A stretch of DNA of 64,000 nucleotides from Carallia brachiata (Eukaryota; Streptophyta; Magnoliopsida; Malpighiales; Rhizophoraceae). The stretch's first letter is position 1; each line of letters begins with the position of its first letter. Positions 1-64,000 of this stretch are shown here, one piece after another. Made by a program: the position numbers and the translations under genes. The stretch spans positions 62,001 through 126,000 of the forward strand of contig JADCRB010000095.1 of the NCBI GenBank assembly GCA_021464245.1, given 5' to 3'. The notes under the pieces are model-generated. The model was not told the origin of the DNA, ran no database searches, and saw nothing but the letters and a program-made list of their open reading frames with translations.

Positions 1-3000
1 TCCAAACTCTGATAATTGTTCATGAATAATGCTTGTCACTAATTGTCTGGTGGCGGCGAGGCATTCTACCAACTCTCCTTTTTTTTTTTTTTTCATTTAT
101 CTTTTTGTAATTAGCATGTTCATTTCACTGTATGTGATACGATTTCTCTACATTTTCATAAATCAAAATCTCATTCTGAAAATTAGAACTCCAAATGTGT
201 CAAAAATAAAAATAAATTTTTAACTACTAAGTCTAATTCTCCCACATTGCATGACCACTCTTCTGCACCATATATAGCGAATCATCACCATCATGTTATT
301 TTTCACCCTTGTGCTACCACCAGACAAATCCACTCACCGTCAGTTGGTGGCCAGCCGCCGAAAAAGGGCTACACCACCTCAATTTTTAATCCGCTACCTT
401 CCAGCGATAAGCAATATTGTCATAGGTAAGCTAACCCTACCGCTACAGATTGTGGTCCATTTGCCAACCAAACATTACATTTTCCATCCCATGCATAGTT
501 TAGCCAGACCACAATATACCACCAATCACCAATTATTAATTTTTGAGACACTAACAACCAATTATTGGTTCTAAACTCAAATCATAGCTTAATTAATTTG
601 TCCCCTGCATTCTTTTTAAGGTAAACAAATATAAAATTAGCCAAGGTGTTTTTTTTTTTTTTACAAGGGAGGCTGGATAGCCAAAAAAAAATAAGAACAA
701 AGTTACTAAAATACGAATATAAGATCAAAAGGTTTCAACTGAGTATCTTAACCAATTATGCTAAATGCACGGGGCCACCAAAGTGTTTCAATTGCGTGTT
801 CATTGATCTCATGTTCTCTTTCAAATATATTGTTTGGCTTTCATCGTGGATGTTTTCAAATGGAAACTAATGCTTATTCAAATTTGATGTTGTATGTAGC
901 TTCGTTTCAATATTAATATATTTTGAGATTAGTTGAAAATTTTGGAATGTGTGAGTACAATGTACCAACTAATATCTTTTTTTCGATAAGTTATTGCTAC
1001 TCGAAATATTAATTATACTTTGCATCTGGTTTGGTTCATCGGTACTTCTGCCATTGTATAATTGTTGTTGGCATATTATGCATTATTAAGTTTTAGTCTA
1101 GAGTCAACTGAAATTTTTGGTTAAAAGAAATAAAAAAGAAAAAAAGGAAAAGGTCTCAATTCTCGAAGTTTCCGTCTTTTTCCTATAAACAGTAAATTAT
1201 TTCATACGGGACATATCTGTGATAAGAGGGGACAAGTAGTATTTAGTGGGGGCAACTTCAAAAGAAAATAACAACATTAGAAAATTTTATGGGACAATTT
1301 TAAGAATATATTTAAAGGGTGAAGGAGCAATTGAAAAAATTGGGGTAATTTAAATGCACTAAACCTAAAATATATATAGCAACAGGGTGAGGGGCTCCAA
1401 CCTCCCTAAATGACTAAATCCTTTCCAGCTGTAGAGTAGACACGATTATACATATTTCTACAACAATTGCCAGAAAATGTCTCAAAGTTGAATTTACAAA
1501 CCAAAAAGATTTAAGAAAAATATTACGTAACAACATTTAAGTAATAATAAAATAGTAATAAGTGATAGGAGTTATTAAATGATTAAAATTTTAAAAAAGA
1601 AAAAATATATAAATTGTTTAATGTCGTTAGATGAATTGCGTCACTATTTTATTGTTATTTAAAATTAAACTGTGTAGTAAAACTCATGATTTAATTCTCA
1701 ACAGGCATAGCATCTGCCGAAAATTAGCGACATAATCCCACCTAGAGATAACTTTGGATAAGCCTTCATGGTATCAAAAAATCAAGTTATTGAACAAATA
1801 ATTCTTAACAAAAAGTTATTCAACAAATAAAACAATTGGGAAGCTTGTTTTTTTGTTGAAATAGTGAAACAATTGAGAACGTTAGTGTAGGTCCCTTGTA
1901 CTCAAATTTGTACCACTGTATGATATGTAAGCCCTTTTAACCAACATAAGTACACAAAATTCGGGTCATATTCATATTGATGGATTGATTTTTTTTTACC
2001 CAAAAAAAATATTTGTTGGTATGTTAGTCATAATATTTGTGAGTTTAAATTGAAATAATTTCATTTTTAAATGCCAAGTTTAATTACTTTTAAAGGGCAG
2101 ACACACCATCAAAGTATTATTTAGGTCGAATGAACTTTTATTATGTCTGAATTTGGTGTTAACGAGTCGTAAATTTATGCAGCGCCTGTACACAGCTTAC
2201 GCTAGCAAAAAGGTTATGCTGCGTGAACTCGACCTAAGCCAATATAAGGAGATATACATTAAATTAATATCAAATTATCACTTCAGATTGTACTAATAGA
2301 ATTTACTTAGTTACTAAAAAGACAAAAACAAAAAAGAAAACAGCATGCATGGTGCATGGCTTACATTATCTTACCTTATTTATGGTTGATTGATTGACAC
2401 ATCACCTACCAACACAAATCGCATTATTATGCTATACTACTTCTTCTATGATGACCCAAAGGGTAATAATTGGATTGGATTAGGTCGTGTACTTATCATT
2501 TGTCAATAATATAGTATAAAAGGAATAATAGTACTTTTTTAATAAAAATAAGTAAGTTATTTTATATATTTATTAACAAAAATTATATTAGACCACCGTA
2601 TTAAATAATTTAAATTATTTATATTAAATTTATAAAAATTTAAATTTATAATTCAACAAATATTATCATACTATTTACGACTTTATAAGATTAATGTACG
2701 TTTTGTTTTATTATTTGATTTGATAAATAATAGAACATTAATACTATGCAAACATGTGCGTGTGAGAGAGAGAGAGAGAGAAAAAGGGGAGGCGGAGTGG
2801 AGGGAGAGCAACAACCATAACATCCACGGTGGATCAAAGGTGACTAATATAGTTGAGGACAAGGACAAGGAATAGCTGGCATAACTGAGAAATATATGGG
2901 GCCGCAAGGCCACGACAAGGGCTATTAATTACTCACAACAAGTCCCAGAAGAAACAAGTTTATACTAATAGCCAAAAGGAATTTATCATTGTCCCCAATT

Positions 3001-3706
3001 TATTTTTTTCTCTTAAATGATTTCTCTAATACAGCAAAACACTTGAACCGTATTATACTTACATAGACCAATGCTTCAGTCTAATCAATTAGAACATTGA
3101 CTCCAATAACTTCCCGTCTCCCAATTTACTCTTGAAACTCAAAACATAGACCGAAAGGAACACATAAACTGGTCAAAATTTTTCTTCCAAAATATCAACT
3201 CTGAAGAAGAATGATTTCAGAGATATTATCCTGATTTCAAATCTTAGAACAAGAAAATTAAAAAATTACTCCTATTGAGTAATTTACAAATTAATAATAA
3301 ACGTAAAATGGCGAAAGCAATTTGTGACTACGCTGAGAATATCAAACGCCTCCTCCAATTGTTGGGTACAACCAAATTGATCTTCTTAATATATACACAA
3401 ATTGTCAATTTTATTGGCATGGACACCGGATATGCTTGCTTGCAAGAAATATATTCATGGGTTAAGAAAATCATGGATATGCCATGAGAAATAATTTCCG
3501 TAATTTTTTTTATCAGTAGGGTTTGGACGGATTGCTTGTCACCAAATTGAGTACCAAAATTTAGCTAGTACAAGCTAACCAAAATTACTGCTTAATTGCA
3601 ACATTGAGAAAAAAAGTTATAGAGTATCTTTTGGCTTTTCTATGCTTAATAGCTTATTGGGCATTGTTCATCATAGTTTGGTACAACTGAGAGCAAAAAA
3701 ATAAAA
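1..3706. other. AT-rich intergenic DNA, no gene recognised
   Basis: Only short open frames with low-complexity or unrecognisable translations are present. Poly-T runs lie near 79-94 and 649-662, and a short GA microsatellite at about 2764-2782. No tRNA, domain or splice-consistent coding exon was recognised. Some sequence may be old transposon debris, but no paired termini could be defined. Confidence 0.5.
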
Positions 3707-3960
3707 TTAGTATCTAATAAAACTTACTCCAAACTCGTCCTTGTCTAAAAGTCCCAGGACCGCTAACTGAGGATGCTTGAGGAATATGTCCCTTATAGTG
3801 TCAGAAGTACCCAGCTTACATAGATAATCAGCACAAGAATTTCTGTCTTTAAGCGCATGTTGCAGTTGTAGATTCCAATATCCGGCTCGGAGATACTGGA
3901 CATCGACCACTAACCCCGCAAGACGATGTGAAGAGATTTTGGTTGCTGTACTATGACAAG
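3707..3960 (-). pseudogene. RNase H (RVT_3-type) fragment of a LINE-like element
   Basis: The reading frame contains HRLAGLVVDVQYL, then LQHALKDRNSCADYLCKLG, then LLDKDEFGVSF. This is the usual C-terminal layout of the plant RVT_3 RNase H domain: a helix, the 'h-x-h-R-E-x-N-x-C-A-D-x-L-A-x-L-G' strand-helix, and a final 'D-x-x-G-V-S-F' tail. Only the last 80 or so residues remain. The N-terminal catalytic Asp/Glu part and any reverse transcriptase are missing. Such domains occur at the 3' end of plant LINE ORF2 and as stand-alone pseudogenes. There is no start codon of its own, so it is a dead remnant. Assignment to LINE rather than to a solitary RVT_3 gene is inference. Confidence 0.6.
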
Positions 3961-4311
3961 CAATTCATCACAGTACAACAACCAAGATCTTTATTCTTGT
4001 CCAAGTGGAAATTCTGTTTGACAGGTGTAAAGTCAACGGAATCCTAAAATAACTCAAAAAAATATTAATTAGAGTAAAACTAAGTGGATAATTTGAAAAG
4101 ATGTACGAAAAATACAACCGTTAATCGAACGGTGTTTAATGATTTATTTTTTAAAAAAATTAATTCATTTATTAAAACCTAACAATCTAAATTATTTCGT
4201 ATTTATTGCACGCTCATAGTTGTCTGTCCAAGAAAGTTTTCTGTATTAAGATTGATCATGAAATGAGAAATCTAGTTGCTGTACAAAAATTTAGAGTGCC
4301 ATCCCACGTAG

Positions 4312-4813
4312 GGGATAAATATTTTTAAAATCCTAAACCTTTAGATTTTTTTACATTTGAGTCCTAAAACCTTTTTAACATTTCATTTGAGTCCTAAATC
4401 TTTTAATTTTTTTACTATATCAGTCCTTTAAATTACGAAAAGTAGTCAATCTATTAATAAGTGAGTTTAATTTAATAAAAATCATTTAAAAAAGCTTAAA
4501 TACATGAGTTAAATATTTTTTTCATCAACAAAATATGCATATTAAATATTTTTTTAATTAACAAATATACGAATTAAATATGCAACATGTATATTTTTTT
4601 ATAAAAAAGACATTCAATTTATATATTTAATCTTTTTTAAATAATTTTTTGTAAAGTTAAAATTATTTTTTAATAGATTGATCACTTTTGTTAAACAGAG
4701 AGACTAATTTGGTAGAAAATCAAAAAGTTTAGGACTCAAATGAAATGTCAAAAAGGTTTAGGACTCAAACGTAAAAAAACCTAAAGGTTTAGGACTAAAA
4801 AAATCCTTATCCC
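4312..4813. mobile_element. Mutator-like MITE with long terminal inverted repeats and 10-bp TSD
   Basis: About 110 bp at the left end (GGGATAA..., with repeated TTTGAGTCCTAAA blocks) reappear inverted at the right end (about 4690-4813). The 10 bases TCCCACGTAG occur immediately outside both ends, at 4302-4311 and 4814-4823, as a perfect target-site duplication. Long TIRs with a 9-11-bp TSD are the hallmark of Mutator-like elements. The interior is AT-rich and non-coding, so this is a non-autonomous copy. Confidence 0.75.
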
Positions 4814-4823
4814 TCCCACGTAG

Positions 4824-5544
4824 GGATCGATGAAGTAAGTTGGAAGGCGCAAGCAAGTTGAACTATAATACCACTTCATCGTAATACAAACAAAGAAAAG
4901 GAGCAAGGACGTTACTTGGAAAGAAAAATTAATTAGTTTTATGGGACAAATTCTAATAGCTAAGAATTTAAAATTTTTATTTTTAAAATTTGGGTTTTAA
5001 TTGTGAAAAAAGATATAGAATTTATGAGATAAACAGGACTAATGTCATTATATAGTTTGCATTTCAATAAATATTCTAATGAATTGAGCAATAAAAAAAA
5101 ACAACGCAAAAAGATCAGTCACTATAACAAATTTGAGATCTAGTCCTATAAATTGCATTTTTTTTAATAGTTGATGATGGAGAATACACTATAAACCACT
5201 TGAGGTGATAATCTGGATGATTATCTAGCATATCTCTAACTGTATTGACTTGAGTTTGAATTTATTTATTGAAGCCCACCCTTATAATAAATAGGGACTT
5301 ATGTCGAGAGCATGAAAGTTAGTTCTAAATTCGTTAACGCTGTAGTCGAACGTAAGGAAGCTCGCTTGGATATATTAGTGCTCGAGTAATGAGTTTACCC
5401 TTCAATAATAGTTCAATGAGCTATCACAATAGTCCAAATACTAATCTCAGATCATAGATACTATAATTAATATATCTGTGAGTACAAAAAAACAAAAAAA
5501 AAGAAACACACCATAAATAAACAGAGAAAGCGAAGAAAAATGTT

Positions 5545-5575
<31 letters not shown>

Positions 5576-7132
5576 AAGGCTTGAGAGTTTTCTTTTTCCT
5601 CTGTAAAGATCTTTTTGAGCTGAAAAATGGGGAATCGAAACAGACATTCAACAACCCAAGTAAGTGGACCCATATCCTTGATTCTTACTTCTCCAGCAAG
5701 TGGAAATTGTGTGGGGTAGGTCATTTAGGAGATTTTGTTAGCCGACACAATCAAATGAGAGTGGTCCTTTCTTTTATGAAGCATCTGTACTGACATAATC
5801 TAGTGAAGCTTATCGATATAACAGTGGATAAGGATTATTTTGTGCACAGTTTCAACATTTATCAAATGAAACAATGATTGATAAGGCTAATTAGAAGAGA
5901 GGCAAAACAGAGACTTGTAACAACTTCATCTCATTTTTATTTTCTTTCCTAATAATGAATTATTTAGTGTTACTTGCCCAGTGGGAACACGAACATCTGC
6001 TAATGGGGTGAATTGGGTAAATGAACTCGTTTTTTGAGTTTGGATAAGTGGCAAACGGGCAAGTAAGATCATATTCGAACCGTGCTATCCAATTCGGATT
6101 GCGTGATTTTGACATTGCATTATTTGATGTCTTGATATCTCAAATTTTGGATAGATTGAGTTGGTTTTAAATTACTCAAATTTTGTGTTATTTAGATTTG
6201 AATTAATTATATTTCAGCTCATTTTGAATTTAAGTTATTCGCGATTTGTGTTATTTAAAATCATAATAAATTTCTCGTGTTAGGACAATTTTGATTGGTT
6301 GCATATTGCGCTGGCTACGAAAGCACAAGACATCAGTTATTATAACTTGAAGAGTTTAATTTCATTTAAGCAGCCATTATTGGATTAAGTAATTATTTTT
6401 TGCTAGAATAATGCTTACTCATATCATCAATTTTCCCAACAGAACTTGCAGGCATATGCATCATTTAATAAAATCACGTCATACTAAAGCATGTACAAAT
6501 GATTACTATTTGGCAAAAGCTATACCAACTCATTTATTATATATCATGTTGTGGAACAGGCAAGCAAGATGCTGGGGGTAATACTGGTCAAAAATAGATG
6601 ACAGGGTTAATCCCATTAAATACCAATAAAGTAACACTGTATGGTTATATTTAAGTAATAATAAATAATAATAATATTTAATAATTTATTTTTTTTATAA
6701 ATTCGATTATTTAATTGTTTATATTATTTTATTATTTTTTTGAAACTGTTCTTATAAAGTCAATTTTTTTTTGCCTACAAATAAATAATGTCCGAGGATG
6801 AAATTTGGACTTCAAGACTTTGCCACATTTTGTCTCGTATTTAACCATTGGTACACAATTGTCTCGTTAGCGTTACATAATCAAGAAAAGAATGTTTTGA
6901 CTTTATAAGGGTGATTTCAAAGTAAAAAATAAAGTCTCGTTGATAAGTTTGGTTAACAGGTCAAATAATCTAAATTTAAGTACCCTAAAACTTAATGTAT
7001 CCAAAAATACTTGAAATCTAAACAACGAAAACTCAATGTACCCAAAATTACTATTTTTCAAAACATCAAGTAATCGGAATCAGAATGATTTGAGATATAA
7101 AATAACTAGATTCGAATTTAATCGGACTCACT
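4824..7132. other. Intergenic DNA with a TA microsatellite
   Basis: A (TA)n run lies at about 5545-5571. No coding exon or RNA gene was recognised. The Ty3 element inserts at the right edge of this stretch. Confidence 0.45.
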
Positions 7133-7543
7133 TGTAAAGCGTAAATTTCGAGTTTAAAACAATTAAACTCAAAAATACAAAAATAAATTACAAAATAAAA
7201 ATTGTAAAGTAAAAGAAAATTTACGTGGGGTCGATCTTCGTAAATCCTCCGATTAGTGTTCCTTTTTTTTGACTCCGTCAAGGGCTGCACGAGCTTGATC
7301 TTGACAGAAATAATTTCCACCGCTTTTTCTTGAACTGGATAGACTGAAACTGTATCTGATTTGAACGTTTTGACTACGTTTAGGAACCGTAGAAATTTGA
7401 TCTGAGCCGATCTGGCTTAATTTCACCGAGGGTCGAATGGACTTGTTCTCGGATGAACTGCCTGGATTTTGCTGAGGGTCGTATGAGACTTAATCCCAGT
7501 CGTATTTGTAATATTTTGATTTTTTTTTTTTACTATCTCTCTC

Positions 7544-7574
<31 letters not shown>

Positions 7575-7798
7575 TCGCCTGCTTTTTTTTTTTTTTTTTT
7601 TCGCTTGCTTCGCTGCCTTCTTTTCTTCTGCTGCATTTCAATTGGGGAGGCCATTTATAGGCCTCCCCCACCTGCCTGCCACCAACCAATTGGTTGGTGG
7701 CATTAAAGGTTGGCAGCTGCCAACCTTGACTTCAAGGTTGGCGGCTGCCAACCAAGATATTATTATTATTATTATTATTTTTTAATTATTAGTTTACA
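7133..7798 (-). repeat. 3' LTR of the Ty3 element
   Basis: 666 bp, TG...CA. It contains long poly-T runs at about 7521-7600 and an (ATT)n run near 7761-7780. Compared with the other LTR I estimate about 20 substitutions plus homopolymer length changes, mostly transitions, giving roughly 3% divergence. Confidence 0.93.
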
Positions 7799-7800
7799 AA

Positions 7801-7812
7801 TGCCCCCACTTT
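7801..7812 (-). promoter_or_regulatory. Polypurine tract of the Ty3 element
   Basis: On the minus strand AAAGTGGGGGCA lies three bases before the 3' LTR. This is the expected position and composition for the plus-strand primer, and it fixes the element's orientation. Confidence 0.8.
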
Positions 7813-7934
7813 AAGGGTCGGTAAAAAAGATTTTTACAGAGATAATTCGAACCGAGTCTTGAAGTCCAGTTTGAAATTTTGAAACGTACTGATGAACATT
7901 GAATCTTGGAGTCTTCTATCTTTGAATATGTCTG

Positions 7935-8246
7935 CTATTGTTGGATCGCAATAGGAATCCGATACGATCTTGAGAAAGTTAGCAGCCCAGCCAATATAAA
8001 AATTGACATTCTAGCTCCAGGTGCATTCGAGCTTCCATAGCTAGAAAAGGTTGGCAAAGGTTTTTTGAAGTTCCAAAACTCTGGTGAGAATGATCCGGTA
8101 GGCAAAGAACTTGAACTTCCCCAAGAGGAAGGTCCAGGACCTTGGAACTTCAAGACCGGCACACAGAGAGACTGACTGTAGTGATGATTCCTAAGTCTGC
8201 TTCGACGTAACGAGAGTAGTTGGAACTTCCCCGTACATCGCCGCAT
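7935..8246 (-). other. Open frame in the captured segment, unrecognised
   Basis: A reading frame downstream of the small ORF at 8191-8439 encodes a Ser/Pro/Gly/Phe-rich stretch (for example GPGPSSWGSSSSLP) followed by a hydrophobic tail. It is not a retroviral domain and I recognise no family. It may be the 3' exon or untranslated part of a host gene fragment captured with the WOX gene. No clear start codon context was seen. Confidence 0.25.
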
Positions 8247-8439
8247 CCAAAGGAAGATTAAGATAATTGCAGCGTCTCATCTCTCTGTAGTAGATGTGAA
8301 CTAAGGAGAGTAGTTGGAACTCCATGACACCGATGGCGTTAGGGATCCCTCGAGGAAAACTACTCCTTCTTTTCTTAGCTCGTGCGCCTCCAACTTCTTG
8401 ATCGAAGAACTTACTAAGACAAGTGCAGAGACTAGCCAT
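8191..8439 (-). CDS. Small ORF (82 aa) with promoter-like upstream DNA, inside the Ty3 element
   Basis: An ATG at 8439-8437 opens an 82-codon frame beginning MASLCTCLSKFF, with a basic patch (ARAKKRRSS) at about residues 20-28. Upstream on the same strand is an alternating TA block (about 8495-8505) of TATA-box type. After it comes a C/T-rich leader ending in AAAAGAAA directly before the ATG, as in plant 5' UTRs. It lies between the WOX ORF and the 3' LTR, on the same strand as both. I do not recognise the protein. It could be a captured host gene fragment or a chance ORF. The promoter-like context is what makes it worth listing. Confidence 0.35.
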   Translation of the reverse strand: MASLCTCLSKFFDQEVGGARAKKRRSSFPRGIPNAIGVMEFQLLSLVHIYYREMRRCNYLNLPLDAAMYGEVPTTLVTSKQT

Positions 8440-8630
8440 TTTCTTTTGAGAAAGAAGAGCTGAGGGGTGAGTATTATAACTCGGGAATGCAAGATATATA
8501 TATACATGCGATAAAGTTTTTTTTTTTTTTTTTAAAAAGTCAAAAAGAAGGTACGCAGATTCGAGTAGGGTCATCCACGTCCCTTTCCTGCATAAGAGAC
8601 AAAAGAGGCAGCGGCTGACGCGTGACACGA

Positions 8631-8730
8631 AAGTCGTTACCGTGTGCTGTAGAAGTCGTTGCCGTGCGCTGCAGAAGTCGTTACCGTGCGCTGCAGAAGT
8701 CGTTACCGTGAGCTGCCAAAGTCGTTGCAC
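8631..8730. repeat. 22-bp tandem repeat, about 4.5 copies
   Basis: The phrase AAGTCGTTACCGTG recurs at 8631, 8653, 8675 and 8697, with a partial copy at 8719, so the period is exactly 22 bp. It is GC-rich compared with its surroundings and starts just past the stop codon of the WOX ORF (minus strand). Confidence 0.9.
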
Positions 8731-8748
8731 CTTATCTTGTCGGCCGTC

Positions 8749-9360
8749 CTAGCGGGGTCCAAGGCGCAGCTCCAAGTCAAGCTCGGCCTCGTCTGGTGGG
8801 CCGATGATGTTGACGTCGCTTTCCGGCTGGTTGATACTGCCGGAATATTCTTGAAACAGAGGCAAAATTTCGCCGGAATGACTCCTTTCTGCTAGAAAAA
8901 TTCCTCCTAGACTTAAGTATCTAGGAGGAATGAACCCTTGGCTGACTCCGTAAGACCACCAGGACCAGCATGCATGCTCCCATGGGCCACGGCTTTGATG
9001 AACACACCGTGGAGAGACCATTGCAATGGAAGAACTCAGACCTGCTTCATTTGAGGGCGAAGCTGTACCAGTGGGATTTACTATCGGAACGACAGATTGT
9101 TCTTTGGAAGAAGCAGTTCTCAGTGCTGGTTTCTTTCTGCTTCTCCGATTCTGGAACCAATAAAACACATTTTTTCCTTCGATTGCCCCGAGCGGGCGCA
9201 ATCGTGAGACAAGTTGGTAAATTTGAGATGCACTAGGAATAATACCTCCATTGTTGTGGAAGACTTCCTCCAAAATTTGCAGTTGTGCCATGGTCGGTTG
9301 CCACCTTGTGCGAGGTGACCTTTCTTCACCCTCGTGTTGAGATTCTGCAACTGGTTCCAT
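8749..9360 (-). CDS. WUSCHEL-clade WOX homeodomain protein captured in a Ty3 retrotransposon
   Basis: An intact 203-codon frame from a true ATG at 9360. Residues about 17-79 form a WOX homeodomain: TRWQPTMAQLQILEE (helix 1), then IIPSASQIYQLVSRL (helix 2), then the recognition helix in IEGKNVFYWFQNRRSRKK (60-77). NVFYWFQN is diagnostic of WOX proteins. Downstream, EILPLFQ (164-170) resembles the WUS-box. The C terminus carries LDLELRL (194-200), an LxLxL EAR repression motif. Homeodomain, WUS-box and EAR in this order are the architecture of the WUS clade, nuclear transcription factors that mostly repress and maintain stem-cell niches. The frame is uninterrupted, unlike typical WOX genes, which are split by introns. 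It sits between the pol stop (9872) and the polypurine tract, in pol orientation. A TATA-like AAATATAAA lies about 90 bp upstream (9451-9459). Homology is seen directly; activity is unknown. Confidence 0.85.
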   Translation of the reverse strand: MEPVAESQHEGEERSPRTRWQPTMAQLQILEEVFHNNGGIIPSASQIYQLVSRLRPLGAIEGKNVFYWFQNRRSRKKPALRTASSKEQSVVPIVNPTGTASPSNEAGLSSSIAMVSPRCVHQSRGPWEHACWSWWSYGVSQGFIPPRYLSLGGIFLAERSHSGEILPLFQEYSGSINQPESDVNIIGPPDEAELDLELRLGPR

Positions 9361-9576
9361 CTTTCTTGTGGCAGAGGAGCAAAGGTCTTGGTATGTGGTG
9401 AAGATCGGTTGAGACTGATGCTGAGTTTCAGACTCAAACCATCCGTCGTGTTTATATTTTTGGGCCGTTCACAGTTTATACTCATGCAGGCCAGAAGTTG
9501 GGTTGGATTTTGAACTTGGGTTCTGGACTGTGTTTGGGACTTGGAATTTTTGGGTTTTGGGCTTTGGATTGGTTTT

Positions 9577-9692
9577 GGGTCGAGTGTTTGAGTTTTGGAA
9601 TTGGATTTTTGGATTTGGGTCGAGTGTTTGGGTTTTGGATTTGGATTTTCGGATTTGGGTCGAGTGTTTGGGTTTTGGATTTGGATTTAGTT
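9577..9692. repeat. 40-bp tandem repeat, about 3 copies, upstream of the WOX ORF
   Basis: GGGTCGAGTGTTTG starts at 9577, 9617 and 9657, so the period is 40 bp. The surrounding 9490-9780 is a degenerate GT-rich (GGGTTTTGGATTTGG) tract followed by poly-T. It fills the space between the pol stop and the WOX promoter region. The long Gly/Phe/Trp open frames across it are artefacts of the repeat. Confidence 0.85.
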
Positions 9693-9871
9693 TTCAGGCT
9701 TTGGAGTTGGACTCTGAATTGGGCTCAAGTGTTTGGGTTTGGATTTTCGCTTGGTCTTTCAGATCGGGACTTCGCAATTTTTTTTTTTTGATTTTTCTAT
9801 TTTTTTTCTATTTTTTTAATTTTTTTTCTTTTTTCTTTTTTTTTTGATTTTTTTTTATAAAAAAAACATAT

Positions 9872-10704
9872 TTACACATAATACTGTTTCAGAAATTTAC
9901 CATTGATCGGGCCGATTCGGACGCCTTCTTGGTCTGACAACATGTAAGCGTTGTGAGTATAGGCCTCGTGCACTAGGTATGGCCCGTCCCATTTGGAAGT
10001 AAGCTTGTCACCAGGCCGATGCTTCATGTTGATGGGCCGTCACACTGCAAGAACAAGGTCTCCAACTTGAAAAGATCGAGGGCGGACCCTGCGGTTGAAT
10101 GTGTTGGTGAGCCGGGCTTGGTAGCACTCAAGTTGCTGTTGTGCTTCGAGCCTCCTTTCATCGAGAGCTTCTAACTCATCCAGACGTAGGCGAGCATTCT
10201 CCTCCTGTGTGAGTCCTTTCAGAACAGCCATGCGCAGAGATGGAATCTGTGTTTCCAACGGTAGTATTGCTTCGACACACCGTCGACAAGTGAGTATGGT
10301 GTCGCCTGTATTGGAGTCCAGTAAGTTGTACGATACGCCTATAATGCCTCCGGAATTCTGTCATGCCAATCTCTTTTGGATTTAGAGACTACCTTCCGCA
10401 ACAGGTTGCATAAGGTCTTGTTGAATGCTTCAGCCAAGCCATTTGCCGGGGCATTGTACATGGATGACTTGTACTGCTTGAACTTGAATTTCTCGCAAAG
10501 CTTGTCGATTAAGCTGTTGTAGAACTGCTTGCCATTATCAGTGATGATGAATCGAGGGACTCCATAGCGATAGATCAGCTGAGTCCGAATGAAATTGGCA
10601 ACATGCTCCTTCTTTACCTCTCTAAGTGGAATGGCTTCAGCCCATTTTGACATTCCCACTCGAAGTTGACATCTTTCTTCATCAACCGATGGAAAGGTTG
10701 ACAT
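9872..10704 (-). pseudogene. Ty3 integrase, N-terminally deleted and frameshifted
   Basis: The remaining core reads from SKWAEAIPLREVKKEH through FIITDNGKQF (second catalytic Asp) to the Glu region (NGLAEAFNKTL). It continues in another frame after about 10350 with a C-terminal part containing RLTNTFNRRVRPRSFQVGD, and ends ...GKFLKQYYV-stop at 9872-9874. The HHCC zinc domain and the first catalytic Asp are absent, removed by a deletion that joins reverse transcriptase directly to the integrase core at about 10650. Integrase inserts the cDNA into the host genome; this copy cannot. Confidence 0.85.
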
Positions 10705-11398
10705 CTCCCAGCTAAATTGGAGATGAAACGGCGAATGTAGGCCAGCTTTCCTTGTAGACTTCGCAGTTCGTGCAGGTTTTTAGGTTCAGGCATCTTTTGA
10801 ATTGCCTCAACCTTTGACTGATCAACTTCGATTCCACGATGGCGCACCACGAACCCAAGAAACTTTCCTGATGTGACACCGAATGCGCACTTGAGAGGGT
10901 TCATTTTGAGCTGATGCCTCCGAAGTCTTTCGAACACTGTCTTGAGATCCTCGAGGTGGTCTTTGCGCTTCTTAGTCTTTACAACTAAGTCATCAACATA
11001 ACATTCTACAATCTTGTGCAGCATGTCATCAAAAATTTTTTGCATAGCACGTTGATAAGTGGCGCCAGCATTTTTCAATCCAAACGGCATAACTTTGTAG
11101 CAGTATATACCTTTTGGGGTGCGGAATGCTGTCAACTCCTCGTCTTCTGGTGCCATTCTGATTTGGTTATAGCCTGAAGAACCATCCATGAAGACAATGC
11201 TTCGTGACCCGTTGTTGCATCGACTGTGATCTCCGTTATGGGCAATGGAAAGTCATCTTTCGGGCAGGCCTTGTTAAGATCTCGAAAATCAACACATACC
11301 CTCAACTGTCCATTCTTCTTTCTTACCGGGACAATGTTGGCAATCCACGTTGGGTAGGTGACCTCTCGGATGAAGCCGGCATTGATCAGCTTGTTCAC
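10614..11398 (-). pseudogene. Ty3 reverse transcriptase, frameshifted; RNase H deleted
   Basis: Two overlapping frames carry the RT domain. 11398-11132 has WIANIVPVRKKNGQLRVCVD (palm, first catalytic Asp region) and 11189-10650 has MDGSSGYNQI, MPFGLKNAGATYQR and the YVDD box (CYVDDLVVK). They are separated by a frameshift near 11190. The connection domain (LHELRSLQGKLAYIRRFI) follows. The sequence then jumps from MKKDVNFEWE into the integrase core at about 10650, so no RNase H remains. RT copies element RNA into DNA. Mobilisation would need enzymes supplied by another copy. Confidence 0.9.
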
Positions 11399-12123
11399 CT
11401 CCTCCTCGATTTGTGGAATGAGTTCCGGGCGGAACCGTCGTTGTGGCTGCTTGACAGAACGACACCCTTCTTTACTGCTAGACGATGCACCGCAATTTTT
11501 GGGTCAAGTCCAGGCATTTCTTTGTAACTCCATGCGAACACGTCCCTGTATTGACTTAATACCTGAACATATTCTTGCTCTTCTTCTGCAGTAAGTAAAG
11601 CACTTACAAATGTAGGTCGAGGATCTTCCGGAGAGCCAAGATTGACCTCCTTGAGTTCATCAACAGTTGCTTGGCCACCATCTTCAAGTTCCGGGGGAGC
11701 CTCCTTCACTTCACCATCTGATGAGTCGGAATCAGCCTCCTCGCTAATTGTGACATGAAATGCAGAACCTCTGACTTCACCTTCTTTGTTTGACTGGATA
11801 AGCCTGTCTTGTTTGGTGGTGGTGGTGATGGCACGTGCATCAGCTGCTCGGCTTCGGCTCTTTAGCGTGATCCGCACAGGTGACTTCTCCTGATAGCCTA
11901 AGCCAGGTCGGGACTGTGATGTTTGAGAAGCGGCGCCATGTGTGGACGGCAGCGTACCCATTGTGCTCGGGTTTGAGAAGTCATAGCCCGCCTTTGCCAA
12001 AAGCTTGTATGCATTAGGATCAAATCCTTCATGTGTTCTTCTTTCTGGAAGTGAGCCGCCTTCGACTGCCCCCGTGTGTGGTTTGACAAAGCCTTTTAAT
12101 GGTTTTGAAGATAACCGGCTCAA
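11395..12123 (-). pseudogene. Ty3 pol linker between protease and reverse transcriptase
   Basis: The frame covers the protease-RT linker and RT N-terminus: the glycine-rich LGYQEKSPVRITLK segment, an acidic stretch, EEEQEYVQVLSQYRDVFAWS and PKIAVHRLAVKKGV. A frameshift about 40 codons before the next Met-led RT frame breaks it (near 11440). This layout is usual upstream of RT in Tat-like elements. Confidence 0.8.
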
Positions 12124-12153
12124 TCTTTGGTATCGGCAGAGTGTAAGTCTCCT

Positions 12154-12850
12154 TCAGGTTGTGCAGCTCCTTTGTTTTGGGTTGGCTATGACCTTGCTCC
12201 TGTTTAAGATCAATACAATAAGAGAAAGGGGGTTGACCTTCTGAGCGTCGTGACTTCGGCACATAGCGTAGGACTGGAGTGGAGCTTGAAGATGCAACAT
12301 CCTTCGGACGAGTTCAGCAGGCTGTGGCAGCTTTTCATTTGTTGGAGCCTGGGGTTGGGCATTGGCAGGTTCTTCGACAGCTTTTCCCTTTTTGTGGATG
12401 CCCCCAGTCCAAGTAGCTTTTGATGGAATGATCTCCGGATTGTCTGTGTCAGTGTAGAAGACTGCATCCGCCAAATGTGATTCAGCATCATCGAACGGCT
12501 TTAAGTCAGCATTGACCTTTTGAACGCCACCATTGTAGTACTTGAAGCACTGATGCAGGCTTGAGAGCACAACTCCATTTCCATGAATCCACGGTCGTCC
12601 TAGCAACATCTTATATGTGGTACGTGCATCAATCACGTGAAATAGAGTGCTAGAAGTGAGATTACCGATAGTTAGCTCCAAGCGAATCATCCCAATTGCT
12701 TTCTGTCCTCCTTGATTAAAGCCATGAATCATCAAGCGGCTGTCTGATAATTCATCAATGCCATGCCGAGCTCCTTTATGGTGGATTTTGGGATAATATT
12801 GACTGCTGACCATCGTCGATCAGAATACGTCGGACCTTCTGTTCTCTCAC
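12154..12850 (-). pseudogene. Ty3 aspartic protease domain, broken at the active site
   Basis: RRILIDDG marks the retropepsin active-site loop (a DDG variant common in plant Ty3 elements). The frame is lost directly after this loop by a one-base shortfall and continues in another phase with GFNQGGQKAIGMIRLELTIG and KMLLGRPWIHGNGVVLS, the flap and C-terminal strands. Protease cleaves the Gag-Pol polyprotein. The break in the active site alone would inactivate this copy. Confidence 0.85.
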
Positions 12851-13151
12851 ATAGCCTGATACATACAGCGGCCGATTGTGGGGTTTGGACCCCAGCAGGA
12901 GATCCTCATCTGAAAATGAGATAGCAGAGTAACATCCGACGTGATTTTGGCCGTCTGTTGCTCCGCTGAGTTAGAATCATTTGATGGCTGATTCAGCTGA
13001 GGTCTGGAGAGTATTGCTGACTTGATTTTGCCACACTTCTGTTGATTGCAAAGCTATAAACAGCTGAGGGTTAGCGAGAAGGGTTTGGAGAGCTTCATAT
13101 ACCTTCTCCGTTGTCGACTTTTTGTTGTCGAGCGGCTCCTCCTTACGTGTG

Positions 13152-14702
13152 TCACCTCTTCTGATGGTTTTGAAGTGATGGTGGTCTGGTTTGAGGTATG
13201 CCTTCCTGGTCCAGAATGATTTTATTCTGGCTTTTGAGCTTCATGATTAGCTCCTTCAGGACGAAACACTTCTCGGTTGGATGACTTACTATCCGGTGAT
13301 ATTTGCAGAATCTCGGATCGCTGACTCGATCCTTTTCATTCGGCCGCTTGCACTCTGGGAGTTCGATCAGCTTCGCCTCCAAGAGTTGTTCAAGATGTCG
13401 GGGACGTCTGAGTCGGGGAATGGATACTGCTTCTGCTCCAACTCTCGCAATGTCACCTTCCGCCTTTCCTGTTGTTTTGGCTGAGTTATTTGGGTCGGAG
13501 GATTTACCTTAGCTTTGGCGCCCACTTTTACTGGTGCGGCTTCAACAGTCATCACTTCTTTCCTTTTCCGGAGCTGTTGGGTTTCTTAATCTCCCTTCTG
13601 CCCCCTTGCTGGTCCAACTGGATGGGAACCGTGCCTCCGGAAGTCTGGATGCTTATCTCCATATCATGTGCGCGGGTCGCCAGTTCTTCGAAAGTTCGGG
13701 GTTTGACACCCTGCAGGATGTATAACAGCTCCCAATGCATTCCTGGATGCACATCTCCACGGCAGAAGTCTCCGTCAGGCGATCTTTGCAGTCCAAGCTG
13801 AGGGCACGCCATCTGTTGATGTATTCGACAACGGGCTCTCCTTTCTTTGTTTGGTGCTGGTAAGCTCCATCATACTTACCGTCCTTCGAGTGCTGAAAAA
13901 TCTGTTGAGGAACTCTCGTTGTAGCTGTTCCCAACTGTCGATCGATTCTGGTTCAAGATTTATGAACCAGGTGAAAGCGGTCTCCCTGAGTGAACGAACA
14001 AACTGCTTCACCAAGAGATCTCCGTAAGTCCCTGCGTTGTTGCAGGTTTCAACGAAGTGGGCGATGTGCTGTTTGGGATCGCCTCGTCCGTCGAATTGTT
14101 GAAATTTGGGCGGTGGTAGCCCAAGGGCATGTTGAGACTTTCGATCCGTCTGGTGTACGGTTTGACGTACATCTGTGATCCTTGGAAGGATGTAGCTTGT
14201 TGCAGTCGGATCGTATTGGCTATCATTTCCTGCAATTGTTGAACAGATAGCGAAGCTACAGAATTTGAGGGTGGCAGCTGTGTAGAACTACCTGGTCGCT
14301 TTTCTGCAGGGAAGACGTCGGCTGGTGTGGCTTCTGGAGTGAAACCGGGTGGATATGGTTGCTCCTCGCGGATTTCAGGATCAACTTGGATCGGGGCTTT
14401 TCCTTTGAGAGCGGCGATCTGTTGATCTTTTTCCTCCACGACTCTGATCAGCTGCAAAATTTTGTTCTCCAATTCTGAAATCTTTCTTCTGTGCTGGTTG
14501 TGTTGGTCATCATGACGGCAACAGATGAGGCTCCGGGAAAGACTGGGGGAGAAAACTCTTCTGATTCTTCTGTGTGAGTCGGATTTTGTTGAGCAGGCTT
14601 CGTCGTGTTGCCCCCGACTTCGATCGGGGTGGGTGATCGACTCCTCCATGCGGCAAGAGAGTCAGAGGAGAGATCCTGTTGTGCAAGCTGTGGACTCTCC
14701 AT
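13152..14702 (-). pseudogene. Ty3 gag, multiply frameshifted
   Basis: Successive frames cover an N-terminal acidic region (from an ATG at 14702), a coiled coil (ISELENKILQLIRVVEEKDQ), and the capsid-like Retrotrans_gag domain split over three phases: VKQFVRSLRETAFTWFINLE, then [19 protein letters not shown], then [20 protein letters not shown]. The trailing FCKYHRIVSHPTEKCFVLKE motif is characteristic of this plant Gag family. Phase changes occur near 14490, 14100, 13860 and 13740, so no full Gag can be made. Gag forms the virus-like particle. Confidence 0.88.
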
Positions 14703-14790
14703 TTCGATGTTTTGTCGGGTTTGGACGGTAAGAAATTGTGTCCGTCCCCGGGTTTCTGAACCTGCGTACCCAGGTAGCGTAGTTGATGCA

Positions 14791-14848
14791 GGCAGTGGAG
14801 CCGTTGCCTTCTTTTTTGCGGCAGTGGAGCCGTTGCCTTCTTTTTTGT
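14791..14848. repeat. 29-bp direct tandem duplication in the Ty3 leader
   Basis: GGCAGTGGAGCCGTTGCC plus a poly-T tail occurs at 14791 and again at 14820. It is followed (14875-15020) by a T-rich low-complexity leader between the primer site and gag. Confidence 0.9.
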
Positions 14849-15051
14849 GCCATTTGATGTGCTGAACACCTGTAAAATTTTTTTTTTTTTTTACTTTTTA
14901 CTTTTTACTTTTTTTTTTTACTTTTTTTCTTTTTACCTTTTTTTTTTACTTTTTTACTTTTTACCTTTTTTTTTTTACTTTTTTTTTTACTCTCGGCTCC
15001 CCTTTTACCTCCTTTTTTTTTTTTAAGGAATAAGAGATGGGAGGTGAAGAT

Positions 15052-15069
15052 GTCCCACCGAGCGTGCCA
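15052..15069 (-). promoter_or_regulatory. Primer-binding site of the Ty3 element
   Basis: On the minus strand TGGCACGCTCGGTGGGAC begins six bases inside the 5' LTR boundary. The position and the leading TGG (pairing with a tRNA CCA end) are as expected. It is not the initiator-Met site used by copia elements; the tRNA was not identified. Confidence 0.75.
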
Positions 15070-15075
15070 AAAATT

Positions 15076-15732
15076 TGTAAAGCGTAAATTTCGAGTCTAA
15101 AACAATTAAACTCGAAAATACAAAAATAAATTACAAATAAAAATTGTAAAGTAAAAGAAAATTTACGTGGGGTCGATCTCCGTAGATCCTCCGATTAGTG
15201 TTCCTTTTTTGACTCCGTCAAGGGCTGCACGAGCTTGATCTTGACAGAAATAATTTCCACCGCTTTTTCTTGAACTGGATAGACTGAAACTGTATCTGAT
15301 TTGGATGTTTTGACTACGTTTAGGAACCGTAGAGACTCGATCTGAGCCGATCTGACTTAATTTCACCGAGGGTCGAATGGACTTGTTCTCGGATGAGTTG
15401 CCTGGATTTTGCTGAGGGCCGTATGAGACTTAATCCCAGCCGGATTTGTAATATTTTGATTTTTTTTTTTTTACTATCTCTCTCTTTTTTTTTTCTTTTT
15501 TTTTTTTTTTTCGCTGCTTTTTTTTTTTTTTTTTTCCTTTTTCGCTTTTTCGCTGCTCTTTTCTTCTGCTTCATTTCAATTGGGGGGCCATTTATAAGCC
15601 TCCCCCACCTGCCTGCCACCAACCAATTGGTTGGTGACATTAAAAGTTGGCAGTTGCCAACCTTGACTTCAAGGTTGGCGGCTGCCAACCAAGATATTAT
15701 TATTATTATCATTTTTTAATTATTAGTTTACA
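15076..15732 (-). repeat. 5' LTR of the Ty3 element
   Basis: 657 bp, TG...CA, collinear with the copy at 7133-7798. It contains the same poly-T and (ATT)n tracts, shortened. As the upstream LTR it would hold the element promoter; no specific TATA box was assigned. Confidence 0.93.
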
Positions 15733-17259
15733 CCACTCTTTTACTAACATTTGTATTATATATGTCAAAAGAAATTAAATCGTAGGTCTGTGCCCGTAAA
15801 ACAAAGCTGGTAGGCCCTTTTTTTTTTTGGGAAATATTTTAAAATTTTTATCACTGAACATATATTGGCAAACCAAATTATTATTTTAAAAAATCATGAT
15901 AAATATTACGACAATTTTTTCACAAAATTTTATAAAAAAATTTCAAATTTTAAGATAATATTAAATCTGCATAATATTTAATTTTTAAAACAGTCATAAA
16001 AAAATTAATTCGTGATAAATTATAAAAAAAATCTGTATTGCTCTATTTTAAAATCATATTAATTTATTTTACATTCATTTGGATTTTGCCGGTCCCTTCA
16101 CCAACCTTTTTTCATCAAAGGAAATCATTACATTAAATAAATGTGATTCTATACATAAATTTGATACAAAAATATTACAAGAATTTGCATAAAACATGAA
16201 TAAGAAATGACACCAATAACCTACCAATATGATATAAATAATTAATAAATAATTAGACTTGAAATTTATTTTGATAAAACTCTTTTGAAGATACTACTTG
16301 AACAAAAATCAGTCAGATTAAACTAAATTAAACAACAAATATCGCATTTGTAAGAATGTGTGACAAAAATCGGTCGAATACACTCAGTAATGATTTTTAA
16401 TAATACTAAATAACAAACAAACAGTAGAATAAAAGCTACACTAACAAACAGAAAATACATAATAGGCCCTTCACCAACCAGATAGGGCCACTCGAAGTTT
16501 TTTAAAGTATAAAATACATATGGATTAGCAGTGCGGTGGACACCAGCTTGTCAAATCAGAAATGTGTCGGTAGGAAATATTAATGAACCAGTCTTTATCT
16601 CAGATTTAGGCTTTAGGCTTTTCATTGCACATGATCGTCAATTAGAGGGCAAATCGCCTAATTGGGAATTGGGTTTGACTGACCAATTTAAATAAGCTGA
16701 GAACTGATTGTCCACAGTCCTTAGCTGAGAAAATTGATGGCTTTGATTGCAATAATTAATATTTTTTTTGTATATTTTTTTTTCTTATTAAAAATATTAC
16801 AGAAATAAATTTGTTAATAAATTAATTGAGTTAAACGGAAAAAGTTAAAAAAAAATAAAAAGTAAAGGACTAAAATGTGACATAGAAACATATAACGAAA
16901 AATCAATGGCAAAATTTAGGGGAAAAAAAATTGCGCCGCCCTCAGCCAACCAAGAGGAGAGCAGGTCGCAATCTCCTTTTTAATCTGCAATAATAGTTAA
17001 AAATTCCGTAAATCCACAAAATACTTTACTTTTAGCTAATCAAATTGTCCACAGACCAAACTAGCAAGGGTCCAAGATGTTCATTTTCAATCCAAATTAG
17101 AATACCATCAACATGCATCCGGACACCCAATTATCCCACAAGTACATAATTGGATTTCTAGCTACCCCAAAGCAATTACTTCAAGCAGTTTTCGGTGGCC
17201 AACCCGACTAGGCTGATTACAGGTACACAAGGGAATCTGTGTGCACGTGTGACAGGTAC
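15733..17259. other. Intergenic DNA downstream of the cyclin J18 gene
   Basis: AT-rich, with no coding exon recognised. 16090-16480 is a diverged copy of sequence lying beside the copia insertion (separate entry). Confidence 0.45.
16090..16480 (-). repeat. Diverged copy of the 3' flank of the hydrophobic-protein ORF
   Basis: Blocks such as GGAAATCATTACATTAA, ACATAAA-TGATAC-AAA and CAACAAATATCGCATTT recur in the same order at 18533-18582 and 23609-23830. The copia element splits that second copy. On the minus strand this is the 3'-UTR-like DNA that follows the ORF at 24244-23957, so 16090-16480 looks like the 3' end of a second, otherwise lost copy. Similarity is roughly 65-75% by eye. Confidence 0.6.
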
Positions 17260-20200
17260 CTAAAATGTGTCCATTTTAATGGAAGGACGCTTTCTTCTGC
17301 AATGATCACGGGTCCAACCTGAAGGACGAAGGACATGCTTGAGAATGTCTCTGACGACATCCAGAATCTCTTCTTCATTGCAAGAGGTCACGAACTTCAC
17401 TGCTCCAAGGACAGAAATTCTCATTAAATTTTGTATTAACGGGTAAAAGGGGTGGTGCAAATTGAAGGACTTATCACATAAGACTATTTTATTTGCTTAA
17501 TGCTGTCAAAAATTCTTGTCCACTTAGACGGGTAAAACAGGGGAATTCATAAAACATTTGGAAAATTTGTCGTCATGAACCTTGCTTCGCAAAGTCACGA
17601 GTTTAAGTGGTAGAAATAATTTTTTGTATAATCATAGAATAAAACTGTATACATCTAATCATTCTTCCGACCTTATAACGTTAGAGTCTTATCTGAATAT
17701 GCCCCTTTTTAACATGTTTATAACTGATGGTATAATTCATTGAAGAAGATTTCACCGAACATGTCACATCTTCCAACAAAAATTACAATGCCTTTACACA
17801 TACATCAATCACCACTTTATGATTATGTCAACATAGGTATTAAATTTCTAATTGAAAGTTTGCCCAAATGTTAGGTTAATGACATCACTTAATCCAGTAG
17901 TAACATAGCCAACCGGCTATTAATGGTCATTATGATAATGTAGAAAATGATTAAGAAGAGTAAAACAGAGTTTAATGAAACCTCTGACCAAACATCTCGG
18001 CATAGTCAAACTTAAATAATGCAACTTTATTATGTTGAACAAGGTCAGGTAGGTACTAGATAATAAGTATCCGTTTAAGTTGAGCAATTAATAAAGAACT
18101 GACTGCTAATGGCTAACACTTTTTTATCTCATAAAACTAGCAATGTTAGGTATAAGTGACATTTGATTAGGTCTGTTAAACCAAATATCCCCCTTCAGTT
18201 CATAAGCAATAATCAACAATAAGTGACCCGCAACTTGTACCCAATAATTGGTGACTAATTATTAAATTGATAGCAACCAAGAAAGATAATATTAAAAAGT
18301 ATAATCTGATCTCACTCACTTTTAGGAAAGTTAAGTTAACTAAATACCAAATATGAGAGAGAAAAAGAATTTTAAGGAATCCAGCCGAAATAAGAAAAAG
18401 AAATTTAAGGAAGAGACATAACATTGATTCCTATTATACTAAAAAAAAAAGGTGAATAAACTAAATAATCACCATAATATTAAATAAACACCATAATATT
18501 AGATAAAAGTGAATTTTCTTTTGAGTGAAGGAAATCATTACATTAATTTGTGCGAATTTTGTACATAAAACTGATACGAAAGTGTGGAAATTCAGTTCCT
18601 AACTGAAGAATTTGGTTATCATCTCCTATTTGAATTTAAATGTAAGATAAGATGATATCATATTTTATCCGATTAGTTTTCTGGTCCCATTAGATCAGGT
18701 GTTGGTGTTCAAAATTCAAAAGGAGAGTAATCTCCTTATTTTTGGTTTTAGGATTAGGAGATAAGACCTATTGTACAAAGGCTATAAATAGTTCTGCTAT
18801 CTTGTATTTTTTGATTAAGCATCAGTTGAATAAAAATTTTACTGCACACAATTCTCAAAATCTACATAGTATCAGAGCAAGATGATCTGAACCTTTGCCT
18901 CTAGTAAATTTATCATGTCCAACAAAGGGGAAACAATGTCCAATCCTGGAGCTGTCATCACCAGCAGTCTCAGCGGATCAGAAGGCTCGAGTCTTCAAAT
19001 CACAGGTCACAAACTCAACGGACAAAATTTCCTTCAATGGTCTCAGTCCGTTATGATGTTTATTTGTGGAAAAGGGAAAGAGGACTACCTCACAGGGGCT
19101 GTTACACCTCCAGAGGAGAATGATCTGAAATTCGAAGGCTGGAAGTCAGAGAACAGCATGGTAATGTCATGGTTGATCAATTCCATGACTACTGACATTG
19201 GAAAAAATTTTATGTATTACAAGACTGCTAAAGAAATCTGGGAGGCAGCAAAAGAAACCTACTCTAACAGAGACAATACCTCTGAAATTTTTGAAATCAA
19301 GAGCATCCTCCATGATCAACGCCAAGGTGATCTCCCGGTGACAGAATATTTTAATATTCTGACATGTCATTGGCAGCAGCTCGACATGCTCGAAGAATTT
19401 GAATGGAAATGTTCCGATGATTCCAAGAAATATAAGGACATCATTGAAAAGGATCGAATTTATAAATTCCTCCTTGGCCTTAATAAAAATCTTAATGAAG
19501 TTCGTGGAAGAATCCTCAGCGCTAAGCCACTACCTAGCATTCGAGAAGTATTTTTAGAAGTTCGAAGAGAAGAGAGCAGGAAAAAGGTGATGTTAGGATC
19601 TCAAAACACTATTCTTGCCCCAGAAAATTCAGCCCTAGCTACTCGAGGACCCAATTCAGCAACAATACTGATAATCGACAAAGAAAGGAAGACCATGGTG
19701 TGAACACTGTCGCAAACTAGGACACAAAAAGAGACATTGGAAAATTCATGGAAAGCCAGCAGACTGGAAACCATCACGTCCTTCCCAGGAGCGGGACAGC
19801 TGTGGCCATTTAGCTGCCACAGAGCCTCAAACCTCTGTTGAATCAAGCCCATTCAGTAAGGAAACAATTGGATCTACTGCAGAAAATGTTCCAGCATACT
19901 ATTCTACCACAATCGGTAATGGTTTCTAGCACAAAAAGGTAATTTTCTAAGAGCCTTAAGTGTAAAACGAGAGAAATCAAACTCATGGATTGTGGATTCA
20001 GGAGCATCAGATCATATGACAGGAGATATTTCCATATTTCATAAATATGATCCATGTTATGGCAATTTCATAGTCCGAATTGCAGATGGGTCACTCTCAA
20101 AAGTGGCTGGCACAGGTTCTGTTGTGATTTCAAAGGACCTGACCCTTGAATCTGTCCTATTTGTTCCAAGCTTAGATTGCAATTTGCTATCCATAAGCAA

Positions 20201-23200
20201 ACTTACACGAGATCTCAATTGTGTTACTAAATTTTCTTCAAATATTTGTGAATTTCAGGACTGGATTCGGGGAAGATTGGCAATGCTAGGATGTGTGCGA
20301 GACTCTATTCCTTAGAGGTGATAATCTTGAAAGACAATCTCAGAAGACTTCTTGTGTGTGGGTTATCTACTAGCAAAAATAAAGATGATGCAGTCATGTT
20401 ATGGCATTATCGATTAGGGCATCCAAATTTCTTGTATCTTGAAAAGTTTTCCCATCTTTATTCAATCAAAATTCAAAATTTTTCAGTGTGAGATTTGTCA
20501 ATTATCCAAACACACTCATAATACCTACCCTAAACAGCCCTACAAATCATCTCACCCTTTTTCATTGGTACATGGTGATATTTGGAGACCATTTAGGGTT
20601 AATAACATTACAGGTTCCAGGTGGTTTGCTACTTTCATTGATGATCACAAAGAGTCACATGGGTGTTTCTCATGAAAGAAAAATCAGAGGTTAGTCAGAT
20701 ATTTCAGAATTTCAACAAAATGGTCCAAACACAATTTCAAACCAAAATACAAGTCTTGAGAACTGACAATGGCAGAGAGTATTATCACTCCATACTCAGT
20801 TCATATCTCTTGGAATTCATATCTCTTGGAACAAGGCATAGTCCATCAAAGCTCAATTGTTCAAACTCCGCAGCAAAATGAAGTTGCAGAAAGGAAGAAT
20901 CGACATCTAATGGAGGTGGCAAGATCTCTCATGCTATCTACAAATGTTCCAAAGCATTTTTGGGGTGAGGCAGTCCTTACTGCGACATATCTTATCAATC
21001 GAATGCCATCTCGAGTCCTAAAATTCAAAACTCCATGTCAAGCCCTCCTTTCCACATATCCTCACACTCGGCTTATCTCATCTATTCCTACCAAGGTATT
21101 TGGATGTACTACCTTTGTTCACATAGACCAACATCAGAGCAAGTTAGATCCAAAATCCATCAAATGTATATTTCTTGGATACTCTCCCAACCAAAAAGGC
21201 TACAAATGTTACTCCCCAGTCACTAAGAAATTCTACAACTCCATGGATGTAACATTCTTTGAAAATCAACCTTATTATGCCAAATCTACTATTCAGGGGG
21301 AGAATCCTATCACAAGGGAATACCAGCTTTGGAAAACTAAATTATCTTCCACATCACAGTGTCCAATTATCCAATTTCTTCAATTGCTGAACCTACACAG
21401 CTCCTTACCATTGAACCTCCAAACACTTCTGAGTCCCAAACCCAGCAAATTCAGCCTGAGTGCAAATCCGAAGGCCACACAAGAAAAAGCTGACAAAGAT
21501 CTGATTGTCTATTCAAGGAGACAGAAAGCTCAAGAGGTTTTAGAGGATCATACACATTCCAAGCAAAACCTTGAATCTGAACTGAATTCAGAAAATCTTG
21601 AAATTTGCCCAGGTAACACTATTACTGAATCTGATTTTTCTGAGCCTTCTAATGATGTTGATCTGCCAATTGCTTTGAGAAAAGGTGTGAGATCATGTAC
21701 TCAACACCCAATTAGTAACTATGTTTCTTATGAAAAGTTGTCACCTAGTTTCCGAGCATTTGCTACTGCTCTCACCAATTTACAGATTCCAAACAACATA
21801 TATGAAGCCCTAAACCAACCAAAGTGGAAGGTGGCTGTTTTAGAAGAGATCCAAGCTCTAGAAAAGAACAACACATGGGAAATTGCAGATTTGCCCAAAG
21901 ACAAAAATCCCGTTGGATGCAAATGGATTTTTACAATCAAACACAAGGCTGATGGGAGCGTGGACAGGTTCAAAGCAAGACTTGTTGCAAAAGGATTTAC
22001 TCAATCCTATGGCATAGATTTCGAGGAGACATTTGCCCCGTTGCTAACTCAATTCAGTCCGAGTTTTGTTATCATTGGCAGCAAACTTGGATTGGCCACT
22101 TCATCAATTGGATGTCAAAAATGCATTCTTAAACGGTGACTTAGAAGAAGAAGTCTACATGAAGATTCCTCCGGGATTTGAAACTCAAGACAATGCCAAC
22201 AAAGTTTGCAGGCTCGAAAATCCTTGTATGGTCTCAAGCAATCCCCTCGTGCTTGGTTTGGTAGACTAACAAAAGTGGTAAAGAAGTGTGGTTTCTTACA
22301 ATGTCAATCAGATTACTATGTTTATTAAGCATACATCTGCAGGAAAAATGGCCATTCTCATTGTCTATGTAGATGACATAATCCTCACAGGAGATCATAA
22401 GGATGAAATAAGCAACCTAAAAAGGTTTTGCCAAAGAATTCGAGATCAAAGACCTTGGTTATCTCAATATTTTCTTGGCATGGATGGGTGGCACGATCAA
22501 GAAGTGGAATATCAGTCTCTCAAAGAAAGTACATTCTTGATTTACTAAAGAAACTGGGATGCTTGGATGCAAACCAGCAGATACTCCAATGGACCCAAAC
22601 AACAAAGTAGGAATGGAGGAAGGAAGTCCACTTGTTGACAAGGGTAGATATCAGAGACTTGTTGGTAAACTTATTTATCTTTCACATACAAGACCAGACA
22701 TTGGCTTTGCAGTAAGCATGGTGAGCCGGTTCATGAACAATCCAACTGAACAACATTTAGGAGCTATACATCGAATTCTACAATACTTAAAAAAGAATCC
22801 TGGTAAGGGGTTATTTTTTAAGAAAACTTCAGACAAGAATATTGAAGTGTTCTCAGATGCAGATTGGGCTGGATCAGTTACAGACAGAAGATCAACTACA
22901 GGGTATTGTACATATGTTTGGGGGAATTTGGTTACTTGGCGGAGCAAGAAACAATCTGTTGTTGCAAGAAGTGCAGAGGCTGAGTTTAGAGCTATGTCTC
23001 AAGGAATTTGTGAAGGAATTTGGCTAAGAAAAATACTTGGAGAGCTAAAAGTTACAGCTAGAGAGCCCATAAAGGTATTTTGTGACAATAAAGCAGCTAT
23101 AAGCATTGCAAAGAATCCAGTTCATCATGACAGGACAAAACATGTGGAAATTGATCGTCATTTCATCAAAGAGAAAGTAGAAGACAGAATTATCAAACTT

Positions 23201-26200
23201 GAGTACATGCCTACATGCAATCAAATTGCAGACATTCTAACCAAGGCACTTTCTCGGACAAATTTTGATAATTTAAAGTCCAAGCTGGGTATGATTGATA
23301 TCCATAACCCAGCTTGAGGGGGAGTGTGGAAATTCAGTTCCTAATTGAAGGATTTGGTTATCATCTCCTATTTGAATTTAAATGTAAGATAAGATGATAT
23401 CATCTTTTATCCAATTAGTTTTCTGGTCCCATCAGATCAGGTGTTGGTGTTCAAAATTCAAAATGAGAGTAATCTCCTTATTTTTGGTTTTAGGATTAGG
23501 AGATAAGACCTATTATACAAAGGCTATAAATAGTTCTGCTATCTTGTATTTTTTGGTTAAGCATCAGTTGAATAAAAATTTTACTGCACACAATTCTCAA
23601 AATCTACAGAAAGTATTGAAGAAATCTGCACAAATTAAGAATAAACAATACAATGATTTACAATTGACCAAGCCAAACTAACTATTTTTAATTAGGACTT
23701 TAAGCCCACAAATTTCTTTGATGAGGGTACAAATTAGACTAGCCAGACAAATCTGCACACAGCAACAAATATCGCATTTCAGGTAACTTACAACGAAAAT
23801 TGATTGGATATGCTCGACATTGATTTCCCTCAAATCTAGATTATAAGACAAAAACAAACGAAATATAAACAAAGTCACCCACACAAAACAAACTACATAA
23901 AATATCACATAAACAAAATAATCCACTCATCCTAAAATATTTTAAACACAGCTTTTTCAAAGAGATCCTGTGGCGATGATGAAGACATGGTCGACGATGG
24001 CCCTAGCAATGGTTGGATCAATGAAGGCCGCAATGGCTGCGCCAGTAGTAGGACTGGCTCCGATGGGGACAGCGACATATGCAGTGACGAAGATGGCAGC
24101 ACCGGTAGCGAGGACAGTGGAGAACACTGAGGCGAATGCGACGAATAAGAAGACAAACATAGCAAAGACGGTGGCAGAGACAGCGAAAATGGCGGCAACC
24201 TGCGGAACGACGTAAATCGGACGTCGAGGAGGCTGTTGGTACCTTTATTTAGGCCAGATCTTGGAAGAGACAAACCAAAAAACACTATGACAAAAGAAAA
24301 TAAGAAGTTGAGTGGGGTGGAGAGTAGAGAAAAAAATAGATGGAGGATAAGGGGAGGGGACTAGGATGGCTGGCCGATGAAGGTGACCAGCTACCTCCGC
24401 TGACCAGAGGCTAGGAGAGGCTTTGAGGGAGAGACTTATAGAGAGTTTAGAGAGATAAGCGTTTAGAGAGAGAAGACAGAGAGTTCCTTTTGAATTTTAT
24501 TAGATAAAAGTGATTGACACCAAACACCTAAACAATGATATATTCCTATCCATTAAACTAATGAACTCATACCCATAATTGATAAAACCACATTAAATTG
24601 CTTCTTATAAGAAGGGAAAAGGGTAAGTAGAGGAAACGCGTCAAAAGCAAAAAAAAACATCCTCTTTACTGCTAAAACATTGAACAAAATGACATTAGAG
24701 GTAGGAGGAAGTGTATTTGGAGTACGAAGAAATGAGGAGAAAGGAGAAGAAAAAGAAGGAATGTTGAGAGAAAATAAAATTATTTAGAATAGTAGAGAAA
24801 GTTGAGAGAAAGAAAATAGGTAAAAGAAAAAATAAATAGTAATTTGTAAGAGAAAAAGTAAAGAAAAAATAAAATTATTTGAAGTGGTAAAAAAAGTGAG
24901 AGAAAGAAAATATTGTGAAAAAAAATGTGAATAGTAATTTGTGAGAGAAAAAGTGGAGAGAAAATAAAATTGTTTATAGTGGTATAGGAAGTGAAGAGAA
25001 AGAAAAATAAAAAAAAATTAATGATAATAATTATATTTTTTTCTTTTTTTATTTTTTCTCGTACACTAAACATGGCTTAAGGGTAACCAACAAAGAGAGC
25101 TAGAAGAGGACAAAACAATCAATTACTATTCAGAGAAGAAAGGCCCAATCTGGCAGAGGAGCAATCTTCCACTCAAGCAAGATAACAAAAAATAGGTACC
25201 AGTGGGTCCATCTAGGTCCTTTCTGTTATAATCACAGCCATCAATTATCTAAAAATCATAAGGCTTCTCTTTGGATAAAAACCAATATGTACACTCATAG
25301 ACAGCCTGTTGAGGGCATCCCTTCTACCATCATCACCCACCTTAATCATTCAATTCCAGACACTCTAAGATCCACACGTGTGATTTTTGGTGGAAACCAG
25401 TTTGGTGTCTTCTTTCTCTTGAAAGAAAACTTATTGTCTTATGGAGAAGAACCATCTAATGGAAATTACCAAATTCGTTATGTACGTGAAGCAAGAAAAA
25501 CATTTTATGTCTAGAGAAAAACAAAGTGGATTGTCGTAGAGCACAAATGGAGCTGCACAAAGCATCAACAAATACTCATCCAATATAAAGTTGTTTCTTG
25601 AAAGACTTTCTTCTCACACGTGGGCAAATTAGCGACCCACAAAAAGAGTCCACACTTTTCCGACGATCTACTAAAAATCAGACTGACCCCGTACAAAAAA
25701 TTTGAACAACGGCTGTATGTTGAATTTCATCATTGTTTTCTAGTCTTATCATGGCGAATGCTTATTATGCCCAATGAAAGATTTTTTTTTTAATCAAAAA
25801 AAAATTCATCACGATTATATAAATTATCAGATTTGTGAATTGAAATCAGAATACCTCTTATTTGTTTTACCTTATTCAATCACTTCTAAATCACAGACTC
25901 ATCACCCAAGTACTATTAAACTTAAAGAGCATTTTTTACGCTGATTACAGTATTAATAAGTTGTGAATCTAATTATTACGCTTCAATATAAATCTTATTT
26001 ATTTGGAGACAGGCGATAATACAATCACTCAAAGTTGGGTCATCGCAAAAAAAAAAATACTTAATTATTACTAAATTATTGCCTCTAATGATTCTTAAGA
26101 AAGATCAGTGCGTGAAATTAACATTATATGAGACCATGCACATAAAGTCACCATAAGCCTAGGCTTCCTGTTATTGGCGAGCATTTAGGTCCACCCACAT

Positions 26201-29200
26201 AATTATGAGGGCCTCTCAAGGACAGACGTCAATTCCAAAGAAAGAAAAGTGCCAGGGACCCATAATTTGGGATGCTGTAGACACAAGTTGTAATCCAGCA
26301 TGGCTGGAATCCAAAACAGGGATTGCTGGAGGAAAGAGGGAAAGGAACACAAAAAGTAGTTGCTGACTCTTTTTCCAGATATATAGTGTAAATGAATCAT
26401 ATGGGTCATCTACAGACTTACTATGGACCACAGCCCACAGGCATTATGATTTGTGGCGTACCAGCAACCCGAAATATGTGATCAAATAAGCCATGATGAT
26501 CAGCAGTCAACATTTGTTGGCTAAGCAAGTACAAAAACAGTGATTCCAATAGGACATCAAAGAAATCATGGGCCTTAGTGATGAGAAGAATGGAGTGATA
26601 ACTTTTGTGGATATACCAAGCTATCAATATAGTAACAAATTTTATATGTGAAATTAGGATCTGCTAGAAAATGACAAACGAAAGTTAAATTAATCTCATT
26701 TCAATTTCACTGATTATGTATATAGCTATATAATGAAAAACGTTCTACATGCTAAGAAGTTTTATCGGCAATTTTATGGAGTAACTACATGTAAAAGTGA
26801 GTCACTAGATCCATTAAATATCTCACAAGTTAATTGGGTATCTATGGAATCATATGTTCTTTTGTATAATTTATCAGTAAGGATAGCATTATTCGTATGT
26901 CAGGTTTTACCTAAGATCTTTAATTGTAGGTCTTCCTGCTATGTTAAAATTCTCAATAGCTACTCGGGCAACTTGTGGTATTGCCAACACTAATAAACTT
27001 GCCATATCCAATTAAGTCCTTACACAAAATTCACTGTATTTCAGGCCCAAGTATAGGACTAAAATAATGTTGGAACATACATGAACAAATAAGAGTAAAT
27101 TAGCAAATTACTTGATGCCTACAATTCTTGCAAATCATGGTGATTCGTAATGTTTGGCTACCTAATTCTTAGAATCACATTTCAGTGGATCTATGCAGCT
27201 AACAGCTTCATAACATAGATAAACCATTCGTACTCAGCTCATATCAAGGTATGAGATTGGCTGACTCTAGGTCTTAGTGACACGTGTCATGGTGTCCTAT
27301 CCATTGGTAATGTTGTTACTGCACCTCATCCCAGATGATTGATCAAGTTGGACACCACTGTCAGACAGTGCATTCACAAACTTTCTCTATACTGCATCGT
27401 GTTTATTAAAATTCTGTATTTCCCTCTTTAAAGTTATACCATGTTTGTCAAATTCTTCTTATTGAGTCAATACACATTATAATTTACCAATCCCGGACCA
27501 GAATCTCAATCTTAAGCAAGATGATTCTGTTCACCCAATGCAGTCAGTCCCTATTATGGGGATATTAATGTGCACAAAATTATGGACAACATAACGTATA
27601 CATGGAGTTATGTATTGAAACACACAAGGGAAAGGAAACTTCTGTGAATACGATTTCATAAAATACTATCAACTAGTAGAACATGTGTAACTTCCGACAA
27701 GTGCAAAACAAAACCTATATGTTCGTCCTATGCCTATTAAAGATAAATAAAGGGAGCTTCAATATTGGTTAATCTTCAGTTGCACTACCTAGCAATTTGT
27801 AGCATAATGTCTTAATGTTGCAAAGGTAAATGTCTATCGCATATGCAGATTAAAAATTTGATTTTTTACTGCATTAACCATGTGGAATATATCAGCCACA
27901 ACTCAGTCCACAAAGCCAGAATCCACAGTTCTGTTATTGCGCTAGTAAGCATTCTTCTCATCAACTACCGAACAGAGCCTAGCAACAAAGCAGGATATTT
28001 TCCCCTGACAAGGGAAAACACTTAGCAACTATAATCTGCATTATGCACAAGAAAACATATGCACACGACTCTAAAATCCAAATTACACTCCAAACAGCAT
28101 GTACCCAGCATTTATTTCTGGAAAATTCTACCAACAGTGATTTGATTATAAGTAGTCCCATTTTTGTGACCCTACTTTCATTCACCATATTGCAGAAATA
28201 AATAGATAAAATTCAAGTTCAAGATCCAATGCAGGCAGCAGTGTTCCAGGGTATCTGAAAGTGATTTACTGGTAAATGTTATCCAGATGACAATTGATAA
28301 GGCTATACAGGAATCCCTCCTCATATATCCCAATTTGGACTAAGAGATTTCTTCCAGTTGCAGTATAATTACTGTCATCTAGGTCAAACCTAGAAGATGA
28401 GTCTTACAGACATAATTTCCTGCTCAACTGGATTCAATTAACGGGAGGATTTCTACCTACTTTCGGTCCCATCTATGTCTGCTAATCAAATCTGTGGATT
28501 TAAGTGGTGGGACCACCAATCAAGGATCTATTCTCCTATTAAAGCTCTTCTCAAGCATAATCTCGGGGCAGCTTCTGAGAAAAAGGGAAAAGCAGAAAAA
28601 AAAAATGCCGTAGGCTTAGCACTTGCGTTGATCATTGGCAGGGTTAGGAACTACTCACCAAGCACCAGGGAGAATCAAGTAGTTCAAGTGAAAAATTAAG
28701 AAGAGAAAATCCCAGACAACGTTCTTCAACTGAGTGTAGACTAACTTATTGTCATGATATACTTACAAATGGAAAAAAGGGCATCCGATGAAACAGACTA
28801 GCAGGAAATGAATATTGTGATTTTTGCAGCAAATAGAAACCTACTACATAACCTGACAGTAGGTCTGTCCTACAATGCGAATGTACGTATATCACTTGGT
28901 TTGACCAGAAAAGAGAACACAAGAAGACATGCGCTGACAGAGATAGGGGTGCATGATGGAATTGAAATCTTACCCCAGGGAAGGATAGGAAACTCCCATA
29001 TCTGTTTAGAAACAGTGATCAAATATGAAGCAACCTGCTAAAGAGTACATCTTACAACTTGCCAACAAACAGAAAAGAACATATTTGCGTTTTCAAGGAC
29101 AGGACATCGAAAATTACAGCTAGATAGGAAAACATACCAAGGTGGATGCAGCAAGCTTTAGAGGGAAACTATATAGGACTGATGTCTCCTCCTTTTCATA

Positions 29201-30540
29201 TAGCAGATCCATAACATCCATGCATGCCTCAAAATTTAAAAGTTCCCCAACTTTTGCCTCTCCCCTGAAACTCCCAGAGACAGAAAATGTAGAACATAGG
29301 CCTAAGCTAGTTAATCATTTGAACCCCAAGAAAATAAGCTCTATCATCCTCGATCATACGAGCATTGAACTTGAGGACTTACTTAAGCCGCAGAAAGAGC
29401 TCTTCAAGGAACAGGAAAGCAATATTTCCAGCACCAATATCATAATCCAACACCTTTCCAAGGACCAGTATCTCAACCACCATCGGAATTCAATCAAAAT
29501 GTTGTCGGAAATCTCAATGATTCTATATAATCTTACCTGCAAAAAGACAACCTCCTGTGCAATAGCCTTGTTAACCACAACGAACAACGCAAATTACAAA
29601 ATGCGAGTATAGCAATGGCATCATTGGCTTACTGCTTCCACGTAATCTCGAGTTGTAAAATGTTGTTCTTTGATTTCGTTGTCTCCTAAACATTTCAAGC
29701 TCTTGACTGGCAATGGGCAGGAATCATGTATCTAAAAAAAATAAAAACATTGATGGGATCGGTTACGAGATCAAAAGAATAAGAACAACAAATGAAAATT
29801 TTCATGGAACTGAGGCCTGATAGATGGCATACTTTGCTGGAAATCCATAGAGAAATAAGTGCAAATAACTGCAAATTGCTCTCTCTAATGGGCTGCAAAA
29901 GCCAATTCCGAATGTACTTTTGTCCCAAAAACCTACCATACCATATTAATAACAGAAAAATTGGGAGAAATATACAATCACAATTGATAAATCAATTTGA
30001 TGCACTACAACAGCAATTAATTTTAACCTCAAAAAAAAAAAAAAGAGGCCGAAAATTATTGCATTATAAAGCGACAAAGGAATTCAGAAGAATATTAGAA
30101 AAATATTTAAAAAAAATCCAAAAAAAATGCAGTTTTCATTCAAAAAATGAAATAACTGATCATATTTCTAATAAACAAATAAATAACCAAAGGAAAAAAA
30201 GAAAAAAAAGAAAAGAAAAAGAAAACTTACCTGGAGGTGGTCGAGAAAGAAGCATAGAATCGATCAACGAAGAGAGACAATGCAGTGTATTTGACAATCG
30301 GAGTCACTCCAAGTTCCTATAAAAACCCAAAAATTAACAAAAATTAAAAAAATATATTATTATTATAATTTTTTTTTAAAAAAAAAAAGTAATTAGAGGA
30401 AAAAGAAGAAGGAAGCAAGAAATGAGCAGAACTGGTAAATTTGGACTTACAAGAGAGGATTGGATAAGGAAGCCGATGATTCGAGCTCGGAGTTCGGCAC
30501 TATAAGAGGAAGTAGAAGGGCTCTTCTCTGCTTCTCTCAT
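17260..30540 (-). CDS. CYCJ18: Cyclin J18, nine exons, with an 11.6-kb terminal intron
   Basis: Exons on the minus strand: 30540-30451, 30316-30231, 29932-29833, 29731-29633, 29554-29537, 29453-29383, 29264-29138, 29034-28974 and 17399-17260. All introns are GT-AG, and the exons join in phase to 263 codons plus stop. Matches to plant cyclin J18 include [13 protein letters not shown] (exon 1), [14 protein letters not shown] (exon 2), [20 protein letters not shown] (exon 3), [18 protein letters not shown] (exon 7) and [20 protein letters not shown] (exon 9). CYCJ18 is a small plant cyclin with a cyclin box, presumed to bind a cyclin-dependent kinase in the nucleus. Exon 5 is an 18-nt microexon (EVVFLQ). 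Exon 9 lies beyond a copia element and other insertions, but its acceptor phase (G|TG, Val) fits exon 8 exactly and no nearer exon was found. The C-terminal tail after ILKHVL is lineage-specific. Assignment of exons 1-8 is firm; the long splice is inferred. Confidence 0.85.
18583..18866 (+). repeat. 5' LTR of the copia element
   Basis: Starts TGTGGAAATTC and ends AATCTACA. A TATAAATA box lies at 18783-18790, about 75 bp before the LTR end, and is the probable element promoter. Confidence 0.95.
18867..18878 (+). promoter_or_regulatory. Primer-binding site of the copia element
   Basis: TAGTATCAGAGC directly follows the LTR. It is one base off the canonical TGGTATCAGAGC complementary to initiator tRNA-Met. 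Confidence 0.85.
18915..19703 (+). pseudogene. Copia Gag capsid region (UBN2/Retrotran_gag type)
   Basis: A 262-codon frame from an ATG 48 bp past the [23 protein letters not shown] and [18 protein letters not shown] are the usual landmarks of the plant copia capsid fold, followed by [18 protein letters not shown]. The frame ends before the zinc knuckle, which lies in the next phase at about 19695 ([14 protein letters not shown]). In that knuckle the expected last Cys is missing (C-x2-C-x4-H-x3-H). Gag would build the particle and bind RNA. Confidence 0.88.
19930..22558 (+). pseudogene. Copia protease-integrase-RT region, multiply frameshifted
   Basis: In order: protease with [13 protein letters not shown] (about 19980-20030); pre-integrase zinc domain (HYRLGHPN, then CEICQLSKH in another phase); integrase core ([15 protein letters not shown], and the Glu in [13 protein letters not shown]); the long clean RT frame to 22040 ([49 protein letters not shown]); then [19 protein letters not shown] and the YVDD box ([13 protein letters not shown]) in further phases. 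Phase changes occur near 20300, 20490, 20660, 20825, 22050, 22210 and 22290. All catalytic motifs are visible but never in a single frame. Confidence 0.9.
22559..23317 (+). pseudogene. Copia RNase H and C-terminal pol frame
   Basis: An open frame of 252 codons. [20 protein letters not shown] leads into the Ty1/copia RNase H domain with [10 protein letters not shown] (catalytic Asp), AEAEFRAMS (Glu) and [15 protein letters not shown] (Asp), then [13 protein letters not shown] and a stop that abuts the polypurine tract (about 23313-23324). It is the best preserved part of the element but is cut off from an upstream start. Confidence 0.9.
23325..23608 (+). repeat. 3' LTR of the copia element
   Basis: 284 bp, preceded by the purine tract TTGAGGGGGAG. 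It differs from the 5' LTR at 8 sites and is followed directly by the GAAAG duplication. Confidence 0.95.
23957..24244 (-). pseudogene. Hydrophobic, probably membrane, protein fragment within the CYCJ18 intron
   Basis: A 95-codon frame opens right after a stop and has no in-frame ATG at its head. It begins near [16 protein letters not shown], followed by strongly hydrophobic segments ([36 protein letters not shown]; a tail with [13 protein letters not shown]). Third codon positions are mostly C, which marks this frame as the real one among three overlapping open frames. Upstream on the same strand (24285-24490) is a CT-rich 5'-UTR-like tract. Downstream sequence resembles a 3' UTR and is repeated at 16090-16480. 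I do not recognise the family. It is either a small gene with a lost or upstream start, or a pseudogene. Confidence 0.4.
24708..25080. mobile_element. MITE-like element with internal 95-bp tandem repeats
   Basis: GTGTATTTGGAGTACGAAG at the left reappears, diverged, inverted at the right end (CTCGTACACTAAACATG). Inside, a 95-bp A/G-rich unit containing AATAAAATT starts at 24767, 24862 and 24957. No target duplication was confirmed. It is non-coding and lies within the long CYCJ18 intron. Confidence 0.4.
25081..28973. other. Remaining part of CYCJ18 intron 8
   Basis: Less AT-extreme than the flanks. Short open frames occur (for example about 25287-25514 and 26203-26627) but none shows a recognisable domain. 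No alternative cyclin terminal exon (a VKFVTSC-like motif) was seen here. Confidence 0.4.
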
Positions 30541-33500
30541 TTCATTCATTCTTTCTTTGAGGGGTTCGGTTGTGGTTTTGGAGGGTGGCCGGGGGGTTTC
30601 CGCGGGACTTGCAGTTTTGTATTTGGAATTTTTGAATTAACATCGGTCGGGTCGGGTCAGTCTGCGAGCCCTTTGGCAGGTTGCATGCAATTGGGTATTT
30701 CGTTTTCCACAGAGGTGGCAAATGGTCAAATCGAGTGATCTTTTTAACAATGATCATTGCATTGCCATACGTTTGATTCATACACATAGTTATACTCTCT
30801 TTTTTTTTTTAATAAAATTTAAATATATTAAGTATTATTTAAATATAATCAGTGTTATCTCTAAATTTTAATTTTTAATAAAATTTTTTTAAATATTTTT
30901 TGTCCTAGTGTAGTATGCCCTTCGTTTGGAGCAAACATGTAGCCATCTACTTTTTTTCTTTTCGAATCAAGTTAATTTAGAATGTGTTTGAATTTGAAAG
31001 AAAGTAGTAAGAAAGAAAGTAAGGTGAAAAAAAGTTATTTAGATAAATTAAAAATATGTGAGAAAGAAAGTAATGAGAAAGTAAAGTAATTGTTTGGATA
31101 TAATAAAAAAGTTGAGGAAAAAAAATCATATATATTAAATAACAATTTTACCATTCAACAATTTGTTTCGAAAAAGAAAATGTCCCCTCATAAATTAAAT
31201 GGATAAATTCATAGTTTTATACCTAATTAGTTTACTTTTTTATTTTTCCGAGCCTTTTTTGACTAAAGCTGCTGGTGGGGCTTGTAAGAAAAAATATTTA
31301 TTTTCTCTTGCATTTTTTATTACAACGAAAGAAAATTTAGCTTTAAAGCTCTGACATCAGTGTATTTCCTCTTGTTACAGAATCTCATCAGGTTCATTAG
31401 TCAGCTTCTGTTCAAGCTTAAAAACACCCTTCACTTAATTGGGCCGCCCGTCATTCTGGCAACTTGGCCACCTCACTGGAACCCAAGAAAATTGTTGTTA
31501 ATTTGAAAAAAATTATAAATTTTTTAAAAATATATAATTTTAGATGCACCAAACACATGAAAACAAAATTAAGCAATTCAATGTCAGAAACAAACGTCAT
31601 AAAAGAATTCTCTTTTTTTGGAAAAGATAATTTTTAAAAAATATTTTCTACAATAATATTGTTTTCTGCGAAACAAATGTACCCCTAGTCTGAAATATTT
31701 TACCAAACTCTGCTGGGTTCCAGTGAGTAAGATGAGTAAGAAGCCCATTCAAAGCTTGGGGAAATGCACTCATTTTTTGAGCACACGTGAAAATATAACT
31801 CATTTCAAATATTGTAAAAATTTCCTATTCTAATCTTTTGTTTTTTTGAGCAAAAATTCCCCATTCTAATCTTACTTACACTTATGTTTATACTTTTGTT
31901 GGTGCAGGTACCATATAATAAAAATGTAATTATAAATCACACCTTTTTTTTCTCGGTAGTGAAATATTCAAGTAAATATAAGAATCGAATGAGAACTTAA
32001 TAATAGCTGAGATGATTGAAAGCTGTAGTTTATATTTATGACATTTGATTCGAATCTTAAATTTCTTATTTATCATCCTTCATCTCCAACTACTATGCTA
32101 CCAACTTCAAAGGACCGAAAAAAAAACAACGGAACAACAATTGCTTTCCATTTCTTTTTCCATTACATTTGATAATATCTTTATATTGTATTACATCGTT
32201 ACCAAAAATCATTGAGGTATTCAGACACAAAATAAATAAATAAATAACAAGAAGAAGAAGAAAAAGCGAGGCTATAAGAAAGATTGGACCAACTGAAAAT
32301 TTTATGGTAGGGAAAAAAAAATTGGGACAACATCTACCGATATTTACAGTACTGTTTGGGGAGTTTTTTTTTTTTAGTTAATTGTCGTTAACTGAAACTC
32401 AGAAGTAGAGATTTTTAATGTTGTCAACGACTCTAGTAGCTCATTCGCAAATGATATTTTGTTCTTTTTCTCTCAATCAAGACTAGAATCATTGAATTGG
32501 TGTCAAATGCCATGATTCTATCACAATAATTCTCTTATGGATATGTAGAATGTTTTTCCTTTGTAATATTAAACAATGCTACTTTGATGAATTTTGCCTC
32601 TTGAACGAATCCCCTTCACATTGTCGAGCATAATGTACCTACCTTTTTGCATAATACATGCATACAAGCTTAAAACGAAGAATATGGGGCAACAGCTTTG
32701 TTGCCATGGACAAGCGTTATATGTAATATATATGTCACCAATTTTCCTCAGTCTATATGCTCTTTTTTTTTTTTGGGTACATTTTATCTATGTTTTATTG
32801 GAAACATCCCAACTTAGGATGAATAGCTACTAACTCCAGTGAATTTGGACTTTTTTTTTTCCTTTTTTGGCCATTTTCATTTGAATTATAGTTATAATGG
32901 ATTGGAGACTAAGATTAAAATAAATCTGCTATTTTTTTGTTACAAGAAAAAATAATTACTAAAACTCAAATATAAAATTAAAAATTTCAATAAAATGTCT
33001 CAACCAGTATTTCTAAAAGTGTTTCTAAAAGTGCGGGACAATTTACAATATTATATCATGCAACTAGTGATGCATGCTTGGGCCAATTATCAAATCCCAC
33101 ACTTCTAAACTGGAGAGATAATTTTAATTTTCTTGTCCATTAATTAGGTGACATTAATTAGGTGTTGACAAAAATAGTGGGAGTAGTCTTTCTTGTCATT
33201 CATAAATATTTTTATTCTTTAATATTTATTGCAGAAATAATAAAAGAATACAGTAATTACCCAAGCTAGTATATGACTGAATTCTGTAATTTCCCAAAAG
33301 TTTCCTAATTTTATAAACATTAAACAGTGCCTAATATGTTTCTTCTGGGAGGCTGCTGGCATTTTTTGCTCTCCTAGTTGCAGCCTCAAATCTTTTTAAA
33401 TATGCAGATTTTTCTTTAGATCTTAAATGTTTTTTAGTTTTAGTATTCGTTTTTAGTCAATAGACATCAAATATGTTTTATTGAGAATGAATTGCCTTTA

Positions 33501-34999
33501 GGTAGATTTTGGAATTGCTAGCATGACACCCACGACTGTCACTACCCCAGTTTAATTTATAGAACACTATTAAGAAAATTTGAACATGAGATTATATGCG
33601 TAATTTACACAATTCTAAATTTGTCATTACCATTAGACTAACCATAGCCGATTAATAAATAGACCAAATATAAAGTTTTATCCATTATTGTATTCCAGAT
33701 GAATGATATTTCAAAGACGTACGCTACAACATTGATGATGAATGACTCTACAATAAAACATACTCAGTCATTGAAGAAAATCAGAGATCTTCAGATATAT
33801 TAAATGGATCGTTGACAATTTTGTCATGTTTTATAGTTGTACCTATTCGTAAGTAGTTAGTTGTATGTAAAATACCATTTTTTAAATTAATACTAATTCA
33901 ATATTTTAAAAATGTTGTAGATTCTCGATAACCATTATCAATAGAATATCTATTTGTTTTTCATTAAAAATATTCCCAAAGCTTGGTTATTGGGCTAATA
34001 TGTGAAGGGATAGTCGATGATCAAACAAAATTGATCAATTTTTTTTTTTTTTTAATTAATTGATAGACATATTAGATCACGAGTTATATAATTAGATTTT
34101 TTTTTTTTATGCTCATAAACCCTATAACATCATAATCATGATTAGAGCCTGAAAATTAGAAAATAAATGTCTAAGTTATTAATCATTAAGATATCGTTCT
34201 ATATTTAACATTTGACAACTACTACAAAACTAGAATGGGTACAGGCTAGAAAACACCTTAGCCCACATTTTGTTCAATCATATATACGACACTAATTAAT
34301 ATATACCGTAATATAGTATTCAATACAAAACGATCGAATTTGAGGACGGTGTATTATGGCCTATTAATCAAGACCACTGTACTCCCTGTCGTTTTTGTTT
34401 GCTTTCTCATTAGTCTACAATTGTTTATTAAAGATACTTTCAACAACAAAAAATTGTTTATTAAAGATAGTACTCTTGTTGAGGTTAGTCCACGAAATTG
34501 ATTCTCGGACTGCTGCATTAATCATTCGAAGTTCAAATTGATTAAGCCGCAATGACAATGCATGTCCAGTGGAGGATACATCAGCAGACAAACATGATGT
34601 GGGTCGCTAAATTTAGATCAACATCGTAGAAACTGGTTTTTTTTCTTTTTTTTAATAAAATGGGAAAAAGATCGGTGTCCCACATTTTTTGCTAAAGAGT
34701 CTTGCATATATTCTCAAAGGTGTGAATAGACATTAATTTAACTTTATTATTCGCACTGATAGTACTTGAACCCTTGACCTATGAACTATTATCATTAGAC
34801 ACAACAATCAGTGGTGTGGAAACTAAAATTTTGTAATTGATTAGGCCCTTAGATAATAAAATCTTTAGTTTAATTAATTTATAGTTCCGTATCACTCCAA
34901 GAAAGCATAAATAGGACAACGTCTCTCCCATTACGATAAAAAAAAAAAGGGATTATTGGAGAGCCAACACTTAATATGCACATGACTCCATCACCATAT
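30541..34999. other. Intergenic DNA upstream of CYCJ18
   Basis: The first 200 bp are the likely CYCJ18 leader and promoter; no clear TATA box was chosen. The remainder is AT-rich with A/G-rich stretches (about 30990-31140). No gene was recognised. Confidence 0.4.
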
Positions 35000-37900
35000 T
35001 CAAGCAACTACAAATATATGCGATTCAGATGATACATGCATCTCAAGCTTGCTTGCTATTTCATCAAACCCCCTCTGATCGGAAAAGTCTTCCGAGACCA
35101 CAAGCGGCCGCAGAAACTCAACTTTAACACTAAATAATGCTTCACTGGCCTGTGATCAGACAAGTTTGATTCTCCTCTTGTGTATAGATGTTGCTTTAAT
35201 CCCTCGCCCGTACCAAATTATCCGATCACACCTGTAGGTACAAGTAATTAAAGATAAAAAAAAGCCTAAGAACAATCTTAATTTTAAGGGTTTTTTTTTT
35301 TCCTTCCCTGGGATAACTCCTAAGAAGGTCAACTTTTGAGGCTGAGTATGTTCTATCCTTAAAACTTTCATTTCATTTCAAGGTCCATTATTGATTTTTT
35401 TTTTAGAAGATTGAATGAACTTAGAGCCTTAGACTTGTTTTTTTCCCAAAAAAGGGAAAAATATTATCCATTCTTATACTTTCAAAATTAAAAACTTTCA
35501 TAAATTTTATATATTTTTTATGAATCATGAATTTTAATATTAGGTAATAACAAATTATATTATGTTTACTTATCAAATGTTATTATCATTAGCATTATTA
35601 TTATTTTTTTGGCACACGTAAATCAAGTTTTGAGGAATAAGTTAATACAAATAAACAAATAAAAAAAAGATAAGTTTAAAAGGGATAAATATTAGAATGA
35701 AGTCAACCGTTAACGTTTTAATTGAATCGCTTTTTTTTTTTTTTTTTTTTTTTGGCTTATTCATAGATCATTTACCATGCAGGGGCACGCCACTTTTCGC
35801 CTTTTTTGCCTTCAAGACAGCCAAAATATACATCAGAATTCGGGCAATATTTGTAAGTGGGATCAAATTTGATTATCCCCTCTTGCCAACCTTCAAATGC
35901 TTGACCATTCATGAGCTGCATCCTTAGCTTCAATTTCAACCAAAAAAAAAAAAGTCAAAAAAGAAAAAAAAAAAAAGCATAGTTTTAGATAACCTTAGAC
36001 AATGCATTAAATTATCCAGTTGGGTTTTTTTTTTTTTAATTGTTTTTCCCTTCTACCTGGTCGCTTTCTATCAAGGTATTCCATTCCTTTTTATCCATCA
36101 ATAATCGAATTGCTGCCTCTGGAAGCGAAATTCTATAGTTCAAGTCTCCAAGCAAAATTATCCGGCTGCCATAAAACGAAGAGTCATTAGCTAGCCGAAA
36201 TCATAAATTAATACATATCAATCCTACTTTAGTTTATAGCGGTCCAATAAGCTACAAGCGAAAAAAATCTGCAAGTACACAACTAACAAGTTAAATATAT
36301 ATATGAAACTAGCAAAGCATGAGATTAAAAAATCTTAGTATAAAAAATTAATTAGTTTCGTGTTTGTTTACTATCACGTCATATTATGAATTTTTATAGT
36401 AATTTCTTCATGTTGAGTCCCTTGTTTGGTGTAATCGTGCTTCATATCATCCCTTTCAGGCGTTTAGCTACCCGCTGATTCGCCTAGCCCTCTACAATTT
36501 TAATTCCAAGGGGCCACAAATAAGTAATAACACACTTTTTAAAATCACATGGATGTCATTCATTTTAGAAAAAGCAATATTTTCTTACATTTCGGGGGCA
36601 TGAAGTTTATGTGGACAAACTCAAAGATGGAAACTAGCAATAATGATTGTTCAATTAAGCTCATAAACTATAGTATATCATTGTCATATGATTATAGTTA
36701 GTTGTGTGACCAAGCCGCTAAACATTAGTTAATTAAGATTCACTGCATATAACAATGTGAGAGAACAGAACAAAATTGGTTTGTACCAATTGAAACAAAT
36801 ATTGTTCTAAAATTAATTAATAGGAAATACTTGGCGAATGTAAGTTAAGTGAAATCAAAGTAACATAAGTTATTAGATAGTTGAATTTAAAAAAATAAAA
36901 AAAAAAGATAAATTATTGAATATTATCGAATGAACCGTGCGTCTACCTGTGTCTTCTTAATTTTCACCCACATAATCATGCTCGATCTTACACACTCTTG
37001 TAAATCAATATCTCAAAAATAATAATAGTAATAATTATTGACATACTCATGATCAAGTATCTTTCGAGGCAAATCAAGTGAAGGGCCTTTAGAGAAGCTT
37101 GTCCGATTCAATATTTCAGATACATCGGAGTTTCTGTGCTTCTCATCTCCTTCTTTATCCCCAGAAGCTAGATGGCTGCACACAAAGCAGAAGCTGGTTT
37201 CATGTAATTGAAATCTAACTGACACAGAACCCTGCAAATCAAAAAATTTGTAGACAAAAGAAAATACAATAAGAAACCTCGTTAATGTAACAAGTTATAT
37301 GTTTAGGCCATTAATCAAGGTCAATAACCTAAAATAATTTTAACTATCACTTTGTCGTGTTGGTATTTGGAAGTGTGCTAAATATCAAAATAATATATTT
37401 GTAAAATTTTGCCAGCTAGTTATAATTTTCATAAGCAGTACTGGGGAAAACATGTAGTGCCATTTTTAAGAGGGAATTTATGCTAATAATATGATGATGT
37501 TGAAAATTATAAACACAAAATTTATTGTGTCTGAAATGAAATAAGAAGTGAATATATAATACAAATCAAAAGGCTAGATAGTAATGGGAACATGGGCACC
37601 AAATCATTTTAATAAAAATTACTCATATACAGGGACATAATAATTAAGTACCTTGTTTCCTAAGCAACCCATGATGCCACAGCCAACACAGGAGACGCTA
37701 GGATTTTGAATGTAAGGACGAAGATCGTTTCTGATCCAAACGGATATTAATATTCCAACCATTTGCTGGCTAATGACGCACAAGAATTCTTGATTTGGGT
37801 CTATTTTGTAATGGCTTTCCTCCACAAAGGCTGTGGATCTTCTTGTTCAATGCTTGTGTAATCAAGGAATTCCATTTGTGGAGATCTTACAATTCTCAGA

Positions 37901-38615
37901 GCCCAGAACATTTGATGCTCGTAGAGGCACAATCTCTTGAAAACTGTTAGCAAAGAAAATTCCAATCAAAAAAGACGCGAAGGATACAACTTAATTATGA
38001 ATTAATTTAGAAACTCGCCTATATATGCACTACAAGAAGAAAGAAAATAAAAGTTGTAATGTACCCAAGAACATAGATGTCACATATATTGCCACTAGCT
38101 TCTAGCCAATCTTCCATATCCAAATCCTCGTTTGGTGCAATCCCACCAACATTCCACGTGCTGACAAAAACCCTTTACAGATAAAATATGGAAGGGAAAG
38201 TGGTCACAGAAGCATACAAATTAATATATATTATAGATGCATCCATGTATGGGGTTCAAATTAATCCTTATCAAAATTCAATTACTTTTTATTCATGTCA
38301 GGCATTTCGAGAGAACAAAGGGGTTCTATCATTTCATGGCGGATCAGTGAATTATTGGGCCGAGCTGGATTTGAACCAGCGTAGACATATTGCTACTGAA
38401 TTAGAGTCCGCGGCGGAAATTAGTAAATGCCATAACTTACTTGTAGTTTTGGGTGCCCTTGTGATGATTTAAGAGATTGGCAGCACAAAGAGCTGGTTGG
38501 TCAAGATTGGAACATCGATCAAGGACTCAGTGTTGGTAGGAAAATCCGCGACGAAATTGGTGCTACCACATGATCTCTTGTTGAGGATCTTGTTAGCAAC
38601 CAACCTTGGCCACAT
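35000..38615 (-). pseudogene. Type I inositol polyphosphate 5-phosphatase, seven exons, frameshifted
   Basis: Exons on the minus strand: 38615-38441, 38172-38065, 37943-37652, 37231-37047, 36165-36057, 35927-35776 and 35231-35000, all with GT-AG borders. Start MWPRLVANKIL; then [87 protein letters not shown] and RAPAWCDRIIWYG, the full catalytic fold of plant At5PTases, which remove the 5-phosphate from Ins(1,4,5)P3 and phosphoinositides. Breaks: a phase change in exon 1 after DVP; two compensating phase changes in exon 3 that put stops in frame; and an insertion followed by a deletion in exon 7 that destroy the frame of the active-site SDHRP region and create an early stop. Splice sites and most residues are intact, so the gene died recently. 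The closest subfamily appears to be the CVP2-like group; this is inference. Confidence 0.9.
38356..38411 (-). pseudogene. Chloroplast-derived trnY-GUA 3' fragment (NUPT)
   Basis: The plus strand TGGGCCGAGCTGGATTTGAA and the following ACCAGCGTAGACATATTGC match, from memory, the reverse complement of the 3' half of chloroplast tRNA-Tyr. The anticodon side that follows is diverged and the 5' half is absent. It lies inside intron 1 of the 5-phosphatase pseudogene. It is organellar DNA in the nucleus, not a working tRNA gene. The adjacent 38280-38355 may belong to the same insertion. Confidence 0.65.
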
Positions 38616-39637
38616 GACCTAGAAGGAGTTAATAATTAACGCAAGACAGTTTAGTGCATATATGTGCATATCATATGGAATGAATGGTAATAAAGGAGTG
38701 GAGGGGCTCACTTGTCCTTGGTAATTCCCTGGCATGGAGAATATTGGTATTGGCACAAAAACAAACTACTAACAAAGAAAGTTGAGAAACAGCTGGGAAG
38801 AGAATGCCACAAGAGATATGATAATAAATGGCTGAGAGAGAGATGAGACAGATCATGTTGAGAAATACACACAGTGGAGGTTGGAGGGGGAGGTGGGTGG
38901 GGCGCTTCTGCAAGTTGATAGAGAGAAGAAGTAGTCACTGTGACGTGGATGATGTGCCAATAATTTACTTGGAAATTTATATGTTTCCACCAATCAACAA
39001 CTAGAAAGGAACTGGGAAAACATTGGTCTAATTCCAGCCTCTAACCATTCTGTAATTTATTGGGCTGCTGTATATTGATTTGAATATCGTTTTGTGTGAT
39101 TTTTGTCTGCACATTTGTTCTTTGTTTAAGATGGTGGTGGTGCAAGTTGGGGAGGCAGAGTGGTTCATTTCTATAAGAAAAGACATAGGAAAAGGATGTT
39201 GGACTGACCGCATGAATTGAGTATTGGAACAAATTATCCCTTAAGTATTATGCACATTATTGATAGATCTGTGCACATCAATTTTAGTAATATATTTTTT
39301 TTAAATTTATATTGTATCAAATTACTAAAATTAAAATATAACAAACTTATAAAAAATCTATATAAAACTTAACTCAATTTATCTTTCGATTTCTCTCCGT
39401 CTCAATCTTCTTAATTTATGTACCCTTACTAAAAGACATATATTTCAGTAAAAAATTATTCATTATTTTAGCTGACATGGTGATATGGACAAATCTTATT
39501 TTTTATTGAGAATAGAGAAAGTTCTAGCACTCATACTCTGGATAAGTTTTACGTTTACTGTATGGCAGAAAGAATTTTATGATTTCGTTTAGCTAATTTT
39601 AAAGTTAGTAATAAAATGATGTGAATCGATATATTAA
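38616..39637. other. Region upstream of the 5-phosphatase pseudogene
   Basis: Probable former promoter and 5' UTR; CT-rich on the minus strand at 38700-38940. No other gene was recognised. Confidence 0.4.
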
Positions 39638-40972
39638 GGGCCCGTTTGGAGACGCGTGTCAGTTTTTATTTCTGTTTTTCATTTTTTGTTTTTTACTTTT
39701 ACTGTTTGCTGAATTTTTATATTTATTGTTGTTAATTTTTGTTTTTTTTTCTATAAGAATAAAATAGATAGAAAAAGGATAGTGAGAGAAATGGTAAAAA
39801 GAGTATAATATAGAGAGAAAAATGAGAGAGAGAGAGAGAAAAAGGGTAGAGAGAGAATGACTAGAGAGAGAAAAAGGAGAGAGAAAGAGAATGAGTAGAG
39901 AGAATGACAGAAAGAGAAAGGGTTGAGAAAGAATGAGTAAACAGAATATAAGAGAGAGAAAAATGAGAGAGAGATGATAGAGAGAGAATGAGTAGAGAAA
40001 ATGATCGAGAGAGAAAAGAGACAGAGGGTAGAGAAAGATCGAGTAAAGAGAATGATAGCGAGAGAAAAATGAGAAAGAGGATAGAGAGAGAATGAGTAGA
40101 GAGAATGGTAAAACAAGAAAAAGAGAGAAAGTCTAGGTAGAGAGAGAATGAATAGAGAGAGAAAAAGGAGAGAGAGAGGGTAGAGAGATAATAGTAAAAC
40201 AAGAAAAATGAGAGACAATGTGGGTAGACAGAAAGGAGAGAGAATCTGGGTAGACAGAGAATGGTAGAGAAAAAAAGAGAGAGAGAGAGGGGGCAGAGAG
40301 AGAACGAGCAGAGAGATGAGCAGAGAGAAGATAGAACAAGAAAAAGAAGAGAGAATGGTAGAGAGAGAAAAATGAGAGAGCGGGTATAGAGAGAATGACT
40401 AGAGAGAATGGTTGAGGGAGAAAGAGGAGAGAGAGAGAGTGGGTAGAAGGAGAATTAGTAGAGAGAATGGTAGAAAGAGAAAAAGAAGAAAGAGGGTAGA
40501 GAAAGAATGAGTAGAGAGAGAAAAGAGAGAGAGAGAGAGGGTAGAGAGAGAATGGTAGAGATAGAAAAAGGGGAGAGAGGGTAGAGAGAGAATGATAGAG
40601 ATAGAAAAAGGAGAGAGAGGATAGAGAGAAGGTAGAGAGAGAAAAGGGAGAGAGAGGGTAGAGAGAGTGGAGAAAGAGAGAGTAGTGAGAGAAAAAATAT
40701 AGAGGGATAGAGAGATAGTAAAGAGAGATATGGTAAAGAGGGTGGATAGAGAAAGAAAATGTTGTAAGAGAAAATATAGAAAAAAAAAAAGTAAAAAACA
40801 AAATTGGAAAGTTAGTTTTTATTATTTTCCCAATTTGTTTTTTTTCTTTGAAAAACATTTTTAACTTTTCAACAAAAAAACAGAAAATAAAATTAATACT
40901 AAACCTGTTTTCTATTTTTTTTTTTGTGAAAAATAAACAGAAAACAGAAAACCAATTCATTTCAAACGGGCC
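39638..40972. mobile_element. GAGA-rich element with inverted GGCCCGTTTG termini
   Basis: GGGCCCGTTTG at 39638 is matched by CAAACGGGCC ending at 40972, each flanked by TAA, so this may be a PIF/Harbinger-type MITE with a TAA target duplication. Between the ends, about 39780-40760 is a nearly pure purine tract of AGAGAGAATG-GTAGAGAGA-type units of irregular length. Long Leu/Ser-rich frames on the minus strand simply reflect this repeat. Family assignment is tentative. Confidence 0.5.
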
Positions 40973-42209
40973 TAAATTAATAAAAAAATAAATAAATATT
41001 TTGATATTGTTAGATGAAATTATAAAATTATTTTTAGTTATACATCTTGTAACTACTTACATGAAGCCATGTATTCTTACTGTTACTATTAATTATTCAC
41101 CCAAATGGTTTACAGTCGAATTTTTTAGCATTAACCGGCCTTCTATTTTTGCCTACCACGCACAGTATAATCACCTTAATTAGAAGGCCGCACTTACATG
41201 CACATTCATTAATTACAAATTAAGAGAAGACCTGCATGGTACGGTGACTTGAATTGTGCAGAATATGACGTCACTCTTTAGAGAAAATTATTTGACTTTT
41301 TTTTTTTTTTTGGTGACTAATGGAAACAGAAAATACAGGAAGAATTTAAATAACTGCTCCTTCTCATGGAAGAGCTTACTAATTTTATAATTTTAAAGTC
41401 TTGGCGAGGGAGATTCTCAAATCTAAAACAAAAAATTTAATGTAACACTAAAATTAATTATTAAATCTACACAAAAATTCTCTTCTCTTAGTATATGGCT
41501 ACGCTGACAACTCTAATTATGCTTTCAATAGATATAAGCAGGCAACAATAATAGGTCTACAATGATCAAATTCCTATCCTTTCATAATAATTTTTTGCAA
41601 CGCAAGGAGGATCGGATTCTATAATAATGTTGCGCGACCCTCTTCTCTCAGGCCAATTTCAAGGCCATATGAATCATTTGGCTTTGAGAATGCTGTTGTA
41701 TATCATATGTTTCATTGTGTTTGTTGCACATACTTGGAATCATATATTGATTCACACGTTACAGCGTTGGGATGTCCTCTTTGGTTTCCAACCACTAGAT
41801 ATCATTACATTTGTTATTTAGAAAAGGAAAACTATATCAGGATGCAGAAAAGTAACACGGGCCAACACAGGGACCACGCGCCCACGATAAAATGTTGTTA
41901 CTATTATTACTTTTTGAAATTTAATAATTTTTTATGACAAAAAAAAATTTAATAATTTTGACAAACAATTTATATGGTGTGCATGGAAGTTAAAAAATGT
42001 ACGGAAAATGTGCATGAAAACTAGTGAAAGAGTAAAGCTCTCTTGTTGCACTTTTTCCCAAAATTTTAACATATTTTGTAAAGTCTACTTGCATAATTTA
42101 TTAGTCCTCTTGCACATGGTATGATTTTTACTAGTATATATATTAATTTTGATGATGTCTCTTTGCATCCCTGGCGCATCTGCTTTATGTCCCAATATCG
42201 CGACTCTTA
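40973..42209. other. Intergenic DNA, nothing recognised
   Basis: AT-rich; short open frames near 41627-41937 lack recognisable domains. Confidence 0.4.
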
Positions 42210-42850
42210 AGAAAGTAATGAAAAAATAAAATATGGTTTGAGTGCTTTATGATTGTTGACATTACTTTTTTTTTTTTGAATTTCGCACTTAAAATTTTTC
42301 TGTCACGATTTTTTTCCCATTTTTCATTAGCTCACCGTTAATTTATCACATAGCAATTAATCACTTGTCACATTATCCTCCTTAGTTAAGCGTCATGTCA
42401 TCAATTTTTTTGATGATGTGCAATAAATTTTTAATTTTTTTTTTAAAATTAAAAATTATTTTCGAAAATCACAGATAATTCAATAAAAGAAAGTTTTTAT
42501 TAAAATTAAAAAAAATTCTGAAAATAAGAAAAATATAACAAATAAATTTCCCCTTTTCAGAAAATTTTCATAATTTTATCTATAATTTTTATAGCTTTCA
42601 TAAAAATTTTATTTGAAAATTAATTTATAATTTTCAAAAAATTTTTTGAAAAAATATTTAGTATCTGACTGTGCTAGAATTAGCTTATGTGTCAAGTGAT
42701 TGACTGGAAAAATAAACAGTAAACTAATGAAAAAGGAGAGAAAATAGCGACAGAAAACGTGAAGAACGAAATCTAAAAAAGATTGTAGTGAACAAAAATT
42801 AAAAAACCTTCAAACGTTATAGGTGAATTCTTACTTTTTGTCTTTGAAAT
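42210..42850. mobile_element. Long-TIR (foldback/MULE-like) MITE
   Basis: About 42230-42400 is mirrored, inverted and diverged, by about 42680-42830. Landmarks are TTTCGCACTT, TTCTGTC, TTTTTCATTAG and AATCACTTG on the left, and the complements of ATTTCGTTCTT, TTTCTGTC, TTTTTCATTAG and AATCACTTG on the right. The centre is A/T-rich and non-coding. Exact ends and a target duplication could not be fixed. Confidence 0.55.
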
Positions 42851-45800
42851 TACCAATAGAAAGATTCTCTTTTGTTTGTGTTTCGGGCGGGTTTTTTTCT
42901 ATAGTTGGTTGGTTATAAGTGGTTACCCTAACCCTTGTGCTATGAGAGCCCCTTAAGTCATACAAGCACTAATTTCATGACATGAGTGTTTAGTTAGGGA
43001 AACAATATTCTTTGGGCAGTGCTATTTCACACGAAAATGGTTACAAGAGTAACTCACGAAATTCATCAAAAAAAAAACTCACGAAAGACGGGTTACAGCT
43101 TGTTTTTCTTTTGTTTTTTTAAATTTTTCTTTTGTTTTTAGGATTTTAGTACATGATAATCCCATAAGATTTCATCCACTTTAAAAAAAAAAAGAAAACG
43201 TAAATGTAGTTTGTGCAACTCTAATTATACTTATTATTATCATAAATCGTTATTTTTAAAAAAAATTTTTTCTGTCTAAATGAGGACATAATTTTACTTT
43301 TTTTTAAATATTCTAGTTGAGTCTAAAATAACAAAAAAAGGAGACAAAATAGTTGTACACGTCATTCGTGAAAAGTCGTGAACCATTCTTCGTGAGAAAT
43401 AGCATTTTTCATATTCTTTTTGTCACTAATTCCTTTGTTAAATAGTTGTCATATTTTAACCAAATGTCTTACTCTTGTTAATTTTTTGTATTACGTCTCT
43501 AATCCAACATTTTTTTTTTCAATTTGTTGAAGAATATATACGATCCTCTAAGTTTGATATTGTTTTGTTCCACAGTAGACAAAAAGCCAACTTGCGACTT
43601 GGCAAATTCCTTTTGAGTTCTCCCAACAATCAATATTCTGGTGCTATTCGACTTGTTTTATCACATCATGAACCTAAGGTCTTCACTCTTCATGTTTTTC
43701 TACCCCTGCCTCTTTTAAATATTAACTATTTCTAGTACCAACATGCAATAATTGGTAGGATTGGTCCTATCTCAATGAAGGAACTGTGTTTGAGACTTCG
43801 TTTCTAAATTTCAATATGGCTCTTTTATTTCATCCTCATTGGTTTTCAAGAAGGAAAATACTTGATAGAATTTTTTTTTTTAAATAGCCAACAACATTTT
43901 ATTCATAGTGTTCATCAAGAAATGAACACCAAAAATCATGTACGATACTAGATACAAATTAGATGACTCATGCCTAGCAAAAATTCAGTAGCAGCAGCAA
44001 CAACATTTGATAAAATTTTTTAGGTAAAATTAAAGTAACATGTGTCATTGAATAATTGAAATTAAAAAAAAAAATGTACTACCGTAGGTTAAGCTATGAA
44101 CCGGAGTCCTTTGAAGAAATCTTTAAGCTGAAAAGACGATGAGAGAATAGATTTCTGTATGTATCAAATTATAGAAGGCTACACCAATTTATAGAGGAAA
44201 TTAAAGAAGTACGTGATAGGGAAACAATATCAAGGAAAATTAATGAGATATTCACTGAATAATATTAAAGGAGATTTACGTACATCTTTGATAATGTTTG
44301 GGTATATATGTATAATTAGCCTAGACTCTAAACAAAACTAAATACTAAAATCTGTTGGATTCTAACATGTTAAAAGTTTTAAATTCAAATAAAATTTACT
44401 AGCATACCTTCTATGTCATCAGCATTGGCTAGGACATTTTCATTATCAAATGGCATATAGAGGCCAAACTCAAACAATTATGCCCATAATAATGCGATAA
44501 TTAATTCAGTAGATTCTCAAAATTCTCCTACCGGTGGACTACTTTATGCGTTTAAGGGCCATGATCGGACATTGTTTATGAGATGTCTGTTATCGTTCTC
44601 ATTGTATAGTTTTATCTCACAAATCTAAAAGGTGTTTGGTTTTGTTATTGCTAATTATTATTAGTAATTTTTGATTGTTATTGTTAATTATTAATTGTTG
44701 TTATTAATTGTTGTTGTTGATGAATATAATGAAATTATAGTTTTTATTAAATAATAAAATAATTATTTTAAACATTCTATTTCTGTTTTATTATAATAAA
44801 TAATTTTTTTATCTTAAGTTGATCTAAACTAATCTTATTAAATGTATCTTAAGTATTTAACTTATTAAATATGTGATTTAAAGATTAACTTAATTAACGA
44901 TGATATTTATCATTTTTAAAAATATTATTTTCAATATACAAATTATTGTAATAAAAAATTGTTATTTTTACTGCACAAAGACAATATTATGCCTATAAGA
45001 GATCCACTGAATAGAGCAAAAAAAAAGTGCCGTACAATTATTTTTATGAATTTATATATAAAATAATATTAATTTACATCCATTCAATCGCTATAAAAAA
45101 AAAAAAAAAAGCTGAAAAAGAACACACTTTTTCGGTCCGTAAAATAACAACTATAGTGCGCCTCCTTAGCAGCAGATTGTCTTTTTCAACAAAGAGCAGT
45201 TTTGTAACTTCTTTATTTATCAGCCGCTCATGAAAGAAAAAATAATTTATCTTTATTTTTCATATCAACTATTTTTAGAGGTATCTATCAGCAATTAGTT
45301 ACTGATATTTTCTTTAATTAAACACTTAAATTCCCTATTTTTTTTTAATAACACAGCAATAACAATAGTAGCTTAACAAGCAAAACCACATACTCCCTAA
45401 ATATGGTAATCCTTAGAAAACTAGATCAAGAAGAAAGAAGAAAAATTCTCTCTCTCGGTAAACATTTCGAGGATATGGATCCCTTATTAAATCCCATTAA
45501 GTGTATTTGCGGGTTGGACTTGTTAGTTTGGTAATATATTTAGATCTAATTGTAATCAACGGATTGAATGATTCTCTATCTGTACTCAATCTACTATCCT
45601 ACCTAATCTACTCAATTTAATTCATTATTTGTAGATCGGATAGGAACGGTCTTGGAGGATTGAATGTAATAAAAAAAATTTTTTATTATAAATATTTCAA
45701 TTATGTATACAAACTAATTGTTAATATACAACTCAAAAAAGATCTGCATAGATGTTTTTCTTAATCTTAATATTAGCTAAATATATTTAAGGGAGTGTTT

Positions 45801-48800
45801 GGGTTAGATTTTGAAGGGGTGTATTTGCGTTTCATTTTCAAAAAGTAGGAAGATAGTGTTTAGTAAACTTTTTAGTGTTATTGTTTGATTGTACTTATTT
45901 CCTTATTTGACTTCCTAACAGCAGCTGATTGAAAAGTAGATCGGGCTACTTTTTTCTGATTTTTGGATTACTTTTCACTTTTAATAGTAATAATAATTTA
46001 TATGGACAAAATTACCTTTAAAAAATATTTATATAATTTTACTATTATTTTTTTATTGACACATGAATTAGATATGTTAATTTATTTTATTAGTATTTAT
46101 ATAACTTCAATAAATTTTTTTAAGTATTCTTAAATAATATTTTTTTCACTTCAATTTTCTTTAATATTGACATTTATAGAAAAAAATCTCAAATATAATA
46201 ATTTTTATCATTTAATAAAAATTAATATTTTTTTAAAAAATTTAAAAATTAAGTAAAATAATTCTCAATATTATTTATAAAATATTATTCTAAAATATAA
46301 AATATAAAATATAAAAATAAAATTTTTAATATGATATATCTACAAATTATATGTCTAAATTAGACATATAATTATTAACAGTAACAGTAAATATAAAATT
46401 AACCAAACACTTCATTAATTTTATCAACAATTAACAACAGTAAATAGAAATCAGAAATCAGCAGCAGTAATCAGTAACAGTAATCAGTAACAATAACATT
46501 CAACTGCAAACTTAAATAAACCCTAATTCTTCTTCGTCATATATTACAGAAAATGTAATTAATATTAGCTAAATAAACTATTGAGATTTTGTAGCTACAA
46601 GACAGAAATCTCCTCCAACCGTAAGTCCCAACTGTCCTAAAACTTAACTTGCAAAGAAACGTGTTCAAATGTCACTTTGAACTTAATATTATCGGGGCGA
46701 TGCATATTTTCTTTTTTGTGTTAAAAAAAAATTATACAGTTATTCAACTCTATTGGATTACTGATCTTGTAATACGTGCAAGGCACCTGCGACCTCTTCT
46801 TGATTCCATATAATTAGCTCCATCTCCAAGTTCCCACTTCGTGAATGTTTTTCAAACGACATCGTTGTGTCTATGTTTTAAAACCCTTCAATCCGTGCTT
46901 AGCGAATTTTAAAATTTTAATACCATATCTAATTATACTTTATAGATTTTGATAGATACAAGTATGTATGAGTCTGATTAATTAATTTTCTGTAGGTTAG
47001 TCAGTTTTTAAACAGTTATAAATTACATGGACAACCTTCTAGTAATTATTACTATATTATGTTTTTATTACTTGAATTATTACTATATTATCAACAAAAA
47101 AATTTACATGGGCGGATCCAAATGGAAATTGATGCGTTGAAATCTAAGTATTTTGGATCAAAAATAATATAGCATGAAAGTGGACCAACCAAAATGTGCA
47201 TCTAGAATAACGAGATATATAATGAGAATTTAAAAAATTGCAGCAAGGATTAGATTTCATCGTATTTCACTTTTCCCAAATTTTGGTGTACATTTCGTTT
47301 CTTTGGATGCTCATTTTTGCTAATCATCTTGCGCACAACCAAAAATATTTAATTTTCATAAGAAATAATATTATTTCATAGAAAATAATATCTAATTTTG
47401 CTTTAGAAAAAATTAGATTTTCAAATAAAAAAGAGCGTCCGAAACGCTACCCGAATGCAATCAGACGGATTTGATGTACAACCAGTTAAATTTTATGTGC
47501 GAAAAAATAATAGTGATTTTTTATTCTTATTTTTAATTACACTTAAATACAAGTAATTATAAATTAAATACAATTAATCATATTCAAATAATATTTTAAA
47601 TATATTTTTATTTGAAAATATAACACTGTTCGTTTTGTTTTGGATGTGTCGGAAGGTTGGAATGTACGCCCGGTTTGCCAGCCGAGCTCTATCGTCAAAC
47701 ATTCTCCACCTCGAGAACACTGGAAACTACCATTTGCAGCCCGCCGAATATCTCTCCCTGCAAAGTACCTCTACGCCCAAGCGTTTATTTTGGCGTGATG
47801 TTTCTTTCCAATAAATTTGTGTGTGCGATTTTATATTTAAATCTCAACTTTATTTCGCAGCATGTAATTAAAATCTTGTCATTCTTCTATCCTGTAAATC
47901 TCAATGTATCCATGCAAATAATTAAACTTAAAGAGATGCAAGTTGAAAATTTAGGTTCTGAGTTAATTTTATATGCAGAGACTCAAAAGATTTTGAGGCC
48001 AGCATTTTAATCTATATATATGTGTTTGTTAAAATAATGCAAAGCATACATAAAATATATAAGTGCATAACAAGAGAGGACATATCAAGATGACCACCTA
48101 TATACTCTTGGGGTGGGAAGTGAGGTTAGGAGTTTAACTTCTGGTCTCTTCAAAAAAAATAAAAAAACCAAAAAATGTAAGTTTATGGATTTTATTTATT
48201 AAAGTGCATAACATTTTATAATATTCTCGGCTCTTTTATACTAAAATTTAACAAATTAATTGTTAATTATTGTGTGCTAAAACAAAAGAACAAAAGGACG
48301 CATGATACTTGAAGAGTATCTAACCTAACCTAACCACAGAAGAAAAAAGTTTCAAAATCTTTGTATAGCTAAGCATGCACTATGCATGATCATGGAGCTA
48401 AATTATATACTAACCTCAAGTTGCAAATATGCTACATAGGGGTTGTTAAAAGTGAGCTATCAAACTGCGACAAGAACCACCAATTTTCTATACGCTCAAA
48501 ATATCCTTCAAACAATAATCTTTTACATATTTCCAGGCTTCAGCAAGTGGATTGGACCACAATTTGGTAAGCGCAAATTGTGGATACAGCAATCAAATCA
48601 CCCATGGCCAATGGGATTTTATTTTTAATTTTTTAGGCATAGTGGCCGGCCCCACCATTGTCAGCGAATATCAATCTCTTATCCATGTATCGCTCCATGC
48701 TCTTAAAATTTCTTCATGTGTGTTTCTGTAGTTTATACGTTTGCCACGAGGGAGAAGGTTTATGGTGATATAAAATTAATATATAATTTATTCATATTAT

Positions 48801-48986
48801 AATTATTTATATTTTTATTTATAACAATAATTATATCTTTTGTAATAAAAATTTACGTTTTATTTTTTTGTTGTAAAAAATGTAATTGTAGTTGTAATAT
48901 GATCAAATTGTACGACAAAAATCGTATGTCCATGTAATAATGTTCGCCACAAAATGTATGTGTTTGTGTATGTACACACATATGCT
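42851..48986. other. AT-rich intergenic DNA with possible exon and MITE debris
   Basis: No intact gene. AT-rich stretches at 44630-44970 and about 45790-46420 begin and end with GTGTTTGG-type motifs (right end AACCAAACACTT near 46400), suggesting non-autonomous DNA transposons. The frame at 47657-48010 is unrecognised. Confidence 0.35.
44100..44490 (-). other. Two possible exons of an unrecognised gene remnant
   Basis: On the minus strand, a frame reading FGLYMPFDNENVLANADDIE ends at a good donor (G|GTATGC, about 44405-44410). About 270 bp further on, a TTTTCAG acceptor precedes LKDFFKGLRFIA and a stop (about 44143-44096). The combination looks spliced, but I cannot name the family and see no further exons. 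Low confidence. Confidence 0.25.
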
Positions 48987-49462
48987 GATGTCCAGCAAGT
49001 TAGAAGTTTTTTTTGTTAATTTATTTATCAAAAGTTTAAATATAAGAGAAGTGTCCCGTCTTATAATTAAAGAGCATGCATGAATTACCATAAATTTATA
49101 TAAATTACGTGTTACCTACCCACAAAAAATTTCGAAAACAGCCAGCATGAATTATTACAATGCTTGTATCAATGAATTATGGCCAATACTTGATTTGCAA
49201 TTGTTGGCGGTAGCAACATTAGGGATAGGAGGATGTCTAGCTTGTTAGAATTGTTTTCCTTCTTTTTTTATCCATCAAAAGTTTAGGAATAGGAAGAGTA
49301 TCCTTATCCTATAGTTAAAGAGTGTCTACGAATTATCATGAATTTATAAAACTTACATATTACTTATTTACAAGAGATAGGTAGCGTTAATTATTACCGT
49401 TCTTGTATCAATGAATTATGGCCAATACTTGAACTGCAATTATTAGCAGTTGCAACATTAGA
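48987..49462. repeat. Direct tandem duplication of about 235 bp
   Basis: 48987-49222 and 49232-49462 share GATGTC-AGC, TATCA-TCAAAAGTTTA, AATGAATTATGGCCAATACTTGA (as shorter blocks) and GTTGCAACATTAG-type ends in the same order. Identity looks like 70-80%. Non-coding. Confidence 0.75.
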
Positions 49463-50897
49463 AAAGTGTAGGTAAAAAGATCAATTTCAGCCAATCCCAT
49501 TTTAGTAAAACATCAAATGCACTGGCAGATCAGTGTGGAGAGATATTTGCCAAGTAGAGCTAAGATCGAAATTGTGGATTGTGAGTGTACATCTTTTTAG
49601 CATGTTGTCTGGGTCCAAGATAGGCCTCTTGCGGTCAGGTTCCCCAATCTTTCGGCTGCATGTTCATCTCATTTAGTTGAATTAATTTATATATCAATTA
49701 TAGTTGCATCATCATTTCAGCTTACTATATATGGTATCATACGAGATTGGTTGACAGAGCCTAAAAACTTATGGTTGAGCTTTGTTTTGTTGGTCAACTA
49801 CTTGATCCTAGGATTTTTATTTCCACTTGCAAGTAGGCAATATATATATTGTATATTCAACAATTGGTTGTTCAACTCTAGACCCGTCAGGAAATTCTTT
49901 CTTCATCATGTATTCATAATTCAATATTTATATGGTCCGTTAGTTATTGGATGTGTTACTAACAAAGTCAACTAAGTTACATAATCATGTCTAATTTCCA
50001 TATGTTTTATTTTGGTTCCAACTGGAGCCGGCCAAGATTGATCCTTTTGACGATCTCATTTCTTGCAACAATGAATAATAAAACAAGGTTCAGCACATTA
50101 GAATAAGATCTTCAAGGTCGCGAAGGTTCTATGGGGAAAGAAAAGCCATGACGATGCATAGATACCCTCTTGGCCTTAATATGGTAACTTAGTGGATAGA
50201 TGGGAATATATTAGACAGGATGGATTTTTTAGTTTTTGGGTTGAGAGGTAAGATAAGATGAGGACCATATGGAGTTATAATAAGGTTAATTTACCATTTT
50301 ATAATATAGATTTGAGTTTCTTCTAGATTGCAAGGAAAGTAGGGATAAGCTAATAAAAGAATTTTGTTTTGTTGAGACATCTTTTAATATTGAAAGGACT
50401 TTTCCACTCAACTAATGTCTTTAAGACCTAAACATCAAGTTTGGGTGTTTGTTTATATGGCCACACCATGAAGTGAGGGGTTCCAACACTCTACTTCGCC
50501 TCACCCTCTCCCTGATGCCCAATGGACTCATTTTAGCTACTAAGTTAGACTGATTAAAAAAAAGCTCTAAGCATAGGAATCATATAATAGATTTGTAACA
50601 CCAATTTCATATCTGATTCCATGGAATTGAGTTGTGGTTATAGTATATTTTGATTGTGAGGTCCATGCTAAGGATCACAATTTCACATAGCTAGTTCATT
50701 AATAATTTTAACTGAAAGTCCACCGCTCTCATTATTAGCACCAATGTAGTTGCAGCCTTCTCCTGTGAGACAAGTACTGTAATGTACTTCAATGATAACA
50801 GCCACAAGCAGTTTGACAGTAAAGGCCTTATCGCCTTCTCTTTGAGGGTTCTCTTTTTTCTTAGAGCTTTTTTTTTTCCTCTTCTAGATTTGTTATT
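49463..50897. other. Intergenic DNA, nothing recognised
   Basis: No recognisable exon. The frame at 49751-49975 has no known motif. Confidence 0.4.
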
Positions 50898-51371
50898 ATG
50901 GCTGAATCATCTCCGAAAGAAACTTATAATTCTGATGAGGAGGCCATTGAGATTGGGATTGAAGAATTGAGATCAGACACGAATTTGAAGTCCGGGTTTG
51001 GTCTCCTTGGGAAGCTCTGGATTGAAAAATTTTTCAACACAAAGGCCCTCTTCAATATCATGACAATGATGTGGAAACCGAAGTGTTACATGGAGGCAAC
51101 GGAATTGGATTATAATCTTTGCTGCTTCTACTTCAAGAGTTCTAAGGATCGGCAGCAGATTATCGATAATACCCCGTGGATTTTTGGTAAACAAGTTCTT
51201 ATTCTGAAAAAACCTCGTTGAAGATGAGCAACCAACCAGAGTTCCATTATTCTGTGTGCCTCTTTTGACAGCCATGGCTTTTGAACGTAAGATTGGAACG
51301 TTCATGGAGGTGGATGAGTCTTCATTGGGTAGTTGCCGGCATTTCCTTCGTTTAAAGGTTGACTTTGACTA
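50898..51371 (+). pseudogene. DUF4283 domain remnant (LINE ORF1-like)
   Basis: An ATG at 50898 opens a frame with GLLGKLWIEKFFNTKALFNI, MTMMWKP, FYFKSSKDRQQIIDNTPWIF and GKQVLILKK. This is the beta-alpha layout of the plant DUF4283 domain found at the N-terminus of LINE ORF1 and zinc-knuckle proteins. After a stop at about 51219 the homology continues in another phase (AFERKIGTFMEVDESSLG, FLRLKVDFD). No CCHC knuckle and no reverse transcriptase follow, so this is a truncated pseudogene. Confidence 0.7.
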
Positions 51372-52016
51372 ATTTTCAAAAAAATATATAAATATATGTA
51401 TATATTTCGTATAAGAGAGTATTGCAACAGCTTCATAATTTTACTAACATTCTTCACATAATGAAAATTCACTATGCAAAGGAAAAAAGAAAATTACTCC
51501 ATCAGGCGTAATTCCAACACCAAACTTCTGGCAATATCATTTTGACTTAAGTACAACAAACATCTTGCAGAGTTATCGCTCGATCGAAGATTTGTTACAT
51601 GAGAAACTAATACAATTACCAAAAAAAAGTTGGAGATGCAAGCAAGAAGTGAATTTAAAAAGAAAAAAAAAGCAATTATTGTAAACTGTGATTCCAAAAC
51701 TATGCCACAAGAGTCTCAGAGCAGTGTCACTATTGAACCTCAAATTCCTGAACAGAGATCAAAGCATAAAAATTAAAAATGAGATGAAAAAGAACATCAC
51801 CTCGTGTGGTCAAGAAAACAAGAACTTCTTAAACTGCCGTCGTATCAAACAAATTAAAATGCAATCTGCTGCTCTATACTTGACTTATCTTATCAAACAA
51901 CGGATGAAGGAGAAGGCAGAAGGACAAAAGTAGAACCAAAGTTGCATTACTGTCATAAGTGCAGAGTCGACTCCAGCTAAGAACAGACAGCTTCCACTTG
52001 CATTTGGCAAACATGC
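51372..52016. other. 3' flank of the AE7-like gene
   Basis: The part next to 52017 is the likely 3' UTR of the AE7-like gene (minus strand). Nothing else was recognised. Confidence 0.4.
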
Positions 52017-54992
52017 TCAAGCATATGATGGAGCCAGGCATTCGTCAACCATATCCACCAGGTTTGGATTTTCCAATGCTGCTGCCACTCGCTCTTTATC
52101 ATTCAGCTGTTTATTAACTGCATTTAACAATAAATAAAAAAAGGTACACAAATGTGGTTTTAATAGATGTGCATTTGTATGCTAAGTCTGCTAGCTTACT
52201 GCTCAAAAAAAAAAATCAAAGTCAGGGAGGGATAAAAAAGAGATGTTATCAATCACTCAGAAAGTGCCTTCTCAAGATACCACTGCTTTGCTAGGACTGT
52301 TAATTCGACAAAATAAAAAGGCAGAACAACGAGTGAAGATACCCAGATAAATGAACTACAGTAATCCTATAAGACGCTAGATAAAACCAACAAATAAGGT
52401 TCTGGGTACATAAGCTGCAGTTGAATTTCTTGCACAGTTTAAAAACCATTACTAACAAAGAAAAGTTGAAATGCTTAGCAGATGCAACTGAATACCTAAA
52501 GAAACATAACACAGCAAGCGACTTCCATCCACTCTAAGGACTGGATGCCCCGCATTTAGCGATTTATAATTTATAAAACTGGTCATATTCTATTGAACTA
52601 TGATCCTCAGTATCTTTGGAGAGATAGGAAGTTTCTTCCATCTACCACTAAAAAAATAAAAATAAAAATAAAAATAAAAAAAGCTCGTATTTTTTTTACA
52701 CCAAGTGAATAGTCTGTACCTGCAGCTTCAGTTGCATGGGTTCCAGGAGCCACCCTAATATCCACCTGAACAAAATCAAGTAGAACATTCAGGAGGGACA
52801 AAATAGGGGAGAGAAAAAGGAGCACCAAACTTTGAAATGTATGGGGCCAAAGGACTGTCAGGACCAGACAGTTGTCAGATCATTGGATTAATTAAACTGT
52901 ACCTTAAAAAACTGTGTCAAACACTTTTACATGGACAAGCTATGGATGCTGGATTAATATAGAAAATGAAGTGAACAAATAGGAATAAGGTTGTTTGGCT
53001 TATTTATTGCAGCCAACCTTACAAGATACGATAAGAACAACACGGTAGGATACAGATTACCAAATGACTAATACAAGTTTAGGAATAAGACACAACTTTT
53101 TTGAACAAAGGGGGCTGAATTGCCTTTTGCACTCCCAAAAGGGTCCCTTCAGGCTTTTCCTATTCTCAATAATTTGTGGATTGCAAGATTGCAACTCATC
53201 TTTCTTTAATCCAAGTCTGGGCTTTTCTCATCATCAACAATTTGTTGAGCAAAACTGCAATTCATCATTCTGTAATCCAAGTCTGTTTGCTACCCATCCC
53301 CCCTCTCCCTTGACTCCAAGTCTCTTCATTGTCCATGTTTCAAACCCATCTTCTAAATTCTAGTCCTCACCCTCTCCTTGACATGATCAGGATCAGCTTT
53401 CAAGCACTTAAAAGCATTACAAGGCACTGCATATACATCTTAGAACCAACACAAAATGGGCCACAGGGGTAGGGGGTTAACACAAGGGTAAAAAACTTTA
53501 CTATCCAGTATCCAAGTAATAGATGATTCCCATCCTCGTCAATCATAAATTGAACTAATCACTTGTAATGCATATATGTCACAAGTGTGCAGAATAAAGT
53601 GTCCCCAACACATAAAACTCCTACCTTGTGAGGTCCAGGGAAGGGCTAGATTACACAACATTACCTTTGTTTTCACGATATGCAAATATTTACCCCATTT
53701 GAACCCAACTTTAATCAAGACGACTAGACAAGCTCAACTTTAGATATCAAATTACAAAATAGCTACACATTGAAACTTAAACACGTAGTAAATCTTTTCT
53801 CTTCAAACTTTCAAACTCCTTCCAACGACATGGTCAAGACCAACTATGGATTTATATCCCAAGTTAAGTAAACTGCTTTAATTATAAGATGCTAACTTTA
53901 ATCCTATTGAAAGAATCACAGCATAGACTATCTGTTGTAAACTCGGAAAATAAATAATAACATACTAGAACACCACATTAATTGGAGAACCTATCCTTCA
54001 TGTTGACAGAAAACAAGCAGGATGGATAACCCCAAAACTTGGAATAGAGTGCATAACCCAATTGAAGGCAATCCTCGAGAAAATAAATTTGACGCACAAG
54101 CATAAATTCCAAGCAAACAAGAACAACAAAGTCTTAATCCCAAGTTTAACTGGGGTCGACTACATGAATCTTTTGTCCTGATTTCGCTCTATTATAAACT
54201 GCACTTGGGGCATAAAAGTCCAAAAAAAAAAAAAAACATCATAATAACAACAAGACTAACACCAAGCATTGTTCTTGCAGGAATTAAGTCCTAAACACTC
54301 CAAAACTGCTTCCTGCAATAAAAACAAAATAAACAACGCTGGAAAATCCTCTAAAATACCTTGTAACGCGAAGGCAGGCTTCTCATGAGTTTGACTCTTA
54401 AGCAGAGACCAATAACAGTTGCCATACTACAATGTTCCACAGTTGGAGTGAATGTTACTCTGTGCAAATCCAATATATTTTACATCACAAATATGTTAAA
54501 CACNAACACATACATACATACATATTAAGCGCTAAGAAAAAAAAAAGGGGGGGGGGCAGAGCCAATAAATAAAAAATAAAAAAAAATGAAAAAAACAAGA
54601 GCAAGACCTGACATAACTATGCTGATCATCAACCTCAATAGCATCTTCAGTGACAACCTTAAGCTCTTCCAAAGAGTAAGGATGCTCTGGGTCCTTTATG
54701 TCTCTTATATGGTTTATGACAAAAGTCAAAGAAAATTCAACAAAATAAAAAATCAAATCAAATCAAATCAAAGAAAGAAAGAAAAACAAAAAGGGTACAG
54801 GGTAATCAAGATTCTAACTTTGTATTAGTTGTAAGAAGAAATTAAAGGAAAAAGGATATCAAAAACTTCGTATTGGTCGATCGGCTCGACGGCGTACTCG
54901 TCGGAGATGGTGGCGGCCGCGCCGCCTCGAACCCTCCTTTCTTTCTTCTCATAGACAATTGGGTTAGCGTTTATAAGCCCAGCTGATACCAT
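52017..54992 (-). CDS. AE7: MIP18-family protein AE7-like, cytosolic Fe-S cluster assembly factor
   Basis: Five exons on the minus strand: 54992-54860, 54713-54608, 54459-54360, 52765-52720 and 52117-52017. They join in phase to 161 codons plus stop, the usual length of plant AE7. [20 protein letters not shown] is the family N-terminus. [48 protein letters not shown] (with the conserved reactive Cys), [14 protein letters not shown] and [20 protein letters not shown] cover the whole DUF59/MIP18 domain. AE7 works with MMS19 and CIA1 in the cytosolic iron-sulfur assembly complex that delivers clusters to DNA polymerases, helicases and other nuclear and cytosolic targets. No frameshift or missing residue is visible. 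The first intron appears U12-type (separate entry). A CT-rich leader lies upstream (about 55000-55150). Confidence 0.93.
54504..54504. other. Single ambiguous base (N)
   Basis: The only N in the window, inside AE7 intron 2, next to a TACA microsatellite. Confidence 0.99.
54714..54859 (-). other. Candidate U12-type (AT-AC class) intron 1 of AE7
   Basis: After exon 1 (...GTTTTTG) the intron begins ATATCCTT, a full match to the U12 AT-AC 5' splice consensus. TTTCTTTGAC, close to the U12 branch site TTCCTTRAC, lies about 12 nt before exon 2. No GT-AG pair gives the conserved Asp-His junction. The 3' border is ambiguous: TCATAA|AC gives AT-AA, while a two-base shift gives AT...AAAC|CAT, ending in AC. 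Both choices encode Asp-His. Confidence 0.65.
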
Positions 54993-57900
54993 TTTTCCTT
55001 TTTTCTTTTTTTTTTGGTTTTCCTATTCTATCTATTTTTCTGTGACTACGAGAAAATGGAAGACAGAGACGGACGGAGACGGAGAGGCGGATAGGTAGGG
55101 GGAGGGATTTCCGGTCGGGCAAGACAGCCACGACCGCAAGAGAAAGAGATGCAGTGGAACAAAGTCCAGTAAGCCCCCACCAACTCAAAATATTTTCGAG
55201 CCCAGGGAATTTTCTTTACCGGCCCAATCCATACATGTAGGTACCTACGCATACTCAAGCCCAATAAATTATGCACAAATACCAACCAACTTTTTGTAGA
55301 TTGGGTAAACAAAAAGAAAAAAAAAACTTTTCAAGACCAAAAAAAATAGCTTTTTGTGGAATGGCTCATAACGTATAAGAATGAGTTCGAATTTCAGTAT
55401 CGTATATTTAAATATTAAAAAAAAAAGTTGTGTAAAAAGTAGGAGAATATAAAAAATAGGCATAGATAGTAAAAAAATTTTAAATTAATATTTAAGGTAA
55501 TATTAAGTATATTTAAAATAATATTAAATATATTTAAAGTTTAATTTTAAAAAAAATTATTATTTTTTTAGAAGCTAACCTCATTCTTATAGTTACTCTA
55601 TAACTATTTTATATATTTTTTAAATAAAACTCTACACAAACATTTATACGGGTATCTATTGTGGCATAAAAAATGATTTAAATTTTTTGGTTTCAGACTG
55701 TCCAATATTCAATTTAATAGACTGATTAATCTGGATTGACTCAGAGAGGACTTTGAAATATGGTAAAAATCTCTTAGTAGACATTTAACGCAAATGCATT
55801 TTCAATAACTCAAATCGAAGACCTCTAATTAAGCGACGACGAATCCTTACTAACCATACCAACTCCTGCTAATAAAAAACAATTTAAATTTAGGGAGTTG
55901 TTATTTACACTCCTTATTAGGTTCATACGGGCACAACAAACCATTGTGGGCTCCATTTTTGCTTTATTACGTCCGTGTAAGGAGTTAAAAGAACAGTGTA
56001 AATGCCTATGGCCTTAAATTTCTGTTATGCGATAATTAGACTGTTTACAACGCAAAGAATATTAACACTTGTACTCTTACATGTCATTGCCCCCTTGGTC
56101 TAGTTTTATTTGAGGAAAAATTAAAATCAGCGTGTGGGCTAGCTTACATTGTTTGTGAACCTTTTTTCTTAATAATAAATAATGTCGAAAGGCCATAAAA
56201 AGAGTATTATATAATATGCTTTGTATTTATATTTTTAGAACCATTTTTCGTGTGGAGATTAAATCTATTAATTTAATGAGCATCGCATAATTGAGGGAAA
56301 AAAAAAACCTTTAGTCCATGTCGAGTGAAGATTTTAATGCTCTAATGACCAAAATTCAATGTAATCAATGAAATTAAAATTTTCTGCAATTTAAAATTGC
56401 TAGTAATATTTTTGAAAATGTTGGATCGTGCATGAACTTTTGCAGCTTAACAACATGTGGACAATTGGCGTGTAACCCACATTATGTTCCAATATTGTAC
56501 ATTACTATGAGAATCTTGTCATCAACTTTACCACACCATATAATCCCATCCCTAGCTAGTTGTTTTCCCGCAAAATTAAAGTAATCAAAGTTATCTGCAT
56601 GTGGTAAATTAGACACGTCGTACAAAGTTTCATATTATTGTACTGCAGTAATTATTAGTTGCCTATTTTTAATCTTTTCAATTTATGATGTCAGCTAATG
56701 CTCAGAAGAATAAATATGTATCTATGTCTACATCTCGTGATATGATGCGCCCAGCTAATAATAGAAAATGTGGGTGTATTTTTGGCGTCAGATTTTTTTT
56801 TTTTTTTTGAAGACAAATTTTATAGTACTTAATAAAAATTATTGATTATTCTCAAAATTTTGTGGAGCTAAATATATATTTAATTCTACTAAATATTTTT
56901 TTGAAGATTTAAACTTATGATCTATCTATTTAATTAGTGTAAAGGAAAAACTTATCCTTAATCTTAACTTCCACATGGCAAGTTTTTAAAATTTTTTTAA
57001 TTTCCTAAATTATATTTTCTAGCCAAAACTTTAATATTATTGCCTGATATGTAACTTCATTATATATATAATTAAAACCTCATTATTGCTTATCTATAAA
57101 TTATGTTCTTTCATTTTTTTTCATTATTCACATTCAATTTTTGATCCATGTAATATCTTATTATTTTGATGCTAATTTAATAGTATTTATTATTATTATT
57201 ATTAAATTAATAGTAATTATGTCTTTACTGTGAACATTCATACTTGTTTCATATTATTTTGTTACTATTTTAAAATTATTCTTATGAAACTAAATTTTTT
57301 TCCATATATTAATTACTACCATGTCAAGGCAGCAATTGTTTTGTGTTGCTTTTACTTCACCATTATGAAATTGTCAAATTAAGTTAGGTTTAGATTTCAA
57401 TTTTCTTCTTCAAAATTGTAACTCCCCAATCACCATTAACGTAGTCATAATAATCATTGGGAATTTACATTTTTCTTTTATCTTTTACTAGTAATTATTA
57501 TGCAAACAATCTATTGACAGTTATTATTCAACTCCCTTCAATTATTTAGTTCACTAATTACAATTAAATATGATATAAATTTTTTAATATTCTATGGTTA
57601 TGTTTACAATTGGTTATCAAAAATTACAATTCATGATTTTTCAATTCCTATTAAAGAGTTATGGTGACTACAGTAATAGATAATGTTCTAATTATTTTAG
57701 TAATTACAACTTTAATATGACGTAAATATAATATAATATTACAATTGGGTGTAAATTTATAGAATCTATCTCATATTATATGCAATTGAATTTATATAAT
57801 ATCTTTTACTAAATATTATAACCCGTATATCGCACGGGTTCAAATTATATTATCTCGAATCATTGTTTGAAAGACCGAACAATATGTCAACTGATTTTTC

Positions 57901-60900
57901 GTATACTTTTGTTCTAATTGTGGATTGTATTAAATTGTGTAGAACTTTGGATCGATTTTCTTACATTCTTTAATATTGGGTCGTCTAGATTTATTTTATA
58001 GTCCTACGTTACCAAACAAATTGATGGAAATGAGTAAAGGAAAAGCAAAGCTGAGGATGATGGAGATAATGATGAAGAGGGGAAGAGTGGTGAAGGGAGT
58101 GAGGATGAGGAAGAGCATGAGAGCGAGGGAGATGGTGTGGGTAGAGGTGAGAGTGCATCAACAAAGTAAGTTGCTGACTGGCAAATTGAATAGGAGCCAG
58201 GGCCCACACTGTGATGAAACCAAAACATGTCACTGCCATTATTCCCAGCACATGTTTTATTCATTACATGATGGCCTATAATATCACTCCACGCAAGGGA
58301 TACTATACTAATTTGTTATTTACGGACCTGTGTATATAACACGATGGCCTATAATAACTCTCCACACATTTTATCTACAATTGCATATTATGAAGGTTGT
58401 GATGCACCATGAGGCATTAGAACGCATGGTCTTGTAATATGGACTGTTGTTGTCGATATTTTTGAGAAAATAGAGATACTCAAGGAACAAGTAAATTGAG
58501 AATTTGTGAATCCACAAACTTCATTCATATAACAATATTGTCCCAAATAACTTGGTCTTAGTTAACAATTCATTCTGTAACTAGCCGCAAGTGTTAGGAG
58601 AATCAAGTGAAGCAACAAATGATAACAAAAACTACCCCCTAACAAAGTAGGAAGAATTGGGAGATCAATTATTGAGGCATGCAAGGAATTTGGGGTAAAG
58701 TAAGAGGCTCAATGCGTAAAGTTTGAAGTATCCGGTAGAAAGATGAGAAAAGCACCGAGGAAAATTACTACAACAAACAGCTCAATGAAAGTTGTCTAAT
58801 GTAGTAATTTTTGGCCAAATATGAGAGCTCAGTTAAGAAGAAGACCATTAATCTTCACTAAAAGACAAAAGCTCCATATGGGCCTAAGAGGTTTATTACA
58901 AAGCCACAATAAAAGTTATACACAAAATTAGAAGCAAAAAGATCCAAACCATCTATTACAATTGATTTCTAATTTTAACTATTAGTTGCAATAAACTTGC
59001 GTTTATCAAGAAGTGCCAAATATAACAAAAAGTTGATATTTCCTAATTTTTTGCAGCCCTGTAACATATTTGTACGCATAAATGATAAATGATTAAGTAT
59101 AAATGAAGCCGACATTAATATCTGTGGGTGCATAAAACTTTTTCTTCATATAAATAATATGTACCAATATGAAAGTACTTATGTTAGGGGCTTATTCTCT
59201 TTTAATATATTCAAGAAAAAAAAAACCCATGAAAATACATGCAAAAGACATGAGACTCCATAGACTTCTCTAGTATCAAGTTTTCAGTTGACATATTACT
59301 ATTTTTGTGACTTGATGGTCATGATCACATTGGCAAATTGAGAGTTGAACATAATGTATGACATATATTGCTTACCAATGGTTAAAAAATTTCCAAGTAG
59401 CTTGTTATAAATTATTTACTATAATACTTTATATCATTTGCTTGCTACTTTTTGGTTACATATAAAGAATATAACTGGCAGATTCTCATTTATATGAGGG
59501 CGACATTGGCATTTTACCCACCCTCCAAAAGAAAAAATATGTATAATTTATAATAGTTTTAATATGTTGTCCCCTTAAATTTGTGTTTTGCCCCTTATTT
59601 GGAAAAAATAGTATAAAAAAGCTTAAATTTATACTTGTACCTTTACTAAAATTTACATTTTGCTTACACTAAATACAAGGTTGTTGTGTATTTTAAAAAT
59701 ACATTATTTTACTGTTTAAGTTACTGTTTATTAATAAAATAATATTATATTACTCTTTACTATGAAAAAGTTGAAAAAAAATTAACATCTACTTGCCTCT
59801 CTCACACTCCAATTCATGTATCCTCTAAAGAACATTAGACTGCCACAACATTGTTCTTATTGAAAAAAAAAAGATAAATATAGTTTCCTTTTCATAACAT
59901 GGCTCTCGTAAACCTCCCGTTGTTGACAAACGAAACATATCTCCTCCATTTATTAGTATGATATGATCATCATAATGCAAAGTTTGTTTTTCTTTTTTTT
60001 GGATTATTTGTTTCAATTAGTTGAGCGTATTCAACTTGTTAGATATAAAACTCAAGACTCCAGAGTATCTACAATCCATTTTGGATGATTTTTACGTCAA
60101 TGAGCCAATATGACTGTGTTTGCTCCTAATGTTGAGGTTGTTCCTAATGTTGAGGTCATTGATTATGAACATGAAGATATGAGGCACAATGATAAGAATG
60201 ATGAATATAAGGATGATGAATCTAATAATGAGGACATGGTGAATCAACATCTCGGAGAAGCGGTGATGGTCATTGAATACACTGACGATAAATTCATATG
60301 TCAGATGAATATATGCATTATTCAAAAAATTGGTATTATTTTATTATCCAACAATCATGTTGTCTTCAACTTAAATGATTCTTTAAGATATTTGTGTTAC
60401 CTGTTTTAGAAATGAATATAGAAACTAAATTTTATATCTATGATACTATCATTTAATAGTAGTAGAATAAATTTTTAAAATTGACTTTTACTCTAGTATC
60501 TGATTTTCTAATATTTCATTTAAACATTTTCTTTTCAATGATCTTTGGATTGAAAATCCAAAATAACTTGGCAAGTAACCTAAAAAAAATCAATCCATGT
60601 TTATATCATCACATGTAACTGATGGTCGATGTACGTGACGGTTTACGACAACCCGCCGAATAAGCTTGAAAGAGAAGAGAAGATTTGGTAGCAATCTTTT
60701 TCTCTTAATTTAATTTGTGATTATATTTAATAAGTCACCGATCTACTTTTGAGAATCAAATTTTAAATATCTATTCCACTGCGATTTTATTCGATGCATG
60801 ACCATTTTGATTGCTAACAAATATAAGGGTCAAATTATTTTAATTTCAATAAAATTGGTTGTAAAATTAATGTTTTGATTAAGTGTACAATTCATCTATT

Positions 60901-61514
60901 CTGGATCAAAACAGCATGCATAGAATCTAATTAGTAGCAATAGAAGTTTAGGATCAAATAAAAAATATAGAATATGACAAAAATTGTGTTGCCTTGCGAA
61001 TGCAGTAATATGATTGATTTAATTTAACTTAATTAATAAATTTTCATATATCACCGTCCTATCAAGGGAAATTAATTTTTTGTCTATTAGGGGACTCATT
61101 AGGTCATGAACTACACAATAAGGATAGCTTCCCCTCCCGTAAATCCTATGCCCTCTCTTCACAACAGTAGAACTCAAGGCGTCTAGAATAGAAGTCTGAA
61201 TTCTAATCACCGGGTGTCCTTTGAAGGACTATTATTAAGAAAATTCTGAAAAATCTTGGAATACTTTTTATTATTTGGATTCAGCATACCTTCGAAAGTT
61301 ATTTCACCAACACCTCTTATCGCAATGATATATTTTTATTGCTTTTCATTTATTATGTGTTAAGTTAAAAGTTGTTTTAACCAAGGAAAAAAAAAACCAT
61401 TGAAGCATACAAAACTAACTTGAAAAACCTCAAAATTTAAAAAAGAAATTGAATGTTATAAGATTATGCATTTATTAAACCACAACTAAGAATCTATAAA
61501 TTCTTCATGGTTAC
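54993..61514. other. Long intergenic stretch, no firm gene
   Basis: 54993-55200 is the likely AE7 5' UTR and promoter. The rest is AT-rich. At 57976-58281 a short GC-richer block holds open frames on both strands. One minus-strand phase is hydrophobic (ALMLFLILTPF, LPLFIIISIILSFAFPLL) with many C-ending codons, which may be a membrane-protein gene scrap. A small acidic frame at 60110-60409 is unrecognised. Confidence 0.35.
57820..57840. repeat. Perfect 7-bp stem palindrome AACCCGT...ACGGGTT
   Basis: AACCCGT-ATATCGC-ACGGGTT is a GC-rich hairpin in very AT-rich DNA. Such short hairpins occur near the ends of some plant non-autonomous elements; no element could be delimited here. Confidence 0.5.
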
Positions 61515-61930
61515 ATTCACAATAGTAAAAATTTAGATGAGATGTTATTTTTTTAAAAGAATTCTTTTGACAAATTTGGTTTAGACTACCTAACTAAAAA
61601 TAAGTCTAATCCCACCAAAAAAAGAAAAAAGAAAAATGTTGTATCATGTTTTATTGTCATAAAAAGGACACAAATCTCTTAGAAGACCCAACAAAATAAG
61701 TTTTTCTGATAACCCCAACAATTCCTATATAAAAAATTATGTGTCATCTTCTAAAGCATGGAGAAAACTTAGTAAACTCAAACAAGTATGAATGGTAAAA
61801 GATTCAATGAAGAAAAATGGTTGTCATAACATTGAAAAACCTAAAAAGAAATGGGTATTAAAATATGTTACATCTTGTTTTATATGTACAAAAGTGCTTA
61901 ATGGCAACATATTTAAAGTAGATGTCATTT
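61515..61930 (+). pseudogene. SIRE-like copia Gag C-terminal fragment, copy 1
   Basis: Parallel to 63590-63984. It retains the LDEML...FFDKFGLDYLTKNK-type segment, degenerate zinc-knuckle DNA and the WVPK-like end, but with deletions and stops. It lies on the plus strand, directly joined at about 61930 to oppositely oriented Gag sequence. Confidence 0.65.
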
Positions 61931-63334
61931 AGTACCTTGATAGTAGATGTGCAAGTTTCTTTGAGGTCTTCTACTTCTTTTTTCAAAGTATGATATAAAT
62001 TGTCTTTAATGTTAGGGGTCTCTCTAGATGTTGCAAGCTCTTGTTTAACAAAATTAAACTTACCATAAGTTGATTTATGAGTTATTTTAACATTTTCTAG
62101 TTTTTCATTTAAAAAACTATTTTCCAAGGCAACTTCATTTTTCTCTAGGACAAGTTTTCCACATGCTTTATTTTGCTCTTTATATTATTTGCATTTCCTT
62201 TTAAATGTGACCAATAACTCATCAAAAGCTTCTTAAAGTTCTTTCTAAGGAGGAAGATCTATTGCCTCATTGTCACTTCCATCATCATCATCAAGGCCCA
62301 TGAGTGCCATAGATGATTTTTATTCTTTCTTATCTTTATCATTACTTTCATCCTATTCTGCAAAAAATGCTTTCTTACCTTTCTTCTCTCTCTTTTTGAG
62401 ATAGGACAATCTACCTTGAAGTGGTCGAGTTGGTTGCATTCAAAACAAAGAGGCCATTTTTCCTCTTCGCTTTTGTTGGACACTTGTTTCTCAAAGTACC
62501 TTATTTTTTTAGGATATTATATCATCTTTTTGAACCTTTTGATAAAAAAAGCAAGTTCTTCATCATGAATGCTGGAATCACTTTCATTATTCTTTTAAGG
62601 TTTTAAAGGAGTCTTGGCTTTAGTTTTGAGCGTTACATTCGTGAGGATGATTCTCCTTGTGGTAAAGCACTTCTTTTTTTTTGAGTTTTATCTCATGAGT
62701 CATTAAAGACCCATACGACTCTTCTATGGTTAGTTCTTCCAAGTTGTGAGTTTCTTCAATGGCATTAATCTTCATTTTGTATTCCTCATTCATCGAATTC
62801 ATTAATTTTTGCACAAGTTCACCCTTTCCAAACACTTTTCCCAGATCAGTTAGTCATTAGCAATAATCATGAGTTTACCATACACACTTTTAACTGACGC
62901 ATTTGTTCTCATGGTAAAAAGTTTAAAATCTTTGATGAGTATGCCAAGTTTAACTTTTTTAACTTTTAATGTCCCTTCATTTGAGAGACACAAAGTATCC
63001 CAAATTTTCTTAGCATTTTTACAATGCTTGATGGTGTTATATTCACTTTTAGCTATGGACATTTCAAATAATAATATGCTCTTTTATCTATTTGTTTTTT
63101 CTTAAACTTTTCTTCTTCTCATTTTTCTATTGTTTTTTCTCTCATGGTTTTCAATCCCTTATCATCAACAACTTCTTCCTTAAGCACATATGGTATATTT
63201 ACTAAACTTAACCAAACTTTCATCCCTTTAGATTTAAAATAACTTTCTATATGATCTTAATAGTATTGAAAATTACTACCGTCAAAGAAATGTCTCTTGT
63301 CATTATTTTCACTAAATGAGGATTTTATAGACAT
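61931..63334 (-). pseudogene. SIRE-like copia Gag N-terminal part, degenerate
   Basis: On the minus strand an ATG at 63334 starts MSIKSSFSEN, with FFDGSNFQYY before an early stop. Then AKSEYNTIKHCKNAKKIWDT (63062-62850, UBN2 capsid), MNEEYKMKINAIEETHNLEE (62835-62620), a CCHC knuckle CFECNQLDHFKVDC (62483-62400) and a coiled coil with LKKEVEDLKETC (62127-61940). The order is that of SIRE/Maximus-type Gag. Stops and frameshifts separate every piece. Confidence 0.75.
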
Positions 63335-63368
63335 CTCTCAAGGATGTTAAGCCTTACAAGTGAGGTTA

Positions 63369-63381
63369 GGCTCGGATACCA
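63369..63381 (-). promoter_or_regulatory. Probable primer-binding site of the SIRE-like element
   Basis: On the minus strand TGGTATCCGAGCC lies 35-50 bp upstream of the Gag ATG. This is close to the copia TGGTATCAGAGC site. LTR sequence should therefore lie just above 63382 (the AGCCTAAAGGGGGTGAATAG block), but its TG/CA ends are not clear. Confidence 0.6.
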
Positions 63382-63549
63382 AATACTAGTCCCTTAGTTA
63401 AAGCCTAAAGGGGGTGAATAGGTTTCACAAATAAAATTTTCGCAGGTGAATGTAAACAAGAGATTAAAAGAAATACAACACTGATTTTTACAAAGTTCAC
63501 CAAATGACGATATCCTTGGTCTTCTCAACAATCTCTCTCTTAGAGATTC

Positions 63550-63984
63550 TTGAGAGTTCAACTTAAAGAAAAGAATTCAAATTTAGAAAAGTCATTTTCA
63601 AAATTCACATTAGGTAGCAATAAGTTAGATGAGATGTTATCTTTTCAAAAGAAATTTTTTGACAAATCCGGTTTGGGCTACCTCACTAAAAACAAGACTA
63701 ATCCCATAAAAGAAAAAAAAATTGTTATATCATGTTTTTATTGTCATAAAAAAGGACACAAATTTCATGATTGTAGACTTAGAAGACCTATTGATCCCAA
63801 CAAGTATGTGTCATCTTCTAAAGTTTGGGCAAAGCCTAATAAATTTAAACAAGTATGGATGGTTAAAGATTCAATGAAGAAGAATGATTGTTATAGCATT
63901 GAAAGACCCAAAAAGATATGGGTACCAAAATATTCTACATTTTGTTTTGTAGGTGGAAAAGTGCTTGAAGGCAACATATTTTAA
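63550..63984 (+). pseudogene. SIRE-like copia Gag C-terminal fragment, copy 2
   Basis: Open to near the window end. KFTLGSNKLDEMLSFQKKFF, FDKSGLGYLTKNK, a CCHC knuckle CFYCHKKGHKFHDC and KKIWVPK are the second-knuckle region of SIRE-like Gag. It lies on the plus strand, opposite to the N-terminal Gag part at 61931-63334, and no start or upstream Gag precedes it in this orientation. Confidence 0.75.
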
Positions 63985-64000
63985 AGAAGATGCCATTTGG

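Follow-up and report, generated by a model that had tools for sequence, protein, structure and literature searches.

A WUSCHEL-type homeobox gene carried within a Ty3/Gypsy LTR retrotransposon family of Carallia brachiata

Host genes captured by plant LTR retrotransposons are mostly fragments and are present in few copies. Among Ty3/Gypsy elements, an additional RNase H marks the Tat clade (PMC10508981), and in Retand the region between pol and the 3' LTR carries antisense ORFs that mostly encode TRP28 and sense ORFs with no known domain (PMC11963269), as described in the available portions of both papers. Neither homeobox, homeodomain nor WUS appears in the available portions of two reviews that deal with extra ORFs and gene capture (PMC7264820, PMC13317346), and no earlier report of a retrotransposon-borne WOX or WUS gene was among the matches listed for titles and abstract openings of the open-licence literature. 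The accessible part of one paper mentions, for a cluster of rose genes, a similarity termed 'WUSCHEL protein terminator', which is unrelated as far as shown (PMC3503547). A search of IMG/VR for WOX together with reverse transcriptase (RT) returned nothing, nor did an Rfam search at gathering scores.

The window analyzed here is a stretch of 64,000 nucleotides from Carallia brachiata (assembly GCA_021464245.1, contig JADCRB010000095.1, positions 62,001 to 126,000 of the forward strand), in which a Ty3/Gypsy LTR retrotransposon carries a WOX ORF, in sense, in the interval from pol to the 3' LTR. The features of the element, all on the minus strand, are as follows:

7133..7798 (-), 3' LTR, 666 bp, TG...CA
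7799..7813 (-), purine-rich tract adjoining the 3' LTR, AAAGTGGGGGCATT, read from the sequence
8609..8740 (-), 22-bp tandem repeats directly 3' of the WOX stop
8749..9360 (-), WOX ORF, 203 codons plus stop, with homeodomain (residues 17-79), EILPLFQ and LDLELRL EAR-type motif
9450..9456 (-), TATA-box-like site, TATAAAC, about 90 nt before the ATG
9569..9753 (-), 40-bp tandem repeats in the interval between pol and WOX
10342..10779 (-), frame fusing the end of the RT region with the integrase core
10617..11252 (-), reverse transcriptase (Pfam PF00078, E 3e-31)
11395..12819 (-), middle region of gag-pol, frames broken; protease region by position only
13778..14287 (-), gag (Pfam PF03732, E 4.4e-8), frame broken
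15050..15075 (-), presumed primer-binding region adjoining the 5' LTR
15076..15732 (-), 5' LTR

A preliminary description had proposed an intact 203-codon WOX ORF at this place in a Ty3 LTR element, and the ORF (coding part 8752-9360, stop codon 8749-8751, minus strand), the Pfam matches and the LTRs all agree with it. The two LTRs, with TG...CA ends, are identical at 621 of 656 aligned bases (K2P distance 0.056; 29 transitions and 6 transversions), and the bases on either side of the element, TCACT and CCACT, form a target-site duplication in which one position differs. At substitution rates of about 0.7-1.3e-8 per site and year, this LTR distance dates the insertion to roughly 2-4 million years ago. 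The pol frame is broken, and the copy lacks the RNase H, the additional RNase H and the N-terminal part of the integrase; an integrase core fragment (rve) on the same strand scores 27.4 bits, under the Pfam cut-off of 32.6, and a Pfam search of the middle region (11395..12819) gave no match. About 1.5 kb between the RT and the integrase core is missing from the window copy, since a gap of that length separates the two halves of its fused RT-integrase frame in 18 of 20 ten-kb loci fetched from the genome. Elsewhere in the window, the ORFs at 18891-23317 belong to what we take from their motifs to be a Ty1/copia-type element, and low-complexity sequence extends over 39659-41056, where the open frames overlap and are rich in S, L and F.

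Searching the 337.5-Mb host genome in six frames for the WOX protein gave, out of 2252 first-look candidates, at least 150 scored near-full-length matches at 85-100% identity, a lower bound on copy number; counted by eye, 107 of the 150 contain no internal stop and 43 do. The 20 ten-kb loci were chosen from these matches, many from the youngest group, and all 20 contain the WOX, with integrase upstream on the same strand in 19. A second sample avoided choosing by protein: the non-coding flank 3' of the WOX served as the query, 40 of 1295 candidates were scored, and 644 neighboring bases were taken at 20 of the 40 flank-matched places. The WOX was present in all 20 of these as well. The element had been proposed to have taken up a WUS-clade gene and spread it, a proposal that these counts bear out, and the idea that no other family member carries the ORF clearly fails. 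The WOX-bearing element has amplified, and the status of the WOX as an integral gene of the element family is well supported.

Across the window copy and its relatives the domain order is gag - RT - RNase H - integrase. A single 957-aa pol frame in one relative (L014) contains RT, RNase H, RVT_3 (additional RNase H) and both zinc-binding and core integrase, and the additional RNase H of this one relative is the feature that places the family in the Tat clade; another relative (L017) has a weak protease match below the cut-off. One locus (L027) has LTRs and a WOX, in sense as judged by the LTR ends, and no gag, RT or integrase match; this LTR-bounded unit of about 4.8 kb (L027:4898-9737) is a short derivative that retains the WOX. 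At some copies the whole LTR-WOX unit has moved: perfect 5-bp target-site duplications were read by eye at L021 (GTGGG) and L026 (GCGAT). The flanks of L015 (CTCTC and CTGAT) show no target-site duplication, and the outer end of the remaining ten-kb loci was out of reach or ambiguous. Within-element LTR distances, taken over a 396-bp part in the 12 of 20 loci with both LTRs in reach, range from 0.008 to 0.119, with noise added by poly-T tracts and unusual spacing at L011 and L025. L011 holds two WOX-LTR units in tandem, about 3.4 kb apart.

For comparisons among copies we used a protein-ranked set of 53 records, from which six same-place repeats were dropped to leave 47 distinct places with 35 distinct sequences; a match in three pieces (L041) had been excluded beforehand. 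Twelve of the 47 places have an identical WOX sequence in common and have therefore resulted from recent spread.

The window protein matches the Pfam Homeodomain (E 2.2e-12), with no other Pfam domain found on the ORF, and among proteins of solved structure its sequence is closest to the WUSCHEL homeodomain (E 3.3e-18). The element homeodomain is predicted to fold into three helices with pLDDT of about 95 or more, and in a structure search all 11 matches at E <= 0.001 were WUS-HD or STENOFOLIA, led by 6ryd and 6ry3 (WUS-HD, DNA-bound). Motifs were counted over the 47 protein-ranked places, with the WUS-box consensus TLxLFP and the motif consensus taken from the available part of PMC4901127: TLxLFP occurs in 35, the C-terminal LxLxL in all 47 and the helix sequence NVFYWFQN in 45. 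The EILPLFQ of the window copy, earlier called WUS-box-like, does stand at the WUS-box position but departs from the TLxLFP of the 35 copies. An extra homeodomain loop residue is common to the element and two host WUS genes and absent from the other seven host loci; spinach WOX2 has it too. Two flank-selected copies (L077 and L078) form a third WOX subfamily with the helix NVYFWFQN and altered basic residues, and the L077 frame is fully open. This might reflect altered DNA specificity or relaxed constraint.

The preliminary description also had the element possibly carrying a TATA box along with the gene, and such a box is seen beyond the window: among the 26 distinct upstream sequences shown, 24 have TATAAAA at about 90 nt from the ATG, and L051 has TATGAAA. 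Such a TATA-like box would allow the WOX a promoter of its own without proving one. We rejected a promoter common to element and host WOX loci, since a blastn comparison of the region upstream of the element WOX with the host loci gave no match. Binding sites for the element's own protein in the LTRs were likewise rejected for want of a clear excess of WUS binding words: in four LTRs, TAATTA, TGAATGA, TTAATSS and CACGTG were not clearly above shuffles, and in the best case the TTAATSS count was reached by 31 of 200 shuffles. TAAT is in excess in both window LTRs, an effect we attribute to a TAA microsatellite; an excess of TGAA is confined to the L028 LTR.

The host genome contains at least nine native WUS-clade loci. 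The element homeodomain is 42-48% identical to these nine, reaching 48% with both host WUS genes, and it is about equally distant (41-53% identity) from every WOX compared, with no relative above 53% among the 28 proteins found in the protein set. In a homeodomain tree of about 65 sites the element forms a long branch beside all WUS-clade sequences, which does not place its origin. Recent capture from a host gene, which the preliminary description had entertained, is unlikely given such low identity to the nine loci; the distances would fit a capture old enough, or an evolution fast enough, to erase close similarity. In seven of the nine host loci an intron separates the homeodomain from the WUS-box or EAR motif that follows, as seen from a change of frame or from stops between the two, whereas the element WOX is uninterrupted between homeodomain and WUS-box, which fits the capture of a spliced WUS-type mRNA; L035 and L037 have no downstream motif in the stretch examined. 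EAR-type LxLxL motifs also occur in host WUS L031 and in the WOX5-like L034. Among the host WUS/WOX genes there are similar pairs (L031 and L032, L035 and L036, L033 and L039), a pattern that suggests whole-genome duplication in the host lineage. Among the best 120 of 2904 protein matches to a native WUS exon, the top named ones are from Erythroxylum and Hevea (76-78% identity over 83-89% of the exon), ahead of other eudicots, which makes the host likely to be a rosid lacking close kin in the protein set. Three short proteins from Ipomoea are WUS-like (P0010 and P0011 by name, P0009 unnamed and nearly identical), and two of the three have TLPLFP or TLSLFP and LELSL motifs.

Stops are present in 3 of the 47 protein-ranked places, and mean dN/dS in this set falls from 0.98 in the closest pairs to 0.37 in the most distant. 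For the homeodomain plus EAR motif (HD+EAR, 78 codons), a codon model estimated omega at 0.19 for internal branches and 0.47 for terminal ones, compared with 0.95 and 0.93 in the other 131 codons; an internal HD+EAR omega of 1 was rejected (2 delta lnL 13.4), and the difference between internal and terminal branches was not significant (3.1). Over the whole ORF, internal-branch changes at the three codon positions number 30, 21 and 32, close to neutral, and pN/pS of 1.5 in the WUS-box region of the protein-ranked set indicates that the box is not conserved. The RT of the same loci has an overall pN/pS of 0.60 (153 pairs, 19 sequences).

We also projected N and S changes onto branches against an expected N fraction of about 0.69 from a context-dependent spectrum (CG, CHG, CHH), specifically 0.686 for internal HD+EAR and 0.71 for the rest. 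In the protein-ranked set, a first projection gave N:S of 7:17 internal and 42:42 terminal in HD+EAR, and 39:20 and 142:58 in the rest. A stricter projection gave 7:18 internal (P 3.7e-5) and 43:39 terminal (P 0.0017) in HD+EAR, with the rest neutral on internal branches (41:18) and at 118:50 on terminal ones. Part of this signal may come from ranking bias, because terminal HD+EAR constraint should be absent after insertion. The totals differ between HD+EAR (50:57) and the rest (159:68; P 5.8e-5). In the 20 flank-selected copies the same comparison is a trend only (45:30 vs 81:31, P=0.083), split into 20:13 internal, which looks neutral, and 25:17 terminal in HD+EAR, and 30:18 and 51:13 in the rest; with a cruder alignment the HD+EAR counts were 23:10 and 41:27 (P=0.13), and part of the internal N stems from L077 and L078. 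When 55 distinct copies were combined, the difference was again significant (90:76 vs 227:92, P 2.8e-4), as was internal HD+EAR by itself (29:31, P 9e-4). We take these counts as a sign that HD+EAR is constrained in the successful subfamilies; for the whole family this is still unproven.

Only 4 of the 20 flank-selected copies are free of stops and frameshifts, and 4 have an in-frame stop by substitution. One-base deletions outnumber substitutions in several of them (five against four in L066, five against two in L073); of 48 such deletions, 9 fall in homopolymer runs of at least four bases, a class that accounts for 36 of the 609 bases, and 16 lie outside any run. The excess among L063-L082 is likely, though not proven, to be residual long-read assembly error, so frameshifts, including those in the window gag-pol, are poor evidence of age or relaxed selection. 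A clean ORF beside a broken gag-pol had been read as a hint of constraint or recent capture, a reading that these 4 clean copies and the error-like deletions undercut; constraint itself is borne out in HD+EAR by the protein-ranked and combined sets, whereas the rest of the protein is neutral and the flank-selected sample falls short of significance. A matK search of the same assembly gave 11 matches, decayed or short, among them a decayed plastid matK-like one (G000:C99:3312209-3313192) with 17 stops.

We consider it probable that a Tat-clade Ty3/Gypsy family captured a WUS-type gene long ago and that the gene now acts as an accessory gene of the element. A spliced WUSCHEL-type mRNA would probably have been acquired, in the distant past, by template switching during reverse transcription, and the element would have retained the WOX since then as its third gene, occupying the pol-3'LTR (env) position in sense orientation. 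Transcription from its own promoter would yield a short DNA-binding repressor with a homeodomain and an EAR motif, a motif that in known proteins recruits TOPLESS. Such a repressor may have aided the spread of the element. It would most likely act on host genes or chromatin in cells of the meristem or germline lineage, from which new insertions pass to the progeny. An accessory gene is thus the most likely identity of the WOX, and a role in the life cycle of the element is reasonable but unproven. A bolder form, that the family domesticated a stem-cell regulator and uses its own WUS-type repressor, made from its own promoter, to hold cells in or to target a stem-cell or germline-competent state, or to shut down host silencing there, and so obtains heritable insertions, strikes us as unlikely.

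The same family could have arisen if the gene was captured once and copied as a passive passenger whose protein is useless to the element, with the apparent conservation due to short time and the picking of copies. The neutrality of most of the protein (131 codons), the third subfamily with its changed homeodomain and the lack of significant constraint in the flank-selected sample all speak for a passenger, which we nevertheless judge somewhat unlikely: ranking did not lower N in the rest of the protein (159:68 against the expected 0.71) and yet HD+EAR stands at 50:57, the combined set still differs between the two parts, LxLxL is retained in every one of the 47 copies, and the short derivative L027 kept its WOX with no gag, RT or integrase match. 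The source may instead have been a gene from another plant lineage, or the element may have arrived by horizontal transfer, rather than deriving from a host WUS. This would accord with the equal distance of the homeodomain from every WOX compared and with an RT that matches plant and environmental fragments at up to 87% identity and apple ones at 80-82%; fast evolution after an old capture yields the same distance, however, and no WOX above 53% identity turned up among the 28 proteins, so a foreign source seems quite unlikely.

So many copies of WUS-clade sequence in one genome could conceivably act mainly as RNA, as an antisense or small-RNA source directed at host WUS genes, but homeodomain identity to the host loci is below 50% and the upstream region has no blastn match to them, making such action very improbable. 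An ordinary host WOX gene lying by chance between two LTRs would account for an intact WOX-type ORF in a genome that has WOX genes of its own. It is refuted by the 150 scored copies, the same position with integrase in 19 of 20 ten-kb loci, the target-site duplications around the unit, the missing intron and the homeodomain identity of only 42-48% to host loci. A complete transcription-factor gene of the class that sets stem-cell identity is integral to this family, which numbers 150 copies or more. Should the protein be active, the element may govern the cell state in which its own insertions are transmitted, and the WOX would be the plant equivalent of a retroviral accessory gene. Even a passive gene fills the genome with WUS-clade DNA-binding domains that could disturb WUS/WOX circuits, and the number of WOX genes counted in such genomes may be too high.

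The element WOX resembles WUSCHEL in its homeodomain fold, the TLxLFP of most copies, the C-terminal LxLxL and the extra loop residue, and differs in being 203 aa long, intronless, element-borne and multi-copy; the end of helix 3 reads RRSRKK, against HKARER in WUSCHEL. With Retand the family has in common the additional RNase H that marks the Tat clade (PMC10508981) and, as described in the available part of PMC11963269, an extended pol-3'LTR region containing tandem repeats and an extra ORF for a predicted DNA-binding product, although here this ORF is in sense and encodes a homeodomain, whereas the Retand ORFs with known domains are antisense and mostly encode TRP28. VANC and KIU of the Vandal (MULE) elements are likewise element-encoded accessory genes, and KIU bears a captured host domain; Vandal is a different element class, and the hypomethylation of related elements reported there is only a possibility for the WOX family (PMC13317346, available part). 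Transduction of the maize Bs1 type, as given in the accessible portions of PMC7264820 and PMC13317346, likewise placed host gene sequence in sense between LTRs; unlike it, the family described here has kept a complete homeobox regulator in multiple copies, with signs of constraint on its functional parts.
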